A stretch of DNA of 64,000 nucleotides from positions 137,635 through 201,634 of the forward strand of contig JAKVLB010000002.1 in NCBI GenBank assembly GCA_022484595.1. The letters are read 5' to 3'. The stretch comes from Mageeibacillus sp. (lineage in GTDB: Bacteria; Bacillota; Clostridia; Saccharofermentanales; Saccharofermentanaceae). The first letter of the stretch is position 1. The number at the start of each line of letters is the position of its first letter. A program made the position numbers and the translations under genes. Positions 1 through 64,000 of this stretch are shown here, piece by piece. A model generated the notes under the pieces. The model was not told the origin of the DNA. It did not search any database and was given only the letters and a program-made list of their open reading frames with translations.

Positions 1-883
1 TTTCCATAAACATGGCCTGGCCGTGAGGCGTCATAGGATACTCGACATTTTCAACCAGCGAGTCTCTCGTAGCCATTCCTTTAAGCTGCCCCGCCGGAAG
101 GCCCTCATACTTCCGGTAATCCTCCATCGAGAAACCGCTCGATACCTCAGCAATTACGAGTTCTTTTCCATATCTGGCACCTATGTCACGCATATTTGCT
201 TCGAGCATATCTATCGTACCGTGCCAGAAAGGATAGTACGACAGACCGATTATGTCACAGTCTCCCCCGCGCGCGAAATAGTTGTCAAACCATTCAACAT
301 ACATAGGGTTGTTACCGCCGTTATCCAGATGAATTACAACCTTTGCCGACGGCAGAAGATTACGTACGGCTTTCACACCGGCACTGCAATATCCGGCGAT
401 ATTGTCAAAATCCGGTTTTTTCCCCGTTGGCCACAGCAGTCCGTTTGTTATCTCATTTCCTATCTGAATATATTCCGGCGCAATTTCTTCTTCGACAAAA
501 GCATTGATAACAGTCGATGTATATTCATAGACAGCCGTCGATAGTTCTTCTTCTGACATATATTGCCACGCCTTCGGAACATTCTGTTTACCGGGATCTG
601 CCCAGAAATCAGAATACTGTATATCAAGAAGCAGTGAATACCCTAGAGTTTTTGCGCGTTTTCCGATAACCAGTGCTCTTGCAAGGTCATTGGTTCCGGC
701 ACCGTACTTGCGGCCGTCATCAGAATACGGGTTGTTCCATATTCTGATTCTCACTGAATTGCTTCCGTAACGCTTAAGTATCTCAAGAAGAGATCCTTCT
801 TTGCCGCCGTCATAGTAGCGCGCGCCGCACTGCTCTTCTTCTATAATGGATGATATATCCATGCCCTTGATTATTTCTGTCAT
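1..883 (-). CDS. ganB: Arabinogalactan endo-beta-1,4-galactanase, GH53 (3' part outside window)
   Basis: The reverse strand reads open from ATG at 883 to the window edge (294 complete codons). The product is a GH53 (beta/alpha)8 barrel: it opens with GMDISS, has the VRIRIWN strand near residue 45, the acid/base glutamate in IQIGNE (E144) and the nucleophile in VIAEVSSG (E246). GH53 enzymes cut beta-1,4-galactan of pectic arabinogalactan I. No signal peptide is seen at the N-terminus (MTEIIKG), so either the enzyme is intracellular and trims imported oligosaccharides or it is exported another way. A GGAGG site lies 5 nt before the start. It is the last visible gene of the transporter operon and is separated from it by a stem-loop with a T tract. 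The symbol is by analogy to the Bacillus gan operon. Confidence 0.9.
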   Translation of the reverse strand, partial: MTEIIKGMDISSIIEEEQCGARYYDGGKEGSLLEILKRYGSNSVRIRIWNNPYSDDGRKYGAGTNDLARALVIGKRAKTLGYSLLLDIQYSDFWADPGKQNVPKAWQYMSEEELSTAVYEYTSTVINAFVEEEIAPEYIQIGNEITNGLLWPTGKKPDFDNIAGYCSAGVKAVRNLLPSAKVVIHLDNGGNNPMYVEWFDNYFARGGDCDIIGLSYYPFWHGTIDMLEANMRDIGARYGKELVIAEVSSGFSMEDYRKYEGLPAGQLKGMATRDSLVENVEYPMTPHGQAMFME

Positions 884-895
884 ATATCCTCCGAT

Positions 896-929
896 AAAAA
901 GGCTCCCCGTATATTTTATATGGGGAGCC
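896..929 (-). terminator. Intercistronic stem-loop with T tract before the GH53 gene
   Basis: On the minus strand GGCTCCCC pairs with GGGGAGCC around an AT-rich loop and is followed by TTTTT. The T tract runs straight into the ribosome site of the GH53 gene. It looks like an intrinsic terminator or a partial (attenuating or RNA-protecting) element, because no obvious promoter fits between it and the GH53 start. Confidence 0.75.
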
Positions 930-943
930 GGCAAAAGTCACAA

Positions 944-1156
944 TCAGTCAAAATCGGTAATCCTGTCCCGCATTCTCCTGTATTTCTCGCGAATCTCTTC
1001 ATTCTTTCTGAGTACATCTTCCTCGCTTCCTGTGAACTGGCACCTGATACAGTAATACTCTTCCCGCGATTTGTCATAGAACATATCAATGTCCAGATCT
1101 CTCATAAAGCACTGAGGGCATCTGTAGTTCAGTCTGCCTTTTCCAGCTTGAGCCAT
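944..1156 (-). CDS. Small zinc-ribbon protein
   Basis: A 70-residue protein with two cysteine pairs, RCPQC near residue 12 and YCIRC near residue 35, spaced as in a zinc ribbon, followed by a highly charged helical tail rich in E, K and R. It overlaps the end of the upstream 609-codon gene by 28 nt, so translation is probably coupled. I do not recognise a named family. Its position inside a galactan operon is unexpected, since nucleic-acid or protein-binding ribbons are not part of known gan systems. The start could lie a little downstream, but there is no other ATG before the first cysteine pair. Confidence 0.6.
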   Translation of the reverse strand: MAQAGKGRLNYRCPQCFMRDLDIDMFYDKSREEYYCIRCQFTGSEEDVLRKNEEIREKYRRMRDRITDFD

Positions 1157-2958
1157 GTTGTAAACACCTCACCTTCCTTAACATTTCCGGTTATACCGAG
1201 TGTAAACATGGGTGAGAACGCATATCCTTCCCTGATGTATGCCACGGCATCTTCCGTATCGGTTTCCAAAGACACTGCAGTACCAATCTGAGGAATAGTG
1301 CATTTCGCTTCAGTTGCTCCATTAACGCATTCCTCTCTGCAAAGGTATTCGTAGCTTATGGTCCTGTCGCCGCACGAAAGGGTAATACCTTCCATATTTT
1401 CCGCATACTCGGTCGTTCCGTAGCATCCTACCATATATTCATTGATTTCGACTTCACACTCCGGGTTGCTGATTGAGAGGATATGTCTTTCCGTCTGAAT
1501 GCGGGAAGTTCCTTCAGCAAAACGCATTACCGTCTGAATCGTGACGCTCAGTTCGGCGAATTCAACAACTACCGGATCAAGCGTCAGTACACGGGTACAG
1601 CCGTCAAGGCTGAAAGACGCATGCGTCCTTTCCAGACACATATCAACCTCTTCACCTTTAAAGCATACTTTGCAAGAACGTATCGTTCCTTCTCCTGCGT
1701 AATGGGTAAAATATCCGGCACGATATTTCTCCTGAATGAGGAAAGGATATGATGCATCGGTTGGATTTCCCGTTCCTATTCCGACAGGACGGTAGAGCTT
1801 TGCCACATACGGCCTCAGGTCAACTATAGCTCCGCCCTGATCCATATTGACACATGCTCTCATAAAAGGATCAGAATACCAGAACAGCTGCTTGTCGGAA
1901 CCGTAAAGAATATCTTTCCAAAGGGCACACTCAGGTTCGGTATATGTCTTCCTGGATCTGTAGTAATCTGCAAATTCAGACATGGTCATATCGACCAGCT
2001 CACCCTGCTGCTTAAGACTTGCGTAATATGCCATTCCGTCCTCATAAGACTTTTTAAGAAGCTCATACGGCGCCTCCCAGCGGCCCATCTTGTTGAGCCA
2101 TCCCGGGCCTACGAACATCATGTTGTATGCATAACCGCTGTTATACTTGGCAAGATGACGGTACTGATCCACGAGGTTGTAAAGATACGGATACTCCCAT
2201 GTTTTGGTATCGTAAATCATTCCGCGCAGGACATTCTGCGGGTGCGTGCCGAAATTTGAACCGTTTCCGTCATAGCAGGCAAGAAGATCTCTTGACAGGT
2301 GAGGAATGGCAACAATACCGCTGTCCTCCTCTGCGTTGGCTGCGGGGGCATGGGTGTTCTGTCTGGATGGAATCCATGGATTCCAGGGACCGCCGTCCAT
2401 AAACGTATACCATGAATTATTGCAGGTATGATAAGCCTTCGGGCCTTCCTCCCAGCAGGTCGCAATTGCGCACTTGACTGAGGGATATTTCTCTTTGATG
2501 TAGTTTATCAGATCGGCATCCATGTAGTACGAACCTGTTGACTCCGGATAGAAGCCGAAGGCATCATGGAACTTGCCGAAGACATCGTCAACTATGCTCT
2601 TCTTGTCATCAAGTCTGAACATCCATATACAGAAATCCTTGGTCTTGTACTTGTCGCGAAATTCATTGCAAGGCAGCCCGAGAAGCGACAGCGATATTTC
2701 ATCTCCGTAGCTATCGTGATCATGCTTTGCAATCTCAATCGCTTCATCATTGAAAAGACTCGCATAAGTCATCTGAATAGTTGTCTTAAGTCCGTTTCTG
2801 TGAGCAGTCTCCTGCTGAAATTTGAATATATCCAGCGACTCCGTAAGCAGTGATTTTCTGCCGATATCTTCTGTCTTGCCCTGTCCCGTAACCTTCTCGG
2901 CATACTCAGGGACCATCTCCGGACGATGTATTATGTTAATAACAAATTTGTCGTTCAT
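1129..2958 (-). CDS. Uncharacterised carbohydrate-locus protein (possibly DUF3863/DUF3864-like)
   Basis: A 609-residue, apparently cytosolic protein without signal peptide or membrane segments. The N-terminal two thirds look like a polysaccharide-deacetylase or glycosidase-like barrel: HDHDSYGDEIS near residue 80 has the clustered H/D residues seen in metal-dependent barrels, and the segment around 185-200 is rich in W, P and G. The C-terminal third resembles a beta-sandwich. I recall a DUF3863/DUF3864 pair with this style of sequence but cannot verify it. It lies 44 nt after the second permease in the galactan operon, so a role in handling imported galacto-oligosaccharides is inferred from context only. 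No reaction is assigned. Confidence 0.7.
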   Translation of the reverse strand: MNDKFVINIIHRPEMVPEYAEKVTGQGKTEDIGRKSLLTESLDIFKFQQETAHRNGLKTTIQMTYASLFNDEAIEIAKHDHDSYGDEISLSLLGLPCNEFRDKYKTKDFCIWMFRLDDKKSIVDDVFGKFHDAFGFYPESTGSYYMDADLINYIKEKYPSVKCAIATCWEEGPKAYHTCNNSWYTFMDGGPWNPWIPSRQNTHAPAANAEEDSGIVAIPHLSRDLLACYDGNGSNFGTHPQNVLRGMIYDTKTWEYPYLYNLVDQYRHLAKYNSGYAYNMMFVGPGWLNKMGRWEAPYELLKKSYEDGMAYYASLKQQGELVDMTMSEFADYYRSRKTYTEPECALWKDILYGSDKQLFWYSDPFMRACVNMDQGGAIVDLRPYVAKLYRPVGIGTGNPTDASYPFLIQEKYRAGYFTHYAGEGTIRSCKVCFKGEEVDMCLERTHASFSLDGCTRVLTLDPVVVEFAELSVTIQTVMRFAEGTSRIQTERHILSISNPECEVEINEYMVGCYGTTEYAENMEGITLSCGDRTISYEYLCREECVNGATEAKCTIPQIGTAVSLETDTEDAVAYIREGYAFSPMFTLGITGNVKEGEVFTTWLKLEKAD

Positions 2959-3002
2959 GTGTAACTCTTAATTCTCCGTTAAAAAAATCTCTGTATTTGG
3001 CA

Positions 3003-3926
3003 TCAGCCCTTGCTCGCGCCGCTTGTAACGCCTTCGACGTAGTACTTCTGCATGATAAGGAAGAGAACCGATATCGGGATCGATACCAGCAGTCCGCCGG
3101 CGCAAAAGATTGCAAAGTACTTGTTGATCATCGACTTCTCCAGCATATTGTAAAGTCCGATAGCTACTGTCCAGTCCGTAGATATACCGGAATTGAGCAT
3201 GAGCTTGGCAAATACGAAGTCACCCCAAGGCATAAGAAACGATGAGATTATCTGGTACACGATGATAGGCTTACAAAGAGGCACTACAATCTTTGTGAAT
3301 ATCGTAAGCTCCGAAGCACCGTCGATAACCGCAGCTTCCTTGACCGACATCGATATTGTGTCCATGAAACCTTTAATTACCAGATAACCCAGACCCGAAC
3401 CGGCAGAATATACGATAACCATTCCTATATGACTGTTTGTCAGTCCGAATTGCTTCATGATGAAATATATGATAATCATCGACAGGACACTCGGGAACAT
3501 GTTGAGAATCATCGAGAAGCTCATCAGCTGTTTTCTTCCCCTGAATCTGCAGAAGCTGAACGAATAGCTTACCTGAAGGACAAAGATTGTGGATATGATG
3601 CAGGTAAAGATGGCGATTACGAGTGTATTGAGGAACCACGTCTTGAACTGTACCACGCTGTCAGGTTTGGTAAGTACCGTTATAAAGTTATTCAAGGTGT
3701 ATCCGTTCGGGAAAAAATGCGCGATATTGATTCCCGGATTTGTTGAGAAAGCCGTAACTACAAGCCAGATTATCGGTATAAGCCAGATAAGTGCGATTAT
3801 CGCAAGAACAACCTGTTTTACAACAGATACCGTAACCTCTTTACTCGTCAGTTTCTTCTTGATTCCGACGCCATGGTCAAGTTCAAGTCTTTCCGACTCC
3901 GACAGTTTGTATTTTTCCTCTATCAT
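3003..3926 (-). CDS. ganQ: Sugar ABC transporter permease, MalG/GanQ type
   Basis: A 307-residue inner-membrane protein with six predicted TM segments. The EAA loop that docks the ATPase is visible (AAVIDGASELTIFTKIVVP, about residues 198-216). It overlaps the preceding permease gene by the ATGA arrangement at 3923-3926, so the two are translationally coupled. With the partner permease and the binding lipoprotein it forms a CUT1-type oligosaccharide importer, and the adjoining GH53 and GH42 genes point to galacto-oligosaccharides as substrate. No ATPase gene is present in the window, so a shared MsmX/MsiK-like ATPase must be supplied from elsewhere. Confidence 0.9.
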   Translation of the reverse strand: MIEEKYKLSESERLELDHGVGIKKKLTSKEVTVSVVKQVVLAIIALIWLIPIIWLVVTAFSTNPGINIAHFFPNGYTLNNFITVLTKPDSVVQFKTWFLNTLVIAIFTCIISTIFVLQVSYSFSFCRFRGRKQLMSFSMILNMFPSVLSMIIIYFIMKQFGLTNSHIGMVIVYSAGSGLGYLVIKGFMDTISMSVKEAAVIDGASELTIFTKIVVPLCKPIIVYQIISSFLMPWGDFVFAKLMLNSGISTDWTVAIGLYNMLEKSMINKYFAIFCAGGLLVSIPISVLFLIMQKYYVEGVTSGASKG

Positions 3927-5356
3927 CTTAAATCCTCCTCCTTACCGCTTGCCATCACTCTGGAGAATGCAATCAGAGTAAACGCAGCGCAGATAACAAA
4001 TACGATTATTCCGATTACGGACGCCATCTTGTAGTTATAATACTCATTAGTGAGTCTGAAAAGCCACGTAATCAGCAGGTCGACCTCCTTGGCATTCGCA
4101 TTGGCCATAAGCTGGTTCTGTGTTACGTAGACATCCTGTGTAAGCAGATAGATAACGTTGAAGTTATTTATGTTCCGGACAAAGTCAGTTATCAGTGCCG
4201 GTCCTTCAACCACCATGATATAAGGCATTATAATATGTCTGAATATCTGGAACCTGCTGGCACCGTCGATTCTTGCACTCTCCACCTGTCCCTGCGGTAT
4301 GTTCAGCAGGATACCGGTAGAAATCAGCATCTGGTAAGGAATTCCTACCCAGATATTGATCATGATAATCATGAACTTTGCCCAGTTTTTGTCAGTCAGG
4401 AAAGGAACATAATTTGTTGTGATCATATGGCGGTTCTTAAGCCATTCTATGATCCCGGCATGGTCGAATATTGTATTGACGATACCCTGGTTGGCAAAGA
4501 AGTTACGTACAAGAATAAGTGTTACAAACTGCGGAACCGCAATTGTAATTACGAAGAAGGTTCTCCACATCTTCTTGAAGTAGACTCCGTTAGAGTTGAT
4601 AAGGCTTGCCAGAAGAATGCCTCCGATGAAGCAGGTAAACGTTGCAACCACAGCCCAGATGAGTGTCCAGCTGAGTATTTTGCCGAATGAGTATCCGAAG
4701 CTTGAACTGACGGAGTTTGTGAATACCGCTTTGAAATTTGCAATTCCTACCCAGTCAAAAAGCGCTGCAGGCGGCATATGTGCCTGATCCCAGTTGGTGA
4801 ACGCAACCGCTATGAGCACCATAATCGGTATTATGTTCATGAGGATTACGCCGACAGTCGGCAGCGTCAGGAGAGTTATATGGAATTTTCCGTTATATAC
4901 ATCCTTCAATTCTTCCGAGAAGGTCCTTATGTGGTTTCCGTTCTCATCATCCAGCTGCAGTCTGTAGCAGGATTTGATGTTGCTCACATAAAGAAGTATG
5001 AAACAGATAATCAGGAAAATAGTGATTATTGAATTAAGAAGAATCAGGAAAGAGTTGTCATAGTCATTTGTTTTGTTTGTCATCGTCAGCGGATCGAATA
5101 CAGATTCAAACTGAACCGTTCCGAGTGTGCCAAACTGCGAGAGATACGGTACACCGTAATATATCATCATCAGGATAAACAGAGCTTCAGCACAGGTCAT
5201 CAGAATACCCTTAATCACTTGTTTGTGTGCAAAATATCCAAGCCCCATTATTCCAAGTGATCCTTTGACAAAGCCATCGCCGTCTGCAACCGCCGTGCCG
5301 AGGTCCGAGAAATATTTACCGATGGACTCACCAATATTAGTTTTTGTCTCAGACAT
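3923..5356 (-). CDS. ganP: Sugar ABC transporter permease, MalF/GanP type
   Basis: A 477-residue permease. The N-terminal part contains an extra cytoplasmic stretch and two to three TM segments before the core (about 165 onward), the usual layout of Firmicute GanP/MalF-type subunits. The EAA loop is at SARIDGASRFQIFRHIIMPY, about residue 360. The start has GAGGT 9 nt upstream. The gene is separated from the binding-protein gene by an 84-nt gap that holds a strong terminator-like hairpin, which would lower permease expression relative to the binding protein. Confidence 0.9.
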   Translation of the reverse strand: MSETKTNIGESIGKYFSDLGTAVADGDGFVKGSLGIMGLGYFAHKQVIKGILMTCAEALFILMMIYYGVPYLSQFGTLGTVQFESVFDPLTMTNKTNDYDNSFLILLNSIITIFLIICFILLYVSNIKSCYRLQLDDENGNHIRTFSEELKDVYNGKFHITLLTLPTVGVILMNIIPIMVLIAVAFTNWDQAHMPPAALFDWVGIANFKAVFTNSVSSSFGYSFGKILSWTLIWAVVATFTCFIGGILLASLINSNGVYFKKMWRTFFVITIAVPQFVTLILVRNFFANQGIVNTIFDHAGIIEWLKNRHMITTNYVPFLTDKNWAKFMIIMINIWVGIPYQMLISTGILLNIPQGQVESARIDGASRFQIFRHIIMPYIMVVEGPALITDFVRNINNFNVIYLLTQDVYVTQNQLMANANAKEVDLLITWLFRLTNEYYNYKMASVIGIIVFVICAAFTLIAFSRVMASGKEEDLR

Positions 5357-5381
5357 AATCGTTCTACCTCATATATTAAAG

Positions 5382-5422
5382 AAAAAGCCTCATATGCCGG
5401 TACCTCTACGGGCATATGAGGC
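5382..5422 (-). terminator. Intrinsic terminator/attenuator between binding protein and permease
   Basis: A perfect 12-bp stem, GCCTCATATGCC with GGCATATGAGGC, is followed on the minus strand by TTTTTC. It lies 18 nt after the binding-protein stop. Such a hairpin commonly lets excess binding protein be made while partial read-through supplies the permeases. Confidence 0.85.
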
Positions 5423-5440
5423 CCAAAATCAGTCAGTTGC

Positions 5441-6775
5441 TTATTCTGCTTCTACAGGAGCAACGATTCCGTCTACTGCAGTATCAAGGAGATCCTGCAG
5501 ATCAGTTCCGTCCGGGTTGCCGGATGCAAGAATTGATCCAAGCGTTGCTGCAGGTGCCCAGTAGTTGCCTGTTACACGCTGAGGTGTAGCATAACTTGCC
5601 TGCTCTGCTATAGCAGCAATTGCAGGAGCTGCGAGAACTACATCAGACTGTGATGCTTCGATGTTGGCAGGGCCTAAGCCTCTGGCTTCGAATCTTGCAA
5701 CCTGGTTCTCTGCATTTGTCAGATACTCGGCAAGGAGCATTGACCAGCCGACAAACTGTGAATGCTGGTTGACGCCAAGAAGCTTGTATCCTGAGAATGA
5801 TGACATCTGAACCTGTTTTCCGGCTACTGTATATGTAGGGAGCTTTGTTGCAGCATATCCGTCACCCCATGCTTCTTTGATCGCATCGGCGTTCCATGTA
5901 CCTGAAACAACTGCTGAGTAGTTACCCTCCTGAACGCCTGTAACAATTGAAGCATCATCCGCAACCGGTTCAAATGTTCCGCTTGTGGAATAGTCAATTA
6001 TGGCCTGAGCTACGTCAGTACCGCCGTCAGAATTCCAGTTGCATGTATTGGTCAATCCGTCATCGTTGAGGTAGCAGTCAAGACCTGCACCTGCAAAGAA
6101 TGAATAGATATACCAGCCATCCTGTACAATCATACCGATCTTTGATCCGTCAGCATTTGCTGCGGTAATCATTGAATCAAGTGATTTCACATCATCCTCA
6201 GAGTAAACATTACTGTCGTAATAGAGGAAGTAGCCGTTATCTGCAGTCATCGGATATGCGTAGAGCTGACCGTCTACTGTAGCAGCATCAACGGAACCTG
6301 AAAGGTTAGCACCCGCTACGTCATATGTGTATGTTGCCGAAACCGGCTGAAGCACTCCTGCAGCGACGAGTTCATTAATCTGGTCGTCAGCAAAAGCAAA
6401 TACATCCGCTGCCGCAGTTACATCCGCAAGAATTGTATCCTTTGCGTCTGCCTCAGAGCAGGCACCAAGCTGAATATCAAATGTTACATCAGGATACTGC
6501 GCAATGAAATTGTCAATCAATCCCTGTGTAAACTCCTGATCCTCTTCAGATGCCCACACGGAAAGAGTAACCGTTCCGGTTGTGTTAGCAATCAACGTAT
6601 CGACTGCATCAAGGTTCTCTTCGTACTCGCTCGTCTCGGACGGGGCAGCACTGGCTGCCGCTGTCGTTGCCGCGCCGGAAGAAGCTGTCGTCTCTTCTGT
6701 TGAAGAAGAGCATCCTGCCATACATCCTGCGCACATTAAACCCGCAAGTAACAAAGCCACGATCTTTTTAGCCAT
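5441..6775 (-). CDS. ganS: Sugar-binding lipoprotein of the galacto-oligosaccharide ABC transporter
   Basis: A 444-residue family-1 extracellular solute-binding protein. The N-terminus is a lipoprotein signal: two lysines, a hydrophobic run and a lipobox ending at C18 or C22 (CAGCMAGC), then a Ser/Thr/Ala-rich linker to about residue 65. The mature domain starts with the typical strand GTVTLSVWASEEDQ. It is the first gene of the transporter operon, behind a TATAAT element and an operator. An AGGAGG ribosome site lies 6 nt before the start. Anchored outside the membrane, it would capture galactan oligosaccharides and deliver them to the two permeases. Confidence 0.9.
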   Translation of the reverse strand: MAKKIVALLLAGLMCAGCMAGCSSSTEETTASSGAATTAAASAAPSETSEYEENLDAVDTLIANTTGTVTLSVWASEEDQEFTQGLIDNFIAQYPDVTFDIQLGACSEADAKDTILADVTAAADVFAFADDQINELVAAGVLQPVSATYTYDVAGANLSGSVDAATVDGQLYAYPMTADNGYFLYYDSNVYSEDDVKSLDSMITAANADGSKIGMIVQDGWYIYSFFAGAGLDCYLNDDGLTNTCNWNSDGGTDVAQAIIDYSTSGTFEPVADDASIVTGVQEGNYSAVVSGTWNADAIKEAWGDGYAATKLPTYTVAGKQVQMSSFSGYKLLGVNQHSQFVGWSMLLAEYLTNAENQVARFEARGLGPANIEASQSDVVLAAPAIAAIAEQASYATPQRVTGNYWAPAATLGSILASGNPDGTDLQDLLDTAVDGIVAPVEAE

Positions 6776-6816
6776 GTTATAATCCTCCTTTGGCTTTACA
6801 ATCCTGATTGCGCAAT

Positions 6817-6834
6817 TTGCGCAATCGGTTGTTC
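6817..6834. promoter_or_regulatory. LacI-type operator, transporter operon
   Basis: TTGCGCAATCGGTTGTTC matches the copies at 6967, 8229 and 10429. It lies just downstream of a minus-strand TATAAT (6844-6849), where a bound repressor would block transcription start or early elongation. Confidence 0.75.
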
Positions 6835-6843
6835 TTACGAATG

Positions 6844-6849
6844 ATTATA
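6844..6849 (-). promoter_or_regulatory. -10 element of the transporter operon promoter
   Basis: A perfect TATAAT on the minus strand about 70 nt before the binding-protein start. No good -35 hexamer is seen at 17 bp, which would fit an activated or weak promoter. Confidence 0.5.
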
Positions 6850-6912
6850 TAGACAATTCGTCGAAGTTGTTACCCGTCCGTTTTACCAAAAGAGCACTTT
6901 GCGTTTGTGCAT

Positions 6913-6927
6913 TTTGTACAAATTGTG
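6913..6927. promoter_or_regulatory. Second shared motif, upstream copy
   Basis: TTTGTACAAATTGTG matches 14 of 15 bases of the motif at 8305-8319. The core ACAA-A-TTGT is an inverted repeat. It lies about 65 bp upstream of the transporter -10 element. Confidence 0.45.
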
Positions 6928-6966
6928 CTGTCTAAGATGGTACGTAAAGTGCTTTAGTGTTGCCAT

Positions 6967-6983
6967 GTGCAACCGTTTGCGCC
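6967..6983. promoter_or_regulatory. LacI-type operator, distal copy
   Basis: GTGCAACCGTTTGCGCC is the same operator in inverse orientation (reverse complement contains GCGCAAACGGTTGCAC). It lies about 130 bp from the proximal operator at 6817, compatible with repression by looping. Confidence 0.7.
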
Positions 6984-7097
6984 ATCAGAGCCCTTATTTT
7001 TGTGGCTTTTTGCACAAAAGTTGTTTTCCGTGTACTTTTTATGCGGAAATTTGGCCGTGCAAAATGACAATTTCCGACATTTTACGGGCAGAAAATG

Positions 7098-7136
7098 AAA
7101 AACTGCCCCGGACAGGAGGCAATCCGTCCGGCGCAG
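7098..7136 (-). terminator. Intrinsic terminator of the regulator gene
   Basis: On the minus strand CTGCGCCGGAC pairs with GTCCGGGGCAG (one mismatch) and is followed by TTTTT. It lies 37 nt after the stop codon of the LacI-type gene. Confidence 0.85.
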
Positions 7137-7172
7137 CTCTTCGAAAACCTTATAATGTGAGTGACCTTTTAA

Positions 7173-8177
7173 CTAAAGCGTCGATCCCTTGAGAACGACT
7201 TCGTAGCCCATAAGCTTCTTCTGCGGAACTTCTTTACCGTTGATGCAGTCAATCAGTGTTCTTGCTGCTTCAAAACCGAGCTTTCTCGGATCGTACTGAA
7301 GAGATGTTATAGGCGGCTGATTCCGTTCAAGAAGTGAACTGTTGTAAAAAGATGCTATCTTTACATCGTTCGGAATCTGAATATTATCAGTCGAGAGCTT
7401 AACCAGCGCAGTATGACATATGTGGTCATCTGTACATATAAGACAGTCGGCACCGTTTCTCAGCGCTTCGTCAACAGCTCTTTCAATAATTGCATTTGTA
7501 TCACAATCCATATAAATCAATGCATCACTCGGCTTCATTCCCCTGCTCTCAAGGCCTTTGATAAAGCCCTCGTACCTTGTATTGTTAACAATCTGAGCCG
7601 ATGAACCGCAAATAAGCGCCAGTTTCTTCGCGCCCTTCATAACTATAATCGACGTAAGTTCGGAGCAGGCGTTGATGTGATCATTGTCAATCTGAATAAC
7701 GCCGCGCTCATTCGAGCTGCCGATAACAACAAACGGAATGCCGCTTTTGACAAGCGTCTTAATATTTATGTCGTCCTCAAGGGTTCTTCCCAGAACAACA
7801 CCGTCAACCTTACGGTTCTTTATCATCTTCTCAAGTCTGGAAATATCATTGTCATACACCATCGTCAGCAGAATATCATAGTCATCGGATGCTGCTGCTT
7901 CGCTCATGCCGATCATGGCAAGCTGAAAAAAAGGAAGAGATGACATATCAACGTCTCCCGGAACAACCCATCCGAGATTATACGTCTTGGCTTGCGCAAG
8001 CCCTCTGGCAATCGGATTTGGTGTATAGTCATGAGCCTTAATATAATCAATTACCTTCTTGCGGGTATCTTCACTGATGCGTCCTTTACCTGAAATAGAG
8101 CGCGACACCGTCGTCTTTGAGATTCCGAGAGCCTGTGCAATATCGTCAATTGTCATTTTTTCCCTGCTGTATGACAT
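7173..8177 (-). CDS. ganR: LacI family transcriptional regulator of the galactan locus
   Basis: A 334-residue LacI/GalR regulator. The helix-turn-helix is at the N-terminus (TIDDIAQALGISKTTVSRSI, about residues 9-28), followed by the hinge (NPIARGLA) and a periplasmic-binding-protein-like effector domain. I place the start at MSYSREKM (8177) because a GAGGG site precedes it and the helix-turn-helix then begins where it should; an open frame extends 56 codons further upstream but crosses the operator and promoter. The TTGACA-17-TAAACT promoter lies at 8260-8288 with an operator right after it, so the gene is probably autoregulated. The effector is presumably a galactoside or galactose. Confidence 0.92.
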   Translation of the reverse strand: MSYSREKMTIDDIAQALGISKTTVSRSISGKGRISEDTRKKVIDYIKAHDYTPNPIARGLAQAKTYNLGWVVPGDVDMSSLPFFQLAMIGMSEAAASDDYDILLTMVYDNDISRLEKMIKNRKVDGVVLGRTLEDDINIKTLVKSGIPFVVIGSSNERGVIQIDNDHINACSELTSIIVMKGAKKLALICGSSAQIVNNTRYEGFIKGLESRGMKPSDALIYMDCDTNAIIERAVDEALRNGADCLICTDDHICHTALVKLSTDNIQIPNDVKIASFYNSSLLERNQPPITSLQYDPRKLGFEAARTLIDCINGKEVPQKKLMGYEVVLKGSTL

Positions 8178-8228
8178 AATTGAATTCCCTCTTTCGTCTT
8201 TACAAAACCGCCCGGAAGTGTTAATCTC

Positions 8229-8246
8229 TTGCGCAAACGGTTGTGC
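8229..8246. promoter_or_regulatory. LacI-type operator, regulator/GH42 divergent region
   Basis: TTGCGCAAACGGTTGTGC is the best copy of the operator. It lies between the regulator's -10 element and its start codon, giving autoregulation, and 83 bp before the GH42 start. Confidence 0.8.
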
Positions 8247-8259
8247 TTTTTCAACTGTG

Positions 8260-8288
8260 AGTTTATCAATTGTTGCGCTGAATGTCAA
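8260..8288 (-). promoter_or_regulatory. Promoter of the LacI-type regulator gene
   Basis: Minus strand TTGACA (8283-8288), 17-bp spacer, TAAACT (8260-8265). The operator at 8229-8246 lies just past the expected start of transcription. Confidence 0.65.
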
Positions 8289-8304
8289 TAAAATTTCGTA
8301 TATG

Positions 8305-8319
8305 TTTGCACAAATTGTG
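8305..8319. promoter_or_regulatory. Second shared motif, GH42 copy
   Basis: TTTGCACAAATTGTG lies 10 bp before the GH42 start and overlaps its ribosome site. The palindrome CACAA-A-TTGTG is shared with 6913-6927. It may be a shortened-spacing operator for the same LacI-type protein or a site for another regulator. Confidence 0.45.
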
Positions 8320-8328
8320 GAGGTGATT

Positions 8329-10356
8329 ATGGTAACAACTGACAAATTACTTTTCGGTGCCGCCTATTACCCTGAATATATGCCATATGAACGTATGGAT
8401 ACAGATTTCTCCCTTATGCGTGACGCGGGAATGAATGTAATCAGGATCGGTGAATCGACATGGTCAACATGGGAGCCTGAAGATGGCGCCTTTGACTTTT
8501 CGCTCCTTGTCAGAACAATTGAGAAGGCTTCAGATTACGGGCTTCAGGTGATAATCGGAACACCGACATATGCTCCGCCCTCCTGGCTCTGCGATAAATG
8601 CCCGGATATACTGGCAGTAACGAAGGACGGCAGGTGTCTTTACGGACACAGGCAGCTTTCCGACATTACAAGCCCTGATTATCTGCGCTACAGTGAGAGA
8701 ATTATCCGCAAAATGATGGAAGTGTGCAGAGAGCACGATAACATCATAGGGTATCAGCTGGACAATGAGACCCGCTCGGGCGACGGAATGAGCGAGACAA
8801 ATCAGGCGCGTTTTGTCGCACGGATGAAAGGTAAATATAACGGTGACATCAGCAGCTTTAATCATGAATTCGGACTGGCTTACTGGAGTAATTCAATATC
8901 TTCATGGGACTGTTTCCCGGATCTTCGGGGAACAGTCAACGGAAGCCTGCGTGCGGCCTACAAAGCCTATCTTCGCGATCTTGTGACGGAATTTCTCGCA
9001 TGGCAGGCCAAAATAGTACGGGAATACACCAGACCGGGACAGTTTATAACACACAATTTTGATTTTTCCTGGAAGGAATACTCTTTCGGAATCCAGCCTC
9101 TCGTAAATCAGAAAGATGCAGCAGCTGCACTTGACGTTGCCGGATGCGACATCTATCACTTGTCTCAGAACGACTCCGACGGTGCCATGATAGCTTTCGG
9201 AGGTTCAGTTGCGAGATCTCTCAAAAAAGAAAATTACTATGTTCTTGAAACCCAGGCACAGGGGCGCACAGGCTGGACTCCTTTTCCGGGGCAACTTCGC
9301 CTTGACGCATACTCTCACCTGTCTTCCGGAGCTGATATGCTCGAATACTGGGGATGGCACTCAATTCATAATTCCTTTGAATCATACTGGAAAGGAATAC
9401 TCAGCCATGATCTGCTGCCCAATGATACATACAAAGAGCTGTCGGACTGGCACCATGAATTTGCAGGGGCAGAGTCACATCTTACGGGACTTAAGAAAAT
9501 ATGCAATGCAGCGATACTCGCAGACAACAGAAGTCTGACAGGAATTGATGAATTTCCGCTTGACGATTCAGACACAGCAAGTCCTGATTACAACACGATA
9601 CTACGCAGTTTCCATGACGCCTCATATCGCAGAAACATTGAGACCGACATTGTATATTCAGATGATGACTGGGCAGGTTACGGCATGCTCATCGTTCCTG
9701 CCCTGTACAGTGCTGACAAAACGGTAATAAAGCGTCTTCGTGATTATGTTCAGAATGGCGGACACCTCGTTATGAGTTTCAGAAGCTTAATGTCTGACAG
9801 TGAACTTAAGATTTTCAGTGAACCGCTCCCATGCGGTCTCACGGATGTATTCGGAATGACATACGACCGATTCACCGTCCCTGATGACAGCTGCTTCATT
9901 ACTCTTTCAGGGGAAAAAGAACGCTGTATCAGCTATATTGAACTGTTGAGGCCTGATGACTGTGATGTCATCGCCTCCTACGATGAACCGGCATGGAACA
10001 GATATGCATGCATAACCACAAAATGTTTCGGTAAAGGACGCGCAACTTACATCGGGGCAAACCTTGAGCCTGAGGCTCTCGAGAATGTTCTTGAACAATG
10101 CGCAGCTGCATCCGGAATCAGGCCTTCGCACTACCGCTTTCCTATTATTACAAAGACCGGAGTAAACCGCCTTGGGCGAATCATCACCTATGTGTTCAAC
10201 TACTCGTCAGAATCGCGGGAATACACTGTAAGCTGTGAGTGCTCTTCACTAATAAACGGCAATGTTACGGTCAGGCAGGGGGATATCATAAAAATAGAAC
10301 CCTGGAATCTTGTGATACTTGAACAAAACGGCCTGAATAACCCAAAAGACGGATAA
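8329..10356 (+). CDS. ganA: Beta-galactosidase, GH42
   Basis: A 675-residue GH42 enzyme, the usual length for the family. It opens with LLFGAAYYPEYMP, the first strand of the barrel. The acid/base is the glutamate in YQLDNETRSG near residue 145 and the nucleophile the glutamate in YYVLETQAQGRTGW near residue 307. A glutamine-amidotransferase-like trimerisation domain and a beta domain follow. No signal peptide, so it acts in the cytoplasm and releases galactose from imported galacto-oligosaccharides. The ATG at 8329 has TGGAGGTG upstream; a longer open frame (from 8059) runs back through the regulator's 5' end and is not used. It is divergent from the regulator gene. Confidence 0.95.
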   Translation: MVTTDKLLFGAAYYPEYMPYERMDTDFSLMRDAGMNVIRIGESTWSTWEPEDGAFDFSLLVRTIEKASDYGLQVIIGTPTYAPPSWLCDKCPDILAVTKDGRCLYGHRQLSDITSPDYLRYSERIIRKMMEVCREHDNIIGYQLDNETRSGDGMSETNQARFVARMKGKYNGDISSFNHEFGLAYWSNSISSWDCFPDLRGTVNGSLRAAYKAYLRDLVTEFLAWQAKIVREYTRPGQFITHNFDFSWKEYSFGIQPLVNQKDAAAALDVAGCDIYHLSQNDSDGAMIAFGGSVARSLKKENYYVLETQAQGRTGWTPFPGQLRLDAYSHLSSGADMLEYWGWHSIHNSFESYWKGILSHDLLPNDTYKELSDWHHEFAGAESHLTGLKKICNAAILADNRSLTGIDEFPLDDSDTASPDYNTILRSFHDASYRRNIETDIVYSDDDWAGYGMLIVPALYSADKTVIKRLRDYVQNGGHLVMSFRSLMSDSELKIFSEPLPCGLTDVFGMTYDRFTVPDDSCFITLSGEKERCISYIELLRPDDCDVIASYDEPAWNRYACITTKCFGKGRATYIGANLEPEALENVLEQCAAASGIRPSHYRFPIITKTGVNRLGRIITYVFNYSSESREYTVSCECSSLINGNVTVRQGDIIKIEPWNLVILEQNGLNNPKDG

Positions 10357-10428
10357 ACCTGTATCCGGGCAGATCTGACGTCATATCAGGTTCCCGTTCT
10401 TTACATCAGACAAACCCTGTGCTATATT

Positions 10429-10454
10429 TTGCGCAAGCGGTTGCATAGTATAAT
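10429..10454 (+). promoter_or_regulatory. LacI-type operator and -10 element before galK
   Basis: TTGCGCAAGCGGTTGCAT (10429-10446) is the fourth operator copy. TATAAT follows at 10449-10454, so the operator covers the -35 region and spacer. The galKT arm therefore has its own repressible promoter. Confidence 0.7.
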
Positions 10455-10479
10455 TTCAATTGTTTCAGGAGGACAAGCA

Positions 10480-11757
10480 ATGACAATTCAGACAGTTATG
10501 GATATTATCAGAAATGGCGACCTTGATGAGAAACTCTGCGACATATATGTTGACCGGTCACGTATAGAAGGAGAGAAAACCAGATATTTGAAGGTTCTGC
10601 AGACTTTCAAAGATATATACGGCGACGGAGAGTGCGAGATATACAGCGCACCGGGAAGAACGGAAGTCGGCGGAAATCACACGGATCACCAGAACGGCGA
10701 GGTTCTTGCGGCGGCAATCAATAATGATGCAATTGCTGTCGTTCGCAGAACTGATGACAATATCATCGACATAAAGTCCGGAAGCTTTCCCCGCAGCATT
10801 ATTCAGACCTCAGAAATCAATAAAATAATGTCTGAAGAAGGCACTACTTGCGCTCTGATAAGAGGTGTTGCAGCAGGAGTCTGTCGCGAAGGATACAGAA
10901 TAGGCGGTCTTAAAGCATATGTGGACAGCGAGGTGCTGATTGGTGCCGGACTGTCCTCTTCCGCTGCTTTCGAGTCACTGTTGGGAACTGTTTTTTCCTT
11001 TATCTATAACGGTGCCGGAATTGATGCTGTTACTGTCGCGAAAATCGGACAGTATGCGGAGAACGTTTACTTCGGTAAGCCATGCGGTCTTCTTGACCAG
11101 ATGGCATGTTCTGTCGGAAATCTTGTACATATTGATTTTGAGAATCCTGCGTCTCCGTTTGTTGAGAAAATCGATTTTGATCTTGATTCACATAGATACA
11201 GCCTTGTGATTACCGACACAAAAGGTTCTCACTCTGATCTGACTGACGAGTATGCTGCTGTTCCGGCGGAGATGTGTGCCGCCGCGAGAGTTTTCGGCAA
11301 AGAGCACCTCAGGGAAGTATCAGAGAAAGAACTTATCGACGGAATCAACAAGGTCCGGAATGCTGCCGGAGACCGTGCGGCATTGAGGGCTATTCACTTT
11401 ATGCGCGAGAACAAACGCGTGCAGTTGGAAGTCGCGGCCCTGAAAAACGATGACATCGAATCATTTCTGCAGGCAGTGACATCCTCGGGAAACTCAAGCT
11501 TCAAGTATCTGCAAAATGTATACAGCAGCAGGGACACTGCACACCAGAACGTGTCACTGGCGCTTGCATTAAGTGAGGCAGTAATCGGTAACGCAGGGGC
11601 ATGCAGAGTTCACGGCGGAGGTTTTGCCGGTACTATTCAGGCATTTGTTCATAATGACACTCTTCCCGCGTACAGACGCGCTATGGATAACGTCTTCGGC
11701 AAAAACTCGGCGGCAGTTTTGAAATTCCGCAAATACGGCGGAATCAAGGTGATTTGA
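10480..11757 (+). CDS. galK: Galactokinase
   Basis: A 425-residue GHMP-family kinase that phosphorylates galactose to galactose 1-phosphate. The galactokinase signature is at GRTEVGGNHTDHQNGE (about residues 65-80), the ATP-binding GHMP motif at GAGLSSSAAFESLL (about 155-168), and the C-terminal GGGFAG motif near 385. An internal start at 10480 is chosen because AGGAGG lies 6 nt upstream; the open frame reaches further back into the operator. It follows the GH42 gene by 123 nt and has its own operator and -10 element. The stop codon is 10 nt before galT. Confidence 0.95.
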   Translation: MTIQTVMDIIRNGDLDEKLCDIYVDRSRIEGEKTRYLKVLQTFKDIYGDGECEIYSAPGRTEVGGNHTDHQNGEVLAAAINNDAIAVVRRTDDNIIDIKSGSFPRSIIQTSEINKIMSEEGTTCALIRGVAAGVCREGYRIGGLKAYVDSEVLIGAGLSSSAAFESLLGTVFSFIYNGAGIDAVTVAKIGQYAENVYFGKPCGLLDQMACSVGNLVHIDFENPASPFVEKIDFDLDSHRYSLVITDTKGSHSDLTDEYAAVPAEMCAAARVFGKEHLREVSEKELIDGINKVRNAAGDRAALRAIHFMRENKRVQLEVAALKNDDIESFLQAVTSSGNSSFKYLQNVYSSRDTAHQNVSLALALSEAVIGNAGACRVHGGGFAGTIQAFVHNDTLPAYRRAMDNVFGKNSAAVLKFRKYGGIKVI

Positions 11758-11767
11758 GGTACTATTT

Positions 11768-13261
11768 ATGATCGGCAATCTGATTGATGAACTTGTAAGA
11801 TACGGAATTAAATCCGGAATAACCGACGAAGAAGACAGGATTTACTCGACCAACACTTTGCTGGCGATACTCGGCGTGTCTGACTTTGAACTTGAGCAGG
11901 GCGGCAGCATTCCGGAATCGCGCAGCCTGTCTTCAATTCTGGAGGACATAACAGATTACGCAATCAGCAGCGGCATAACCGAGGATACTTCCGCGTCGAG
12001 AGACCTGTTCGATACTAAGCTTATGGGAGCACTCACGCCTCCGCCGTCTGTTGTCCGCGCTGAATTCGCTGCAAAGATGCGCATATCGCCGAAACTTGCA
12101 ACAGATTGGTACTACTCGTTCTCGCAGGCTACAAACTATATACGTACAGACCGCATCGCCCGTGATGTCAGATGGAAAGCCGATACGGATTACGGAGATA
12201 TTGATATTACAATCAATCTGTCGAAACCTGAGAAGGATCCGCGAGACATCGCAAGAGCCGGACAGACAAAATCCTCCGGATATCCTGCCTGTCTCCTGTG
12301 CAAAGAGAACGAGGGATATGCCGGAACTCTTTGTCATCCTGCAAGGCAGAATCATCGTGTAATACCGATCAGACTCGGCGGAGAAGAGTATTTTCTGCAG
12401 TATTCTCCGTATGTATACTACAACGAGCACTGCATCATCTTCAATTCAAAACATACACCGATGCTTATAGACCGCCGGACATTCGATAAACTTTTAGACT
12501 TTGTATGCCTGTTCCCGCATTACACCGCAGGCTCAAATGCTGATCTTCCGATAGTCGGGGGATCAATTCTATCGCACGATCATTTCCAGGGAGGGTGCTA
12601 CGAATTTGCCATGGCGAGAGCGCCTTTTGAGAAGATGATTGTTTTCGACGGCTTCGAAAACGTCACGGCAGGAATCGTCAGGTGGCCACTGTCAGTTATC
12701 AGGCTGCAGGGTACGGACCGTGCGGAGATTTCCGGGCTGTCGGACAAAATTCTCAACGCCTGGCGCGGCTATACCGACGAGGAATCGTTCATTCTGGTAG
12801 AAACCGACGGAATCCGACACAATACCATCACCCCGATTGCAAGACGGCGAAACGGGCTGTACGAGATGGATCTTGTTCTGCGAAACAACATCACTACGGA
12901 AGAATGCCCGCTCGGCTACTATCATCCGCATCCGGAGTATCATCACATCAAGAAGGAAAATATCGGGCTTATTGAAGTGATGGGACTTGCCGTACTTCCC
13001 GCCCGCCTCAAGACCGAAATGCAGCAGCTGTCGGCTGCAATACTCGCCGGAAAAGACATAAGATCAATTCCGGAAATTGCAAAGCACGCAGATTGGGCAG
13101 AGAAATTTCTTCCGGGGTATGAAGTTCGTGAAGACAATATCGACAGCATACTAAAAAAAGAAATCGGCATAGTTTTCGCGCACGTCCTGGAATGTTCAGG
13201 CGTTTACAAATGTACAACTGAGGGACGCGCGGGCTTTATGAGATTTATAGAAAGCGTCTGA
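11768..13261 (+). CDS. galT: Galactose-1-phosphate uridylyltransferase, Firmicute (class 2) type
   Basis: A 497-residue protein of the larger GalT class found in Gram-positive bacteria. It exchanges UMP between UDP-glucose and galactose 1-phosphate in the Leloir pathway. The histidine triad-like active site is visible as ILSHDHFQGG near residue 275, and a CxxC pair (CLLCKENEG) lies near 177. The ribosome site TGAGGT overlaps the galK stop, so the two genes are co-translated. No galE is present, so UDP-galactose epimerisation must be encoded elsewhere. Confidence 0.95.
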   Translation: MIGNLIDELVRYGIKSGITDEEDRIYSTNTLLAILGVSDFELEQGGSIPESRSLSSILEDITDYAISSGITEDTSASRDLFDTKLMGALTPPPSVVRAEFAAKMRISPKLATDWYYSFSQATNYIRTDRIARDVRWKADTDYGDIDITINLSKPEKDPRDIARAGQTKSSGYPACLLCKENEGYAGTLCHPARQNHRVIPIRLGGEEYFLQYSPYVYYNEHCIIFNSKHTPMLIDRRTFDKLLDFVCLFPHYTAGSNADLPIVGGSILSHDHFQGGCYEFAMARAPFEKMIVFDGFENVTAGIVRWPLSVIRLQGTDRAEISGLSDKILNAWRGYTDEESFILVETDGIRHNTITPIARRRNGLYEMDLVLRNNITTEECPLGYYHPHPEYHHIKKENIGLIEVMGLAVLPARLKTEMQQLSAAILAGKDIRSIPEIAKHADWAEKFLPGYEVREDNIDSILKKEIGIVFAHVLECSGVYKCTTEGRAGFMRFIESV

Positions 13262-13325
13262 GTGCCTATGCCGGCAGATGTGGTAAACTTACCGCGTATA
13301 AAAATGTACGCGGAGGCTTTAATTT

Positions 13326-13628
13326 ATGAATCTGTTCGTTCAGTTTACCGAGATAGCAATGCTGGTGTTGTTCGGTCTTTCATGGCCTTTCAATATAGCC
13401 AAATCCTACAAATCACGCACAACAAAAGGCAAGAGCCTTATCTTTGAAATCTGTGTGATAATCGGTTATCTCTTCGGAGTATGCGGCAAGTTTGTAACAT
13501 TCGTAACAACCGGAGTTTTTGCTTACTCAATCTGGTTCTATTTTGCAGATATAGCGATGGTATTGATTGATATCGCACTCTACATAAGAAACCTGAAGTT
13601 CGACAGGGAATCAGAAGTCAAGCTCTGA
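13326..13628 (+). CDS. Small integral membrane protein, PQ-loop/SemiSWEET-like
   Basis: A 100-residue hydrophobic protein with three predicted TM helices. The stretch WPFNIAKSYKSRTTKGKS after the first helix resembles the PQ-loop repeat of SemiSWEET-type transporters, though the PQ dipeptide itself is replaced by PF. It lies 64 nt after galT on the same strand and has a GGAGG site. A 7-bp hairpin (13292-13298 with 13307-13313) touches that site and might affect its translation. Function unknown. Its end overlaps the convergent gpsA gene by 18 bp. Confidence 0.7.
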   Translation: MNLFVQFTEIAMLVLFGLSWPFNIAKSYKSRTTKGKSLIFEICVIIGYLFGVCGKFVTFVTTGVFAYSIWFYFADIAMVLIDIALYIRNLKFDRESEVKL

Positions 13629-14618
13629 TTTACGCTCACCTGTCATCAAAGACCGGGCGACAGACTCCGCAGAATACCCGTTGTTGACAATGTCATTGAC
13701 AGCAGCAATTACAGGCATATCAACGCCATATTTTGAAGAGAGCGCAAGTGCCGCCGGAATCGCATTGATGCCTTCGACGACCATGCCTACATTCTTTACT
13801 GCTTCTTCGGCAGACATACCGCCTCCGATCAGCTGTCCGCAGCGGTTATTGCGGCTGTGAACACTCATGGCGGTTACAATCAGATCTCCGAGGCCTGTGA
13901 GTCCCGAGAAAGTCTCGTCAAGGCAGCCCATCTCAGTTCCGAGATGTCTCATTTCAACAAGCCCTCTTGTAATCAGCGCCGCTTTGGCGTTGTCACCATA
14001 ACCAAGGCCAACACATATGCCGGCTGCAAGCGCCACAATGTTCTTTAAGGCTCCGCAGATCTCAACTCCCCTGATGTCAGTATTTGTATAGACACGCATA
14101 AATCTGTTCATGAAGAGATCCTGCAATTGTTCAGCCACAGCGATATCCTCACTTGCCGCGACAATGCATGTAGGAAGGTCGCGCGCGACTTCTTCGGCAT
14201 GCGTGGGACCCGACAGCACTGAATAGCGCAGATTCGGGTGTGAAGCCTGAACCTCATCCCTGATCACATCTATCAGAGTCATAAGCGTCTCCTGCTCGAT
14301 GCCCTTGGACACGTTGATGATGAGCTGACCGTCAGACATAAATCCGCACGCAGCAGAAGCTGTCTTTCTTATATACGGCGACGGAACCGCAAACATTATC
14401 GCGTCCATGCCGGTGCATGCCTCAGCTATATCCTTTGTAAATACTATTGTATCCGGTACCTTCATGTAGGTCATGTTCGGATTGCATCTGAATTTGTTAT
14501 AGTAATCTATCTCCTCCGGCAGCGCCGACCACACAGTCACCTTGCTGCCGTTGTCCGCCAGAACCTTCGCGAGAGCAATTCCCCATGTACCTGCACCAAG
14601 AACCCCGATATCAGCCAT
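13611..14618 (-). CDS. gpsA: NAD(P)H-dependent glycerol-3-phosphate dehydrogenase
   Basis: A 335-residue GpsA, reducing dihydroxyacetone phosphate to sn-glycerol 3-phosphate for phospholipid synthesis. The N-terminal Rossmann motif is IGVLGAGTWGIALA, the substrate-binding region includes VSKGIE (about residue 104) and GPTHAEEV (about 137), and the catalytic lysine is in GALKNIVALAAG (about 190). It lies 6 nt after the end of the upstream membrane-protein gene on the same strand and overlaps the convergent small membrane gene by 18 bp. Confidence 0.95.
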   Translation of the reverse strand: MADIGVLGAGTWGIALAKVLADNGSKVTVWSALPEEIDYYNKFRCNPNMTYMKVPDTIVFTKDIAEACTGMDAIMFAVPSPYIRKTASAACGFMSDGQLIINVSKGIEQETLMTLIDVIRDEVQASHPNLRYSVLSGPTHAEEVARDLPTCIVAASEDIAVAEQLQDLFMNRFMRVYTNTDIRGVEICGALKNIVALAAGICVGLGYGDNAKAALITRGLVEMRHLGTEMGCLDETFSGLTGLGDLIVTAMSVHSRNNRCGQLIGGGMSAEEAVKNVGMVVEGINAIPAALALSSKYGVDMPVIAAVNDIVNNGYSAESVARSLMTGERKSELDF

Positions 14619-14624
14619 AATACG

Positions 14625-17537
14625 TCACCATTTCCATTCTTCAAAAAATCTCTTGTTTCTGCCGTCTTTATTGTGTCTCTTGCCCCACTCGTTCACAGCC
14701 GCAAAAGTAATAAGTATAACTCCGGCGATGAACAGGTATATAACCCACGCAATACTCTCCCAGAATGTCACGGAAAGATAAACTGCTATCCCCAGGATAG
14801 AACTTACACCGAGGATAAACCACGTTTTCGCTTTCCTTACAAACGAGTATATGAATATAACGATTGCGAAAAAACCGACAATAATCAGATCCAGTATCTC
14901 ACCTGTATCAAGTGCTGAGACACTCTCTGCCGTCATAGCTATTGCGACCGACACAAACCAGAGTATTCTCATCATCTTCTCAGACGCGGGTCTGAAAAGA
15001 TATCTGATTATAATAACATCTGCAAGAATTGAAGCAATATAAATTTCAAGACTGACGGAATCCTCATACCTGACAAAGCCCTGCTCAATCAATCCGATTG
15101 TAGCCAATACCAGCGCAACACTGTAAAGGTAAGCCGTTCTGATTTTTACGCGCTGTGACAGATTAATGACGGCTGCAGAGATAATAAACAGCGGCACCAT
15201 CGGATTATATGGTGCGGGCGATACTCCTGTCAGCATAAACAGCGGCAGAAACGCGAGATAATCCACACCTTCCTTTGAAAAGACCTTCTTTCTGTATATA
15301 ATGCGTCCGATCGTAGGAAGGAACAGCGCAAAAGCGAAGATTATCATATCCGGAAGGAATCTGTCCCCGTCCATATAACCGGATAGAGATTCACTCGCAA
15401 AGAACTGTATCCCGCCTTCCAGTATAAGAATCGGAACTACAGTCATAAATCTCGAACCGCAGAAATAAACAGCAGCAATGCCCGCCGTGGCAAGAATAAG
15501 TTCCGGAACAAAGCCGGTGCAATCGTATATACAAAAAATGAGCCAGATGCAGAGACATATGCTGAGTATCCACTTAAGAGGGTTCTTGTACGGCCTTAAC
15601 CGTTCCGTCAGAGCACCTGCCGCCTTAAGCGCTGCAAGCGAGATGACAAATACAAGAAACATCATACCTGCAGAAACAGGTAAAAGGACAGAGTGCGGTG
15701 AATTCCGGTAATCCGTGAACAGAAGATTGACAGGGCTGTCGTCAGACATAAGCCTTATTCTTGATACCCGGTCAAGGCTATAAGCGATAAAAGCGATTGA
15801 ATTGAGCGCACCGGTAAGAGCCAAAATAAAAGCCACCGAGACATGCTCTCCGTCTGATCTGAGCCGCATTGACAAAGCTGCTGCAAGAAGAATCAGAAAA
15901 GAATTCAAAACAATAATGACCGCATCCGCTCCGTCTGTAATAAAGAAAATAACAATGCCCGGAACAAGCGATTGAAAAAGCATAACGGCAGTGACAACAC
16001 GCAGCCTGACCGCCTCTGCAAACTTCACACCCGCAAGCCTGAGAACAAGCAGAATTGCGGCGGATATCAGAACAGGCAGCATATAAATAACCGAATAAGA
16101 ACTGTCGCTGACTCTGCCGCTTGCTATCAGTGCAATAGCTGAAGCCGCCTGAAACATAAGCGAAGCAATTATGAGTTCTGCCGTCGAAGGAGCTTCGCGC
16201 TTCTCTGTGAGTGCCGCAGACACTTCAAGTGCAACAAAGACAAGCATTGCGATGCTCGCAGCAAACCGGAACTGCGTCGATGCGGTAAACATACAGCAAA
16301 AGCCTGTAAGCGGAAGCAGAATACCGGACACAGGTGTCCTCATGCGGCTTAAATGATAGAATGCAAACAGTGCGGCGACAGTCAGTCCAGCGAAAACAAA
16401 AACATAATCTGAATCCGCCGAATCTGCTGCCCGGGCAACGCTGACAACCAGTGAAAGTGTGAGAAACGGTGTCAGATATCTGAGCCATGAACGGCTCTTT
16501 GTAAAGCAGAGAATTGAAACAGCGGCAAATGACATTGCCGTTCCGACGATTTCCGCCGCTCCCGCATCCCCGTAAGTGAATCCGAACAGCCCGGCAAACG
16601 CTGCAATATAGGTAATAATCTCGCTGTATACACTTTGAAACCCGGAGCGAAGTACACCCGGAAAACATCTCGCAATCTGCATTACAAGCGCAAACAGTGC
16701 GATTGCGATAAAGGCGCCTTCAAGTGCCGCGCCGTCTCCGTCTATTGAAAGTCCTGACTGGGCACCTGTGAAAATTACAGTCCAAGTAAGTCCAAAGTAC
16801 AGTATTCCCTGGTAAGTCTTCGATTTGTATATCTTTCGACCGACGAATCCGGTAACCATGAACAGCGCGCTCGCTATGGCACATATACAGAAACCGTTGC
16901 CGGAATCAAACGACAGACTTCCGACAAGATTCAACGCACCAAGCCCGATAATCAGAACAGGTGTCAGAAAACTTCCCAGCACATAGAACGCAAAACCAGT
17001 CTGACTCAGCTTGAGTAGATGGCCGGACACATATGACAGTGCGAAAACAGAGACCACAGCAACCACCAATGTGATAATTCTTCCTGCATCGCTCAGAAAA
17101 TTCCATGACGCCGACAGAAAAACTGCGCCGACTATTGTAAGAAGCAGTACCCCGACACCGAAGGAAACATTGATACTGCTGATTTTGTGCTCTTTTTTTC
17201 CTGCTTTGCCAGATTTATCGTTTCTGGTATATACCGGCAATGAAGATCTGTTGATGCTTTTATTCTGATAATCGCCGGGCGTCTCTGCAGATGCCGGCTG
17301 TGAAGGCTTTGAGGAAGTATTGCATTCTGTTCTGTCCGGAGCCGTTTCTTCTCCGCTGCTGCGGCAAACCACTTCCGCAGGTCTGGCAGCTTCGATTGCA
17401 GCCAGCTTGTTTCTGAGTTTCTTTACCTCAGAACACTTGCATATAAACAAAACCAGGAAGCAGATAAACGGAACGAACCAGATTGAACCGAAAATTACCG
17501 CCAGTATTAATGTGACTGTTGCGCTTCCATCCATCAT
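14625..17537 (-). CDS. Large polytopic membrane protein (DUF2157/SCO7613-like)
   Basis: A 970-residue protein with one N-terminal TM segment, a coiled-coil start (LRNKLAAIEAARPAEV), a low-complexity linker of S, T and P to about residue 125, and then over twenty hydrophobic segments to the C-terminus. The segment beginning NVSFGVGVLLLTIVGAVFLS is typical of the DUF2157-like or SCO7613-type membrane proteins, whose function is not known. No catalytic motif is visible. The gene is immediately upstream of gpsA and probably co-transcribed. The ribosome site is weak, so the start may be the second ATG (17534). Confidence 0.7.
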   Translation of the reverse strand: MMDGSATVTLILAVIFGSIWFVPFICFLVLFICKCSEVKKLRNKLAAIEAARPAEVVCRSSGEETAPDRTECNTSSKPSQPASAETPGDYQNKSINRSSLPVYTRNDKSGKAGKKEHKISSINVSFGVGVLLLTIVGAVFLSASWNFLSDAGRIITLVVAVVSVFALSYVSGHLLKLSQTGFAFYVLGSFLTPVLIIGLGALNLVGSLSFDSGNGFCICAIASALFMVTGFVGRKIYKSKTYQGILYFGLTWTVIFTGAQSGLSIDGDGAALEGAFIAIALFALVMQIARCFPGVLRSGFQSVYSEIITYIAAFAGLFGFTYGDAGAAEIVGTAMSFAAVSILCFTKSRSWLRYLTPFLTLSLVVSVARAADSADSDYVFVFAGLTVAALFAFYHLSRMRTPVSGILLPLTGFCCMFTASTQFRFAASIAMLVFVALEVSAALTEKREAPSTAELIIASLMFQAASAIALIASGRVSDSSYSVIYMLPVLISAAILLVLRLAGVKFAEAVRLRVVTAVMLFQSLVPGIVIFFITDGADAVIIVLNSFLILLAAALSMRLRSDGEHVSVAFILALTGALNSIAFIAYSLDRVSRIRLMSDDSPVNLLFTDYRNSPHSVLLPVSAGMMFLVFVISLAALKAAGALTERLRPYKNPLKWILSICLCIWLIFCIYDCTGFVPELILATAGIAAVYFCGSRFMTVVPILILEGGIQFFASESLSGYMDGDRFLPDMIIFAFALFLPTIGRIIYRKKVFSKEGVDYLAFLPLFMLTGVSPAPYNPMVPLFIISAAVINLSQRVKIRTAYLYSVALVLATIGLIEQGFVRYEDSVSLEIYIASILADVIIIRYLFRPASEKMMRILWFVSVAIAMTAESVSALDTGEILDLIIVGFFAIVIFIYSFVRKAKTWFILGVSSILGIAVYLSVTFWESIAWVIYLFIAGVILITFAAVNEWGKRHNKDGRNKRFFEEWKW

Positions 17538-17637
17538 AAAGTCAGTACAATACTCCCCAATTGTGTAATCAGTCTTCCGGCGTCAATTCTACTTTATCAG
17601 TATATCATAGTTACGTGAGCTGCACCTACAGTATGTA

Positions 17638-17667
17638 TTGACTAACAAACATTTATGCTGATACAAT
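17638..17667 (+). promoter_or_regulatory. Promoter of the mntP operon
   Basis: TTGACT (17638-17643), 18-bp spacer, TACAAT (17662-17667), 36 nt before the mntP start. No yybP-ykoY manganese riboswitch consensus is seen on this strand. Confidence 0.6.
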
Positions 17668-17703
17668 CCGTTTGTTTTGTGAAACTTCTTCGGAGGATGA
17701 ATT

Positions 17704-18300
17704 ATGTTTGGTATTCAGCTTATAATAAATTCAGTTCTGCTCGGTATCGGACTCGCGATGGATGCTTTCTCTGTATCAATCGCAAACGGAATTGCAGATC
17801 CCGCTATGCGTAAACGCAGGATTATGCTCATAGCAGGAACATTTGCCGCTTTTCAGTTTGTCATGCCGCTCGGTGGCTGGGTATGTGTCCATTTTGTTGC
17901 GAAGCAGTTCACTATGGTTCAGCCGGCAATCCCGTACATCGCATTTGTCCTGCTGCTGCTCATAGGCGGAAATATGGTGCACGAGGGTTTCGCAAAGAGC
18001 AACCATGAAGAACCGGATAACAATAAGAGCGGTAACAGACTTAAACTGTCGACACTGTTTATTCAGGGAGTAGCAACTTCAATCGACGCTCTGTCTGTGG
18101 GCTTTGCAATTGAAGAGTATCGTGCGGTTCAGGCGATCTTCTCATCGCTCATCATCGGCGTTGTCACGTTGGCAATCTGTCTTGCCGGACTGCTCTTCGG
18201 GAGGAAAATCGGAGCAAAATTCGCATCGCGCGCAACAATAGTTGGTGGCATAATACTAATATTGATCGGTGCTGAAATACTGATTAAAAGTTTCTTATAA
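17704..18300 (+). CDS. mntP: Manganese efflux pump MntP
   Basis: A 198-residue membrane protein with six TM helices made of two homologous halves, each opening with an aspartate-containing motif: AMDAFSVSIANG near residue 19 and ATSIDALSVGFAI near residue 124. These acidic residues are the conserved Mn(II) path in MntP/YebN. A hydrophilic loop with N, D and K residues separates the halves. GGAGG lies 8 nt before the start. A DJ-1-type gene follows after 17 nt, so a shared stress-response transcript is plausible. Confidence 0.92.
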   Translation: MFGIQLIINSVLLGIGLAMDAFSVSIANGIADPAMRKRRIMLIAGTFAAFQFVMPLGGWVCVHFVAKQFTMVQPAIPYIAFVLLLLIGGNMVHEGFAKSNHEEPDNNKSGNRLKLSTLFIQGVATSIDALSVGFAIEEYRAVQAIFSSLIIGVVTLAICLAGLLFGRKIGAKFASRATIVGGIILILIGAEILIKSFL

Positions 18301-18317
18301 TCCGGAGGACATGGTTT

Positions 18318-18872
18318 ATGATCAGAATTGCAATTATGCTGGCAGATGGTTCTGAAGAGGTTGAAGCTGTTGCTCCTGCCGACATCTGCAGAAGAGCGGG
18401 CATTGAAGCTAATATGGTTTCTGTCATGGGAAGACTTGATATTACAGCTTCACGCGGAATAAAGATTACTGCCGATCTGATGATTGAGGACATTAATATT
18501 GATGATTACGATATGATTGTTCTCCCGGGCGGCGTCAAGGGAACAGAGAATTTCAAAGCCTCACAAATACTCAATAATTACATTATTGATTTTGCAGACA
18601 AAGGCAAAGGCCTTGCCGCTATCTGCGCCGCACCGACAGTTTACTCCGGCCTTGGCCTTCTTAAAGGCAGACACGCGGTCTGCAATCCATACTTTTTCGA
18701 CGAGCTTCGCTCAGACGGTGCCCTGCTCGATGAAGATGCAAGAGTGATTACCGCCGACAACATAATTACTTCAAAGGCTATGGGAACCGCTTTGGATTTC
18801 GGCCTTGCTATCGTTGAATTTTTCCTTGGCGAATCAGGATCTTCAGAAATGTGCACATCTCTGTGTTATTAA
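18318..18872 (+). CDS. DJ-1/PfpI family protein (YajL-like)
   Basis: A 184-residue class I glutamine-amidotransferase-like protein. The N-terminal MLADGSEEVEAVAPAD carries the conserved glutamate near residue 15, and the nucleophile elbow is AAICAAPTVYSG with the cysteine near residue 102. Length and motifs fit the DJ-1/YajL group, for which chaperone and deglycase activities have been proposed and disputed. It is co-directional with mntP and has a GGAGG site. The stop overlaps the convergent membrane-protein gene by 4 bp. Confidence 0.88.
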   Translation: MIRIAIMLADGSEEVEAVAPADICRRAGIEANMVSVMGRLDITASRGIKITADLMIEDINIDDYDMIVLPGGVKGTENFKASQILNNYIIDFADKGKGLAAICAAPTVYSGLGLLKGRHAVCNPYFFDELRSDGALLDEDARVITADNIITSKAMGTALDFGLAIVEFFLGESGSSEMCTSLCY

Positions 18873-20275
18873 CTGATTGCCCTGTATATATTTATTGAAG
18901 ACTCACTGTTGGTATAGACAAGCTCGTATCCGGAACTGTCCGCAAGATAACTGTCCATCGCCGAACCTGCGGTAGGCGCGAACCAGTTGAACCCGTATGA
19001 TGATATGAACTTTCCGTAATCAATGTTTCCTGTCCATGCGTTGAAGGCCTCTTCTATAAATGCCTTATCTTTGGCAATCCTGGGGCTGTACAGTTCCGGA
19101 CGCGCATCATAATAGACTTTATATCCTTCTATAAGAAAATATGTCCCGCTGTTGAAATCAGTATAAAGCACAACGGAACCCGTGGGCGGAAGAGTCTGTA
19201 CCATCGCGGTATCTGCTGCAGCAACCGGATTGTAATTCAGTATCTGAAGAATGCAAAGTGTGCCCGCTGCAATATATCCCCATCGCATGATTCTGTGTGC
19301 GCGCTGCTCGAACCTGATATTCGGCAGAAGCGCTGCCAGGGGCAACGCAAGAGTCCAGCAGCATCTCATGTACACGCACGACATAAGTATGCTGCCTGCC
19401 GCAAGGAAAAACTGTTCCGTTGTCAGCGTGCGCTTGAGCCCGGCCCATATCATAAGCGCTGCCACAGCGATAATCAGCACGGTATAAACAGACAGCAGAT
19501 CCGGATGCTCAATCTCGATATTGTGGAAATCTCCGAGAGTACCAAGAGAATAGTACAGATATAGCGGCCCCTTTATTCCGATAGGGCTGACAAGCGAGCC
19601 GGCTACACCGGCAGCAACGGCAGTACATGCATGAAGACGGACCTTTAACCTGCGTTCCTTTATTTCCGGTATGAAGCAAAAAAGCCACAGAAACGGATAG
19701 AACAGGTTAGACGCCTGCCAGTTTGCCTGGAACACAAAGACAGAAAAAATGCCTAGATAAAATGTAAAATAATCGCGCACCTTATGGTCGTCTTTGCAGA
19801 AGAAACGTCTTATAAGAACAAGCTCAAGCAGTGACGCGGCAATTGTAAGTGCGTAAGGCCTTGTCGATATGAACTGACTCATAACAATCCAGCAGAAAAC
19901 CGAGGTGTTTATCGCCACATCGCGGTTCTTTATCTCCTGATTGCAATAAAGCAGCAAAGCAGCCAGAAGAATCAGATTGAAGACAATGCCCAAAACAAAA
20001 GTGCCGGTGAAGCCGCCCATACTGTACGCCATGTAGTTAATGACGTCACATAACCACTGCTGCACTATAGTCGGAACGCCCGGCTTAACAAGCCAGTACG
20101 CCGTCTGAGGCAGCTGTCTGTTGCTTACAATATACCGGCCGAGATCTATGAGAAAGTAAGAATCAGGATCGGGGTTATGAAGCAGAGCCTGCGCGAAAGT
20201 GTATATACCGAGCGCGGCAGCAAGAAGCACCTTGCTAAGAATATCCTTCGTCTCAGCTTTTTTTATTCTGTCCAT
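18869..20275 (-). CDS. Polytopic membrane protein, GT-C-like
   Basis: A 468-residue protein with about ten TM segments and a soluble C-terminal domain of about 110 residues. Early charged residues (PDPDSYFLIDLGRYI) sit between the first two helices, similar to the acidic first loop of GT-C glycosyltransferases, and the C-terminal part contains YYDARPELYSP. This suggests, but does not prove, a lipid-linked sugar transferase or a related protein. The gene is 15 nt after the heavy-metal-domain gene, but its ribosome site is weak. Confidence 0.65.
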   Translation of the reverse strand: MDRIKKAETKDILSKVLLAAALGIYTFAQALLHNPDPDSYFLIDLGRYIVSNRQLPQTAYWLVKPGVPTIVQQWLCDVINYMAYSMGGFTGTFVLGIVFNLILLAALLLYCNQEIKNRDVAINTSVFCWIVMSQFISTRPYALTIAASLLELVLIRRFFCKDDHKVRDYFTFYLGIFSVFVFQANWQASNLFYPFLWLFCFIPEIKERRLKVRLHACTAVAAGVAGSLVSPIGIKGPLYLYYSLGTLGDFHNIEIEHPDLLSVYTVLIIAVAALMIWAGLKRTLTTEQFFLAAGSILMSCVYMRCCWTLALPLAALLPNIRFEQRAHRIMRWGYIAAGTLCILQILNYNPVAAADTAMVQTLPPTGSVVLYTDFNSGTYFLIEGYKVYYDARPELYSPRIAKDKAFIEEAFNAWTGNIDYGKFISSYGFNWFAPTAGSAMDSYLADSSGYELVYTNSESSINIYRAIS

Positions 20276-20290
20276 GTATTGCGACTTGAA

Positions 20291-20515
20291 TCAGATACGA
20301 TCGCTCTTGCAGGATACAAACTTATAGCCCGCTTTCACGACGCTGTCTTCCATCAGAGCTTTGTCAGGCTCCTCATCTGACAGAATCACCGCGTTGCCGT
20401 CCTTGTGCGAGACGTCGACAGATATTGTCTTAACCGCGGCCTTTATCGCTTCGGTAACATGCTTCTCGCACATACCGCACATCATTCCTTCAATTACTGC
20501 GACAGTCCTGTACAT
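20291..20515 (-). CDS. Heavy-metal-associated domain protein (CopZ-like)
   Basis: A 74-residue single HMA domain with the metal site GMMCGMCEKHV at residues 10-20 (MxCxxC type). Such proteins carry Cu(I) or similar soft metals to P-type ATPases or repressors. The beta-alpha-beta-beta-alpha-beta pattern is complete. No copper ATPase gene is nearby. A TATAAT lies at 20548-20553 within the gap after the HAD gene, so it may have its own promoter in addition to read-through from the carAB operon. Confidence 0.85.
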   Translation of the reverse strand: MYRTVAVIEGMMCGMCEKHVTEAIKAAVKTISVDVSHKDGNAVILSDEEPDKALMEDSVVKAGYKFVSCKSDRI

Positions 20516-20558
20516 TTCTTACACTCCTCATTCTCAAGTTTTATTTTATTATACCCTA

Positions 20559-21218
20559 TCAGAGCGTAAGAAACTTCGAAACATCTTCAAGAGAACCGAC
20601 TATACAGTCAGACAGAGAACGCATCTCATCGTCAGGCATAATAAGGTCAGGAACCATGCAGGTGAACAGCCCCGCGCGCTTGCACGAACGGATTCCGTTA
20701 TATGAATCTTCAAGTCCGATCGAGCGCGATGGAAGAGCGCCTGCCATTGCACACGCCTTGATGAATATTTCGGGATCAGGCTTGCATGCCTTTACTTCAT
20801 CGCCGCAGATCATGCCGTCCAGAAGCACGTCGATACCCCAGAAATGCATCTCGTAAGTTACTGTGCAACGCGAAGTGGATGACGCCAGACATATCTTCAT
20901 GCCGAGGTCACGCATCTGTCCCATAAGTTCCTTGACATAAGGCTTGAGCGGAACTTCACCCCTGTCGAACGCGTCAAGAAAAATTCTGCGTTTCTCCTCG
21001 AGAATCCGTTTGAGCGGGACTTCACTGCCATAGCGTTCAACAAATCTGTGATTTGTCGTCAGTGTATTCTGACCAAGTACGCTGTGCGCGAAGTCCTCAA
21101 TTCCGACGAGTCCGTAGCGCGCGCCAACAGTCACCCAACTGGACAGGACGAACCGCTCTGAATCCAGAATCAGTCCGTCCATGTCGAAAATCGCTGCATC
21201 AAACCTTCGTTTGTTCAA
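20559..21218 (-). CDS. HAD-superfamily phosphatase (beta-phosphoglucomutase-like)
   Basis: A 219-residue HAD hydrolase. Motif I is FDMDGLILDSE near residue 11, motif II the serine in LASSTSR near 115, motif III a lysine in KPDPE near 147 and motif IV the ED of GLEDSYNG near 168. An alpha-helical cap follows motif I, as in the beta-phosphoglucomutase/phosphatase subgroup. Substrate cannot be read from the sequence. The start is 2 nt past the end of the carB-dapF gene, so it is co-transcribed with carAB. Confidence 0.85.
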   Translation of the reverse strand: MNKRRFDAAIFDMDGLILDSERFVLSSWVTVGARYGLVGIEDFAHSVLGQNTLTTNHRFVERYGSEVPLKRILEEKRRIFLDAFDRGEVPLKPYVKELMGQMRDLGMKICLASSTSRCTVTYEMHFWGIDVLLDGMICGDEVKACKPDPEIFIKACAMAGALPSRSIGLEDSYNGIRSCKRAGLFTCMVPDLIMPDDEMRSLSDCIVGSLEDVSKFLTL

Positions 21219-21220
21219 CC

Positions 21221-24200
21221 TTAAATCTCCATCGTTCCTTCAAATACGCGATCGCAGTTTCCTGTCATACTGACAGCATCGTCAGTGTAATTGACTATCA
21301 GATCTCCGCCCTTGAGAATTACCCTGATGTCTTCTCCCTTGCGGCAATGTCCGTTTATGCATGCCGCCACAACAGATGCGCAGGCGCCTGTTCCACATGC
21401 CATTGTCTCTCCTGATCCTCTCTCCCAGACTCTCATCTTTAGAGTGTGATCATCGATGACCTTGACAAACTCTGTGTTAACACGCTCGGGGAAAAGCTCC
21501 GAAGCATACTCAAAGCGCGGTCCGATTTTCTCGAGATCCATCACGTCAACCAGCTCAGAGAATACCACCGCGTGTGGATTCCCCATGGAAACGCATGTGA
21601 TGTTATATTCCTCGCCGTCAATATTCACAGGCTTGTTGACAACCGAATCACCCTCAATATTTACGGGAATCAGTGACGGTTCAAGAACAGCCTTGCCCAT
21701 ATCTACTTTGACTCTCTTGACCACGCCATCGGCTGTCATCATCTCGAGCTTCTTTATGCCGGACTTTGTCTCGATTGTCATGTGCTTCTTCTTGTGACCG
21801 GCAATATCATACATATACTTGCCGACACAGCGGATGGCATTTCCGCACATCATTCCTTCCGAGCCGTCGAGATTATACATAATCATACGCGCATCAGCCA
21901 CCTTGGAAGGCGCAATAAGCACAATGCCGTCACCGCCGACACCGAAATGCCTGTCGGACATGAATACCGATAATGACTCCGGTGAAGACACCATTTTTTC
22001 AAGACAATCTATATAAATGTAGTCGTTGCCCGCGCCCTGCATCTTAATAAAATCAATCTTCTTGCGCTTCTCACGCATATTGTTGATATCGACAAGCTCG
22101 GTATTGATCTCACTGTAACGGCTCATGAGTGAATCTGCGAGAGCATCCGCCGTATCAACTGCTGTAAGGCAAGGAATTCCAAGCATTACGGCGCGCCTGC
22201 GAAGCTTTACGGAATCACGTGCCGGCAGTCTGCCCTTGGCTGAAGTTGAAATTATGTAATTAACCTTGCCGCTCTCAAGAAGCGTCATGGTGTTGTTGTC
22301 GTCAGATTCATGAATCTTCGAGACCACTTTTACATCAAGTCCGGCCTGTGAGAGTGCTGTCGCGGTACCTGCCGTAGCATAGAGCTTAAAGCCCAGGGTA
22401 TCGAACTTTTTGGCAATCTCAACAATCTCCGGTTTGTCGGAATCTCTTACCGTTACAAAGACTCCGCCCTTCTTATACATCTTGTAGCCGGCTGCCACAA
22501 GTCCCTTGTAGAGCGCCTCGGACAGATTGCGGCCTACACCCAGAACCTCTCCGGTAGATTTCATCTCAGGTCCCAGCTGCGTATCGACATCTGTAAGTTT
22601 TTCGAAAGAGAACACAGGAACCTTGACTGCCGTGTATGGCGACTGGCGGTAGAAGCCGGTGCCGTAATCCATATCGGCGAGTTTGCGGCCCAGGCTGACT
22701 TCTATCGCGACGTCTACCATCGGTATGCCGGTAACTTTGCTCATATAAGGTACAGTTCTCGAAGCGCGCGGATTGACTTCAATTACATAGATTTTGTTAT
22801 CTTTCACAATGTACTGAATATTTACAATACCGGTTGAATTGAGCCCGTCGCAAAGAGCTATTGTCGTATCGGCAAGTCTTCTGTACATATCATCATAAAT
22901 ATGCTTTGCAGGATACATTGCGATTGAGTCTCCGGAATGGATTCCGGCTCTCTCAATATGCTCCATAAGGCCCGGAATCAACACGTCCTTGCCGTCGTAG
23001 ATAGCGTCAACTTCAATCTCTCTGCCCTGGATATACTTGTCTATCAGCACCGGGTTCTCTATTCCCTGCGCAAGAATGATTCTCATGTACTCGTTGACAT
23101 CCGCATCATTGAAGGCGATTATCATGTTCTGACCGCCAAGCACATACGAAGGTCTGAGCAGCACAGGATATTCGAGCGCATTTGCAGCCTTGAGCGCCTC
23201 CTCAAGAGTAAGTACGGAGAAGCCCTTAGGTCTGGCAATATTCAGACGCTCGAGAAGGTCATCGAACCTCTCTCTGTCCTCCGCCATATCTATTGAATCC
23301 GCAGATGTTCCTATAATATTGACATTGTTCTTCGCAAGTGTCTTTGTGAGCTTAATCGCCGTCTGTCCGCCGAATGCAACAACAACGCCGTAAGGCTTCT
23401 CCTGGTGAACAATGTTCATGACATCTTCAGGTGTCAGCGGTTCGAAATAAAGTCTGTCGCCTGTATCAAAGTCCGTGGATACAGTCTCAGGGTTATTGTT
23501 GACTATTACCACCCTGAATCCGAGCGAACGAAGCGCGTGTACACAGTGAACCGCGGCATAGTCGAACTCAATGCCCTGACCGATTCTGATAGGACCTGAG
23601 CCGAAAACCATAATCGTCTTCTTGTCCTTGTCCCCTGCCTGTTCGAAATCAGCCTCATTCTCTCCGCCTGATTTGTCAGAGTTGTATGTGGCATAGAAAT
23701 ACGGCGTCCTTGCGGCAAACTCTCCGGCACAGGTATCAACCATCTTGAATGTAGGCTCAAGCTTGTATTCAGGTGCCGTGCCGCAGATGCGCGTCAGTGC
23801 CTTGTCGGTAAACCCGAGTTTCTTGGCATGGAAATACTCTTCCTCAGTTAAGGTTCTGCCTGAACACTGATCTTCGAAATCAAGAAGATTTTTAATTTTC
23901 GAGAGGAACCACAGATCGATCCTGGTCTCCTCGTGAATCTTCTCTATGGTGACGCCGCGTCTGATTGCCTCTGACACATAGAAGATTCTCTCATCGGTGA
24001 CCTTGACGCAGCCGGTCATAATGTCCTCGTCGCTCACCTGCGCGAGCTTCGGAAGACGAAGTGTATCAACCGATATCTCCGCTCCCCTTACTGCCTTCAT
24101 GAGAGCACTCTCGAACGAATCCGAGATTGCCATAACTTCGCCGGTCGCCTTCATCTGTGTACCGAGATTGCGCTTTGCATAAACAAACTTGTCGAACGGC

Positions 24201-25279
24201 CACTTCGGGAACTTAACCGCCACATAGTCCAAAGCAGGCTCAAATGCCGCGTAGGTATACCCTGTGACACTGTTGACAATCTCATCAAGCCTGTAGCCCA
24301 GCGCAATCTTTGTAGCAACTTTGGCTATAGGATATCCTGTCGCTTTTGAAGCAAGCGCAGAAGACCTCGACACACGGGGGTTAACTTCGATTACGGCATA
24401 TTCAAATGAATCAGGATTGAGCGCAAACTGACAGTTGCATCCGCCTTCAACGCCTAACGCCTCTATAATATTCAGAGAAGCTGTTCTGAGCATCTGATAC
24501 TCTTTATCGGAAAGGGTGACGGCAGGGGCGATAACAATTGAATCACCGGTGTGAACGCCTACAGGATCAAGGTTCTCCATCGAGCAGACCGTGATGACGT
24601 TTCCGTCTTTATCTCTTACTACCTCAAATTCAATCTCTTTCCATCCGGCAATGCCGCGTTCAACAAGAATCTGGGTAATAGGTGAAAGGGCAAGACCGTT
24701 CCTGGCAATCTCGTGAAGCTCCTCCTTGTCAGCAGCTATTCCTCCGCCGGATCCGCCCAAAGTAAATGCCGGTCTGACAATTACCGGGTAACCGATGTAA
24801 TCTGCAAATTCAAGTGCGCTGTCCAGATCTGTTACTACCTTTGACGGTATGCACGGCTGACCGATGGATTCCATCGTGTCTTTGAAAATCTGTCTGTCCT
24901 CAGCCTTGTCGATACATTCCGGAGATGATCCCAGAAGCTTGACATGATGCTGTTCAAGGAAGCCTTCCTTGGCGAGCTGCATGCAGAGTGTAAGCGCCGT
25001 CTGTCCACCGAGACCCGACAAAATCGAGTCAGGTCGTTCTGTCTCAATAATTCTCTTAACCGTCGTAAGTGTGAGCGGCTCGATGTAAATCTTATCCGCC
25101 ATCGACTTATCGGTCATAATTGTAGCAGGATTTGAATTGACAAGAACAATCTCAATTCCGTCTTCTCTAAGCGCACGGCAGGCCTGTGTCCCCGCATAGT
25201 CGAACTCGGCTGCCTGACCAATTACAATCGGGCCTGAACCTATTACCAGTACTTTTCTAATTTTCTTGTCCAGTGGCAT
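21221..25279 (-). CDS. carB-dapF: Carbamoyl-phosphate synthase large subunit fused to diaminopimelate epimerase
   Basis: One 1352-codon frame with no stop. Residues 1-1067 are a full-length CarB: two ATP-grasp halves (starting VLVIGSGPIVIGQA, and GSGPIRIGQG near 560) and the C-terminal MGS-like allosteric domain (GGVFVTVRDSDKPE). Residues 1068-1352 are a full-length DapF, beginning at an in-frame ATG (22078) with FIKMQGAGNDY; both catalytic cysteines are present (MCGNAIRC and ACGTGACAS). There is no linker and no ribosome site before the internal ATG, so two separate products are not evident. CarB makes carbamoyl phosphate for pyrimidines and arginine; DapF makes meso-diaminopimelate for peptidoglycan and lysine. 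A natural fusion or a lost stop codon (mutation or assembly error) are the choices. Confidence 0.88.
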   Translation of the reverse strand: MPLDKKIRKVLVIGSGPIVIGQAAEFDYAGTQACRALREDGIEIVLVNSNPATIMTDKSMADKIYIEPLTLTTVKRIIETERPDSILSGLGGQTALTLCMQLAKEGFLEQHHVKLLGSSPECIDKAEDRQIFKDTMESIGQPCIPSKVVTDLDSALEFADYIGYPVIVRPAFTLGGSGGGIAADKEELHEIARNGLALSPITQILVERGIAGWKEIEFEVVRDKDGNVITVCSMENLDPVGVHTGDSIVIAPAVTLSDKEYQMLRTASLNIIEALGVEGGCNCQFALNPDSFEYAVIEVNPRVSRSSALASKATGYPIAKVATKIALGYRLDEIVNSVTGYTYAAFEPALDYVAVKFPKWPFDKFVYAKRNLGTQMKATGEVMAISDSFESALMKAVRGAEISVDTLRLPKLAQVSDEDIMTGCVKVTDERIFYVSEAIRRGVTIEKIHEETRIDLWFLSKIKNLLDFEDQCSGRTLTEEEYFHAKKLGFTDKALTRICGTAPEYKLEPTFKMVDTCAGEFAARTPYFYATYNSDKSGGENEADFEQAGDKDKKTIMVFGSGPIRIGQGIEFDYAAVHCVHALRSLGFRVVIVNNNPETVSTDFDTGDRLYFEPLTPEDVMNIVHQEKPYGVVVAFGGQTAIKLTKTLAKNNVNIIGTSADSIDMAEDRERFDDLLERLNIARPKGFSVLTLEEALKAANALEYPVLLRPSYVLGGQNMIIAFNDADVNEYMRIILAQGIENPVLIDKYIQGREIEVDAIYDGKDVLIPGLMEHIERAGIHSGDSIAMYPAKHIYDDMYRRLADTTIALCDGLNSTGIVNIQYIVKDNKIYVIEVNPRASRTVPYMSKVTGIPMVDVAIEVSLGRKLADMDYGTGFYRQSPYTAVKVPVFSFEKLTDVDTQLGPEMKSTGEVLGVGRNLSEALYKGLVAAGYKMYKKGGVFVTVRDSDKPEIVEIAKKFDTLGFKLYATAGTATALSQAGLDVKVVSKIHESDDNNTMTLLESGKVNYIISTSAKGRLPARDSVKLRRRAVMLGIPCLTAVDTADALADSLMSRYSEINTELVDINNMREKRKKIDFIKMQGAGNDYIYIDCLEKMVSSPESLSVFMSDRHFGVGGDGIVLIAPSKVADARMIMYNLDGSEGMMCGNAIRCVGKYMYDIAGHKKKHMTIETKSGIKKLEMMTADGVVKRVKVDMGKAVLEPSLIPVNIEGDSVVNKPVNIDGEEYNITCVSMGNPHAVVFSELVDVMDLEKIGPRFEYASELFPERVNTEFVKVIDDHTLKMRVWERGSGETMACGTGACASVVAACINGHCRKGEDIRVILKGGDLIVNYTDDAVSMTGNCDRVFEGTMEI

Positions 25280-25290
25280 TGCTGTTCACC

Positions 25291-26358
25291 TCAACTTTCC
25301 ATCATGTTTATAAATTCGTCGAAAAGGAAGTCCGTATCCTGCGGTCCGCCGCAGGCTTCCGGGTGGAACTGCACGGAGAACGCCGCTTCGTTCAGATATT
25401 TAAGTCCCTCATTCGTTCCGTCATTACCGTTAACGAAGAATTCCTTCGCCTGCGCGCTGTCTATACTTTCCTTGACAACCGCGTAACCGTGGTTCTGAGA
25501 AGAAATATAAACTCTTCCTGTCTCAAGGTTCTTAACGGGGTGATTGGCACCTCTGTGCCCGTACTTCAGCTTGGTTGTCTCAAAACCGTGCGACAATGCC
25601 AGAATCTGATGTCCGAGACAGATGCCCATCGTCGGGATATTGAACGCACGCAGCTCCTGCAATGTCTTTATTGCCGCAACGTTATCGGTAGGATCTCCAG
25701 GACCGTTGGACAGGAAAAGTCCGTCCGGATCAATTTCTCTTACCTTCGCGGCAGACGTATCGGCCGGAACAAGGAAAACCTCGCATCCGCGCTTAAGAAG
25801 TGATCTTACGATATTCTTCTTTGTACCGTAGTCAAACATGACAACCTTGAACTTTACTTCTGTCTCAGGCTTGTAGTCGACAATTTCCTTAACGGTAACG
25901 TCTTCTACGGGGTTAACAATTCTGTATGCCCTGATGGCTTCAGGAGTGAACTCATCCACGGAATCGCAGATGGCACCGTTCATCGTTCCGTGTTCTCTCA
26001 GAACCTTTGTCAGCGCACGGGTGTCGATACCTTTGATCCCGGGTATTCCCTGCTTCTTAAGGAATGTGTCGATATCTGTCTCACAGCGAAAATTTGACGG
26101 GAAGCTGCAGGCTTCCCTTACGATGTAACCCGATACCGAAACAGTCTCACCTTCCATATCAGAAGTGATAATTCCGTAGTTTCCTATGAGCGGGAAAGTC
26201 TGAACGACCGACTGGCCTTTGTAACTTGCGTCTGTCAGTGTCTCAATGTATGCCGTCATGGAAGTCGTAAATACAATCTCAGATATTACGCTTCCTCCCG
26301 CGCCAAAGGCCTCGCCCTCATATACATTGCCGTTCTCAAGCACCAGGTATTTCTTCAT
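25291..26358 (-). CDS. carA: Carbamoyl-phosphate synthase small subunit
   Basis: A 355-residue CarA, the glutamine amidotransferase subunit that passes ammonia to CarB. The class I glutaminase triad is visible: cysteine in GICLGHQ (about residue 245) and the HPE motif near 335 (FHPEACGGP). The start at 26358 is preferred to an ATG 12 nt upstream because AAGGA lies 11 nt before it. It is 11 nt before carB. A leader peptide gene and a terminator precede it, so expression probably depends on attenuation. Confidence 0.93.
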   Translation of the reverse strand: MKKYLVLENGNVYEGEAFGAGGSVISEIVFTTSMTAYIETLTDASYKGQSVVQTFPLIGNYGIITSDMEGETVSVSGYIVREACSFPSNFRCETDIDTFLKKQGIPGIKGIDTRALTKVLREHGTMNGAICDSVDEFTPEAIRAYRIVNPVEDVTVKEIVDYKPETEVKFKVVMFDYGTKKNIVRSLLKRGCEVFLVPADTSAAKVREIDPDGLFLSNGPGDPTDNVAAIKTLQELRAFNIPTMGICLGHQILALSHGFETTKLKYGHRGANHPVKNLETGRVYISSQNHGYAVVKESIDSAQAKEFFVNGNDGTNEGLKYLNEAAFSVQFHPEACGGPQDTDFLFDEFINMMES

Positions 26359-26380
26359 AAAGCCACACATCCTTTCATAT

Positions 26381-26412
26381 AAAAAAGGCTTTTTTCTTAA
26401 ATGAAAAAAGCC
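26381..26412 (-). terminator. Intrinsic terminator in the carA leader (attenuator)
   Basis: On the minus strand GGCTTTTTTC pairs perfectly with GAAAAAAGCC around a 6-nt loop, followed by TTTTTT. It lies 23 nt before carA and after the promoter. The leader-peptide stop codon falls in the loop, so a ribosome at the end of that frame would prevent the stem from forming. Confidence 0.88.
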
Positions 26413-26510
26413 GGTAAATCAGAAACTGAAACGATTGAGCCGTCGAGCGGTACGAGCACCGCTTCTATCTGAAATTTACACTTGTCGCATTCCATACAAC
26501 AGCTTCTCAT
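26397..26510 (-). CDS. Cysteine-rich leader peptide of the carAB operon
   Basis: A 37-codon frame with a strong ribosome site (GAGGAGG, 6 nt spacing). The N-terminal part has four cysteines (SCCMECDKC) and the end reads DLPAFFI. The TAA stop lies inside the loop of the carA terminator. The RNA just before and within the stem is rich in U. This is the layout of the Escherichia coli pyrBI attenuator, where slow polymerase at low UTP lets the ribosome keep up and block termination. Alternatively the cysteine cluster may make the peptide a functional metal-binding protein. Function is inferred. Confidence 0.7.
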   Translation of the reverse strand: MRSCCMECDKCKFQIEAVLVPLDGSIVSVSDLPAFFI

Positions 26511-26539
26511 TTCAAACCTCCTCAATTCGCATTTGTACA

Positions 26540-26568
26540 AGGGTATCACAAACAGAAAGCGTTTTGAA
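26540..26568 (-). promoter_or_regulatory. Promoter of the carAB operon
   Basis: Minus strand TTCAAA (26563-26568), 17-bp spacer ending TGA, then TACCCT (26540-26545), an extended -10 form. It lies 30 nt upstream of the leader peptide start. Confidence 0.5.
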
Positions 26569-26577
26569 GTTCTTGTT

Positions 26578-26628
26578 TTTTACAAATTTCACTTTAATTA
26601 CATTTATATTAAGGTGCAGTTTGTAAAA
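26578..26628. other. Long AT-rich inverted repeat between thrC and the carA leader
   Basis: TTTTACAAA (26578-26586) pairs with TTTGTAAAA (26620-26628), with a second inner set of complementary bases (ATTTCACTTTAAT against ATTAAGGTGCAGT region, one mismatch). It follows the thrC stop by 11 nt. There is no T tract, so it is either a rho-independent-like 3' end without U run or an operator upstream of the carA promoter. Confidence 0.5.
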
Positions 26629-26638
26629 TACGGATATA

Positions 26639-28144
26639 TCACCCGATTAGTATAGTGCTGACCTCATCCTTCATGTGTTCTTTCTCGATGACATCCTTGT
26701 GCAGAATCTCCTTCTTGTCCAGATCCTTGATGCCTTCAGGAATAGCAAGACCGCTCTCGGCAGAAAGTTCTTCTATCACATTCTCTATCGAACGGCCTGA
26801 AGAAAATCCCGATCCGCGAAGCGAATCCATCACTGCCGGCGCAAACTTGAACGGAGATGCAGTTGACGCGAATACAGTCTTGCACTCATCGTTTGATCTC
26901 TGGTGATATCTTGAATAGATATTGAAGCCTACGGCAGTGTGGGTATCAATCACATTATCAGTCCTGTCATAGACATCCAGTATCGTCTTCGCGACACCGG
27001 TCTCGTCAGCGAAGCCTCCGACGAAATTCCTCTGGAGAGTCTTAAGCGTCTTGGAATCAACACTGTACGAGCCAACTTCCGACAGGCTCTTCATCCACGT
27101 TCTCACCGCCGAGCTGTCGCCCCCGGTAACTTCAAAAAGCAATCTCTCAAGGTTGCTCGAAATAAGAATATCCATCGATGGCGAAGTCGTCTTAAAGAAT
27201 TCGCGCTTGCGGTCATATGTGCCTGTAGAGAAAAAGTCACACAGAACTTTATTTCGGTTGGAAGCACATATAAGCCTGCGGACCGGGATACCCATCTGCT
27301 TTGCAAACCATGCGGCAAGAATATTTCCGAAGTTGCCGGTAGGAACTACTATGTTGATCTCCTCGCCGTCCTCAATCTTCTCGGTACGGGCAAGCTCGAC
27401 GTAGGAATACACGTAATATGCAATCTGCGGCACAAGGCGTCCCCAGTTTATCGAGTTTGCCGATGACAGCATAAATCCGTTGTCATCAAGCTTCTTTGCA
27501 AAATCCTTATCTGCGAAAATATTCTTCACTCCGGTCTGCGCATCATCAAAGCATCCGTTAACCGCTACAACATGGGTATTAGAACCGGTGGTCGTAATCA
27601 TCTGAAGCTTCTGTGCCTCCGACACGCCGCCCGTCGGATAGAAAACAATTATCTCTGTGCCGGGAAGATCCTTGAATCCTTCAAGCGCAGCCTTGCCCGT
27701 GTCACCTGAAGTAGCAGTAAGTATACATATCTTCCTGTTAATTCCGGTTTTGGCAATGGAAGCGGTCATCAGATGCGGAAGCAGCTGAAGCGCGACATCC
27801 TTGAACGCACACGTCGGTCCGTGCCAAAGCTCAAGAATATATTCTCTGTCATTGTATGAATTCAGCTGAACAAGCGGAACGGGGTTCTCTCCCCATTTCT
27901 CCTCGCTGTATGCCTGACGTGTATAATCAATAAGCTCTTCTTCCGTGAAATCCGTAAGATACTTCGACAGAACCCGGGCAGATATCTCATAGAACTGCAT
28001 ATTCTTCATCTCTGCAAGCTCGTCTTTTGTTATTGCGGGAATTGAATCCGGCACGAACAGACCGCCGTCGGGCGCAATTCCGGTGATAATAGCTTCAGCT
28101 GAAGTGTACTTCCTGTCATATCCTCTTGTACTTACATAATTCAT
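26639..28144 (-). CDS. thrC: Threonine synthase
   Basis: A 501-residue PLP enzyme converting O-phosphohomoserine to threonine. It opens with YVSTRG, has the PLP lysine in GPTCAFKDVAL (about residue 113) and the phosphate-binding ATSGDTGKAAL loop near 150. The length suits the long ThrC class. GGAGG lies 6 nt before the start. It is the last gene of the operon that begins at dgt, 1 nt after the preceding gene. Confidence 0.95.
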   Translation of the reverse strand: MNYVSTRGYDRKYTSAEAIITGIAPDGGLFVPDSIPAITKDELAEMKNMQFYEISARVLSKYLTDFTEEELIDYTRQAYSEEKWGENPVPLVQLNSYNDREYILELWHGPTCAFKDVALQLLPHLMTASIAKTGINRKICILTATSGDTGKAALEGFKDLPGTEIIVFYPTGGVSEAQKLQMITTTGSNTHVVAVNGCFDDAQTGVKNIFADKDFAKKLDDNGFMLSSANSINWGRLVPQIAYYVYSYVELARTEKIEDGEEINIVVPTGNFGNILAAWFAKQMGIPVRRLICASNRNKVLCDFFSTGTYDRKREFFKTTSPSMDILISSNLERLLFEVTGGDSSAVRTWMKSLSEVGSYSVDSKTLKTLQRNFVGGFADETGVAKTILDVYDRTDNVIDTHTAVGFNIYSRYHQRSNDECKTVFASTASPFKFAPAVMDSLRGSGFSSGRSIENVIEELSAESGLAIPEGIKDLDKKEILHKDVIEKEHMKDEVSTILIG

Positions 28145-28145
28145 G

Positions 28146-29027
28146 TCATGCCTCCGGTGTTACAGATGCCGCGTCTGTTGCGGCTGTTGCCGCTCCGCTC
28201 GCATCCGGGTTATATTTGCTGTTGTAGCTGTCCAGTATCTGTGAGACTTCCGGGTCCGAGCTTCCTTCTTCAACAATACTCTCAAGGTAAGCGAGCTTCT
28301 CCGAATCCGTGTTGACTTCAGAATTTCGCTTTATCATAGGAACTATCACGAACACCAGAACCAGCGCCACTGCCGCAATTCCCGCCAGAATCGCGATTAC
28401 CTTTATCGTTCGGCGCAGCTTATCGCCGGGTGACAGAACATCTTCTATGTCAATAGAATCGTCAGGTCTCTCGTCTGCTCCGGATCCTGAACGCATCATT
28501 ATGTCGCGGCGTTCCTTTACGCTCGCCATTCTTGGCGCCTCGTATTCTTTCTGCGCGCGCATAAGTATCGGGGCCTGAAAATTTCTTCTGTCTGCCGGAG
28601 ATTCTCCAGAAGACATCTGCGCCGCTTTGATCTTATCTGTTATCTCAGCAGCCCTGACGTCTTCCGGAGGATTCTTTATATCCTCCCGCACCATACGAAG
28701 CGCTTCCTGCGCAATCGTCAGATACATCTCACATCCGAGAACATTGGCTATCGCATAAGTAAGACTGCCTTCAGCACGCTCAAACTGCCCTTCTCTGGCA
28801 AGACAAAGTCCGTATATCAGTGCCGGATCACCCCACTTCTCATACTGGGTTATAAGCGGCTTAAGGAAAATCTGTGCAACATCCGTACCCTCACCTGTGG
28901 CATTGCCGAGCGCCCGGTTATACTGTTTTACTATCCTGCTTTTCTCCTCGTTACTCACGTCGAAAAGGATGAGACTCTTCTCATCAATCGGTTGTATATT
29001 CATTATCAGGCCAAGATAGTCGTGCAC
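28146..29027 (-). CDS. Membrane-anchored protein with TPR-like N-terminus
   Basis: About 290 residues. The N-terminal 120 residues are helical with a TPR-like segment (ALIYGLCLAREGQFERAEGSLTYA is the kind of helix pair; described, not counted as a match). A charged linker follows, then one TM helix near residues 220-240 and a short outer tail ending in an A/T-rich stretch. This suggests an inside-facing scaffold held at the membrane. The GTG start at 29027 is 3 nt after the folC stop and has AAAGGA upstream; an ATG at 29003 is an alternative. Function unknown. Confidence 0.65.
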   Translation of the reverse strand: MHDYLGLIMNIQPIDEKSLILFDVSNEEKSRIVKQYNRALGNATGEGTDVAQIFLKPLITQYEKWGDPALIYGLCLAREGQFERAEGSLTYAIANVLGCEMYLTIAQEALRMVREDIKNPPEDVRAAEITDKIKAAQMSSGESPADRRNFQAPILMRAQKEYEAPRMASVKERRDIMMRSGSGADERPDDSIDIEDVLSPGDKLRRTIKVIAILAGIAAVALVLVFVIVPMIKRNSEVNTDSEKLAYLESIVEEGSSDPEVSQILDSYNSKYNPDASGAATAATDAASVTPEA

Positions 29028-29029
29028 TT

Positions 29030-30403
29030 TCAGATAAGTCCTTTCAAATTACTTCTGATTTGTCCGAGCAGATAGAGCGATCCTGTAACGAGCAGCGGAA
29101 TCTTATCTGAACATGAACGTCTGTACGCATATTCTCCGCCCTCGCAGGGTGACTCAACAACTTTGACATTAACCTTGCCATTATACACGAGATTAATATG
29201 TCTGGAAAGTTCGGACGGATCCATTGACCTCGGATTATCAGGCCTGACGCATACAGCCTCCGCAGGAAAGATTCCGCCGTCCCTGTAGGCGCGCAGAATT
29301 CCTTCAACGTCCTTGTCTGCCATTACGCCCATCACAAGCCTCACCGCAGAGCCCTTGAGCGCGCCTGCCATTATCTCATTCACAACACCTGCCAGAGCCG
29401 CCGCTCCCTGTGGATTATGACCGCCGTCAAGCAATACGACCGGGTCTTTGCAGATTATCTCGGCACGGCACTTCCATACCGTACGTGATATTCCTTCGTT
29501 TATAAACTGCCGGGATATTCCGCAGAGTTCTGCAAGCGCGATCGCAACTGCCGCATTCCCCACCTGATGTCTTCCGTTAAGGCATGTGTTGTATTCCGTT
29601 CCGCAGTTATCGAAAATCATTCTTCCGTCGCCGGTAAACTTCGCACTTCTCATCGATTCAATGTTGCCCGCTGTATAAAGGCGGCATCCGAGTCTTTCTG
29701 CCCGTGTTCTGACGACTGATCTCACTTCCTCACGTTCTTTGTCACCTATCAGCATAAGGTCGGGGTTAAGACACACACACGGAGCACCCGGCTTTAATAT
29801 ACCGGCTTTCTCACCTGTAATCTCTGTCATAGTGGATCCGAGTCTGTCACAGTGATCATAACCCATAGCGGCAATTGCGGTCGCCACGGGATTACTGATG
29901 ACATTTGTCGAATCAAGCCTTCCTCCGAGTCCGACCTCTAACACCGCCAGATCCACTTTGCATTCCGCAAAATAAAGGAAGCATATGGCAGTAATAAGTT
30001 CGAACTCCGTAGGATTCTCCATGCCTTCAGACAGCATCTCAGCCGCCGCGCGCTCGGTCATCCCTGACAGCCTCGCCAGATCATCTGAAGAAATCTCTCC
30101 GGCCGCCTCATTCTTTTCGAGCGCTTCAAGTCCGTCTCTTCCGTCAATCACGCGAATGCGTTCAGAGAAACGCTCAAGAAAAGGCGAAGTGAACACGCCA
30201 ACTCTTAAATCAGCGCAGGCCAGAATTGTTGATGTATATGCTGTAATTGAGCCTTTACCGTTGGTCCCGGCTATATGAACGGCTCTGAAACTGTTCTGCG
30301 GGTTGCCAAGAAGCTCACATAGGCGCGTGATTCTCTCCAGTCCCGGTTTTATTCCGAATTTAAGCGCATCCCTGAGAAACTCAGGTTCTCCCTGTTCACT
30401 CAT
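29030..30403 (-). CDS. folC: Folylpolyglutamate synthase/dihydrofolate synthase
   Basis: A 457-residue Mur-ligase-like enzyme that adds glutamate to folates. The P-loop is HIAGTNGKGSITAYT near residue 50, the SPFLERFSERI motif follows, and LDGGHNPQGA lies near 305. The start at 30403 has GAAGG 9 nt upstream and overlaps the upstream gene by 8 nt (ATGAGTGA). A longer frame from 30427 is possible but lacks a site. Confidence 0.92.
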   Translation of the reverse strand: MSEQGEPEFLRDALKFGIKPGLERITRLCELLGNPQNSFRAVHIAGTNGKGSITAYTSTILACADLRVGVFTSPFLERFSERIRVIDGRDGLEALEKNEAAGEISSDDLARLSGMTERAAAEMLSEGMENPTEFELITAICFLYFAECKVDLAVLEVGLGGRLDSTNVISNPVATAIAAMGYDHCDRLGSTMTEITGEKAGILKPGAPCVCLNPDLMLIGDKEREEVRSVVRTRAERLGCRLYTAGNIESMRSAKFTGDGRMIFDNCGTEYNTCLNGRHQVGNAAVAIALAELCGISRQFINEGISRTVWKCRAEIICKDPVVLLDGGHNPQGAAALAGVVNEIMAGALKGSAVRLVMGVMADKDVEGILRAYRDGGIFPAEAVCVRPDNPRSMDPSELSRHINLVYNGKVNVKVVESPCEGGEYAYRRSCSDKIPLLVTGSLYLLGQIRSNLKGLI

Positions 30404-30959
30404 CGGCTTTGCCTTCGGAATAATCAACCATGTCTTCCTTGCGGAACACCATTAGCTTGCTGAGAATATAGTTTGCAATAACTACAAATATCGAATTAAA
30501 AGCCTTCATCATGTACTCGAATGTCAGACCGAAGCCTGCGATAAAGCAGATCACAGAAGACTTATCCTGACCCGAAATAAGCTCGCAGCCCTTGATCATA
30601 AGCAGATAGAGACCAAGTTCAAGGACAAGAAACGACAGAACTCTCGCTCCCATAAATGTGATAAGCTCGCGCCAGACGCTGCCCTTTGACCTGAATACAA
30701 ATATGCGGTTAATGAAATAAGCCGTAAGAACCGCAAGAAGCCAGCAGATAATCTGGTTAATCACTATCTTGAGCGATAACGAATGTCCGAACAGAGTCAG
30801 GTCAAGAGGATTTGTCACGAGCTTATCGAAAAGTATGTAAGATGCCCAGTTGACGACTGTTGTTATCGCGCCGCTGACCAGATACATGAATATCTTGCGT
30901 GTCTTCTCCTGATTTGGTGTAAGTTTCTCCCCGCCGAGCAAAACAGTCTTTAAAAACAT
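30396..30959 (-). CDS. GtrA-like membrane protein
   Basis: A 187-residue protein with four TM helices of the GtrA family (PF04138). The N-terminal helix starts at FMYLVSGAITTVVNWASY and the conserved loop ANYFINRIF-like segment appears as TAYFINRIFVFRSKGS near residue 80. GtrA proteins are thought to move polyprenyl-linked sugars or take part in cell-wall glycosylation. Its neighbours are two surface proteins, which fits a role at the cell envelope. Overlaps folC by 8 nt. Confidence 0.85.
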   Translation of the reverse strand: MFLKTVLLGGEKLTPNQEKTRKIFMYLVSGAITTVVNWASYILFDKLVTNPLDLTLFGHSLSLKIVINQIICWLLAVLTAYFINRIFVFRSKGSVWRELITFMGARVLSFLVLELGLYLLMIKGCELISGQDKSSVICFIAGFGLTFEYMMKAFNSIFVVIANYILSKLMVFRKEDMVDYSEGKADE

Positions 30960-30976
30960 TATATTTCTATTCCTCC

Positions 30977-32458
30977 TTAAACGCGCTTGGGACGCGGATG
31001 CGTCTTATCGACGAATATTCTTCTTACCAGATAAACGATTATAACAATAATTATCGATTCTACTATTGAAATAATCAGAAAAACGTTAAACAGATATGAG
31101 TAAAGAACCTCCGCGCGTTTGTCGGCAGGCTTATACACCTGGAACGATCCGTCGGCGGCATTATAAAGATAGAAATCTCCTCCGCCCGTCTCATCCACGA
31201 GGTAGCATATGAAATCCTTGTCCTTGTTTACATAACCCGTAAAGACCGCATTTCCCGTATCATAATTTGCCGCCACAAATCCGGTAGGTATTGAGACATC
31301 GTGAGGCAATTCGGCTATCTGCAAAATCTTGCTCGTGCGTATGATTGTATTATCGGGGTTATATTTGATAACTGTCTTTGTCTGGCTGTTGTAGAAATAC
31401 AGTCCCGGGTCGTTCGTTCCGTCAAAAAGATATAAAAGAATGCTTGATACACCTTCCCGTGTGTACGCCGGAACACTGTAGCCGTTGACAACCTTCGTCG
31501 TCTGGGTGAAACCTTCCGGGACATTCACCTTCTCCGGAATATCCAAGAACGTATATGTGTTTCCTTCACCATCGGCAAGAACCGCATTCTCGGGAACATA
31601 GCTCTCGTTACGGGTAATATGTATGGAATAGTGCATATGATTGACACCGTCCTGCGCCGTTACATCTATCGTTATCTCATTATCCCCGACCTTCAGATTC
31701 TGATTGCCGTCGATTATTACCGCGGCCCACAGATTGTTGGCGGTCGCATTGATCGTAACTTCCGATACCGAACGCTCTACAGTGGCAGAATAACTCGTGA
31801 TATTTGGCTCAAATTCAGGTGTAAGCTGAACACCCCTTATCTTTAAAAATGCGAGCGAAGCATCATCGGATATCATCGCTTCGTTAATCGGAATGGTAAC
31901 GCCGGACCCCTTGTTAAGTTCCGCACCTTCATTGTCGCTGTTCCTGAATTCTCCCAGGTCGTCAAGCCAGATATTGATCTCACCCGAAGCATTAGGAAGA
32001 ATACGCAGCGATACCGTGAAAAGTATTACCGGTTCATCGGAACTGAAGGCCTTGGTCTCACTGTCATCGGAGCTGTCATCTGAGCTGCTGCCGGAAGCCG
32101 CCATGTGATCTTCTGCGGAAATAATGACAGAGCCGTCTCCCTGATCTTCCGTGAATGCAAAGCCTGAGAGCGAGGTACCCTGCTCTGTCGATATGTATTC
32201 GGCCATACCGGTGTCATAACCGAGAACCACCGGTCCGAAGCTTACAATACTTGGCATGGTATCAGCTATTACATCAACCTTGACAATATCCCCCGGAGTA
32301 ACATCGTCATTGTTGCAGACCGCCGACAGAGTGATTGAGGTATCAGCCCTCACATCCGTGCCTATGCAAAGCAAATCTGTCAAAGCAAAACACTCCGCGG
32401 CTATGACGCAGATACAGACTAAAGATATAAAGTGTCTTGCTTGTGTATGTTCTCTCAT
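30977..32458 (-). CDS. Surface protein with cohesin-like and cadherin-like beta-sandwich domains
   Basis: A 493-residue protein with an N-terminal signal (to about residue 37), a cohesin-like beta-sandwich (about 38-180; VTPGDIVKVDVIAD is typical), a cadherin-like sandwich (PF12733-type, about 205-290; FEPNITSYSATVERS), a region of unknown fold, and a C-terminal TM helix (about 455-480) with a basic tail KTHPRPKRV. Both ends point to anchoring with the bulk outside. The cohesin-like fold raises the question of dockerin partners, but true cohesins are longer and the match is by eye. It lies 3 nt after the glucosaminidase-like gene. Confidence 0.75.
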   Translation of the reverse strand: MREHTQARHFISLVCICVIAAECFALTDLLCIGTDVRADTSITLSAVCNNDDVTPGDIVKVDVIADTMPSIVSFGPVVLGYDTGMAEYISTEQGTSLSGFAFTEDQGDGSVIISAEDHMAASGSSSDDSSDDSETKAFSSDEPVILFTVSLRILPNASGEINIWLDDLGEFRNSDNEGAELNKGSGVTIPINEAMISDDASLAFLKIRGVQLTPEFEPNITSYSATVERSVSEVTINATANNLWAAVIIDGNQNLKVGDNEITIDVTAQDGVNHMHYSIHITRNESYVPENAVLADGEGNTYTFLDIPEKVNVPEGFTQTTKVVNGYSVPAYTREGVSSILLYLFDGTNDPGLYFYNSQTKTVIKYNPDNTIIRTSKILQIAELPHDVSIPTGFVAANYDTGNAVFTGYVNKDKDFICYLVDETGGGDFYLYNAADGSFQVYKPADKRAEVLYSYLFNVFLIISIVESIIIVIIVYLVRRIFVDKTHPRPKRV

Positions 32459-32461
32459 ATA

Positions 32462-35023
32462 TTACGGCAGGTAGCCGTAAACCTCCGGCATGTTGTTATA
32501 AACTGGTATGTCAAACTCAAATTCCTGACCGATCATTCCTATGTCATTATAACTGTTATAGTACCTTAGCGACTCGGAATAAGCCATCATAACATTCTGG
32601 GCATACTGGTGAGAATAAAGATCCGTCGAGTCTGACTTGACATCAAATTTCTGGAAGTACAGCGTGTCCTGACCGGCGTCAATATACCCCGACGCAATCC
32701 AGAGTGCCCCTCCGGTTATTGCCTTCTCGATTGAATTCCAGGGCAGCATAAGCGCGGCTTCTTCATCAGTTATCTCCTGGCCCTCGTAATCTCTCCCCCA
32801 TTGAGCGTATCTCGCACCGTTGACGACAGCACCGCCGTCGTCGGTCGTCGCGGTTGATCCTATATTATAGAAATTATAATACCCCTCATAACCTTCAACT
32901 GTTCCGGTCGCAAGTGCCGACTGTCCGCTGTATCCCATCTCCTGAATAATTCTGCTTGCAAGAAGATAAGGTGATACTCCGGCGGTCTGTCCGGCATTAT
33001 AAATTGCCGTGGCATAATCATAAGCGGAAGTGTCCATGAAAGAGCCCTTGATTATACTTTTCACTCCGTCCGGTGTCTGGACATCAGGGTCGAAGCTAAG
33101 CTTTTCAAACATAAAAACCCTGTCGGGAACCAGAAAATTTCTGGGATCAAGATAATAGGATACCACCTCAGGTTTGCACGCCATCCAGTCAGGGCTGTCA
33201 TAGACCTTTGAATTTTCCCTTATGCAGTCCGGGAATGAAGAATACTGCAGCAATGACCTGCCTTCAGAGCACTCGTTTGTGAGTACCGTCTGATAGTCAA
33301 GTCCTGTATTGTACGCAGTAAAGATGTACCCGGGTTCAAGGGTGTGCATAAGCCATAATCCGCTGTAATAGCTGTCGGGGAAATTCACAAGAGTGCTCTC
33401 GCTGAATGTTCCTGAATCGTTGCCGTTGAGCAGATATACGTTATAACTTGATGAAGTTCCGTCAAAACTTGTGACGGTAACCGTGATGGCAGACTCGCCT
33501 GCCGGGACCTGATAAATCTCCCCGGCTGCAAGCGGAGTTGCCGCCGCGGCTCCTGTTGCGGCGGAATCAGCCGACGCCGGTGCCGATACAGGTCCGGCCG
33601 AAGCCGTTATTGCTACACTGGCGCTGTAGCCTTCGAGAGCGTCGCAGTTCACGGTAACGTTGCGGCTCTCAGGCATGTAGAACGCATAGTTATGTGTCTC
33701 AATGTCGAAGACCGGGAAAATACCAAGATCCTGTCCATTGTCGGAATTTCTTACCTTGAGACTTGAAAGAGTCCCGTTCAGAGGCAAAAGACTTACCTCA
33801 TTCTCTGCAACTTCGTAACTGTTGCGGTTTAAATCCAGAAGTTTGAGCTTGTCGCTGCCGGACTCTCTTGTTACAGCCATATAACTGCCGTCGTAATAGG
33901 CAACTTCTCGGCTCTGAACCATCTTGTAATACACATCGCCGTCCGGCTGTGAAACGGTAGAGGCGCGCCTCACTTCAACGTAGAACATGTTGGATATATC
34001 GCTTATTCCGGTCTTCTGCTCGACGCCTGCAACATCCTGCGCCCGTGATCTCAAAGTCTCGTATTCACTTCCTTCATGGCTGTTTGTGCCTATAAGGTTG
34101 CCGCATACGTCATAAAGTGACACTTCAAGGTCATCACCAATATCGACAAAATTTACGTAACAGTCAGAATCATTGCAGTCAAGCATATACCACGTACTGT
34201 CTGAGCCCGCCGTAATTGATCCGTTCGCGACGCTTCCGTTCGAGATTTTGAAACTCTCCGGTATATTTACACTGCCCCCGTCCACGGTGACACCTCTTCC
34301 ATCCGAAGACCTTATGAGTATGCTGACATTATGGGTTCCCGCAAGGGCTCCGGCAGAATTCCAAGAAAGGCTGAAATCTCTGCTTCCGCTTGCCTGATCA
34401 ATGTCTCCGTAGCTCAGATAACCTCTGCTCAGATTGTTATCAATGAAGAAATCTGTTCTGACTTCATCTCCCGTTGTCGTAAAGCTTCCGTTAGCCTGCT
34501 TGATTCCTATCGTATAGCCGTCGGAAGACAGCGTGGATGTCAGATTAATATCTGATACGACGCTTCCCGCACCTGACTCGATCTTCCCTGTTACCGCATA
34601 GCCCCGGTTCTGTTTGCGGGCGTATTTATTAATCACTGCCATTCTCGTCATTGACGACAGATCCGAAGTAATATCTCCGACATCTTCGGCACTGGCTTCG
34701 CCGTCAAGAACATTAGCCAGATCCTGTGCGAAAACACTGTCATCCCGACCCATGAGAAGATACTCCGGCGATGTAAATACACTTATCAGATAGTCTCCGA
34801 CAGAATACATTCCGTCCCCGACGCTCAGCCTTGCTTTCGCGCATGTTGCCTCATCGGATGATATCAGTGCTCCTGCGCGGTTTACAATCTCCCCGCAGCG
34901 TTCGTCTGAAAGATTTATCGGAAGAGACGACGGCAGAGTCTGTATATAAAAGAAAATCACGGTCACGCATGCTATGACCGCCGCCAACGCCAGAAACAGA
35001 TACTCGACACGCCTTCTGAACAT
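32462..35023 (-). CDS. Membrane-anchored surface protein with C-terminal GH73-like glucosaminidase domain
   Basis: An 853-residue protein with a single N-terminal TM anchor (about 8-28). The middle has beta-sandwich segments including a cadherin-like repeat near 430-535. The C-terminal 230 residues look like an N-acetylglucosaminidase of the GH73/LytG sort: SPYLLASRIIQEMGYSG carries the candidate catalytic glutamate (about residue 692), followed by YYNFYNIGS, ARYAQWGRDY and AGQDTLYFQKFDV. Such enzymes cut peptidoglycan glycan strands. The downstream protein shares the cadherin-like domain, so the two probably work together at the wall. It is 4 nt after the yfbR-like gene. Confidence 0.8.
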   Translation of the reverse strand: MFRRRVEYLFLALAAVIACVTVIFFYIQTLPSSLPINLSDERCGEIVNRAGALISSDEATCAKARLSVGDGMYSVGDYLISVFTSPEYLLMGRDDSVFAQDLANVLDGEASAEDVGDITSDLSSMTRMAVINKYARKQNRGYAVTGKIESGAGSVVSDINLTSTLSSDGYTIGIKQANGSFTTTGDEVRTDFFIDNNLSRGYLSYGDIDQASGSRDFSLSWNSAGALAGTHNVSILIRSSDGRGVTVDGGSVNIPESFKISNGSVANGSITAGSDSTWYMLDCNDSDCYVNFVDIGDDLEVSLYDVCGNLIGTNSHEGSEYETLRSRAQDVAGVEQKTGISDISNMFYVEVRRASTVSQPDGDVYYKMVQSREVAYYDGSYMAVTRESGSDKLKLLDLNRNSYEVAENEVSLLPLNGTLSSLKVRNSDNGQDLGIFPVFDIETHNYAFYMPESRNVTVNCDALEGYSASVAITASAGPVSAPASADSAATGAAAATPLAAGEIYQVPAGESAITVTVTSFDGTSSSYNVYLLNGNDSGTFSESTLVNFPDSYYSGLWLMHTLEPGYIFTAYNTGLDYQTVLTNECSEGRSLLQYSSFPDCIRENSKVYDSPDWMACKPEVVSYYLDPRNFLVPDRVFMFEKLSFDPDVQTPDGVKSIIKGSFMDTSAYDYATAIYNAGQTAGVSPYLLASRIIQEMGYSGQSALATGTVEGYEGYYNFYNIGSTATTDDGGAVVNGARYAQWGRDYEGQEITDEEAALMLPWNSIEKAITGGALWIASGYIDAGQDTLYFQKFDVKSDSTDLYSHQYAQNVMMAYSESLRYYNSYNDIGMIGQEFEFDIPVYNNMPEVYGYLP

Positions 35024-35027
35024 ATTA

Positions 35028-35654
35028 TCAGTCGTCCTTCCCGGATAATTTGTCTAATGTAAACCCGTACGGCGGAACAAAATGCTCCATAAAATAGTCT
35101 ACCTCCGGCATCTTCATCGCCTTTATGGTTCTGCCTGTAGATTCTTTGGCGGAACTGAACTCCGTACTTCCTGAAGACTCCTCCCTGACGCACTTGATAT
35201 ACGCTGCGATTCTGTCGGCCGCCTTCACTATTCTGTGAATCATTATACTCTCTTCGCTCGTAAGACCTGGCGCCAGAAGTTCCAGATACTCCGCCCTGAT
35301 GTCTTTGTCTTCCGGCAGAAGGCTCACCAGTGTCTCGGCAGCCTCCCGTTCCACTTCCTTATAAGCGTCGGTTATCTCTTTGTTTCTGTACTTAATCGGC
35401 GTCGGCAGGTCTCCCGTAATTATCTCTGTACAGTCATGATATATGGAATACGACTGAACCTTGTAAGGATCAAGAATAATCGCTCCGGACACTCCGTCAC
35501 AGAATTTGTTGTGAAGTATGCACAGCGCGTGCGCAATAACAGCAACATCAAAGCTGTGTTCCTTGATGTTCTCCGTACGCGAATTTCTCATCAGCCCCCA
35601 GCGGTTGATGTACTGCATCCTGTCCAGCATAGCATAGAAACCGTATTCTTCCAT
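35028..35654 (-). CDS. HD-domain 5'-deoxynucleotidase, YfbR-like
   Basis: A 208-residue HD-fold phosphohydrolase. Metal ligands are visible: the histidine of KEHSFDVAVIAHAL near residue 32, the HD of YHDCTEIITGDLPTP near 73, and a distal aspartate in VKAADRIAAYIKC near 145. The family removes phosphate from deoxynucleoside monophosphates. It follows dgt by 8 nt; dGTP triphosphohydrolase and deoxynucleotidase in one operon fit a role in controlling dNTP pools. Confidence 0.88.
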   Translation of the reverse strand: MEEYGFYAMLDRMQYINRWGLMRNSRTENIKEHSFDVAVIAHALCILHNKFCDGVSGAIILDPYKVQSYSIYHDCTEIITGDLPTPIKYRNKEITDAYKEVEREAAETLVSLLPEDKDIRAEYLELLAPGLTSEESIMIHRIVKAADRIAAYIKCVREESSGSTEFSSAKESTGRTIKAMKMPEVDYFMEHFVPPYGFTLDKLSGKDD

Positions 35655-35662
35655 AATCCACC

Positions 35663-36895
35663 TCAGTTCTTAAACAGCTCGTTGAAACACTTGGTCGCGT
35701 AAGTATCGGTCATGCCCGCTATATAATCCGATACGAAAATCGGCAACGGCATCTCCTGTTCGGAAGCATTCCTCTGCGGATGCGAATCAACAAAATTCGC
35801 AAACTGTCTTATCACGTCGTTTCGCGAGTTTCTTGCCTTGTCTATGTCCTTCACCGCCTCGAAAAAGCTGTCAAAAAGCGCATCGAGCATCATATCGCAA
35901 TACTTCTCATACGTCACAACCTTGGGAGACTTATATATAACGTCGACATTGTTGCGAAGCGCGTTCTCCAGCGCGTCACCCGCTTTGTCTGACATCTTAA
36001 TCTCATTGCGTTCAATGCTGTTCTCAACAATATCTTCCACCAGATAGTTAATTATCTCGGAATTGTTCCCGCCAAGACTGCCGGCGCCCATCGGAAGATT
36101 GAACTCGCTCTCGATTACCCCTGTTCTGAGCGCATCCTCTATGTCTCTGCCGACATACGCAATCTTATCGGCAAAACGTACCACGCAGCCTTCAAGCGTT
36201 GCCGGGAGCTTGCGTCTCCCCTTTGGTATCAGATACGACAGATCATCCTCGCTCTTGTCTTTACACGGCACCAGGACACGCTCCCCGTATGTCTCGCCGC
36301 AATGGCATATAATTCCGTCTCTCACTTCAAACGAGAGATTCAGTCCGAATCCCGAGCCGTGCTTCTCGAGAACATCAAGCACACGAAGACCGTTGGATTC
36401 ATGTTCAAAATAGAGACTGCTGTCACACTCCCTCAGCTTCTTGTTAAGCACCCGCTCTCCGCTGTGCCCGAAAGGTGTATGCCCGACATCGTGTCCAAGC
36501 GCAATCGCCCTTATGAGATCTGTATTCAGATTGAGCGCCGAACCGATGGTCGAGGCAATATACGAAACATATATTACATGCTCCAGTCTTGAACAGATGT
36601 GGTCGTTGGCAGGATTGAAAAAAACCTGCGTTTTGTGTTTGAGCCTCCTGAACGCCTGCGAATAGATAATTCTTCCGAGATCTCTCTCATAACAGTTCCT
36701 TATGGTGCATTCCTGTTCGGGAACAACGCGTCCTCTGCTTGACGTGCTGTGCGCTGCAAAAGATGACAGTTTGCTGTCGCGCATCTCATGAATCAGCTTT
36801 ATCTTGTCGACTGTGACAGGACTTATCCGCTCAGTGCGCTCGAGATCTCTGAAGCTGCCCTGATACATCTCGAAAAGGGATAGATTGTCGCTCAT
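35663..36895 (-). CDS. dgt: Deoxyguanosinetriphosphate triphosphohydrolase-like protein
   Basis: A 410-residue HD-domain dNTPase. The N-terminal segment AFRRLKHKTQVFF and the HD core RLEHVIYVSYIA...LGHDVGHTPFGHSGE (histidines about 105, 145-155) hold the metal ligands. It hydrolyses dNTPs to deoxynucleosides and triphosphate. The start at 36895 is chosen over 36901 because AGGAGG would be only 2 nt before the latter. It is the first gene of a long operon running to thrC. Confidence 0.92.
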   Translation of the reverse strand: MSDNLSLFEMYQGSFRDLERTERISPVTVDKIKLIHEMRDSKLSSFAAHSTSSRGRVVPEQECTIRNCYERDLGRIIYSQAFRRLKHKTQVFFNPANDHICSRLEHVIYVSYIASTIGSALNLNTDLIRAIALGHDVGHTPFGHSGERVLNKKLRECDSSLYFEHESNGLRVLDVLEKHGSGFGLNLSFEVRDGIICHCGETYGERVLVPCKDKSEDDLSYLIPKGRRKLPATLEGCVVRFADKIAYVGRDIEDALRTGVIESEFNLPMGAGSLGGNNSEIINYLVEDIVENSIERNEIKMSDKAGDALENALRNNVDVIYKSPKVVTYEKYCDMMLDALFDSFFEAVKDIDKARNSRNDVIRQFANFVDSHPQRNASEQEMPLPIFVSDYIAGMTDTYATKCFNELFKN

Positions 36896-36946
36896 CGCCA
36901 TTACCTCCTAAACAGAAACATACCTATTTTACTATAAAACTATTGT

Positions 36947-39406
36947 TCAGGCTTTCTTAAGCCCCGCACTGTTTACAAGCATGTTCTTGGTCATTCCTTC
37001 GAAGTCGACACAGACAAGCGCATCTCCTCCGATTTTCTCGACTTTCAGCACCCGTCCTTCGCCAAATCTCGGATGAACTACCGACATATTCGCAACAATA
37101 TCATCAGGTCCCAGAGCGTCTTTCGTATGATTGCCGGCAGCTCCGGAGTTCTTCTTTCTGTCAAAGGTTGAAGCCAGAGCTGACGCAATGGTTCTTCTTG
37201 AGTCATCACGCTGCGGAAGTGCCGCCGAATCTGAATCCGCGGCAGTGTTCTCGCGCTTTGTACCCATAAGATACAGAAGCTCCGGATTTATTTCCTTAAG
37301 AAATCTCGAAGGTCTGTTGCATTGTGTCTGACCGAAAAGCATTCTCTGTCGTGACAGAACCAGAAACAGATTTCTCTTGGCGCGTGTGATTGCCACATAC
37401 ATAAGCCTGCGTTCTTCCTCAATCTCATCCTCACTCTGAATTGAGCGGTAACTCGGAAAAATGCCTTCCTCAAGACCTGTCACGAACACCGCTCCGAATT
37501 CAAGTCCCTTCGAGCTGTGAATTGACATAAGCCTGACAAAATCATCGCTCTCATCGTAATTATCACCTTCCGACATAAGCGCGCAATCGGAAAGGTATAT
37601 CCCGAGAATTCCTTCTGTTGTATCCGATGTCGCGGTGCTCATGTAAGATTCACCGTCGTCTTCCCGAGGCTCAGCCGCAGCGGTATTGCCGTCTTCCGTC
37701 ACGTCTTCACTACGGTGCGCCTTGTCAAACTCCGTGGCTTCAGACAAAAGCTCCTTAAGGTTCTCGACTCGGTCGACGACCTCGCCTTTCTTCTCGCGTT
37801 CCGCGATAATCTCATCTATGATTCCCGATTCATTCTCGACATATTCTACAAACTCGGCAAAATTCTTCTCGCCCATAATGAGCTCATCACGCATACTGTT
37901 TATGCGTCCTGTAAACTCAGAGAGCTTGCCGGCGGCACGGATCAGCTCCGGATACTGCATTGCGGCGCAGGCGGCGTCAAACATGCTTATGTTCTCCGCT
38001 ATGGCGATACCACGGATATGTTCTACAGTAGTGTCTCCAATGCCTCGCTTCGGCACGTTGATTATGCGTTCAAAAGCAATATTGTCCTTGGTATCATTTA
38101 TAAGCCTCAGATAAGCGAAAACGTCCTTTATCTCCTTGCGGTCGTAGAACCTCATTCCTCCGTATACCTTGAACGGAATGCCGGCATTGTGGAAAGCCGA
38201 CTCGATATTACGCGACAGCGCATTCATCCTGTAAAGCACCGCGCAGTCCGAATAGCTGAATTTATTCTTCTCAACCATCATCTTAATCGTGTTTGCAACG
38301 AACCCGGCCTCTCCCGCTCCGGAGTCTGAATTCATCACTATAACCTTATCTCCTGCCGCGCCTTCTGTCCTTAAGGTCTTCTGCTTACGCCTGGTATTGT
38401 TTGAAATAACGCAGTTTGCCGCGTCAAGTATCGTCTTTGTCGAACGGTAATTCTCCTCGAGCTTGATTACCTTTGCCCCGGGAAAATCCTTCTCAAACTT
38501 AAGGATAAGCGTTACATCTGCGCCTCTGAACGAATAGATCGACTGGTCGTCGTCTCCTACCACACAGATATTCTTCTCTCCTGAAGCAAGAAGCATTACA
38601 GCCTTGTACTGCGGAATGTTCGTGTCCTGATACTCATCTACCATTATGTATCTGAATCTTTCCTGGTACTTCGTCCGGATGTCCGGATTGCTGCTCAGCA
38701 GCTTGACCATATTCACAAGGATATCGTCAAAATCCATCGCATTATTCGCCTTGAGTTTGGCATTATACTGTCTGTAGACCTTTGCGCAGTTCTTCAGGAA
38801 ATAATCATTCCCGGCATATTTTTCATATTCTTCAACAGACCTGAGTTTGTTCTTGGCATTCGATATCTCGGCAAGTATTGACCTCGGCTTAAACCTGGAT
38901 TCTTCTACACCGAGCTCCTTCATGGATTCTTTCACAAGCTTGAGCTGATCATCAGAATCTAATATCGTGAAATTACTGTCATAACCTATGCATTCGGCAT
39001 GTCTTCTTAAGATTCTCGCAAAAATGCTGTGGAATGTTCCGCACCATATCTGCTCCGAAGCATCTCCGACAAGAGAGTTGATACGGTCGCGCATCTCTTT
39101 TGCCGCCTTATTGGTAAATGTAATCGCAAGTATTGAATACGGCGGAATATTACAATTCCTCATCATATACGCAATACGGTACGTGATGACGCGGGTCTTG
39201 CCTGAACCTGCACCGGCAAGAATCAAAACAGGACCGTCAATATGAGTTACAGCATCCTTCTGTTCATCGTTAAGCTCGCTCAGCAGCTTGTTCGCATCAG
39301 AATTACCTATGCCCTTATTGCAATAGCCGGAATTCACATGTTCAAGTTCTTCCAACAAATCCGAAGAACCGCCGAAAATTTCATCGTTCAAAAGTATTCT
39401 CTCCAA
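36947..39406 (-). CDS. pcrA: ATP-dependent DNA helicase PcrA/UvrD
   Basis: A superfamily 1A helicase of about 815 residues. Walker A is AGAGSGKTRVI near residue 65, motif II VDEYQDTN near 260, motif III QSIYSFRGAD near 290 and motif VI VAITRAKRNL near 685. The C-terminal 45 residues look like the Tudor-like tail that binds RNA polymerase in PcrA. It acts in repair and in removal of RecA or stalled complexes. The frame opens with TTG at 39406; a TTG at 39391 has GGAGAG 7 nt upstream and is the better start. A Ser/Glu-rich insert lies near residues 580-620. Confidence 0.93.
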   Translation of the reverse strand: MERILLNDEIFGGSSDLLEELEHVNSGYCNKGIGNSDANKLLSELNDEQKDAVTHIDGPVLILAGAGSGKTRVITYRIAYMMRNCNIPPYSILAITFTNKAAKEMRDRINSLVGDASEQIWCGTFHSIFARILRRHAECIGYDSNFTILDSDDQLKLVKESMKELGVEESRFKPRSILAEISNAKNKLRSVEEYEKYAGNDYFLKNCAKVYRQYNAKLKANNAMDFDDILVNMVKLLSSNPDIRTKYQERFRYIMVDEYQDTNIPQYKAVMLLASGEKNICVVGDDDQSIYSFRGADVTLILKFEKDFPGAKVIKLEENYRSTKTILDAANCVISNNTRRKQKTLRTEGAAGDKVIVMNSDSGAGEAGFVANTIKMMVEKNKFSYSDCAVLYRMNALSRNIESAFHNAGIPFKVYGGMRFYDRKEIKDVFAYLRLINDTKDNIAFERIINVPKRGIGDTTVEHIRGIAIAENISMFDAACAAMQYPELIRAAGKLSEFTGRINSMRDELIMGEKNFAEFVEYVENESGIIDEIIAEREKKGEVVDRVENLKELLSEATEFDKAHRSEDVTEDGNTAAAEPREDDGESYMSTATSDTTEGILGIYLSDCALMSEGDNYDESDDFVRLMSIHSSKGLEFGAVFVTGLEEGIFPSYRSIQSEDEIEEERRLMYVAITRAKRNLFLVLSRQRMLFGQTQCNRPSRFLKEINPELLYLMGTKRENTAADSDSAALPQRDDSRRTIASALASTFDRKKNSGAAGNHTKDALGPDDIVANMSVVHPRFGEGRVLKVEKIGGDALVCVDFEGMTKNMLVNSAGLKKA

Positions 39407-39455
39407 ACTGTTTGTTTTTTGTCTTAAGATTATATCAGTTTTTGTGCGTTAATAA

Positions 39456-39484
39456 TTGGACATAAATCGGCAAATGGATATAAT
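39456..39484 (+). promoter_or_regulatory. Promoter of ktrBA, start codon at the expected +1
   Basis: TTGGAC (39456-39461), 17-bp spacer, perfect TATAAT (39479-39484). The ktrB ATG at 39491 begins 6 nt after the -10 element, so transcription should start at or next to the A of the ATG. Confidence 0.7.
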
Positions 39485-39490
39485 TGTCAT

Positions 39491-40831
39491 ATGCAAAACA
39501 GAGAAAATATAAAACAACATAAATTAACCGGAGCGCAGACGATTCTTCTGGGCTTTTTTTTACTAATCCTTATCGGGATGATTCTTCTTATGCTTCCCGT
39601 TGCCTCACGCGACCGCAACTGGACAATGCCGATTGATGCGCTTTTCACCGCTACCTCGGCAAGCTGCGTTACAGGTCTTGTTGTACGGGACACACAGACC
39701 ACATGGACACTTTTCGGGCAGGTTGTCATCATATTGCTCATTCAGGTAGGCGGAATGGGAGTCGTCACAATGACGACCACACTCAACAGACTGACCGGCA
39801 GACGCATAGGACTCAAAGCAAGAACTACAATGCAGGAAGCAGTTTCCGCGCCTAACCTTGGCGGAATCGTAAAATATACAAGATTCATCTTTATCGGATG
39901 TGCCTTCTTCGAGACGCTCGGAGCTCTCGCGATGGCGCCTGTCTTTATTAAGGACTTCGGTGTGGCACGCGGCATCTGGTATGCGATATTCACATCTATA
40001 TCGGCTTTTTGCAACGCGGGCTTTGACCTCGACGGGTCCTACGGTCCGTTCTCTTCACTCACTCATTACGCGGATAATCCGGTCATTATAATCACTGTCG
40101 TCTGTCTTATACTTACCGGCGGCCTCGGCTTCCTCACATGGCGCGACATAAGAGATCACGGTCTGCGGTTCCGCCGATACAGCACACAAAGCAAGATAAT
40201 CATTATTATGGAACTGATACTGGTTATCGTTCCGTCGGTAATTCTGTTTTTTGCCGAGTACAGCAATCTGCCGCTCGGCGAGCGCATTCTCTCTTCACTT
40301 CTTCAGGCCGTGACACCGAGAACGGCAGGTTTCAACTCAACCGACTACAACAACTTCTCGGACTCCGGCATCGTAATGACAATTATTCTGATGCTGATAG
40401 GCGGCGCTCCTGGTTCTACTGCAGGCGGTATGAAGATCACCACTGTCGCCGTTCTTTTCGTATCTATGATATCGGTTTTCCGCCATGAGAAATCCCCCGC
40501 TATATTCAAACGTACAATTCCTAATGATGTCGTGTCAAACGCAGTATCAGTTTTTCTTCTATACCTGATACTTCCCACAACAGGCGCGATGCTGATAAGC
40601 AGAATCGAAGACATACCTTTCCTCTCGACCATGTTCGAGAGTGCGTCTGCCGTTGCTACCGTCGGACTCACGATGGGAATTACTTCGACTCTCACCACTG
40701 TCTCAAAGGCAATACTGATAATTCTTATGTATACGGGACGTGTCGGCGGACTTACACTTGTTTTCGCCGCTATCTCACGCAAATCATTCGGCAACAGGGA
40801 ATATCCAAAGGATAATGTGGCAGTCGGCTGA
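39491..40831 (+). CDS. ktrB: Potassium (Na+-dependent) transporter subunit KtrB/TrkH family
   Basis: A 446-residue TrkH/KtrB channel-like transporter. All four filter loops with their conserved glycines are visible: SASCVTGLV (near 57), SAFCNAGFD (near 175), TPRTAGFNS (near 278) and ASAVATVGLTM (near 385). The gene lacks a clear ribosome site, and its start lies 6 nt after a consensus -10 element, which predicts a leaderless mRNA. It is followed after 23 nt by the regulatory subunit. It is divergent from pcrA, with only 84 bp between them; no c-di-AMP riboswitch fits there. Confidence 0.95.
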   Translation: MQNRENIKQHKLTGAQTILLGFFLLILIGMILLMLPVASRDRNWTMPIDALFTATSASCVTGLVVRDTQTTWTLFGQVVIILLIQVGGMGVVTMTTTLNRLTGRRIGLKARTTMQEAVSAPNLGGIVKYTRFIFIGCAFFETLGALAMAPVFIKDFGVARGIWYAIFTSISAFCNAGFDLDGSYGPFSSLTHYADNPVIIITVVCLILTGGLGFLTWRDIRDHGLRFRRYSTQSKIIIIMELILVIVPSVILFFAEYSNLPLGERILSSLLQAVTPRTAGFNSTDYNNFSDSGIVMTIILMLIGGAPGSTAGGMKITTVAVLFVSMISVFRHEKSPAIFKRTIPNDVVSNAVSVFLLYLILPTTGAMLISRIEDIPFLSTMFESASAVATVGLTMGITSTLTTVSKAILIILMYTGRVGGLTLVFAAISRKSFGNREYPKDNVAVG

Positions 40832-40854
40832 CCCCGGCGGAAAGGAACAACATT

Positions 40855-41508
40855 ATGAAAAGCATACTGGTAATCGGAATAGGACTCTTCGGAAGACTGC
40901 TCATAAAGCAGCTGGACAAAGCAGGTGACGAGATTCTCGCGATAGACAAGTCAGAGGAGCGTCTAGAACCGGTTTTGCCTTTTGTAACCAACTCCCTGAT
41001 CGGCGACTCAACAAATGAGGATTTCATCAAATCCATCGGCGTAGGCAATTTTGATGTCTGCATTGTGGCAATCGGCGATAATTTCCAGGCTTCACTGGAG
41101 ACAACTTCACTTCTTAAAGACTACGGGGCAAAATTTGTAGTGGCCCGCGCTTCGCGTCTAGTTCACGAGAAATTTCTTCTCCGTAACGGCGCCGATTCTG
41201 TTGTTTTCCCTGAGAAACAGCTCGCTCAATGGACTGCCGTACGCTACAGTTCAAGCACAATTGTGGATTACCTGGACTACCCCGGTGATTATTCTATTTT
41301 TGAAGTCAAGATTCCTGAAGAATGGATAGGAAAGAACCTCATAGAACTTGAGATCAGAAGCAAGCTGCACCTTAACATTCTTTCGCTGAGGCGCAGCGGT
41401 GAACAGATTGTCGACTTCCCGGCCGATACCGTGTTCAGTGCCGGCGATACCATTACGGTATTCGGCGCAGACAGAGACCTTAAGAAGCACCTGCATCTGA
41501 ATTATTGA
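40855..41508 (+). CDS. ktrA: Potassium uptake regulatory subunit KtrA (RCK domain)
   Basis: A 217-residue cytosolic ring protein that gates KtrB. The N-terminal RCK-N Rossmann domain opens with ILVIGIGLFGRLL and has the acidic strand-2 end (LAIDKSEERL) that binds the ribose of ATP/ADP or NAD. The RCK-C domain follows from about residue 135 and is the usual c-di-AMP target in Firmicutes. An AAAGGA site is 9 nt before the start. Confidence 0.94.
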   Translation: MKSILVIGIGLFGRLLIKQLDKAGDEILAIDKSEERLEPVLPFVTNSLIGDSTNEDFIKSIGVGNFDVCIVAIGDNFQASLETTSLLKDYGAKFVVARASRLVHEKFLLRNGADSVVFPEKQLAQWTAVRYSSSTIVDYLDYPGDYSIFEVKIPEEWIGKNLIELEIRSKLHLNILSLRRSGEQIVDFPADTVFSAGDTITVFGADRDLKKHLHLNY

Positions 41509-41567
41509 CGGGAACCGGCGTCAGCCTTATTTATTCTCGTAAATTCGCAATGAAACTCAAGAGCATA

Positions 41568-41604
41568 CAAAAAGCCGGCAGATTACCTGCCGGCTTTACT
41601 TTTT
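41568..41604. terminator. Bidirectional terminator between ktrA and ackA
   Basis: AAAGCCGGCAG pairs with CTGCCGGCTTT, with A-rich and T-rich flanks on both sides, between two convergent genes. Confidence 0.9.
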
Positions 41605-41626
41605 ACAGGATTTACCCCGTTATCTT

Positions 41627-42820
41627 TCAGATAAGAGCCTTTGTCTCCTGCGCGATAGCAAGTTCCTCGTTGGTAGGAATCACGCATACCGTAACCTTAG
41701 AGCCCGGCTTGGAAATAATTGCTTCCTTGCCTCTTAATCCGGTATTGACAGAATCATCAATCTCGATTCCCATAAACTCCAGATCTTTGCAGATGGCAGC
41801 TCTCATATGGTCCGTGTTCTCGCCGATGCCTGCCGTAAATACAACAACATCAACTCCGCCCATAGCGGCCGCGTATGAACCGATGATCTTCTTGCCCTGG
41901 TACGCAAACATATCAAGTGCAAGCTGAGCTCTCTCATTACCTTCTTTGGCTGCCTTCTCCAAATCGCGGAAATCTGAAGAAACTCCGGATATTCCCTGGA
42001 CACCGCTCTTCTTGTTAAGAAGATTATCCATCTCATCAGGACTAAGGCCTTCCTTCTTCATTATGAAAGGAACTATGGCCGGGTCAATATCTCCGGTTCT
42101 TGTACCCATACAGATACCTGCAAGCGGTGTGAGTCCCATCGATGTATCCTGGCACTTGCCGTCCTTGACAGCCGCGAAAGACGAACCGTTGCCGAGATGG
42201 CAGGTTACAATCTTAAGATCCTCGTACTTCTTTCCGAGGAAGTCCGCGACTCTGTGGCTTACATAACGGTGTGACGTACCGTGGAAGCCGTAACGGCGGA
42301 TCGAATACTTCTCGTAGTATTCGTAAGGAAGCGCATACATATATGCCTTCGGCGGCATTGTCTGATGGAACGCGGTATCGAAAACAGCGACCTGCGGAGT
42401 TCCCTTCGGCAGTACAGCTTCGCAAGCCTCAATACCTATAAGGTTTGCCGGGTTGTGAAGAGGTCCGAGCGGGAAGCACTCCCTGATGACTCTCTTGACG
42501 TCATCATCAACAATTACGGAAGCACTGTAATACTTTCCGCCATGGAGGACTCTGTGTCCTACCGCTGCTATCTCGGAGATGTCTGAGATAACGCCGTGTG
42601 TCTTGTCCACAAGCGCATCAAGAATCATCTTAACCGCTACCTTGTGATCCGGCATCGGGTCTGTACTTACAAACTCATCCTTGCCTGTAGGCTTGAATGT
42701 AAGCTTACCGTCAATTCCGATTCTCTCGGCATTTCCCTTTGCGAGAACCGTTCCGTTGTCTATATCGAAAAGCTGGAATTTTGCAGAAGAGCTTCCGCAG
42801 TTAATTACCAAAATATTCAT
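41627..42820 (-). CDS. ackA: Acetate kinase
   Basis: A 397-residue acetate kinase making ATP and acetate from acetyl phosphate. The first signature is [17 protein letters not shown] at the N-terminus and the second, ASK-fold signature, [10 protein letters not shown] near residue 178. GGAGT lies 7 nt before the start. It follows pta after 24 nt, the standard acetate-forming pair of fermenting clostridia. Confidence 0.96.
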
Positions 42821-42844
42821 TAATTCACTCCTTAACCGGTCTTA

Positions 42845-43843
42845 TCAACCCTGCATCTGTGCCTGAACCGCTGTAATCGCAATAACACCGGCAATGTCCT
42901 TGGAAGAGCATCCGCGCGATAAATCATTTACCGGCTTTGCGATGCCCTGACACATAGGTCCGTAAGCCTCGGCCTTTGCAAGTCTCTGTACGAGCTTGTA
43001 GCCGATGTTGCCCGCGTCAAGGTTAGGGAAAATAAGAACGTTGGCTTTGCCTGCGACTTCAGAACCGGGAGCCTTTGAAGCACCTACGGAAGCAACCATT
43101 GCAGCATCCGCCTGAATCTCACCGTCAATCTTAAACTGCGGATAATCAGCCTTTGCAATCTTTGTTGCCTCTGCTACCTTGGTCACGTCGTCATGCTTGG
43201 CGCTTCCCATCGTGGAATATGAAAGCATGGCTACCATCGGGTCTGCACCGACCAATGCCTTGAAGGATTCAGCGGACGATCCTGCGATAGCAGCAAGTTC
43301 CTCTGATGTAGGGTTCTGATTCAAACCGCAATCGCCGAAAACGAATGTACCGTTATAACCAAGCGTGCAGTCCGGAATTACCATTACGAAGAAAGCGGAA
43401 ACGAGCTTTGTGCCCGGCTTTGTCTTAATAATCTGAAGCGACGGTCTGAGTGTATTTGCCGTTGAATGGCATGCGCCGGATACGATTCCGTCTCCGTCAC
43501 CCATCTTGACCATCATGCATGCATAATACATGTAGTCGCCGAGAAGTGATTCTCTGGCCTGCTCAGGTGTCATTCCCTTTGCCTTGCGAAGTTCATAAAA
43601 GCCATCAATGTACTGCTGTGTCTTCTCATATGTAAACGGATTGATAATAGTAGCCTTTGACACGTCAAGTCCCTTGCTGTTTGCCTCAATCTCTTCGGGT
43701 TTTCCGATGATAATCAGGTCAGCAATATCCTCTGAAAGGATTTCAGCTGCAGCCTCGAAAGTTCTTCTGTCCATTGACTCAGGAAGAATAATCGTCTTCT
43801 TGTCAGATTTTGCTCTGGCTTTAATGTCATCAATAAATGCCAT
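42845..43843 (-). CDS. pta: Phosphate acetyltransferase
   Basis: A 332-residue short-form Pta, converting acetyl-CoA and phosphate to acetyl phosphate. Characteristic segments are ILPESMDRRTFEAAAE at the start, the DGIVSGACHSTANTLRP motif near residue 120 and the C-terminal VNDLSRGCSSKDI. GAGGAGA lies 6 nt upstream. The promoter is at 43887-43915. Confidence 0.95.
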   Translation of the reverse strand: MAFIDDIKARAKSDKKTIILPESMDRRTFEAAAEILSEDIADLIIIGKPEEIEANSKGLDVSKATIINPFTYEKTQQYIDGFYELRKAKGMTPEQARESLLGDYMYYACMMVKMGDGDGIVSGACHSTANTLRPSLQIIKTKPGTKLVSAFFVMVIPDCTLGYNGTFVFGDCGLNQNPTSEELAAIAGSSAESFKALVGADPMVAMLSYSTMGSAKHDDVTKVAEATKIAKADYPQFKIDGEIQADAAMVASVGASKAPGSEVAGKANVLIFPNLDAGNIGYKLVQRLAKAEAYGPMCQGIAKPVNDLSRGCSSKDIAGVIAITAVQAQMQG

Positions 43844-43886
43844 GGTCGTCTCTCCTCACTTATTAAATAATAAATAAACCTTAGCA

Positions 43887-43915
43887 AGTATACTCTTTGT
43901 ATTTTAGGTTTTCAA
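43887..43915 (-). promoter_or_regulatory. Promoter of pta-ackA
   Basis: Minus strand TTGAAA (43910-43915), 17-bp spacer, TATACT (43887-43892), 44 nt before the pta start. Confidence 0.65.
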
Positions 43916-43926
43916 TTAAAAGACCG

Positions 43927-45255
43927 TCATCCGACACTAAGTCTTACGGACAAATTTTCGCCTGCATAGAACACGTAACGGCCGTTCTCCTCGCGATATA
44001 TCATATAAAGTGCGGGGCTCGACGATTTGGACGCCACACGCGAGCCGACGCACCTGCAGAGCGCATTATACAGGTCTTTGTCACCCATATAGAAAGCGAC
44101 CATCATCGCGTCGGGATAGGCCTCAACCGCCTCTGTTCCGCTGTAGTTGCCGGTTGTTATGTAGTAATAGGTGTCAATTATGCCGGTGTTGAGCACAAGA
44201 TTGCGCAGGCTGTTATACGATGCTTCGTCAAGCTGTCCCATCTCCGCGAGATTGCGCATCGTCGCCACAGATTCCGACACACTTATCGCGGCGTCTTCCT
44301 CACTTGTGTAGATATAGCTCACACTGCCGTCAGTCACGGTATAGGCGTAGGCGTAGAGCGGAATATCTGCATTTGCAATTCCGCCCTGTACTGTCGCCAG
44401 CGCGCTGTCGTAGCTGCCCTGCGGCAGAAGATTGTTGTGTTCCAGATCGTATATCAGCTTAAGTCTGACGTTCGACAGCTTCACTCCGCTGACACTGGCA
44501 TCTTCTTCATTGCGTGACACTTCTTCGTTCTGATCCTCGCCGACAAGTGCTCCGTATATCTGTTCGAGGCTCGCGTCCCCGCCGTCCCCGTTCCCGTTTC
44601 CGTCGGAATCATCGACACTTGCATACATCGTATCAACATAGTGCGCGACTGTAAGCGACTCGGGCACTATCTGCCCGTCAGTGTCAAAAAGCTTTCCCGT
44701 GAGCGCTTTTATCGCTACATAATCATCACTTGTACCGTAAACCGCATAGTACTCAAGGTACGCCTCAAGCCAGTCAAGGTTATCCTCTTCTGCAGTTATA
44801 TCTTCATCACTTCCGATGCGGCTCAGATACAACCCGCTATCCGTGGCGAAACGCTCATTGACGGTATTCTTAAGTCTGGCAGCACTGCTTCTGTTGCCGG
44901 CCCTTACATAACAGCTCAGCAATGCTGCCTGATCTGACAGATCATATATACCCGATTCCGACGCCTCCTGCGTAACCAGTCTGCCGGCTATGGTATATGA
45001 AGTCGGAATCAGCACGCCGTCCGATGCGCCGGTGACCATAAGGCTCTGCGTTTTGCTCCAGAGATAATCGCTGACTATATTGTTGTCAGCCGCAAGCTGC
45101 TGCCAGTCGTAATCCGGCGAAGCCGTATCGTAAAGAGTTATTTTCGACGCATTGCCGTATGTCTTTGCGTAGTAAAGATACCCTCCGGTCATAACCGCAA
45201 GCGCGGCAACAACCGCCGCCGTAATAATTATCTGCCTGCGTGTGAAACGCTTCAT
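43927..45255 (-). CDS. Membrane-anchored protein, GH8-like six-hairpin fold possible
   Basis: About 442 residues with a basic N-terminus (KRFTRRQ) and one TM or signal-anchor helix (about 10-30). The rest is outside and rich in helices with repeated motifs of D/Y/W, for example NLDWLEAYLEYYAVYG near residue 165, suggesting an (alpha/alpha)6 barrel as in GH8 glycosidases. A low-complexity acidic loop (DDSDGNGNGDGGD) interrupts it near 220. The candidate GH8 catalytic residues cannot be assigned. The ATG at 45255 is preferred to a GTG at 45270. It is divergent from tmcAL. Confidence 0.65.
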   Translation of the reverse strand: MKRFTRRQIIITAAVVAALAVMTGGYLYYAKTYGNASKITLYDTASPDYDWQQLAADNNIVSDYLWSKTQSLMVTGASDGVLIPTSYTIAGRLVTQEASESGIYDLSDQAALLSCYVRAGNRSSAARLKNTVNERFATDSGLYLSRIGSDEDITAEEDNLDWLEAYLEYYAVYGTSDDYVAIKALTGKLFDTDGQIVPESLTVAHYVDTMYASVDDSDGNGNGDGGDASLEQIYGALVGEDQNEEVSRNEEDASVSGVKLSNVRLKLIYDLEHNNLLPQGSYDSALATVQGGIANADIPLYAYAYTVTDGSVSYIYTSEEDAAISVSESVATMRNLAEMGQLDEASYNSLRNLVLNTGIIDTYYYITTGNYSGTEAVEAYPDAMMVAFYMGDKDLYNALCRCVGSRVASKSSSPALYMIYREENGRYVFYAGENLSVRLSVG

Positions 45256-45319
45256 TGCACAACTGCCCACCTTTGAAATATAATCTTTAGAAATTATACC
45301 AATAGAAAGGCGGGCTGCA

Positions 45320-46612
45320 ATGCGAGTTATAGGAATTGTTGCGGAATATAACCCCTTCCACCGCGGACATGAATACCTTATTGCAAAAGCGAGGGAAATG
45401 GTTCATGACCCGCGTGCCATAGTGATGCCCGTTATATCAGGACCTTTTACCCAGCGCGGCACGCCGGCTGTTCTTCCCGCACAGGTAAGAGCGCGTCAGG
45501 CGCTCAGGTGCGGCGCCAACGTTGTGCTTGAGCTTCCTTTCACATTTGCCTGCGCTCCGTCGTCAAGGTTCGCTTACGGCGCTGTTTCGACACTGCTTGC
45601 CACAGGTGTTGTAACCGACATTGCATTCGGCGTCGACACAGACGATACGGATGCACTAAGGAAACTTTCCGCAGAAGACTTCGAGAACAATCCCCGCTAC
45701 GCCGCAGTTCTTCGCGCCGGACTTTCCGACGGTCTGTCATTTGCGGCAGCCAGAGCTTCTGCGATCTGCTCGGAATACGGCGAGGAATACAAAAATCTGC
45801 TCTCAGCCCCGAACTCGATACTCGCACTTGAATACCTTACAGCGCTGCACAAGCTTGACAGCAGCGGACGCATCAACGTAATAATGATAAAGCGCGCCGG
45901 AGACCCGTACTCAGCGTCTTCAATACCTTCAGATTCATCTTTTGCGAGCGCCACGGCAATACGAAGACAGATGATTAAGACACTGGCGCCGGAATACAGA
46001 TGTTCCGCCGCAGCGACTGCGCTTTGCGGACTGCTGCCGGATAAATCCCTTGCGGTTATGCTTGCCGCCATGTCGTCTGATGAATACAGAACTCCTGACT
46101 TAGGCGCGTATTTCAGAGACTGCCTGCTAAGGCTTTCCGCGATTAATCAGGGAGGATTCAACGCTGACAGCTACGCCTATATGGGCGACGGACTTGCAGG
46201 TTATCTTTCAAATTTTACAGAGGCATTAAGACCGGGCGACCTGCCCGCGGACGATTACGGCGCAGAAGTTTTCGAAAAGACGGTGGCGACCAGACACTTC
46301 ACGCTCACAAGGATCGAACGCGCTCTCACAAGTCTTGCTGCCGGACAGAGCGCGGAAATGCTTTGTGCGAAAGACGCATCATACATAAGAGTTCTTGGAT
46401 TTGACCGCGAAGGCAGGTATTGTCTCAAGATAATGCGCCGCAATGCAGCACTTCCCATAATCAGCAATCCGTCTGACGCACTGGAGCTCTATTCATCTTC
46501 ACCCGTATTGAAGAGCATGTTCTCGCTCGATATGCGCGCCGCTTCACTTTACTGGGAAATGTCCGGCAAGGATTTCCTTCACGAATGGGAACTGCCGCCG
46601 GTAATGCTTTGA
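45320..46612 (+). CDS. tmcAL: tRNA(Met) cytidine acetate ligase TmcAL
   Basis: A 430-residue nucleotidyltransferase-like enzyme that activates acetate with ATP and acetylates C34 of elongator tRNA-Met. The HxGH-type motif is NPFHRGHEYLI near residue 11, with SGPFTQRGTPAVL near 42 and NSILALEYL near 178. This is the former DUF795/YlbM family. An AAAGGCGGG site precedes the start. It lies close to pta-ackA, and acetate is its co-substrate, though the two are in different operons. Confidence 0.93.
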   Translation: MRVIGIVAEYNPFHRGHEYLIAKAREMVHDPRAIVMPVISGPFTQRGTPAVLPAQVRARQALRCGANVVLELPFTFACAPSSRFAYGAVSTLLATGVVTDIAFGVDTDDTDALRKLSAEDFENNPRYAAVLRAGLSDGLSFAAARASAICSEYGEEYKNLLSAPNSILALEYLTALHKLDSSGRINVIMIKRAGDPYSASSIPSDSSFASATAIRRQMIKTLAPEYRCSAAATALCGLLPDKSLAVMLAAMSSDEYRTPDLGAYFRDCLLRLSAINQGGFNADSYAYMGDGLAGYLSNFTEALRPGDLPADDYGAEVFEKTVATRHFTLTRIERALTSLAAGQSAEMLCAKDASYIRVLGFDREGRYCLKIMRRNAALPIISNPSDALELYSSSPVLKSMFSLDMRAASLYWEMSGKDFLHEWELPPVML

Positions 46613-46622
46613 ACGCAAGGAA

Positions 46623-46653
46623 TAAAAAAAGACTGCCCGAACCGGACAGTCTT
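46623..46653 (-). terminator. Terminator of rpsT
   Basis: On the minus strand AAGACTGTCCGG pairs with CCGGGCAGTCTT-like bases (one mismatch) around TTC, followed by a run of seven T. It lies 24 nt after the rpsT stop. Confidence 0.85.
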
Positions 46654-46676
46654 AAATTAATCATTCTCGAAACAGA

Positions 46677-46934
46677 TTACTTTGCTTCGTTAGCTGCTTT
46701 TGCAAGCTTTGACTTAGCGCGGGAAGCTGCGTTCTTTGTCATATGACCCTTTGCTGCGGCCTTGTCTATAGCCTTCTGCGTAGCCTTAACTGTATCTGCA
46801 ACGTTCTCGCCTGCTGTGACGGAAGCCTTTGCCTTCTTTACAGTTGTGCGAATCTCGCTCTTCTTGGTCTTGTTGGCAGCTGCCTTCTTCTCAGAAACAC
46901 TGACACGCTTGATTGCTGATTTAATATTAGGCAT
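46677..46934 (-). CDS. rpsT: 30S ribosomal protein S20
   Basis: An 85-residue, Lys/Ala-rich protein that binds 16S rRNA. The start at MPNIKSAIKR fits the family exactly and has GGAGGTG 7 nt upstream; an open frame extends 12 codons further. The conserved KSEIRT segment and helical K/A-rich C-terminus are seen. It has its own promoter (46977-47005) and terminator. Confidence 0.96.
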   Translation of the reverse strand: MPNIKSAIKRVSVSEKKAAANKTKKSEIRTTVKKAKASVTAGENVADTVKATQKAIDKAAAKGHMTKNAASRAKSKLAKAANEAK

Positions 46935-46976
46935 TCTATTCACCTCCATCTTGGTATCTTTTAAATGCACCGAAGA

Positions 46977-47005
46977 ATTTTATCACGATTCATTTTTATT
47001 CGCAA
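46977..47005 (-). promoter_or_regulatory. Promoter of rpsT
   Basis: Minus strand TTGCGA (47000-47005), 17-bp spacer ending TGA, TAAAAT (46977-46982), an extended -10 form. Confidence 0.5.
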
Positions 47006-47008
47006 TAG

Positions 47009-47722
47009 TCAATTTGTTTTCGCGGCCTCGTATAAACCGATACTTGCAGCAATGGTGATGTTAAGGCTGTCTATACTGTCTGAGTGTTCGATTCTGATTG
47101 GACTTCCTATTCCGGCAAACGACGCCGGAAGTCCGGTAGCTTCGTTCCCCATAATCAGCGAATATGGCGCCGATATCTTCGTCTCCTGAAGTATGCTGCT
47201 GCCGTCAAGCATGAACGGATATAAGTTGTTCTCCGGAAATTCCGCGGCATAATCTTCGAACTTATCGAAAATTTCTACCCTGACGGAAGCCGCCGCGCCC
47301 ATGGATGCCCTTATTACCTTCGGGTCGTAATTATCGACCGCCGGCGGAATAATCGCTATGTTGCGAACGCCGAACCCAAGGCAGCTCCGCATAATCGTAC
47401 CCAGGTTTCCCGCGTTTGACGGACACACCAGAACCATGTGGTTGCCCGGTTCTATCTTTTGTGTCTCCTTACGTACCGCAGCGATAACGAAACAGTTGTC
47501 TTTCTTCGACAGAATGTTAAACGGTTTCTCTTCTGTTGTGACCGGTATCCTTCCGTCACAAATTGCGTGAATCTTCATTATGGTCTCTTCCGATTTGAAA
47601 TCCGGATGAAGTATTACGGCTTCAACCATGTCTTCGGCGTGGTTGAGATACTCCATTACCACCGTCGCGCCCAGAGCGTATGTAATACCGTCCGAGTGTT
47701 TATACCCTGATACTTTTGTCAA
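47009..47722 (-). CDS. SpoU/TrmH family RNA 2'-O-methyltransferase
   Basis: A 237-residue SPOUT methyltransferase. Motif 1 is NAGNLGTIMRSCLGFG near residue 103, motif 2 IMGNEATGLP near 190, and motif 3 DSLNITIAASIGLYEA near the end; together they form the SAM-binding trefoil knot. An N-terminal substrate-binding domain is present. The exact rRNA or tRNA target cannot be told. The start is TTG with GAGGG 7 nt before it. Confidence 0.9.
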   Translation of the reverse strand: MTKVSGYKHSDGITYALGATVVMEYLNHAEDMVEAVILHPDFKSEETIMKIHAICDGRIPVTTEEKPFNILSKKDNCFVIAAVRKETQKIEPGNHMVLVCPSNAGNLGTIMRSCLGFGVRNIAIIPPAVDNYDPKVIRASMGAAASVRVEIFDKFEDYAAEFPENNLYPFMLDGSSILQETKISAPYSLIMGNEATGLPASFAGIGSPIRIEHSDSIDSLNITIAASIGLYEAAKTN

Positions 47723-47750
47723 ATTTCTGCCCTCACATTAAATCAATATC

Positions 47751-47780
47751 TTCACTTTTATTTTCTTGTGGTAATATAAT
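47751..47780 (+). promoter_or_regulatory. Promoter of the small membrane protein gene
   Basis: TTCACT (47751-47756), 18-bp spacer, perfect TATAAT (47775-47780), 31 nt before the start codon. Confidence 0.6.
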
Positions 47781-47810
47781 AGCATTACAAACCCAGGAGG
47801 GAAATTGAAC

Positions 47811-48167
47811 ATGGAAAATAATAGTAATGAGAACATCAATGTGACAACTGATGATTCTGAGATTGTCGGCAACGCAGTTGCATATTCAATTCTTGCATAC
47901 ATCGGTATTCTTTGGATTATCGGCCTTGTAGCTTCACCTGAGAAGGACACGGCATTCGTAAAGAATCACGTAAACAACGGAATTGTTCTTGCAATCATCG
48001 GTGCTATTACAGGCGTAGTCGGATGCATTCCGGTACTCGGATGGATCGTCGGCGTTGTTGTAGGAATCGCAACATTAGTATTCGCGATTATGGGAATCGT
48101 TGCTGCTGCAAAGAAGCAGTTCTTCACAATTCCGATTATCGGAGACAAGTTCCAGATTATCAAGTAA
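47811..48167 (+). CDS. DUF4870/Tic20-like small membrane protein
   Basis: A 118-residue protein with a polar, asparagine-rich N-terminus (about 22 residues), then three hydrophobic segments. AYSILAYIGILWIIGL, FVKNHVNNGIVLAI and the second glycine-rich pair of helices follow the DUF4870 pattern. The ATG at 47811 has AGGAGG 10 nt upstream; a TTG two codons earlier is less likely. Function unknown. Single-gene transcript with its own promoter and terminator. Confidence 0.85.
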   Translation: MENNSNENINVTTDDSEIVGNAVAYSILAYIGILWIIGLVASPEKDTAFVKNHVNNGIVLAIIGAITGVVGCIPVLGWIVGVVVGIATLVFAIMGIVAAAKKQFFTIPIIGDKFQIIK

Positions 48168-48191
48168 TCAGCTTGAGTCCTGCGTAAATTA

Positions 48192-48224
48192 AAACACCGG
48201 TAATTAATTTACCGGTGTTTTTTT
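48192..48224 (+). terminator. Terminator of the small membrane protein gene
   Basis: AACACCGGTAA pairs with TTACCGGTGTT, followed by a run of T, 25 nt after the stop codon. Confidence 0.9.
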
Positions 48225-48258
48225 ATTTCAGGATGTGTGTTATAATCTCCGCGGTCAT

Positions 48259-48334
48259 CGAGGTGTAGCGCAGTTGGTAGCGTACGTGCTTTGGGAGCAT
48301 GGGGTCGCAGGTTCGAACCCTGTCACCTCGACCA
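48259..48334 (+). tRNA. tRNA-Pro (anticodon TGG)
   Basis: A complete cloverleaf with encoded CCA. The acceptor stem CGAGGTG pairs with CACCTCG (C1-G72, typical of bacterial tRNA-Pro). The anticodon loop is TTTGGGA with TGG in the middle, and the T arm has GGTTCGAACC. A TATAAT lies at 48241-48246, so it has its own promoter. A hairpin and a terminator follow. Confidence 0.95.
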
Positions 48335-48439
48335 ATATCGAGTCTTCGGGCCGATATGCGAAACGGCTGATCTTGTCATAGATCTTGTTTTGCCTTCCTT
48401 TCTTGGGTTAAACTGGGGCAAAAACGTTTCGTTCTTTAA

Positions 48440-48466
48440 AAAGGGAAGCTTCGGGCTTCCTTTTTT
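48440..48466 (+). terminator. Terminator downstream of tRNA-Pro
   Basis: GGAAGC pairs with GCTTCC around TTCGG, with an A run before and TTTTTT after. The left direct repeat of the integrative element starts 10 bp further. Confidence 0.85.
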
Positions 48467-48475
48467 AATTGCCCT

Positions 48476-48498
48476 GTAATTTTAATTATTGCATATTT
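48476..48498. repeat. Left attachment repeat (att core)
   Basis: First copy of the 23-bp direct repeat starting GTAATTTTAATTATTG. It lies 4 bp from the integrase stop and 10 bp after a host terminator. Confidence 0.8.
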
Positions 48499-48502
48499 TT
48501 TT

Positions 48503-49429
48503 CTATTTTGCACCTTTTAGCCAAAAGTCGAACACTTCAGATGTATCTCGAACCGCCTGTTCCATCTCGCCGTCAATCACGTGACCATAGACACCGAACG
48601 TGTCCATCTCGGCAGAATGTCCAACAAGCTTCTTTAGCATGTATTCTGACAGGTGCGTTTTCATCACGGAAATATACAGATGTCTGAAGGAATACAGCGA
48701 AGCCTTCGTTTCCAGACGTTCTGACAGCCGGTCCCAGTGCTTTTGTATGGTACTCTGTGATGCTTTGCTTCCGGTCTGGTTTGGGAAAATCCATTCGCTA
48801 CACAAATTGGCTGTCAATTTGTTCTGTGCCGCCAGTTCGTGAACGGCCTGACGGTTCAGTCCGACAATTCGCCGCGCATTCTTGTTTTTGCAGCTTGTAA
48901 TCTTTCCGCCACGAACAATTGCGCGCCGGATAACGACAATATTGTCGTAGACATCTTCATGCTTCAGGCCGAGAGCTTCAGACGGACGCATTCCGGTCAG
49001 CGCAAGGAATCGATAATAGTGGATATACATATCTTCAGAACCGGTGCCCGGTTCGAACAGCTGCCGCAGCTGTCCCGGTGTCAGGATTGTCTTGCCGACA
49101 GTCGGCGCAGCCCGCGGCACGTACAGCAGCTTCGTATTGATGTGTACGTCCATGTCATCTTTCTCACAGTAGATAAGGAAACCAACGATGACTCCGCGCA
49201 AATTGCTTAGAGTCTTCTTCGCCAAGGTCTTGCCATTACGACCGACAGCAGTGTTAATTATCAGCTGCCAATCGGTCAAATGCATATCCTGCAGGCACTT
49301 CTCGCCGCATTGCGGCAATACATAGTTGTAGGATATCCCAATAACATTCCGGTAGTGCTCCTGTCCGGAACGAGCTTTTACATCCGCCAGATACCGCAGC
49401 CATTCATCTTTAATAATAACTCTTCTCAT
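48503..49429 (-). CDS. int: Tyrosine recombinase/integrase
   Basis: A 308-residue integrase with an N-terminal SAM-like core-binding domain and a C-terminal catalytic domain. The first arginine is in TGMRPSEALGL near residue 155, the second in LYSFRHLYIS near 245, the second histidine in LVGHSAEMDTF near 270, and the tyrosine is probably that of GVYGHV near 280. The first residue of the usual HxLR box is tyrosine here. The ATG at 49429 has GGAGG 7 nt upstream. It lies next to the left repeat and follows the relaxase gene by 23 nt, so the two are likely co-transcribed. Confidence 0.9.
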   Translation of the reverse strand: MRRVIIKDEWLRYLADVKARSGQEHYRNVIGISYNYVLPQCGEKCLQDMHLTDWQLIINTAVGRNGKTLAKKTLSNLRGVIVGFLIYCEKDDMDVHINTKLLYVPRAAPTVGKTILTPGQLRQLFEPGTGSEDMYIHYYRFLALTGMRPSEALGLKHEDVYDNIVVIRRAIVRGGKITSCKNKNARRIVGLNRQAVHELAAQNKLTANLCSEWIFPNQTGSKASQSTIQKHWDRLSERLETKASLYSFRHLYISVMKTHLSEYMLKKLVGHSAEMDTFGVYGHVIDGEMEQAVRDTSEVFDFWLKGAK

Positions 49430-49452
49430 GTTTTTCCCTCCATATCTATAGC

Positions 49453-50844
49453 TCAAACATTATATTCTGTATCTATTTCAATGTTCTCTTCTATAGATAT
49501 TTCAGGATCTTTGTCTACCAGAAGCTTCTCAACCTGCCTGCCGTCCTTCCGGAGTGACTCCAATATCAGATTAACCTGGTCAATATTTTTCTGAAGATTA
49601 ATTATCTCTTCTTCAGGATGTTTAAATCTTCGTGCGACATACAGTTTATTTCTAAATTTTTTTCGGATAAGCTCATAATGCTCAATCTTGTGGATATTGA
49701 TATTCTCGAATTCGCGAGCCTGAGAGACTGTTGATATGGAATTTTTGTTCATGAACGCAATCGTATCAAGCATCCGCCATCCGGCATCGATGCGCTTCTG
49801 GTCATCTCTGGAATACCTGCTCCGGTGAATCTTATAATCGTTTAGATTAATTCCCAGATTTCTCAGAACAAACATGAAATATTTGTACTGATAAGTATTT
49901 TTCCAGTTGGCCTGTATGCGCCTGTAGCGGTCCTCATAATCGTAGCGCTGTTTCGCAGTCATTGTATCCCACACATCATCCCGAACCGGTCTGAAGTATT
50001 CGTGAGCGAGCCTGTACAGTATGTTGGCATTGGAATATTCCTGCCCAAGACGTACCAGACGCATAGGACGCTGCCATGTCTCATGCTGAATAGTCCAATA
50101 CTGCCTGTTGATATCAAAGCAGACACTATATCCGCGCTTGTACATATATCTGACGAATTCGTCCTGGTTGCCGCAAAGCGAAAGCCCTTCGTCTGTGTCC
50201 AGCTTCGCCTGCGTCTGCCGCGCGGTCAGGTGCGGGAAAACGGCCGGATTTTGCCCGGGGTTTTCAATTATTGACAGTCCACAGCTGCGTACTATCTCGT
50301 CCGATATCGCTGCTATTTTTCTGTGATAGCAGCACGGGTTCCTGTATCCGAGAATGCTCACAGAGGACACAACAAAGTGATTATGGATGTGATTGCGGTC
50401 AATATGTGTTGCGACGACTACCTGATATCCGTCTTCTCCCCAGATTTTCTGCGCCGTCATCAGCCCGATCAGGTGCGCTTCGTCCGGATCTATTTCTCCA
50501 GGAGAAAATGACTGAACGCAGTGATACCCCAACAAACCGCTGAAAGTTCCATACTTTGTCCGCGTCGTCTGCATGTCGCGGAAGGGCTTGTCGTTGCTGC
50601 AGTTAACTCCGGACACAAGTCTCCGGTTCTCGGTCTTATAAGTCTGCGAAACATATCCTACAGCAGCAGACAAATCAAGAAGCTCTACCTCACTTTTGTC
50701 TTTCAGATTTGGAGCCAGATAGTTTTTAGACGCAGACTCGCCGTCTGTTGTTACAACTTCGGTTGTTTTGTCTTTATTTTTTACATAATTGATTGCATCC
50801 TGAAGCGAATTATACAACGCCCAGATTTTCTTGACACTCCCCAT
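49453..50844 (-). CDS. Relaxase/mobilisation nuclease, 5' end displaced by an IS element
   Basis: About 463 residues of a MOB(P)-type relaxase (PF03432-like). Motif I is DAINYVKNKDKT close to the N-terminus, motif II GYHCVQSFSPGE and motif III THIDRNHIHNHFVV with three histidines. The C-terminal half is helical and highly charged. The native N-terminus is interrupted at 50830/50831 by the IS element; the ATG at 50844 and any longer frame lie in IS sequence. Joining the bases on both sides of the IS restores the typical AIIKITKIW start, which lies in the att core. Whether the present ORF is translated is uncertain because it has no clear ribosome site. Confidence 0.85.
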   Translation of the reverse strand: MGSVKKIWALYNSLQDAINYVKNKDKTTEVVTTDGESASKNYLAPNLKDKSEVELLDLSAAVGYVSQTYKTENRRLVSGVNCSNDKPFRDMQTTRTKYGTFSGLLGYHCVQSFSPGEIDPDEAHLIGLMTAQKIWGEDGYQVVVATHIDRNHIHNHFVVSSVSILGYRNPCCYHRKIAAISDEIVRSCGLSIIENPGQNPAVFPHLTARQTQAKLDTDEGLSLCGNQDEFVRYMYKRGYSVCFDINRQYWTIQHETWQRPMRLVRLGQEYSNANILYRLAHEYFRPVRDDVWDTMTAKQRYDYEDRYRRIQANWKNTYQYKYFMFVLRNLGINLNDYKIHRSRYSRDDQKRIDAGWRMLDTIAFMNKNSISTVSQAREFENINIHKIEHYELIRKKFRNKLYVARRFKHPEEEIINLQKNIDQVNLILESLRKDGRQVEKLLVDKDPEISIEENIEIDTEYNV

Positions 50845-50967
50845 GCCTAAAGGCAGGGGATTCTTGCTACCTGCCACTACACAGTGGCTGAACAGTCCAT
50901 TTCTGGTAGTTCGTAGTGCAAGATTAGGCTGTGCCATCAGCCTTCCTAAGACAGGACATATAGTCTC
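50815..50967 (-). ncRNA. Predicted TnpB omega RNA (reRNA) with its guide
   Basis: The region from the tnpB stop to the right end of the IS folds with a conserved end hairpin. In IS200/IS605 elements this region gives the omega RNA, whose last 16 or so bases come from flanking DNA. Here those are the minus-strand bases 50830 to 50815 (GAAAATCTGGGCGTTG), part of the relaxase gene. Ends of the RNA are estimated from family knowledge. Confidence 0.5.
50839..50859. repeat. Right-end hairpin of the IS element
   Basis: CCCC-A-TGCC pairs with GGCA-GGGG around TAAA, leaving one A bulged, the form bound by Y1 transposases. It also forms the 3' part of the predicted omega RNA scaffold. Confidence 0.8.
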
Positions 50968-52101
50968 TTAGGCAGTACGTCTGATATTACTATCGCCAAC
51001 GTACTCAGTTGAGTTACATATATTGATTGCACCCAACACGTCTCTATGAATGTGATAACCGCACTTGCAAACATAATTTCTATCGTTTGCATGATGAACA
51101 TCACCACATACAGGGCATCTTTGACTTGTATATGCCGGATTTACATAGAGAACTTCTATACCTGCAAGTTTGGCTTTGTATGTTATATACTGTGCCAATC
51201 TGTAGAATGACCAATTATGCAGGCTGTGGTTGTTTTTACGACTTGTTCTTGTCGTAGAGCGTATATTCTGGAGCTGCTCTAATTTTATGGTCTTAGCATT
51301 ATGAACTATCGCAGTTGCCACAATGTCGTGACTTAATTTATGGTCTATATCCTTCATGGTGCGCTGTTCTTTATTGTTGATATGCTCAACAGCGTCTTGA
51401 TGTTTAGCTTTCTGCAACGTCTTGCGTTTTGCGGCAAAATGTCTACGCATAGCTTTATTTCTTCGACCATTGCCGTAGAACTTAACGCTACCATCAGAAC
51501 ATTTGCTTACAGCGGGACACTTGATGCCAAGGTCTACACCCATAACGTTGCCATCGTCAGGACACACCGGTTCGTCGGCATCATAGACTATCTGTGCTAT
51601 GACGCTATTATTTTTAACAACGATACGCATGGTTCCAAGTTTAGACGTAGAGAATATAGATTTCTGCCTATCCGTCATCTTTGTGCAGATTGATAACCTT
51701 TTAGATTTGCCGTTTATCATGACGGGAAATTCGATATGGTTACCATTAACCTTGAAACTCTGGTTATTGATATAGCAACAAGGCTTTTTCAGAACAGGGC
51801 GCGTGGCAATCACTTTGATATTCTTGCCTTGTTTGGCTAATTTAGTGTTCTTACGGTCAGCATCACGACAAGCCTTGTTGTACTTTTTAACAATAGACTT
51901 GGCGTCACGAATACATTGATTAGTCAGTGCAGATGGCAAATCAGCATTAACGTTCTTAGTAGTGAGTTTTGCAATAGAAGTACCATTTACGGCATCAGAA
52001 ACAATACTGTTGACCATAGATATATACGAATCCATAGTGACCTTAACAAGTGCATATTCGGTTTTAGACATATACAGTTTTACTGTCTCTGATAATTGCA
52101 T
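50968..52101 (-). CDS. tnpB: RNA-guided nuclease TnpB
   Basis: A 377-residue TnpB with all catalytic parts intact: RuvC aspartate in VMGVDLGIKCPA near residue 190, glutamate in IKLEQLQNI near 275, the zinc finger CPVC...CKCG near 335-350, and the last aspartate in HRDVLGAINI near 358. The family cuts DNA next to a TAM, guided by omega RNA from the right end, and favours element retention. It is 8 nt after tnpA with an AGGTGA site. Confidence 0.93.
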   Translation of the reverse strand: MQLSETVKLYMSKTEYALVKVTMDSYISMVNSIVSDAVNGTSIAKLTTKNVNADLPSALTNQCIRDAKSIVKKYNKACRDADRKNTKLAKQGKNIKVIATRPVLKKPCCYINNQSFKVNGNHIEFPVMINGKSKRLSICTKMTDRQKSIFSTSKLGTMRIVVKNNSVIAQIVYDADEPVCPDDGNVMGVDLGIKCPAVSKCSDGSVKFYGNGRRNKAMRRHFAAKRKTLQKAKHQDAVEHINNKEQRTMKDIDHKLSHDIVATAIVHNAKTIKLEQLQNIRSTTRTSRKNNHSLHNWSFYRLAQYITYKAKLAGIEVLYVNPAYTSQRCPVCGDVHHANDRNYVCKCGYHIHRDVLGAINICNSTEYVGDSNIRRTA

Positions 52102-52109
52102 TAACTCAC

Positions 52110-52502
52110 CTATACGTTTTTCTGATTCTCAATGTATTGCTTGATTACAGCAAGTGGAGCACCACCTACAGTTGATACGAAGTAGCTGTTTGTCCATAAA
52201 GACGGAAGCCTTGATTTAAGCCATGGAAATTCGATCCTCAATATACGAGACGAATAGCCCTTAATCTGTTTGACGGCTTTATGAACACCGTATTGCGGGT
52301 CTATTTCCAAAAGCAGATGCACATGGTCTGGCATAATCTCCATTTCGATGATTTCGACCTTGAGCTGTTCGCAGGTTTCGGTTATCAACTCCTTTAAGCG
52401 AACATCAACTCCATTTACTAATACGGAACGTCGATACTTTGGACAAAAGACCACATGATACTTGCAGGAATAGATTACATTATTGTTTGATTTGTATTCC
52501 AT
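52110..52502 (-). CDS. tnpA: IS200-type Y1 transposase TnpA
   Basis: A 130-residue HUH single-strand transposase. The HUH motif is PDHVHLLLEI near residue 60 and the catalytic tyrosine is in AVIKQYIENQ near 122. Length and residues are complete, so the element may be active. The start codon is 6 nt after a consensus -10 element, with no ribosome site, which predicts leaderless translation. Confidence 0.93.
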   Translation of the reverse strand: MEYKSNNNVIYSCKYHVVFCPKYRRSVLVNGVDVRLKELITETCEQLKVEIIEMEIMPDHVHLLLEIDPQYGVHKAVKQIKGYSSRILRIEFPWLKSRLPSLWTNSYFVSTVGGAPLAVIKQYIENQKNV

Positions 52503-52508
52503 GAAAGT

Positions 52509-52537
52509 ATTATACAGCTATTAGCTGCCTATTGCAA
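52509..52537 (-). promoter_or_regulatory. Promoter of tnpA, giving a leaderless transcript
   Basis: Minus strand TTGCAA (52532-52537), 17-bp spacer, TATAAT (52509-52514), then 6 nt and the tnpA ATG. Confidence 0.65.
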
Positions 52538-52579
52538 GTGAAATTATATAACTACAATCTATCTAATAGATACAAGCAC

Positions 52580-52624
52580 GTCGCCTTGTATCCCCATACC
52601 TAAAGGTAGGGGCTTTACGGCGAC
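52580..52624. repeat. Left-end hairpin of the IS element
   Basis: Outer stem GTCGCC with GGCGAC, inner stem CCCC-A-TACC with GGTA-GGGG around TAAA. The inner part mirrors the right-end hairpin. Confidence 0.8.
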
Positions 52625-52629
52625 ATCTG

Positions 52630-52652
52630 GTAATTTTAATTATTGCATATTT
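52630..52652. repeat. Right attachment repeat (att core)
   Basis: Second copy of the 23-bp repeat. Its first four bases are the reverse complement of the TTAC used by the IS element, so the IS sits exactly at the inner edge of this copy. Confidence 0.8.
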
Positions 52653-52711
52653 ATACAGTCTGTCTGTTCTCTATTAGTATTTTACTGTCTTCATTCTCTC
52701 CTCTTGCCGCG

Positions 52712-53107
52712 TCAGTTATCTTCTGCAGGCCTGTTACCGATAATAGTAATTCCGTTCGAGAGAACGTGTGTGCCATACAGTTCCGTATATGGATCTGTTA
52801 TATTGCGCACCAGATCGTCTTCCGTTATTACGGCGCTGTCTTCCGTCAGTCCGACTTCAGCCATTTCATTTCTGATCTGCTCCATAAATTTATCGCTGCA
52901 CCTCTTATATCTGCTCATGCCGAAAATGAGCGATGCGTATGCAGCTTCAACTGCATTGTGATCTGATCTCTCCGATATGTCGACTATGTGAATCATACAT
53001 GAAGGCACATCAGCTTGACTATCTTCCGCGCTCGTGGCAATGCTGCCGTCTGAATCATACTGTCTCGTATCCTCTGACGGATGCGATAAATCAAAGTAAA
53101 TGTTCAT
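52712..53107 (-). CDS. Hypothetical protein, 131 residues
   Basis: An acidic soluble protein without membrane segments or known motifs. It opens MNIYFDLSHPSED, has a helical middle (AVEAAYASLIFGMSRYKRC) and ends with a short beta-like stretch (TELYGTHVLSNGITIIG). AGGAGG lies 9 nt before the start and a good promoter is at 53159-53186. It lies outside the right repeat of the integrative element and points into it, so its transcript could enter the relaxase. No family recognised. Confidence 0.7.
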   Translation of the reverse strand: MNIYFDLSHPSEDTRQYDSDGSIATSAEDSQADVPSCMIHIVDISERSDHNAVEAAYASLIFGMSRYKRCSDKFMEQIRNEMAEVGLTEDSAVITEDDLVRNITDPYTELYGTHVLSNGITIIGNRPAEDN

Positions 53108-53158
53108 AATTCTTAAACCTCCTGCTGTTATGGCTTTTGTATGCGTTCTATGGTATAT

Positions 53159-53186
53159 ATTATACTATCTGTGTAATAAAATACAA
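53159..53186 (-). promoter_or_regulatory. Promoter of the 131-codon gene
   Basis: Minus strand TTGTAT (53181-53186), 16-bp spacer, TATAAT (53159-53164). Confidence 0.6.
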
Positions 53187-53346
53187 CATTCTTCAAACCG
53201 GTTAGAGTCATTTTCGTCATATTAATTCTTTGTTCTTGATTTCCTCGAAAACATAACTTAAGATTTCAATGTATTTATACGGCAGGGCGCGCGGCGGCAT
53301 ACATTTCAGCGCGTTATCAGATTTTCAGGATAGGACTTGATTAGTT

Positions 53347-54753
53347 ATGAGCGGATTTTTTGGTGTAGCTTCGCAGTCAGACTGCGTTTTTGATCTTTTT
53401 TTCGGTGTTGATTACCATTCACATCTGGGCACAAGACGCGGAGGAATGGCAGTTTACGGGGACGGCGAGTTCAACCGTTCGATTCACAACATTGAGAATG
53501 CACCGTTCAGGACCAAATTCGATGCTGATACCCATGAGATGAAGGGCAAACTCGGTATCGGATGCATATCGGATTACGAGCCGCAGCCACTGCTCGTGCG
53601 CTCTCATCATGGCACATACGCAATCGCCACAATAAGCAAGATCAACAATACAAACGAACTGACAAAGGAACTTTTCGACGAGACCAACGCACATTTTCTT
53701 GAGATGAGCGGCGGTGAGATAAATGCCACGGAGCTTGTAGCAGCGCTTATCAACCAGAAATCCAACCTCATTGAAGGAATCAGTTACGCGCTGAGCAGGA
53801 TTGACGGATGCCTGTCGATACTTCTGATGACACCGGACGGAATCTACTGCGCAAGAGATCTCAAGGGACGCACGCCGGTCGTAATCGGTCGCAAGGATGG
53901 ATCATTCTGCGTGTCGTTCGAAAATTACGCATACAAGAATCTTGAATACAGCGACTACAAAGAGCTGGGACCGGGAGAAGTCGTGGTGCTTACGGATAAG
54001 AACTGCATTACACTGGTAAATCCCGGAAAGGAAATGAAGATCTGCACGTTTCTCTGGGTGTATTACGGGTACCCGGCAAGCTCATATGAAGGAATGAGCG
54101 TTGAGCAGATGCGATACAACTGCGGCGCGAGCATGGCAAAGCGCGATAACGTCAAGGCCGATATAGTCGCCGGCGTACCTGACTCCGGCACGGCACACGC
54201 CGTAGGTTACGCGAACGAGTCCGGGATTCCTTTTTCGAGACCTTTCATCAAATATACACCGACATGGCCGCGTTCATTCATGCCGACAATACAGAGCAAA
54301 CGCAACCTGATTGCGCATATGAAGCTGCTCGCTGTGCCTGACCTTATCAAGGACAAGAGCCTGCTTCTTATAGACGACTCGATTGTCCGCGGAACGCAGC
54401 TTCGCGAGACCACTGAATTTCTTTATGAGAACGGCGCCAGAGAAGTACATATAAGGCCTGCCTGCCCGCCGCTGCTGTACGGCTGCAAGTATCTGAATTT
54501 CTCGCGATCAACATCCGAGATGGATCTCATCACAAGGCGCGTGATTGCGCGTCTGGAGAACGGCAATGTAACTGACGGGATTATCAGGGAATACGCTGAC
54601 CCTGAATCCGAGAAATACCAGAGAATGGTTGACGAGATCTGCAAAGAACTGCACTTTACATCTCTCAAATTCAACCGTCTTGATGATATGCTCGCTGCTA
54701 CAGGCCTCGAAAAGTGTAAACTTTGTACTTACTGCTGGGACGGGCGCGAATAA
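53347..54753 (+). CDS. Amidophosphoribosyltransferase (PurF) homologue lacking the N-terminal cysteine
   Basis: A 468-residue PurF-like protein with an N-terminal Ntn glutaminase domain (1-230) and a C-terminal phosphoribosyltransferase domain. The PRPP loop is intact at LLIDDSIVRGTQL (about 340-352). The second residue is serine (MSGFFGVAS), where true PurF has the catalytic cysteine exposed after Met removal. The glutaminase site therefore may be inactive, or serine may serve as the Ntn nucleophile. The protein ends in a cysteine cluster, CKLCTYC. I believe similar cysteine-less homologues occur in other clostridia. It may use free ammonia or have another role. The 3' end overlaps the convergent gene by 25 bp. 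Confidence 0.88.
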   Translation: MSGFFGVASQSDCVFDLFFGVDYHSHLGTRRGGMAVYGDGEFNRSIHNIENAPFRTKFDADTHEMKGKLGIGCISDYEPQPLLVRSHHGTYAIATISKINNTNELTKELFDETNAHFLEMSGGEINATELVAALINQKSNLIEGISYALSRIDGCLSILLMTPDGIYCARDLKGRTPVVIGRKDGSFCVSFENYAYKNLEYSDYKELGPGEVVVLTDKNCITLVNPGKEMKICTFLWVYYGYPASSYEGMSVEQMRYNCGASMAKRDNVKADIVAGVPDSGTAHAVGYANESGIPFSRPFIKYTPTWPRSFMPTIQSKRNLIAHMKLLAVPDLIKDKSLLLIDDSIVRGTQLRETTEFLYENGAREVHIRPACPPLLYGCKYLNFSRSTSEMDLITRRVIARLENGNVTDGIIREYADPESEKYQRMVDEICKELHFTSLKFNRLDDMLAATGLEKCKLCTYCWDGRE

Positions 54754-55607
54754 AGTCTTTCCACTGAGATAGCTTTGCATGGACACTTCCGGATACATTC
54801 ACCGCATCGTATGCATTCTGCCGAATTGGGATTTGTTCTCGGATTGACGCCCATTTTGCAGGCATCCTCACACTTGCCGCATGAGATACATTTGCCCTTG
54901 TCAGTTGTCATTCTGATGAGGGCGATTTTATTAAAAAGCCCGTATATTGCGCCGAGCGGACAGAAATATCTGCAGAAAGGCCGGTAGACGACAACCGCGA
55001 AAATTAAAACAGCTGCAAGTATGGCAAGTTTTATGAAGAACAGTATTCCCACGCTGCTTCGAATACCTGAATCAGTCAGAACAAGCGGCAGACCGCCCTC
55101 GAGTGTCCCCGCCGGACATATGTATTTGCAGAACCATGGGGCACCGATGCCGTAGGCGTTAACCGCAAATACGGGAAGAATCACAACAAACAGAGCAAGA
55201 ATCACGTACTTCACAAATCTAAAGTATATATCGCCCGGCAATGCTTTTCGCTTAAGGGGAAAAGGTATCTTATTAAGCAACTCCTGGATAAGTCCGAAAG
55301 GACACAGAAAGCCGCAGACAGCTCTGCCGAGAACAATTCCGAAAACTGTAAGAAACCCCAGAACATAGAACGGAAAAGGTTTTCCCCTGCCGGCTATAGA
55401 ATTCTGGAGAGAACCTAAAGGACACGATCCCAGCGCGCCCGGACATGAATAGCAGTTGAGCCCGGGGACACATACGCGTTTGAACGCCCCCTGATAAATG
55501 CTGCCTGTAGCAAAGCCCTCGGCAAATCCGTTAGTGATGCACGCGAAAAACACCTGAACAAGAAGTCTTATATGCCCTGCAAATTTCTGTCTGATCCCTT
55601 TACCCAA
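54729..55607 (-). CDS. 4Fe-4S membrane protein, NapH/CcoG-like
   Basis: About 292 residues with four to five TM helices. Cysteine motifs include CVPGLNCYSCPGALGSCP near residue 40, CGFLCPFGLIQELLNKIP near 80, CKYICPAG near 140, CRYFCPLGA near 205, and a C-terminal ferredoxin pair CISCGKCEDACKMG and CIRCGECIRKCPCKAI. It resembles quinol-side electron-transfer proteins of the NapH type. The start is uncertain: TTG at 55607 has GGAG 9 nt before it and overlaps the upstream small gene by 8 nt; the frame is open to an ATG at 55697. It probably supplies electrons to the redox trio upstream. Confidence 0.85.
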   Translation of the reverse strand: MGKGIRQKFAGHIRLLVQVFFACITNGFAEGFATGSIYQGAFKRVCVPGLNCYSCPGALGSCPLGSLQNSIAGRGKPFPFYVLGFLTVFGIVLGRAVCGFLCPFGLIQELLNKIPFPLKRKALPGDIYFRFVKYVILALFVVILPVFAVNAYGIGAPWFCKYICPAGTLEGGLPLVLTDSGIRSSVGILFFIKLAILAAVLIFAVVVYRPFCRYFCPLGAIYGLFNKIALIRMTTDKGKCISCGKCEDACKMGVNPRTNPNSAECIRCGECIRKCPCKAISVERLYSRPSQQ

Positions 55608-55746
55608 TTCCGATACACTCCATACATATGAATATCGCTTTGCCGAGAACAGCATTATCCTGTCCCAAAGCTTTGCCTGCGGCAATGAACACAACACCGG
55701 TCAGCAACAGCAACACAGATATGACAAGAATAACCCTGCGTCTCAT
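55600..55746 (-). CDS. Small CXXC membrane protein (CD1871A family)
   Basis: A 48-residue protein too short for many gene finders. It has a basic start (MRRR), one TM helix (about 5-24), and a C-terminal ICMECIGIG with a CxxC pair. This matches my memory of the clostridial CD1871A CXXC family, which sits beside TlpA-like and 4Fe-4S proteins. It overlaps the upstream gene by ATGA (55743-55746) and the downstream one by a few bases, so the three are translationally coupled. Confidence 0.75.
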   Translation of the reverse strand: MRRRVILVISVLLLLTGVVFIAAGKALGQDNAVLGKAIFICMECIGIG

Positions 55747-56696
55747 GATAGCAGGTCATCCACTATCGTTTGCCATTCGGAAAGAGATCTCGCGCCGGTG
55801 TAGACCTGGCCTACCTGACGGCCCTGGGAATTCACGAAAATCGTCGTCGGTACATACTGATAACTGATTCCAGCCAGAGCGTCAGAATCAAGGTTCAGAT
55901 ATGTCACTCCGGCACCCGCTATGACAGAAGCGATTGTTTGCGGACTCGTATAATAGTAATCGCTGACCACGCCTACCACTTCAAAATCCGATGAGGCATA
56001 CTGGCCGTTGAGAGATTGCAAATCCGGCATCTCACTTGTGCATGGCCCGCAGTACGTTGCCCAAATGTTAAGCATTGTCAGTCTGTGCCCGCTGAATATG
56101 TCTCCGCTTACCTGATTGCCGTCAATATCGCAGCAGCTCATCGACGAGAGATCATAGCCTCCCGAAGTCGGAGTAATCGGACTCGGCTTTGGAGTCGGCG
56201 TCGCTGTAGGCTTCGGCGTCGCTGTAGGCTTTGGAGTCGGCGTCTCTGTCGGCTTTGGAATCGGCGTCGTTGTCGGTGTCGTAGTTGAAATTGAAGCAGA
56301 CTGGTGCTGCGATGACGTTGTTTGTGCAGATGTTACCGCTTCGGATGCCGTACTGATTGAACCGGAAGTCTGAAAGCTGCCTGTACTTCCTGCACTTGCT
56401 GAATCTTGCGTTCTTCCGGTGCCTCGTGATGAACCGGAACTTTCTGCTTCCTGACTGTCAGCACCTGCTGTTGTCGATGAACGTCGCGTACCGGTACTTT
56501 CAGATATATCGCTTTCCGAAGACTGTGATTCTGTAAAATCCCCTGAAGACTCTTCTGATGCTTCGCCGGTCTGCGTCCCTGCGGACTCCGGCAAACCATT
56601 CACGCCTGATATGTCTGATGTTTTTCGCGAACATGATGTAAAGGCTACTGCCATAATCAATGCAAGTACAGCCGCTGAAATTTTAATGTTTGCCAT
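55743..56696 (-). CDS. TlpA-like thioredoxin-fold lipoprotein with a long low-complexity stalk
   Basis: A 317-residue lipoprotein: signal and lipobox to C22 (VAFTSC), a Ser/Thr/Glu-rich stretch to about 130, a TPKPTATP-type repeat stalk (about 140-165) and a thioredoxin domain (about 170-317). The active site is WATYCGPC, C216 and C219, of the TlpA/ResA kind. The cis-proline is present in YQYVPTTIFV. It would act outside the membrane as a thiol-disulphide reductase or peroxide-reducing protein, held off the membrane by the stalk and reduced through the two downstream membrane proteins. Confidence 0.85.
   Translation of the reverse strand: MANIKISAAVLALIMAVAFTSCSRKTSDISGVNGLPESAGTQTGEASEESSGDFTESQSSESDISESTGTRRSSTTAGADSQEAESSGSSRGTGRTQDSASAGSTGSFQTSGSISTASEAVTSAQTTSSQHQSASISTTTPTTTPIPKPTETPTPKPTATPKPTATPTPKPSPITPTSGGYDLSSMSCCDIDGNQVSGDIFSGHRLTMLNIWATYCGPCTSEMPDLQSLNGQYASSDFEVVGVVSDYYYTSPQTIASVIAGAGVTYLNLDSDALAGISYQYVPTTIFVNSQGRQVGQVYTGARSLSEWQTIVDDLLS
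56181..56280. repeat. In-gene tandem repeats encoding a Pro/Thr/Lys stalk
   Basis: Short repeats of GGCGTCGCTGTAGGCTT-like units code for TPKPTATP motifs. They are prone to length change and belong to the lipoprotein stalk. Confidence 0.75.
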
Positions 56697-56781
56697 AAAG
56701 CCACGCTCCTTTGAGAGCTATTCTTACATATTGCGGTAACAATAGAAATACGCTGTCTGCGAATTAACAAAGATTTAAAAG

Positions 56782-57036
56782 TTACTTGCCGAGCAGCCCT
56801 GTCAGTGCTACCATTCCGAGCACCAGCCATGCGCTCAGAACTATTATCGTAACAATTATCCATACTATTTTAAAAATCCTGCCGGCCCTTTTGCCCACAG
56901 TTTTGGCGTCTTCGGCAGCTCTTTGAGATTTCGTCATTTTCTTGCGGTTCTGCTCGTTCGCGCGATATAAAAAGTATCCGCATTTCGAGCAGACGGTTCG
57001 ATTGTCATTCTCTGTATTACATCTCGGGCATCTCAT
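56782..57036 (-). CDS. Zinc-ribbon membrane protein
   Basis: An 84-residue protein with an N-terminal zinc ribbon (CPRC and CSKC within residues 3-20), a charged middle (RKKMTKSQRAAEDAK) and one C-terminal TM helix (about 57-80). Function unknown; such proteins are common in clostridia. It follows hemZ by 11 nt in the same operon. Confidence 0.8.
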   Translation of the reverse strand: MRCPRCNTENDNRTVCSKCGYFLYRANEQNRKKMTKSQRAAEDAKTVGKRAGRIFKIVWIIVTIIVLSAWLVLGMVALTGLLGK

Positions 57037-57047
57037 GGTGTATCTCC

Positions 57048-58472
57048 TTATAGCTCGAAAAATCCGGCTTTCCGCTCTGCCATTTCTTCGTATCTTGCTA
57101 TGTATCCTATCGCATCTTTAATGGTCGCGCAACGCTCAACGCGGCGTTTGGAGTCCGGGCCTTCCGCCTGAATGAAACAGCGCTTGCTGGAACCGCCTGC
57201 ACCGAATGACAGCACATCACGGAAATCAGTCATCATCGCAACGTTGTAAAGGCAACCCGTGTCACCTTTCGCAAACCCCGTGTTCTCCAGTCCGTGACCG
57301 GTGTCTTTCTGTCTGTACATATAGTACGGATGATATCCTGCTTCATAGAGAAGATCATATCCTTCCCTCACAGCATCGTCCACACTGCCCCGCGTGTCAT
57401 CTCTGTCCATTACAACAGACTTGTCGAGCGTGGCGCGTCTTTTCTTGTACAGCGTATGCACGGTAATATTCGCGGGCTGAAGGTCAATCAGAGCCTTAAC
57501 GGAATCCACATGACTTGATGCGTCCTCAAACGGCAGCCCTGCGATAAGATCCATATTTATAAGATCAAACCCCATCGATGCGGCAAGCCTATATATTGAT
57601 ACAACATCTTCAGCCGTATGCCGCCTGTTGAGTTTTGCCAGGGTATCAGTACGCATTGTCTGCGGATTAATACAGATCCTTGATATTCCGTGTTCCTTCA
57701 TCGCCTCAAGCTTGTATGCCGTAATGGTATCAGGCCTTCCGGCCTCGACGGTAACCTCTGTATTGTCTTTTATACTCATATTATTATAAATGCAGTCGAG
57801 CAGCCTCGCGAATTCCGCGTCCGGCAGCACTGTCGGTGTACCGCCTCCGACATAAAGCGTCGCTATTTCTCTGTTTATCCTCGGCGCAAGCAGCCTGATC
57901 TCGCCTTCTAATGCTTTCTCATATGCAGTAAGTCTGTCCATATGGTGTGCTGTATCCTCGGCGATAAAAGAGCAATAAGAGCATCTTGACGGGCAAAACG
58001 GTATTCCGACATAAATGTTTACTGACTCTTCCGGAATTCTGTCAAGAAGTCGCAGTTCCTCCCTTGCCGTCTCGCATGCAATCCTGGCCTTGTCTTCCCG
58101 CACGTAATAATCTCTGACGAGCGCCTCCGGAGAATTCTCCTCCGACGCGACAAGAGTAGGTCTTATCCCGGTGAGACATCCCCACGGAACATCATGTCCG
58201 GCAAGCTCCCGCATTGCGAGATAGAGCGAACGCTTTATCTCACGTCCCGGTTCAAGGATGCGGCCCTGAGGGATGTATCTTTTCGCGCCCCATGAAGTAA
58301 CCGACCTGCCCGACAAATCAAGCTCACATATGAGCTTTGCGTCAGGCGCAGACTCACAAATGACGCGGCCGGCAGACTTGTCTTCCGTCACTCCGTCATA
58401 AAACAGCCTGACCACATCAGTCACACCGTAAAACTTGTCATGTCCTTTGAGAAGTACTTCAAGCATTCTCAT
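57048..58472 (-). CDS. hemZ: Oxygen-independent coproporphyrinogen III oxidase-like HemZ
   Basis: A 474-residue radical SAM protein. The cluster motif is CPSRCSYCSF near residue 176, GGGTPTVL lies near 220, and an N-terminal extension of about 160 residues before the core is typical of HemZ. Its likely role is haem synthesis or haem-related chemistry; HemZ-type proteins are often annotated but rarely tested. The start overlaps the DUF3810-type gene by 14 nt. Confidence 0.88.
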   Translation of the reverse strand: MRMLEVLLKGHDKFYGVTDVVRLFYDGVTEDKSAGRVICESAPDAKLICELDLSGRSVTSWGAKRYIPQGRILEPGREIKRSLYLAMRELAGHDVPWGCLTGIRPTLVASEENSPEALVRDYYVREDKARIACETAREELRLLDRIPEESVNIYVGIPFCPSRCSYCSFIAEDTAHHMDRLTAYEKALEGEIRLLAPRINREIATLYVGGGTPTVLPDAEFARLLDCIYNNMSIKDNTEVTVEAGRPDTITAYKLEAMKEHGISRICINPQTMRTDTLAKLNRRHTAEDVVSIYRLAASMGFDLINMDLIAGLPFEDASSHVDSVKALIDLQPANITVHTLYKKRRATLDKSVVMDRDDTRGSVDDAVREGYDLLYEAGYHPYYMYRQKDTGHGLENTGFAKGDTGCLYNVAMMTDFRDVLSFGAGGSSKRCFIQAEGPDSKRRVERCATIKDAIGYIARYEEMAERKAGFFEL

Positions 58473-59640
58473 TCACCACATAGGTCTCATAGAACTCAAG
58501 ATAGTAATTCTCCGGCACTGTATATGTATCGGTCCCGCCGTCCTGGCCATATGCCTCAAGATAGGCATTATTTACTGTCTCAGCGACATCCGTGGCATTA
58601 ATTCCGAAAAGTTCCGACTTGAGCTTTGTCACTTCACTGTCAATCACCTTCCAGTACATTGAGGATGCCCTGGCGTCGCGCAGAACCGGCTTCATCGCAT
58701 CGCGGTCAACATAGTCTGTCATCTCAACACCCTTTGCAGCGCAATATTCTGCCGTCACATTATAAAGACTCCAAAACACCTGATAATACCCGCAGTATCT
58801 GAAGTCCGGCCGGCTCGCCGACAGGCAGGCTATTACCGCAATCATATTGCAGTCCGTCTCGCTGGCAAACCCTTTGGCATGCAGGATCTCGTGACACAGC
58901 CTCTGTCCATAATCCGTTATATCCATGTAGTCAGTATTAATATTCACCTCGCCGAGGATCGGATCATATGCACCCGTAATGTTCAGATAGCTCCAGTAAT
59001 GACTCAGCGCGACCGGCTTCGCCCTAACAAAATTCGGACTTGCATTAATCCCGTATTTCGCCATTATACTGTCAATCAGAGAATTGGCGTATAGCGAGCT
59101 GTCCTCGAAACTATACTGCATATGACCGACTCCGTTATAATCCTCGCCAAGCTCGGCTCTCGCACTCACCATCCCGTTATACGCCCAGTCAAGCGCCTGC
59201 GTGTAATCATCTATTGTATAATTGCCGTCTTCAAGCTTAAATAGGTCTTTGGCAGAATATCGTCTGAAATTCATACCGTGCATCAGCTGGAAGCAAAATG
59301 CGAAAATTATCGTGAAAACGAGAACGCCGGCAATTACTTTGCACAGGTATTGTCCTGCACCGCCTCTGAACAGCTTCACGATCAGCATTACAATAAAATA
59401 TACCAGGCCGGCAGCGAGAACGGCTCCTCCGCATACAACAATATTCTCGGACAAAGAAAAGTGTTCACATGTGCATAGCGCATTTCCGGCAAGCGCAATC
59501 GCCGGAAAAACATTCTCAGAATAGAACTCGCATGCGCTTTGCGGAATAAAAGACGGAGCGATAAGAACTGCCGCTAGAATAATTACAAGTCCTGCGATTA
59601 ACGGTATATAGTGATGTTTCTTCTTCCTGAACTCCTTCAT
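58459..59640 (-). CDS. DUF3810-family membrane metallopeptidase-like protein
   Basis: A 393-residue protein with three TM helices in the first 130 residues and an outer domain with a zincin-type HEILHAKG motif near residue 255 and a downstream glutamate in FASETDCN. That pattern fits DUF3810 proteins, predicted zinc peptidases of unknown substrate. It overlaps the upstream gene by ATGA (59637-59640) and hemZ by 14 nt. Confidence 0.85.
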   Translation of the reverse strand: MKEFRKKKHHYIPLIAGLVIILAAVLIAPSFIPQSACEFYSENVFPAIALAGNALCTCEHFSLSENIVVCGGAVLAAGLVYFIVMLIVKLFRGGAGQYLCKVIAGVLVFTIIFAFCFQLMHGMNFRRYSAKDLFKLEDGNYTIDDYTQALDWAYNGMVSARAELGEDYNGVGHMQYSFEDSSLYANSLIDSIMAKYGINASPNFVRAKPVALSHYWSYLNITGAYDPILGEVNINTDYMDITDYGQRLCHEILHAKGFASETDCNMIAVIACLSASRPDFRYCGYYQVFWSLYNVTAEYCAAKGVEMTDYVDRDAMKPVLRDARASSMYWKVIDSEVTKLKSELFGINATDVAETVNNAYLEAYGQDGGTDTYTVPENYYLEFYETYVVNENA

Positions 59641-60413
59641 TTCATGTCACCTGAAAGTTGAAATATAACCCAAAGAATTCCATATATTATCGGCTGATGC
59701 GCAAGATAGATTATCAGCGAATGTCTGCCGATAAATTCGAACGGTTGCATGATTCTCTTCGCCATACCGCTCCTGTTGTGAAACAGACTCTCTCTTGTTC
59801 TGTAGCATACTCTTCCAGCAACGCAGCCAATCAGGAATATTCCTATCCATGGAAAAATAGGCAGATAATCGGCCTGCTGCGGCAAGTGTCTGATACTGAA
59901 CCCGACAGGAAGAAAAATCCTGCAGTTCGTGTCATAATCCATAAAGTCAAGTTGTGAACCGATTGCAGCCGCAAAGCAGCCTAAACAAAGCATAATCGCG
60001 TTGACTGTCTCTGGCTTCGCCTCTGTCTTCTGTTCTATATAACTGATCAGAACGTATATGAGCATTCCAAGAGCAAGCAGTGCTATAACATTGAAAATAA
60101 TCAGACAATTGATACCGATGTACACAGTCGCAATATATGTCACCAGAGTCATTGCTACCGCGACAATGGCAAGCCTTATACCTCTTGTCAGATTATTGTG
60201 TGAGAATGTACAGCATATCCCCGAAACCCCGACGAAAATAACAAGGAACAGCGGATGTATAAATGTCCAGAACCAGCCCGCTTCAAGAAAACCAAAAGTA
60301 TCAACGCCGAATTCATACTTGACGTCCCATGCAAAGTGCATCAGAACCATCATAAATATCGCAAAACCCCTTAGAAAATCGAGTTCAAATGCTCGCTGAC
60401 TGTTTCCGGTCAC
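59637..60413 (-). CDS. DUF1624/heparan-alpha-glucosaminide acetyltransferase-like membrane protein
   Basis: A 258-residue protein with seven to eight TM helices. It opens RAFELDFLRGFAIFMMVLMHFAWD, in which the conserved D-R pair and histidine mark the DUF1624/HGSNAT catalytic family. Members are thought to transfer acetyl groups across the membrane to sugars. The start is GTG with GAGGAGG 8 nt upstream, inside the end of coaW. Confidence 0.82.
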   Translation of the reverse strand: MTGNSQRAFELDFLRGFAIFMMVLMHFAWDVKYEFGVDTFGFLEAGWFWTFIHPLFLVIFVGVSGICCTFSHNNLTRGIRLAIVAVAMTLVTYIATVYIGINCLIIFNVIALLALGMLIYVLISYIEQKTEAKPETVNAIMLCLGCFAAAIGSQLDFMDYDTNCRIFLPVGFSIRHLPQQADYLPIFPWIGIFLIGCVAGRVCYRTRESLFHNRSGMAKRIMQPFEFIGRHSLIIYLAHQPIIYGILWVIFQLSGDMK

Positions 60414-61235
60414 TTACATTTCCTCCTCGGCTACGCAACTGCCTACTGCGGTTGCGAAAACCGCGTCTTCCGGAACAATTATCCTGACACCGTAAAGATT
60501 CTCAAACGGCATGAGAAATTCTTTGCACTGTTCCAGTACAGACAGCTGTCCGGTAAAAACAATGTCTTTAAGCCCGCACACTTTTGACGCCAGTACCGAC
60601 ATCGTTCCGATTGACTGATATACAAGATTGAAAATACCAGCCGCAATATCTTCTCTCGAAATTGCGTTTGCCGCCTTTCCGAAATTCGATGCCGTCACAT
60701 TCATCGGCAGTCCTGATATTACACTTTGAGTTAAATCTCCTATTGTCAGATCTACATTTGTAACTTCTCCGTTTCTCGCCAGATCAGACAGCATCAACGC
60801 GTCATCAATTCCCAGAGCAGCCCTGCAAAGACCAACCAGTGTTCCTCCGCCGATTCCCGATCCGATAACATGCCTGACTTCGTCATGTGAAGCGTCAAGA
60901 TACGCTGTACCCGTACCCATACTTACGACGACAGCGCGATCAAGACCTGAGAGGTAAAGCCCTCCGAGACCTGTTGCAAGAAATTCTGTAACATTGACAG
61001 TTCTTATGCCAAGAATCGGAGATGCCGAAAAAGATGCCCCGACACCTGTAATATTAATCTGCTCTATGTCACTTACTGACCATGAATTGTCATTAATCAG
61101 CTTTCCGACCGCTCCGTAGGCTGAAGTGACAGGATCTGCTGCCTTAACCAGTTCCTTGGCTACGACTGAACCCTTTCTCATACCTACAATCTTTGTGGTA
61201 CTTCCGCCAATATCAAGTCCGACTTTAATCTTCAT
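60414..61235 (-). CDS. coaW: Type II pantothenate kinase
   Basis: A 273-residue CoaW of the ASKHA fold, the first step of coenzyme A synthesis. The phosphate-1 motif is VGLDIGGSTTKIVG at the N-terminus, SMGTGTAYLD near residue 108 and GSGIGGGTLVGL near 128. A second ATG is used as start because GAGG then has 6-nt spacing. It heads the operon to hemZ. Confidence 0.88.
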   Translation of the reverse strand: MKIKVGLDIGGSTTKIVGMRKGSVVAKELVKAADPVTSAYGAVGKLINDNSWSVSDIEQINITGVGASFSASPILGIRTVNVTEFLATGLGGLYLSGLDRAVVVSMGTGTAYLDASHDEVRHVIGSGIGGGTLVGLCRAALGIDDALMLSDLARNGEVTNVDLTIGDLTQSVISGLPMNVTASNFGKAANAISREDIAAGIFNLVYQSIGTMSVLASKVCGLKDIVFTGQLSVLEQCKEFLMPFENLYGVRIIVPEDAVFATAVGSCVAEEEM

Positions 61236-61287
61236 CATTTACCTCAGTAATAATTTTGCTTATTCTACCACAGAAACATTTATATAT

Positions 61288-61312
61288 GAAAAAGGCTTCG
61301 CATAGCGAAGCC
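61288..61312 (-). terminator. Terminator of the minor pilin operon
   Basis: GGCTTCGC pairs with GCGAAGCC around TAT, followed on the minus strand by TTTTT. It lies 25 nt after the last pilin-like gene. Confidence 0.85.
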
Positions 61313-61336
61313 CTTTGCCTAAGTTATTATAATGCT

Positions 61337-61939
61337 TTACGGTGCTGTGTACTCTATCGTAGTACCATAGTCTGTAAGCTTGGTTTTATGCTCAGAATCT
61401 TCCGGATCAAGGACACCGGTCTGAATATCTGATACCTTTATTGCACCTTGCGGTGTAGCCAGCTTGGTATCCGCAAAATGCGGCAGCCACACCATTGAAC
61501 TGTACGTATATATCAGTTTTCCCGGATTGTAGTAGTTATCTGTCACACATACTATATATCTGACACGCGATGATGACTCAGTATAGTTGAAATACATTGC
61601 TATGTTCCACTTGTCGACAATCGTCTCAGAATCTTTCTGCCTTGTCTGGAGATGATCAGGAACAAACACCGGAGTTCCTGAGCAAGTAAGAATATTGTTA
61701 GATATATACCACTTTCCGCTAACTCTGTTCTGAGTATGAGAAAGAATTGAGTTCTCAAAACCACTTCCATACAAAACAGCGTAGTCAGACGAGTCATTTA
61801 GATTATATGTCGACATGAATGAGTTTCTGACACATACCACCAGCGTGGTTGTAAGTCCAAATATTATACTGATTATTGCAAGTGACAGCACCATCTCTAC
61901 CAGAGTAAATCCGCGTCTGTTTTTTCTGATACAAATCAT
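61337..61939 (-). CDS. Type IV prepilin-like protein
   Basis: A 200-residue protein with a class III signal, RRGFTLVEMVLSLAII, cleaved after G10 with Glu5 of the mature form present. The rest is a pilin-like globular domain (about residues 45-200) with one cysteine pair candidate. Probably a minor pilin. It follows the preceding prepilin gene by 23 nt. Confidence 0.85.
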   Translation of the reverse strand: MICIRKNRRGFTLVEMVLSLAIISIIFGLTTTLVVCVRNSFMSTYNLNDSSDYAVLYGSGFENSILSHTQNRVSGKWYISNNILTCSGTPVFVPDHLQTRQKDSETIVDKWNIAMYFNYTESSSRVRYIVCVTDNYYNPGKLIYTYSSMVWLPHFADTKLATPQGAIKVSDIQTGVLDPEDSEHKTKLTDYGTTIEYTAP

Positions 61940-61962
61940 AGTATTAGCTCCTTAGCTTAAGC

Positions 61963-62556
61963 TTAATAATCCGCAACGGTAACCAACTTTCCGTCGGCAC
62001 CGATGTAACCCCATACAATTTTGTTGTTATCGTTATCATAGTAAAGATGAATCTTTCCCAAATGGGAACCGTCGGCTGCCGCATTAACTGTAGGATAGTA
62101 GAAGAATCCAGTTCTGTTATCAACATAGACGCCATCATCACCACTTTCGCTGGTGTAAACCTCAGATGCCACGCCCTTGATTGTAGCATTCATTCCTGAT
62201 GTAGAACCATTGTAGTCAAAAGTATATGCTTTTATATCTCTGATTGACGCGCCTGCAACCGTGCCGCCTTTAAATGATATCTTAACTGACTCACCACCTG
62301 AAGCCACAAGATTGCCAATAGTTACATTCCTTGTGTCTCCATCGAGGCTCTGATATCCGGAAATCTCGCTCATACATTTATCATAATTTGTAGCTCCGGA
62401 CTTTGAATATACTGATGTATGATATGAGAAACCCATTGTCGCCAAAAAACCATTCAAAAGCATAGATGATATAATTACCATTATGCATACTGAAAGCATA
62501 GTCTCAAGCAGGGTGAAGCCCTTCTTTGATTTATTAACCTTGGAAATCTTCTTCAT
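61963..62556 (-). CDS. Type IV prepilin-like protein
   Basis: A 197-residue prepilin-like protein. The leader KKGFTLLETMLSVCIM is cleaved after G13 and Glu5 is conserved. The globular part has many short beta segments, for example KGGTVAGASIRDIK near residue 98. A minor pilin or PilV/PilW-like subunit is likely. It follows the smaller pilin gene by 17 nt. Confidence 0.85.
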   Translation of the reverse strand: MKKISKVNKSKKGFTLLETMLSVCIMVIISSMLLNGFLATMGFSYHTSVYSKSGATNYDKCMSEISGYQSLDGDTRNVTIGNLVASGGESVKISFKGGTVAGASIRDIKAYTFDYNGSTSGMNATIKGVASEVYTSESGDDGVYVDNRTGFFYYPTVNAAADGSHLGKIHLYYDNDNNKIVWGYIGADGKLVTVADY

Positions 62557-62573
62557 AGCTGACTCACCCCTTC

Positions 62574-62789
62574 TCAGAAACCATAGCCTTTGAGCTTTGC
62601 TTCACTGCTGTATAATCTTGTAGACATTGAAACATTGGCATCACTTACACTCTTCTGTGCGGCCTTTGTTGACTTTATAATGCTACTTACGCCTAAAGCA
62701 AATGCTCCGGCAAGAATTACAATTATGGCAACAACCAGAATCATCTCGAGTAAAGTGAATCCACCCTTAGTCTTATGTACTCTTTTCAT
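62574..62789 (-). CDS. Small type IV pilin-like protein
   Basis: A 71-residue protein with KGGFTLLEMILVVAIIVILAG, cleaved after G10, Glu5 conserved. The soluble part is only a short helix and tail. It resembles the neighbouring major pilin candidate (62968-63168) and may be a paralogue. A separate promoter lies at 62834-62861. Confidence 0.82.
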   Translation of the reverse strand: MKRVHKTKGGFTLLEMILVVAIIVILAGAFALGVSSIIKSTKAAQKSVSDANVSMSTRLYSSEAKLKGYGF

Positions 62790-62833
62790 ATGACCTCCAG
62801 CTAAAGTATATACTTCCGCATATTTACAATTTA

Positions 62834-62861
62834 ATTATACTTGCTTTTCTTTTTTTTTCAA
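62834..62861 (-). promoter_or_regulatory. Promoter of the minor pilin operon
   Basis: Minus strand TTGAAA (62856-62861), 16-bp spacer, TATAAT (62834-62839), after the pilin terminator. Confidence 0.6.
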
Positions 62862-62903
62862 TAAGCTTATTAACAATTTGTTCAAAATTTATTAAAACTT
62901 TCG

Positions 62904-62938
62904 CAAAAAAAAGCGGGTGGGAAAAATCCCACCCGCTT
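62904..62938 (-). terminator. Terminator after the major pilin candidate
   Basis: AAGCGGGTGGGA pairs with TCCCACCCGCTT around ATTTT-like loop bases, followed by a run of eight T on the minus strand. Confidence 0.92.
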
Positions 62939-62967
62939 CGTGCTGTTAAGAGCAAATAGAGTTTCTA

Positions 62968-63168
62968 TTACAGCTCTTTGTCAATAGCATCTACAACTTC
63001 AGATGTTGAGCTGTTGTGCTGCTTGATTGAGCTTGAAGCTGCCTTAGCCTTGTTGAGGTATGAACCTACACCAAGTACGAGAACTGCTGCAAGGATAACG
63101 ATGATAGCGATAACGAGTGTCATCTCTATGAGTGTGAAACCCTTCTTTGACTTCTGAATCTTTTTCAT
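62968..63168 (-). CDS. Type IV pilin, major subunit candidate
   Basis: A 66-residue protein with the leader KKGFTLIEMTLVIAIIVILA, cleaved after G10, Glu5 conserved, then a short helical tail. AGGAGG precedes the start, it has its own promoter (63208-63235) and a strong terminator, so high expression is likely. The small size suits the short major pilins of some clostridia. Confidence 0.85.
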   Translation of the reverse strand: MKKIQKSKKGFTLIEMTLVIAIIVILAAVLVLGVGSYLNKAKAASSSIKQHNSSTSEVVDAIDKEL

Positions 63169-63207
63169 TTTAATTTCCTCCTGTAAGGTAATTGAGTTTG
63201 TATGATT

Positions 63208-63235
63208 AGTATAGCGCGATTATGAATAATTTCAA
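63208..63235 (-). promoter_or_regulatory. Promoter of the major pilin candidate
   Basis: Minus strand TTGAAA (63230-63235), 16-bp spacer, TATACT (63208-63213). Confidence 0.6.
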
Positions 63236-63283
63236 TACTTTTTTCAAAATTTTTTCAAAATTCTGTCACAATCTTCTCAATAC

Positions 63284-64000
63284 TTATTCTGCGGCCGTTG
63301 TCTCTGATGTTTCTGTAGTATCAGTCAGATCAGTAGCACCGTCTGTAGTTGTTGTACCATCATCCGTAGCAGCCGGAGTAGGAGTTGCAATTCCTCCTGC
63401 AGTGTATGCGGATGTAACTCCTGTGATGGCATCAAGCCCGTCAGGACCTGATACAGTCTTGGAATACAACGCATTAGCCCAATATGGTGTAAACGGTCTG
63501 TCGATGTATGCAACGCAGTCAGGATCTGCATTCTTAACGTGGAACCAAGGGCTGTTAGGATCAGTAACAATATAAGGGAATCCAATGAAACCGCTGTCGG
63601 TGTTAACATTTGTATCGCCCTTCCAGCTTGTATACGCCGCCGTGCTGTCATCTGTTGAAACACGGTTTGTAAGATATGTTCCGTAGAAATCAATTGATGC
63701 GCTCATCGTCAGAAATCCGGCTGTATCTTCTGTTGATACCGATGATATCTTTATGCATGTCGGATTCGCTTTTGAAATGGTATTGAGAGCAGCGAGGAAC
63801 TCATCATATCCCACTCTCGTTGAGTATTCTTCAGATCCTATAAGAGACATCTGCTGATGCAGAGTATCCATCGGATCTGTCTCAGCCGTGGCTGTCATGT
63901 CAGGATTTGTATTGTACTGGGTGACATTGTATCCGTCCGTACTGGAATATATAACTTTAATTCTAAGGCACTGAAGCGAGTCAGGCGATGTTGTACCGTC
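63284..64000 (-). CDS. Type IV pilus assembly protein, PilN/PilO-like (5' part outside window)
   Basis: A frame open to the window edge, 238 residues visible. It contains a segment typical of PilN/PilO ferredoxin-like domains, ISKANPTCIKISSVS then FLTMSASIDFYGTY, followed by a Thr/Asp/Glu-rich tail (TPTPAATDDGTTTTDG). It precedes the pilin genes and completes the T4P context. The ATG at 63898 is internal, since the reading frame continues upstream through LQCLRIKVIYSS. Confidence 0.65.
   Translation of the reverse strand, partial: DGTTSPDSLQCLRIKVIYSSTDGYNVTQYNTNPDMTATAETDPMDTLHQQMSLIGSEEYSTRVGYDEFLAALNTISKANPTCIKISSVSTEDTAGFLTMSASIDFYGTYLTNRVSTDDSTAAYTSWKGDTNVNTDSGFIGFPYIVTDPNSPWFHVKNADPDCVAYIDRPFTPYWANALYSKTVSGPDGLDAITGVTSAYTAGGIATPTPAATDDGTTTTDGATDLTDTTETSETTAAE

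Follow-up and report, generated by a model that had tools for sequence, protein, structure and literature searches.

A probable pyrBI-like, translation-gated attenuator ahead of carA in a Mageeibacillus sp. and its relatives

Control of pyrimidine genes by a ribosome-gated attenuator is known from textbooks as a device of enterobacteria, and it requires tight transcription-translation coupling. In Bacillota, pyrimidine genes are usually controlled by PyrR attenuation, where a conditional terminator is used. In the window, i.e. the whole stretch of 64,000 nucleotides analysed here, carA is preceded by a short leader frame ending within an intrinsic terminator, in a rumen-type clostridium whose genome encodes PyrR. 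The question raised by this locus is which type of control acts on carA. From sequence comparison and from analogy with E. coli we consider it probable that the leader is a translation-gated transcription attenuator for carA-carB, pyrBI-like, probably UTP-sensing and independent of the peptide encoded, and that thrC takes the part of the leader in many relatives.

Leader anatomy and occurrence in the genus

The original prediction described a 37-codon frame with a strong ribosome site and a stop codon in the loop of a perfect terminator. All of these are present at the predicted coordinates, on the minus strand (Table 1), and the leader anatomy before carA is confirmed as real. The predicted likeness to the architecture of pyrBI was borne out as well, i.e. 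a Shine-Dalgarno-led leader frame before a pyrimidine-pathway gene, together with a terminator in reach of the leader ribosome.

Table 1. Features at the carA locus, given as positions in the window
Feature	Position	Strand	Details	Basis
carB-dapF	21221..25279	-	carB fused in frame to a diaminopimelate epimerase domain	Pfam
carA	25291..26358	-	start ATG 26358; further in-frame ATG at 26370	PF00988 match and relatives
Intrinsic terminator (putative attenuator)	26381..26412	-	stem-loop 26412-26387, U-tract 26386-26381	
Leader frame	26397..26510	-	37 codons; ATG 26510, TAA 26399-26397 in terminator loop	
Candidate pause hairpin	26446..26463	-	AGCGGTGCTCGTACCGCT, upstream of terminator; pause role putative	whole-leader predicted fold
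Shine-Dalgarno of leader frame	26517..26523	-	GAGGAGG	sequence
Probable promoter	26540..26568	-	-35-like TTCAAA 26568-26563, 17-nt spacer, -10 region TGTGATACCCT 26550-26540	assigned by eye
thrC (threonine synthase)	26639..28144	-	upstream neighbour of the carA leader	Pfam

The terminator has a perfect 10-bp stem and a 6-nt loop (GGCTTTTTTC ATTTAA GAAAAAAGCC, followed by six T), with a run of six U within the 5' arm. The leader frame encodes MRSCCMECDKCKFQIEAVLVPLDGSIVSVSDLPAFFI, and its stop ends 16 nt past the start of the stem, which is inside the loop. From the end of the stem to carA the distance is 28 nt. Compared with dinucleotide shuffles, 26371-26560 has the better predicted fold (z -2.62), equalled by 1 of 200 shuffles. 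Hairpins upstream of the terminator vary between leaders, and the candidate pause hairpin of the window pairs otherwise when a shorter stretch is folded. The putative leader promoter gave zero matches in a sigma-70 consensus scan; its TGTGATAYCCTTKTRCAAA is common to the window and two relatives (L067, L092).

In 19 of 21 DapF-bearing genomes (24 searched) DapF lies in a long frame of 1233-1411 codons. The carB-dapF fusion looks genus-wide, as read in the other genomes from the length of the DapF frame.

A search of 85 genomes of the genus located carA in 76; the named relatives of the window are Saccharofermentans and rumen 'Ruminococcaceae' genomes. The upstream DNA was compared at 74 loci including the window; outside this set are two loci at contig edges (G026, G043) and an additional, partial match in G025, and L084 has only 50 nt of upstream DNA. 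The loci were grouped by script plus eye, thrC being recognised through a shared C-terminal motif, and the hairpins of L100, L104, L111, L114, L136 and some of L132, L133 and L135 were classed by eye.

A leader frame stands before the terminator at 6 of the 74 loci, and the end of thrC lies just upstream of it, with no leader frame, at 29. At L084 the terminator is visible and the upstream sequence is cut off. Seven loci have a promoter followed directly by a terminator with no frame, and another seven a diverged CarA with a different 5' hairpin. The remaining 24 carry carA without a close terminator; the carA attenuator is thus not universal in the genus. Within the 5' arm of the stem, GGC near the base followed by a run of 4-6 U and a C (GGC-U4..6-C) occurs in 35/35 loci, so that the same type of terminator is found behind two kinds of frame, as the attenuator reading would have it. 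The U-tract is poor in the terminators of L100 and L104. Stems placed by script end 21-28 nt before carA, and this gap holds the U-tract and the carA Shine-Dalgarno sequence with no visible room for a promoter; expression of carA therefore requires read-through.

A CarA tree was made of 30 loci (L063-L092) and three outgroups, with the thrC-type loci L095-L097, L100, L104 and L105 outside it. Two sister groups are resolved, with the six leader loci on one side and the other 24 (23 with thrC, plus L084) on the other (support 93/73 and 97/96).

Aligning the leaders of related species, as had been proposed with the prediction, gave a divided result: a stop just before or in the same terminator is kept, but the peptide and its cysteine motif are not. 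The closest relatives (CarA identity 82-84%) have leader peptides unrelated to that of the window, and the peptides of the window, the G006/G065/G048 group and the G011/G022 pair are mutually unrelated. The leaders of G006 and G048 differ at nine codons upstream of the first indel, each time with a change of amino acid. In the G048 leader an inserted C is offset by a deleted T, so the same TGA is used as stop. The stop lies 6 nt upstream of the stem in three of the five leader relatives and 8 nt and 5 nt upstream in the other two. In the thrC class the range is 7-15 nt, with 27/29 at 12 nt or less and the others at 13 and 15. The peptide sequence was found to be unconstrained and the frame constrained, the latter judged from one compensating-indel pair together with the stop position. 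As far as these alignments tell, the position of the leader stop is conserved and the peptide is not.

Other types of carA leader were also seen. At L098, L101, L103, L108, L111, L114 and L118 a promoter-like sequence is followed directly by a terminator, GGGGCTTTTCTTT..TGCCCC, before carA; there is no leader frame, yet a U-run stands in the 5' arm of the terminator. Among 16 carA upstream regions from Lachnospiraceae and other clostridia, nine have a -10 region and then ACAATT(T) (L039, L042, L044, L046, L047, L049, L050, L054, and L059 with TCAATTT); of the 11 given by the script, L040 and L041 were discarded as spurious on inspection by eye. This initial transcribed sequence resembles that of E. 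coli pyrBI, ACAATTTG, where reiterative transcription is UTP-sensitive. In a sister genus (g5) 20 carA upstream regions (L256-L275) have a different common hairpin-terminator, ACAAAGRCGTTCGCAtgtgc..GGGGACGTCTTTTTT, with variants. The letters of its internal loop are conserved, and a looser likeness is found in L131-L136. Four of the 20 regions were tested against Rfam with no match at E 0.5; from its sequence we regard this element as a candidate unknown cis-regulatory RNA. An Rfam search of the other carA leader types gave no relevant match.

Proposed mechanism and the nature of the signal

Compared with E. coli pyrBI/pyrL (NC_000913), the window has in common a pyrimidine-pathway gene, a short Shine-Dalgarno-led leader (44 codons in E. 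coli, 37 here), a terminator that the leader ribosome can reach and a hairpin upstream of this terminator. In E. coli that hairpin has a pause function, and the sequence of the pyrL peptide is unimportant. The differences are that the pyrBI terminator lies wholly within pyrL and has a G-C-rich stem, whereas the window has its stop in the loop, an A-U-rich stem with U6 in the 5' arm, carA as the gene and a PyrR-encoding clostridium as the host. The leader is replaced in many relatives by thrC, which codes for an enzyme and has about 500 codons.

Passages in PMC4824070 describe the E. coli tR2 terminator as almost fully repressed when it stands a few bp after a stop codon, and as free beyond about 27-30 nt. 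They also state that removing translation abolishes the repression of a stop-proximal terminator, and that the pyrBI attenuator is a steep version of this ribosome effect, set by pause sites. If the same physics is applied to the carA leader, a ribosome-gated attenuator would follow. A polymerase leaving the leader promoter would encounter the terminator ahead of carA. A close-trailing ribosome at the stop codon would sit over the 5' arm of the stem or over its G-C base, so that the hairpin is blocked and carA is transcribed, while a polymerase running ahead of the ribosome would allow the hairpin to form and transcription would end. The likely signal is UTP: at low UTP the polymerase would slow down on the 4-6 consecutive U of the 5' arm and the trailing ribosome would close up, and at high UTP the polymerase would escape the ribosome and terminate. 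The sequence of the peptide would be irrelevant, the requirement being a translated frame that ends at the terminator. In this scheme the terminator, the frame, the conserved stop position, the non-conserved peptide and the lack of a PyrR-type loop are read from the sequence; ribosome blocking, pausing, transcription-translation coupling and UTP as the signal are inferred. More tentatively, we propose that thrC is the leader in many members of the genus, and that carA is there transcribed only with a close-trailing ribosome at the thrC stop, so that the attenuator, tuned by UTP, would read coupling itself.

A ribosome-gated attenuator might also respond to general translation capacity, or to how much of an amino acid (arginine, cysteine or threonine) is available, by way of the speed at which the leader or thrC is translated. 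Carbamoyl phosphate also supplies arginine synthesis, and a second input to the attenuator is therefore possible; the genome has a carbamoyltransferase (G000:C2:285644, below the pyrB cut-off) that we take as argF, and one CPSase small subunit was found. Each of the six leaders has at least one Cys codon (4, 1, 1, 1, 2 and 2), the Arg codons being 1, 1, 1, 0, 2 and 2, and thrC as the leader would link carA to thrC translation. The six leaders nevertheless have no stretch of Arg, Cys or Thr codons in common and no conserved repeat of regulatory codons. No alternative antiterminator hairpin was seen in single-sequence folds, the leaders being too few and too diverse for covariation. By our reasoning, slow translation of the starvation type favours read-through, whereas a distant ribosome should here favour termination. 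Attenuators of the trp/his type likewise combine a leader frame with a terminator, but the leader of the window has no repeated regulatory codons, no alternative hairpin that we could find, and its stop inside the terminator; a passage in PMC4824070 places the terminators of amino-acid attenuators at distances above 20 bp from the leader gene. We regard a signal other than UTP as unlikely.

Terminator spacing against gene-end and chance controls

It could further be argued that the hairpin simply terminates thrC or a small gene in the ordinary way, and that a fixed, leaky read-through into carA sets the gene ratio. Intrinsic terminators are indeed common after genes. We collected gene-end terminators with a simple finder of our own from 860 kb of the own genome (G000) and 400 kb of a second genome of the genus (G005), 1.26 Mb in total (n=99). 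Only 1/99 lies within 12 nt after the stop codon (medians 31 and 26 nt). With the same script the count was 11/33 in E. coli (298 kb) and 11/37 in Paenibacillus, and in smaller samples 4/11 (first 98 kb of E. coli), 3/8 (pLS20) and 1/11 (R. albus). The set of 99 replaces an earlier one of 30 terminators from 464 kb of the own genome, all of them at least 15 nt from the stop. Short spacing is avoided more strongly in G000 and G005 than in the two larger controls, with carA standing out as the exception. Given the E. coli and Paenibacillus counts, short spacing between stop and terminator is in itself no proof of regulation. It was also dropped as a general index of coupling, as E. coli and Paenibacillus are about equal, and the within-genus contrast alone was used.

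A second difference is in the stem. A run of four or more T in the 5' arm was found in 0/99 gene-end terminators, and the stem pattern GGCTTTTN{6,18}AAAAGCCTTTTT has one occurrence in the own genome assembly, at carA (reversed control 0). The predicted importance of U-rich stretches before the stem has to be revised: the 30 nt upstream of the stem in the window contain 12 U, which is ordinary, as at least 12 were also counted in 19/99 gene-end terminators, and U-richness upstream of the stem was dropped as evidence after this comparison. What is unusual is the U-run inside the 5' arm.

How often a frame would end at the stem by chance was estimated by dinucleotide shuffling. In 394-560 of 4000 shuffles (10-14% per leader) a frame from the same start had its stop near the stem, in the range from 12 nt upstream of where the stem begins to 20 nt within it. 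The six leaders stand for no more than three independent lineages. Taken by itself the frame is weak evidence; the geometry of stop and terminator is strong evidence. Among 27 terminators before genes in the G000 and G005 stretches, an ATG-started, Shine-Dalgarno-led frame ending at the stem occurs only at carA, and one GTG frame in G005 also satisfied the frame-at-stem definition.

An ordinary terminator is quite improbable as an explanation, although the 12-nt counts in E. coli and Paenibacillus speak for it. Against it stand the single terminator that close in the two genus genomes and the 5'-arm U-run, for which no comparable case was seen among the 99. The window moreover has a probable dedicated promoter serving only the leader frame and carA-carB, and the product of the small frame is non-conserved.

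As a side observation, 98/99 gene-end terminators of G000 and G005 lie at least 13 nt from the stop, compared with 26/37 in Paenibacillus, which is unexpected under runaway transcription.

The leader peptide, PyrR and the wider meaning

The prediction had pointed to SCCMECDKC in the leader peptide, with the suggestion that the peptide may sense cysteine or a metal or be functional itself. The motif puts four Cys between residues 4 and 11 of the 37. The suggestion was not borne out, and we hold it to be very improbable, also for a small protein. The motif is missing from all five other leader peptides, the nearest relatives having unrelated ones, and the window peptide has no family match in Pfam or NCBIfam. 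In 58 other genomes of the genus a search gave no match with E <0.05; the weak best matches in eight of them (E 0.05-0.8) were not taken as homologues. With no family and only these weak matches, a conserved small protein was dropped as a candidate.

For the PyrR question, the own genome has the genes pyrR-pyrB-pyrC-pyrF-pyrK-pyrD-pyrE, of which pyrE is named from its position (no Pfam match at E 1e-10), with a PyrR-type loop ahead of pyrR-pyrB as in PyrR attenuation of Bacillota. CCGGYGAG, which we take to be the PyrR loop, stands in a like context in 20/20 pyrR leaders examined, drawn from 67 genomes above the PyrR cut-off; in the own genome the loop is ACCCGGCGAGGT. The pattern TCCNGNGAGG matches the window once, at 12585, where 1.21 matches are expected. 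This pattern fits only 11/20 pyrR leaders and misses that of the own genome, and the search was therefore repeated with CCNGNGAG. The latter has 21 matches across the window (21.7 expected), none within 26359-26659, and is absent from the five other leader-frame carA loci. Rfam reports no PyrR element at the carA leader, and RF00515 has no match above cut-off in 59 genomes, with two below it (G013, G021). Since RF00515 largely misses the pyrR leaders of the genus (L165-L184, loop in 20/20), the silence of Rfam at carA is by itself insufficient. The predicted lack of a PyrR consensus at carA holds, even though the genome encodes PyrR with a loop at the pyr operon. PyrR control of carA was rejected, as the leader has no PyrR-type loop by either pattern; in addition no antiterminator fold was seen. 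A PyrR-dependent attenuator with a diverged site at carA is hardly credible, the PyrR encoded in the genome being its one recommendation, when all 20 pyrR leaders keep CCGGYGAG and the six carA leader-frame loci do not have even CCNGNGAG.

A comparable device at carA was not found in the open-licence literature on carA/PyrR leaders, pyrimidine regulation in Saccharofermentans and uORF attenuation in Firmicutes. The carA motif of Polynucleobacter, as described in parts of PMC8632094, is likewise an element immediately upstream of carA. That motif is an extended imperfect hairpin at the ribosome site in beta-proteobacteria, proposed to act on translation, and has an unrelated structure.

A point against the attenuator reading is that PMC13323073 classes the phylum Bacillota as one with runaway transcription. 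Passages in PMC7858274 place B. subtilis terminators a few nt past stop codons. Runaway transcription leaves ribosomes too far behind, and the carA attenuator would therefore fail in such cells; if it works, the genus must be coupled, at least at carA. A clostridial genus would then have functional coupling, contrary to the assignment of its phylum, and a dedicated leader frame and thrC would have taken each other's place at one attenuator. The geometry of pyrBI in a PyrR-encoding clostridial genus, with a peptide or an enzyme gene as the leader, would offer a natural test of coupling in Bacillota. It would also give a signature for coupling sensors, i.e. a terminator close enough to a stop codon for the ribosome there to reach it, in a genome that otherwise avoids such spacing.
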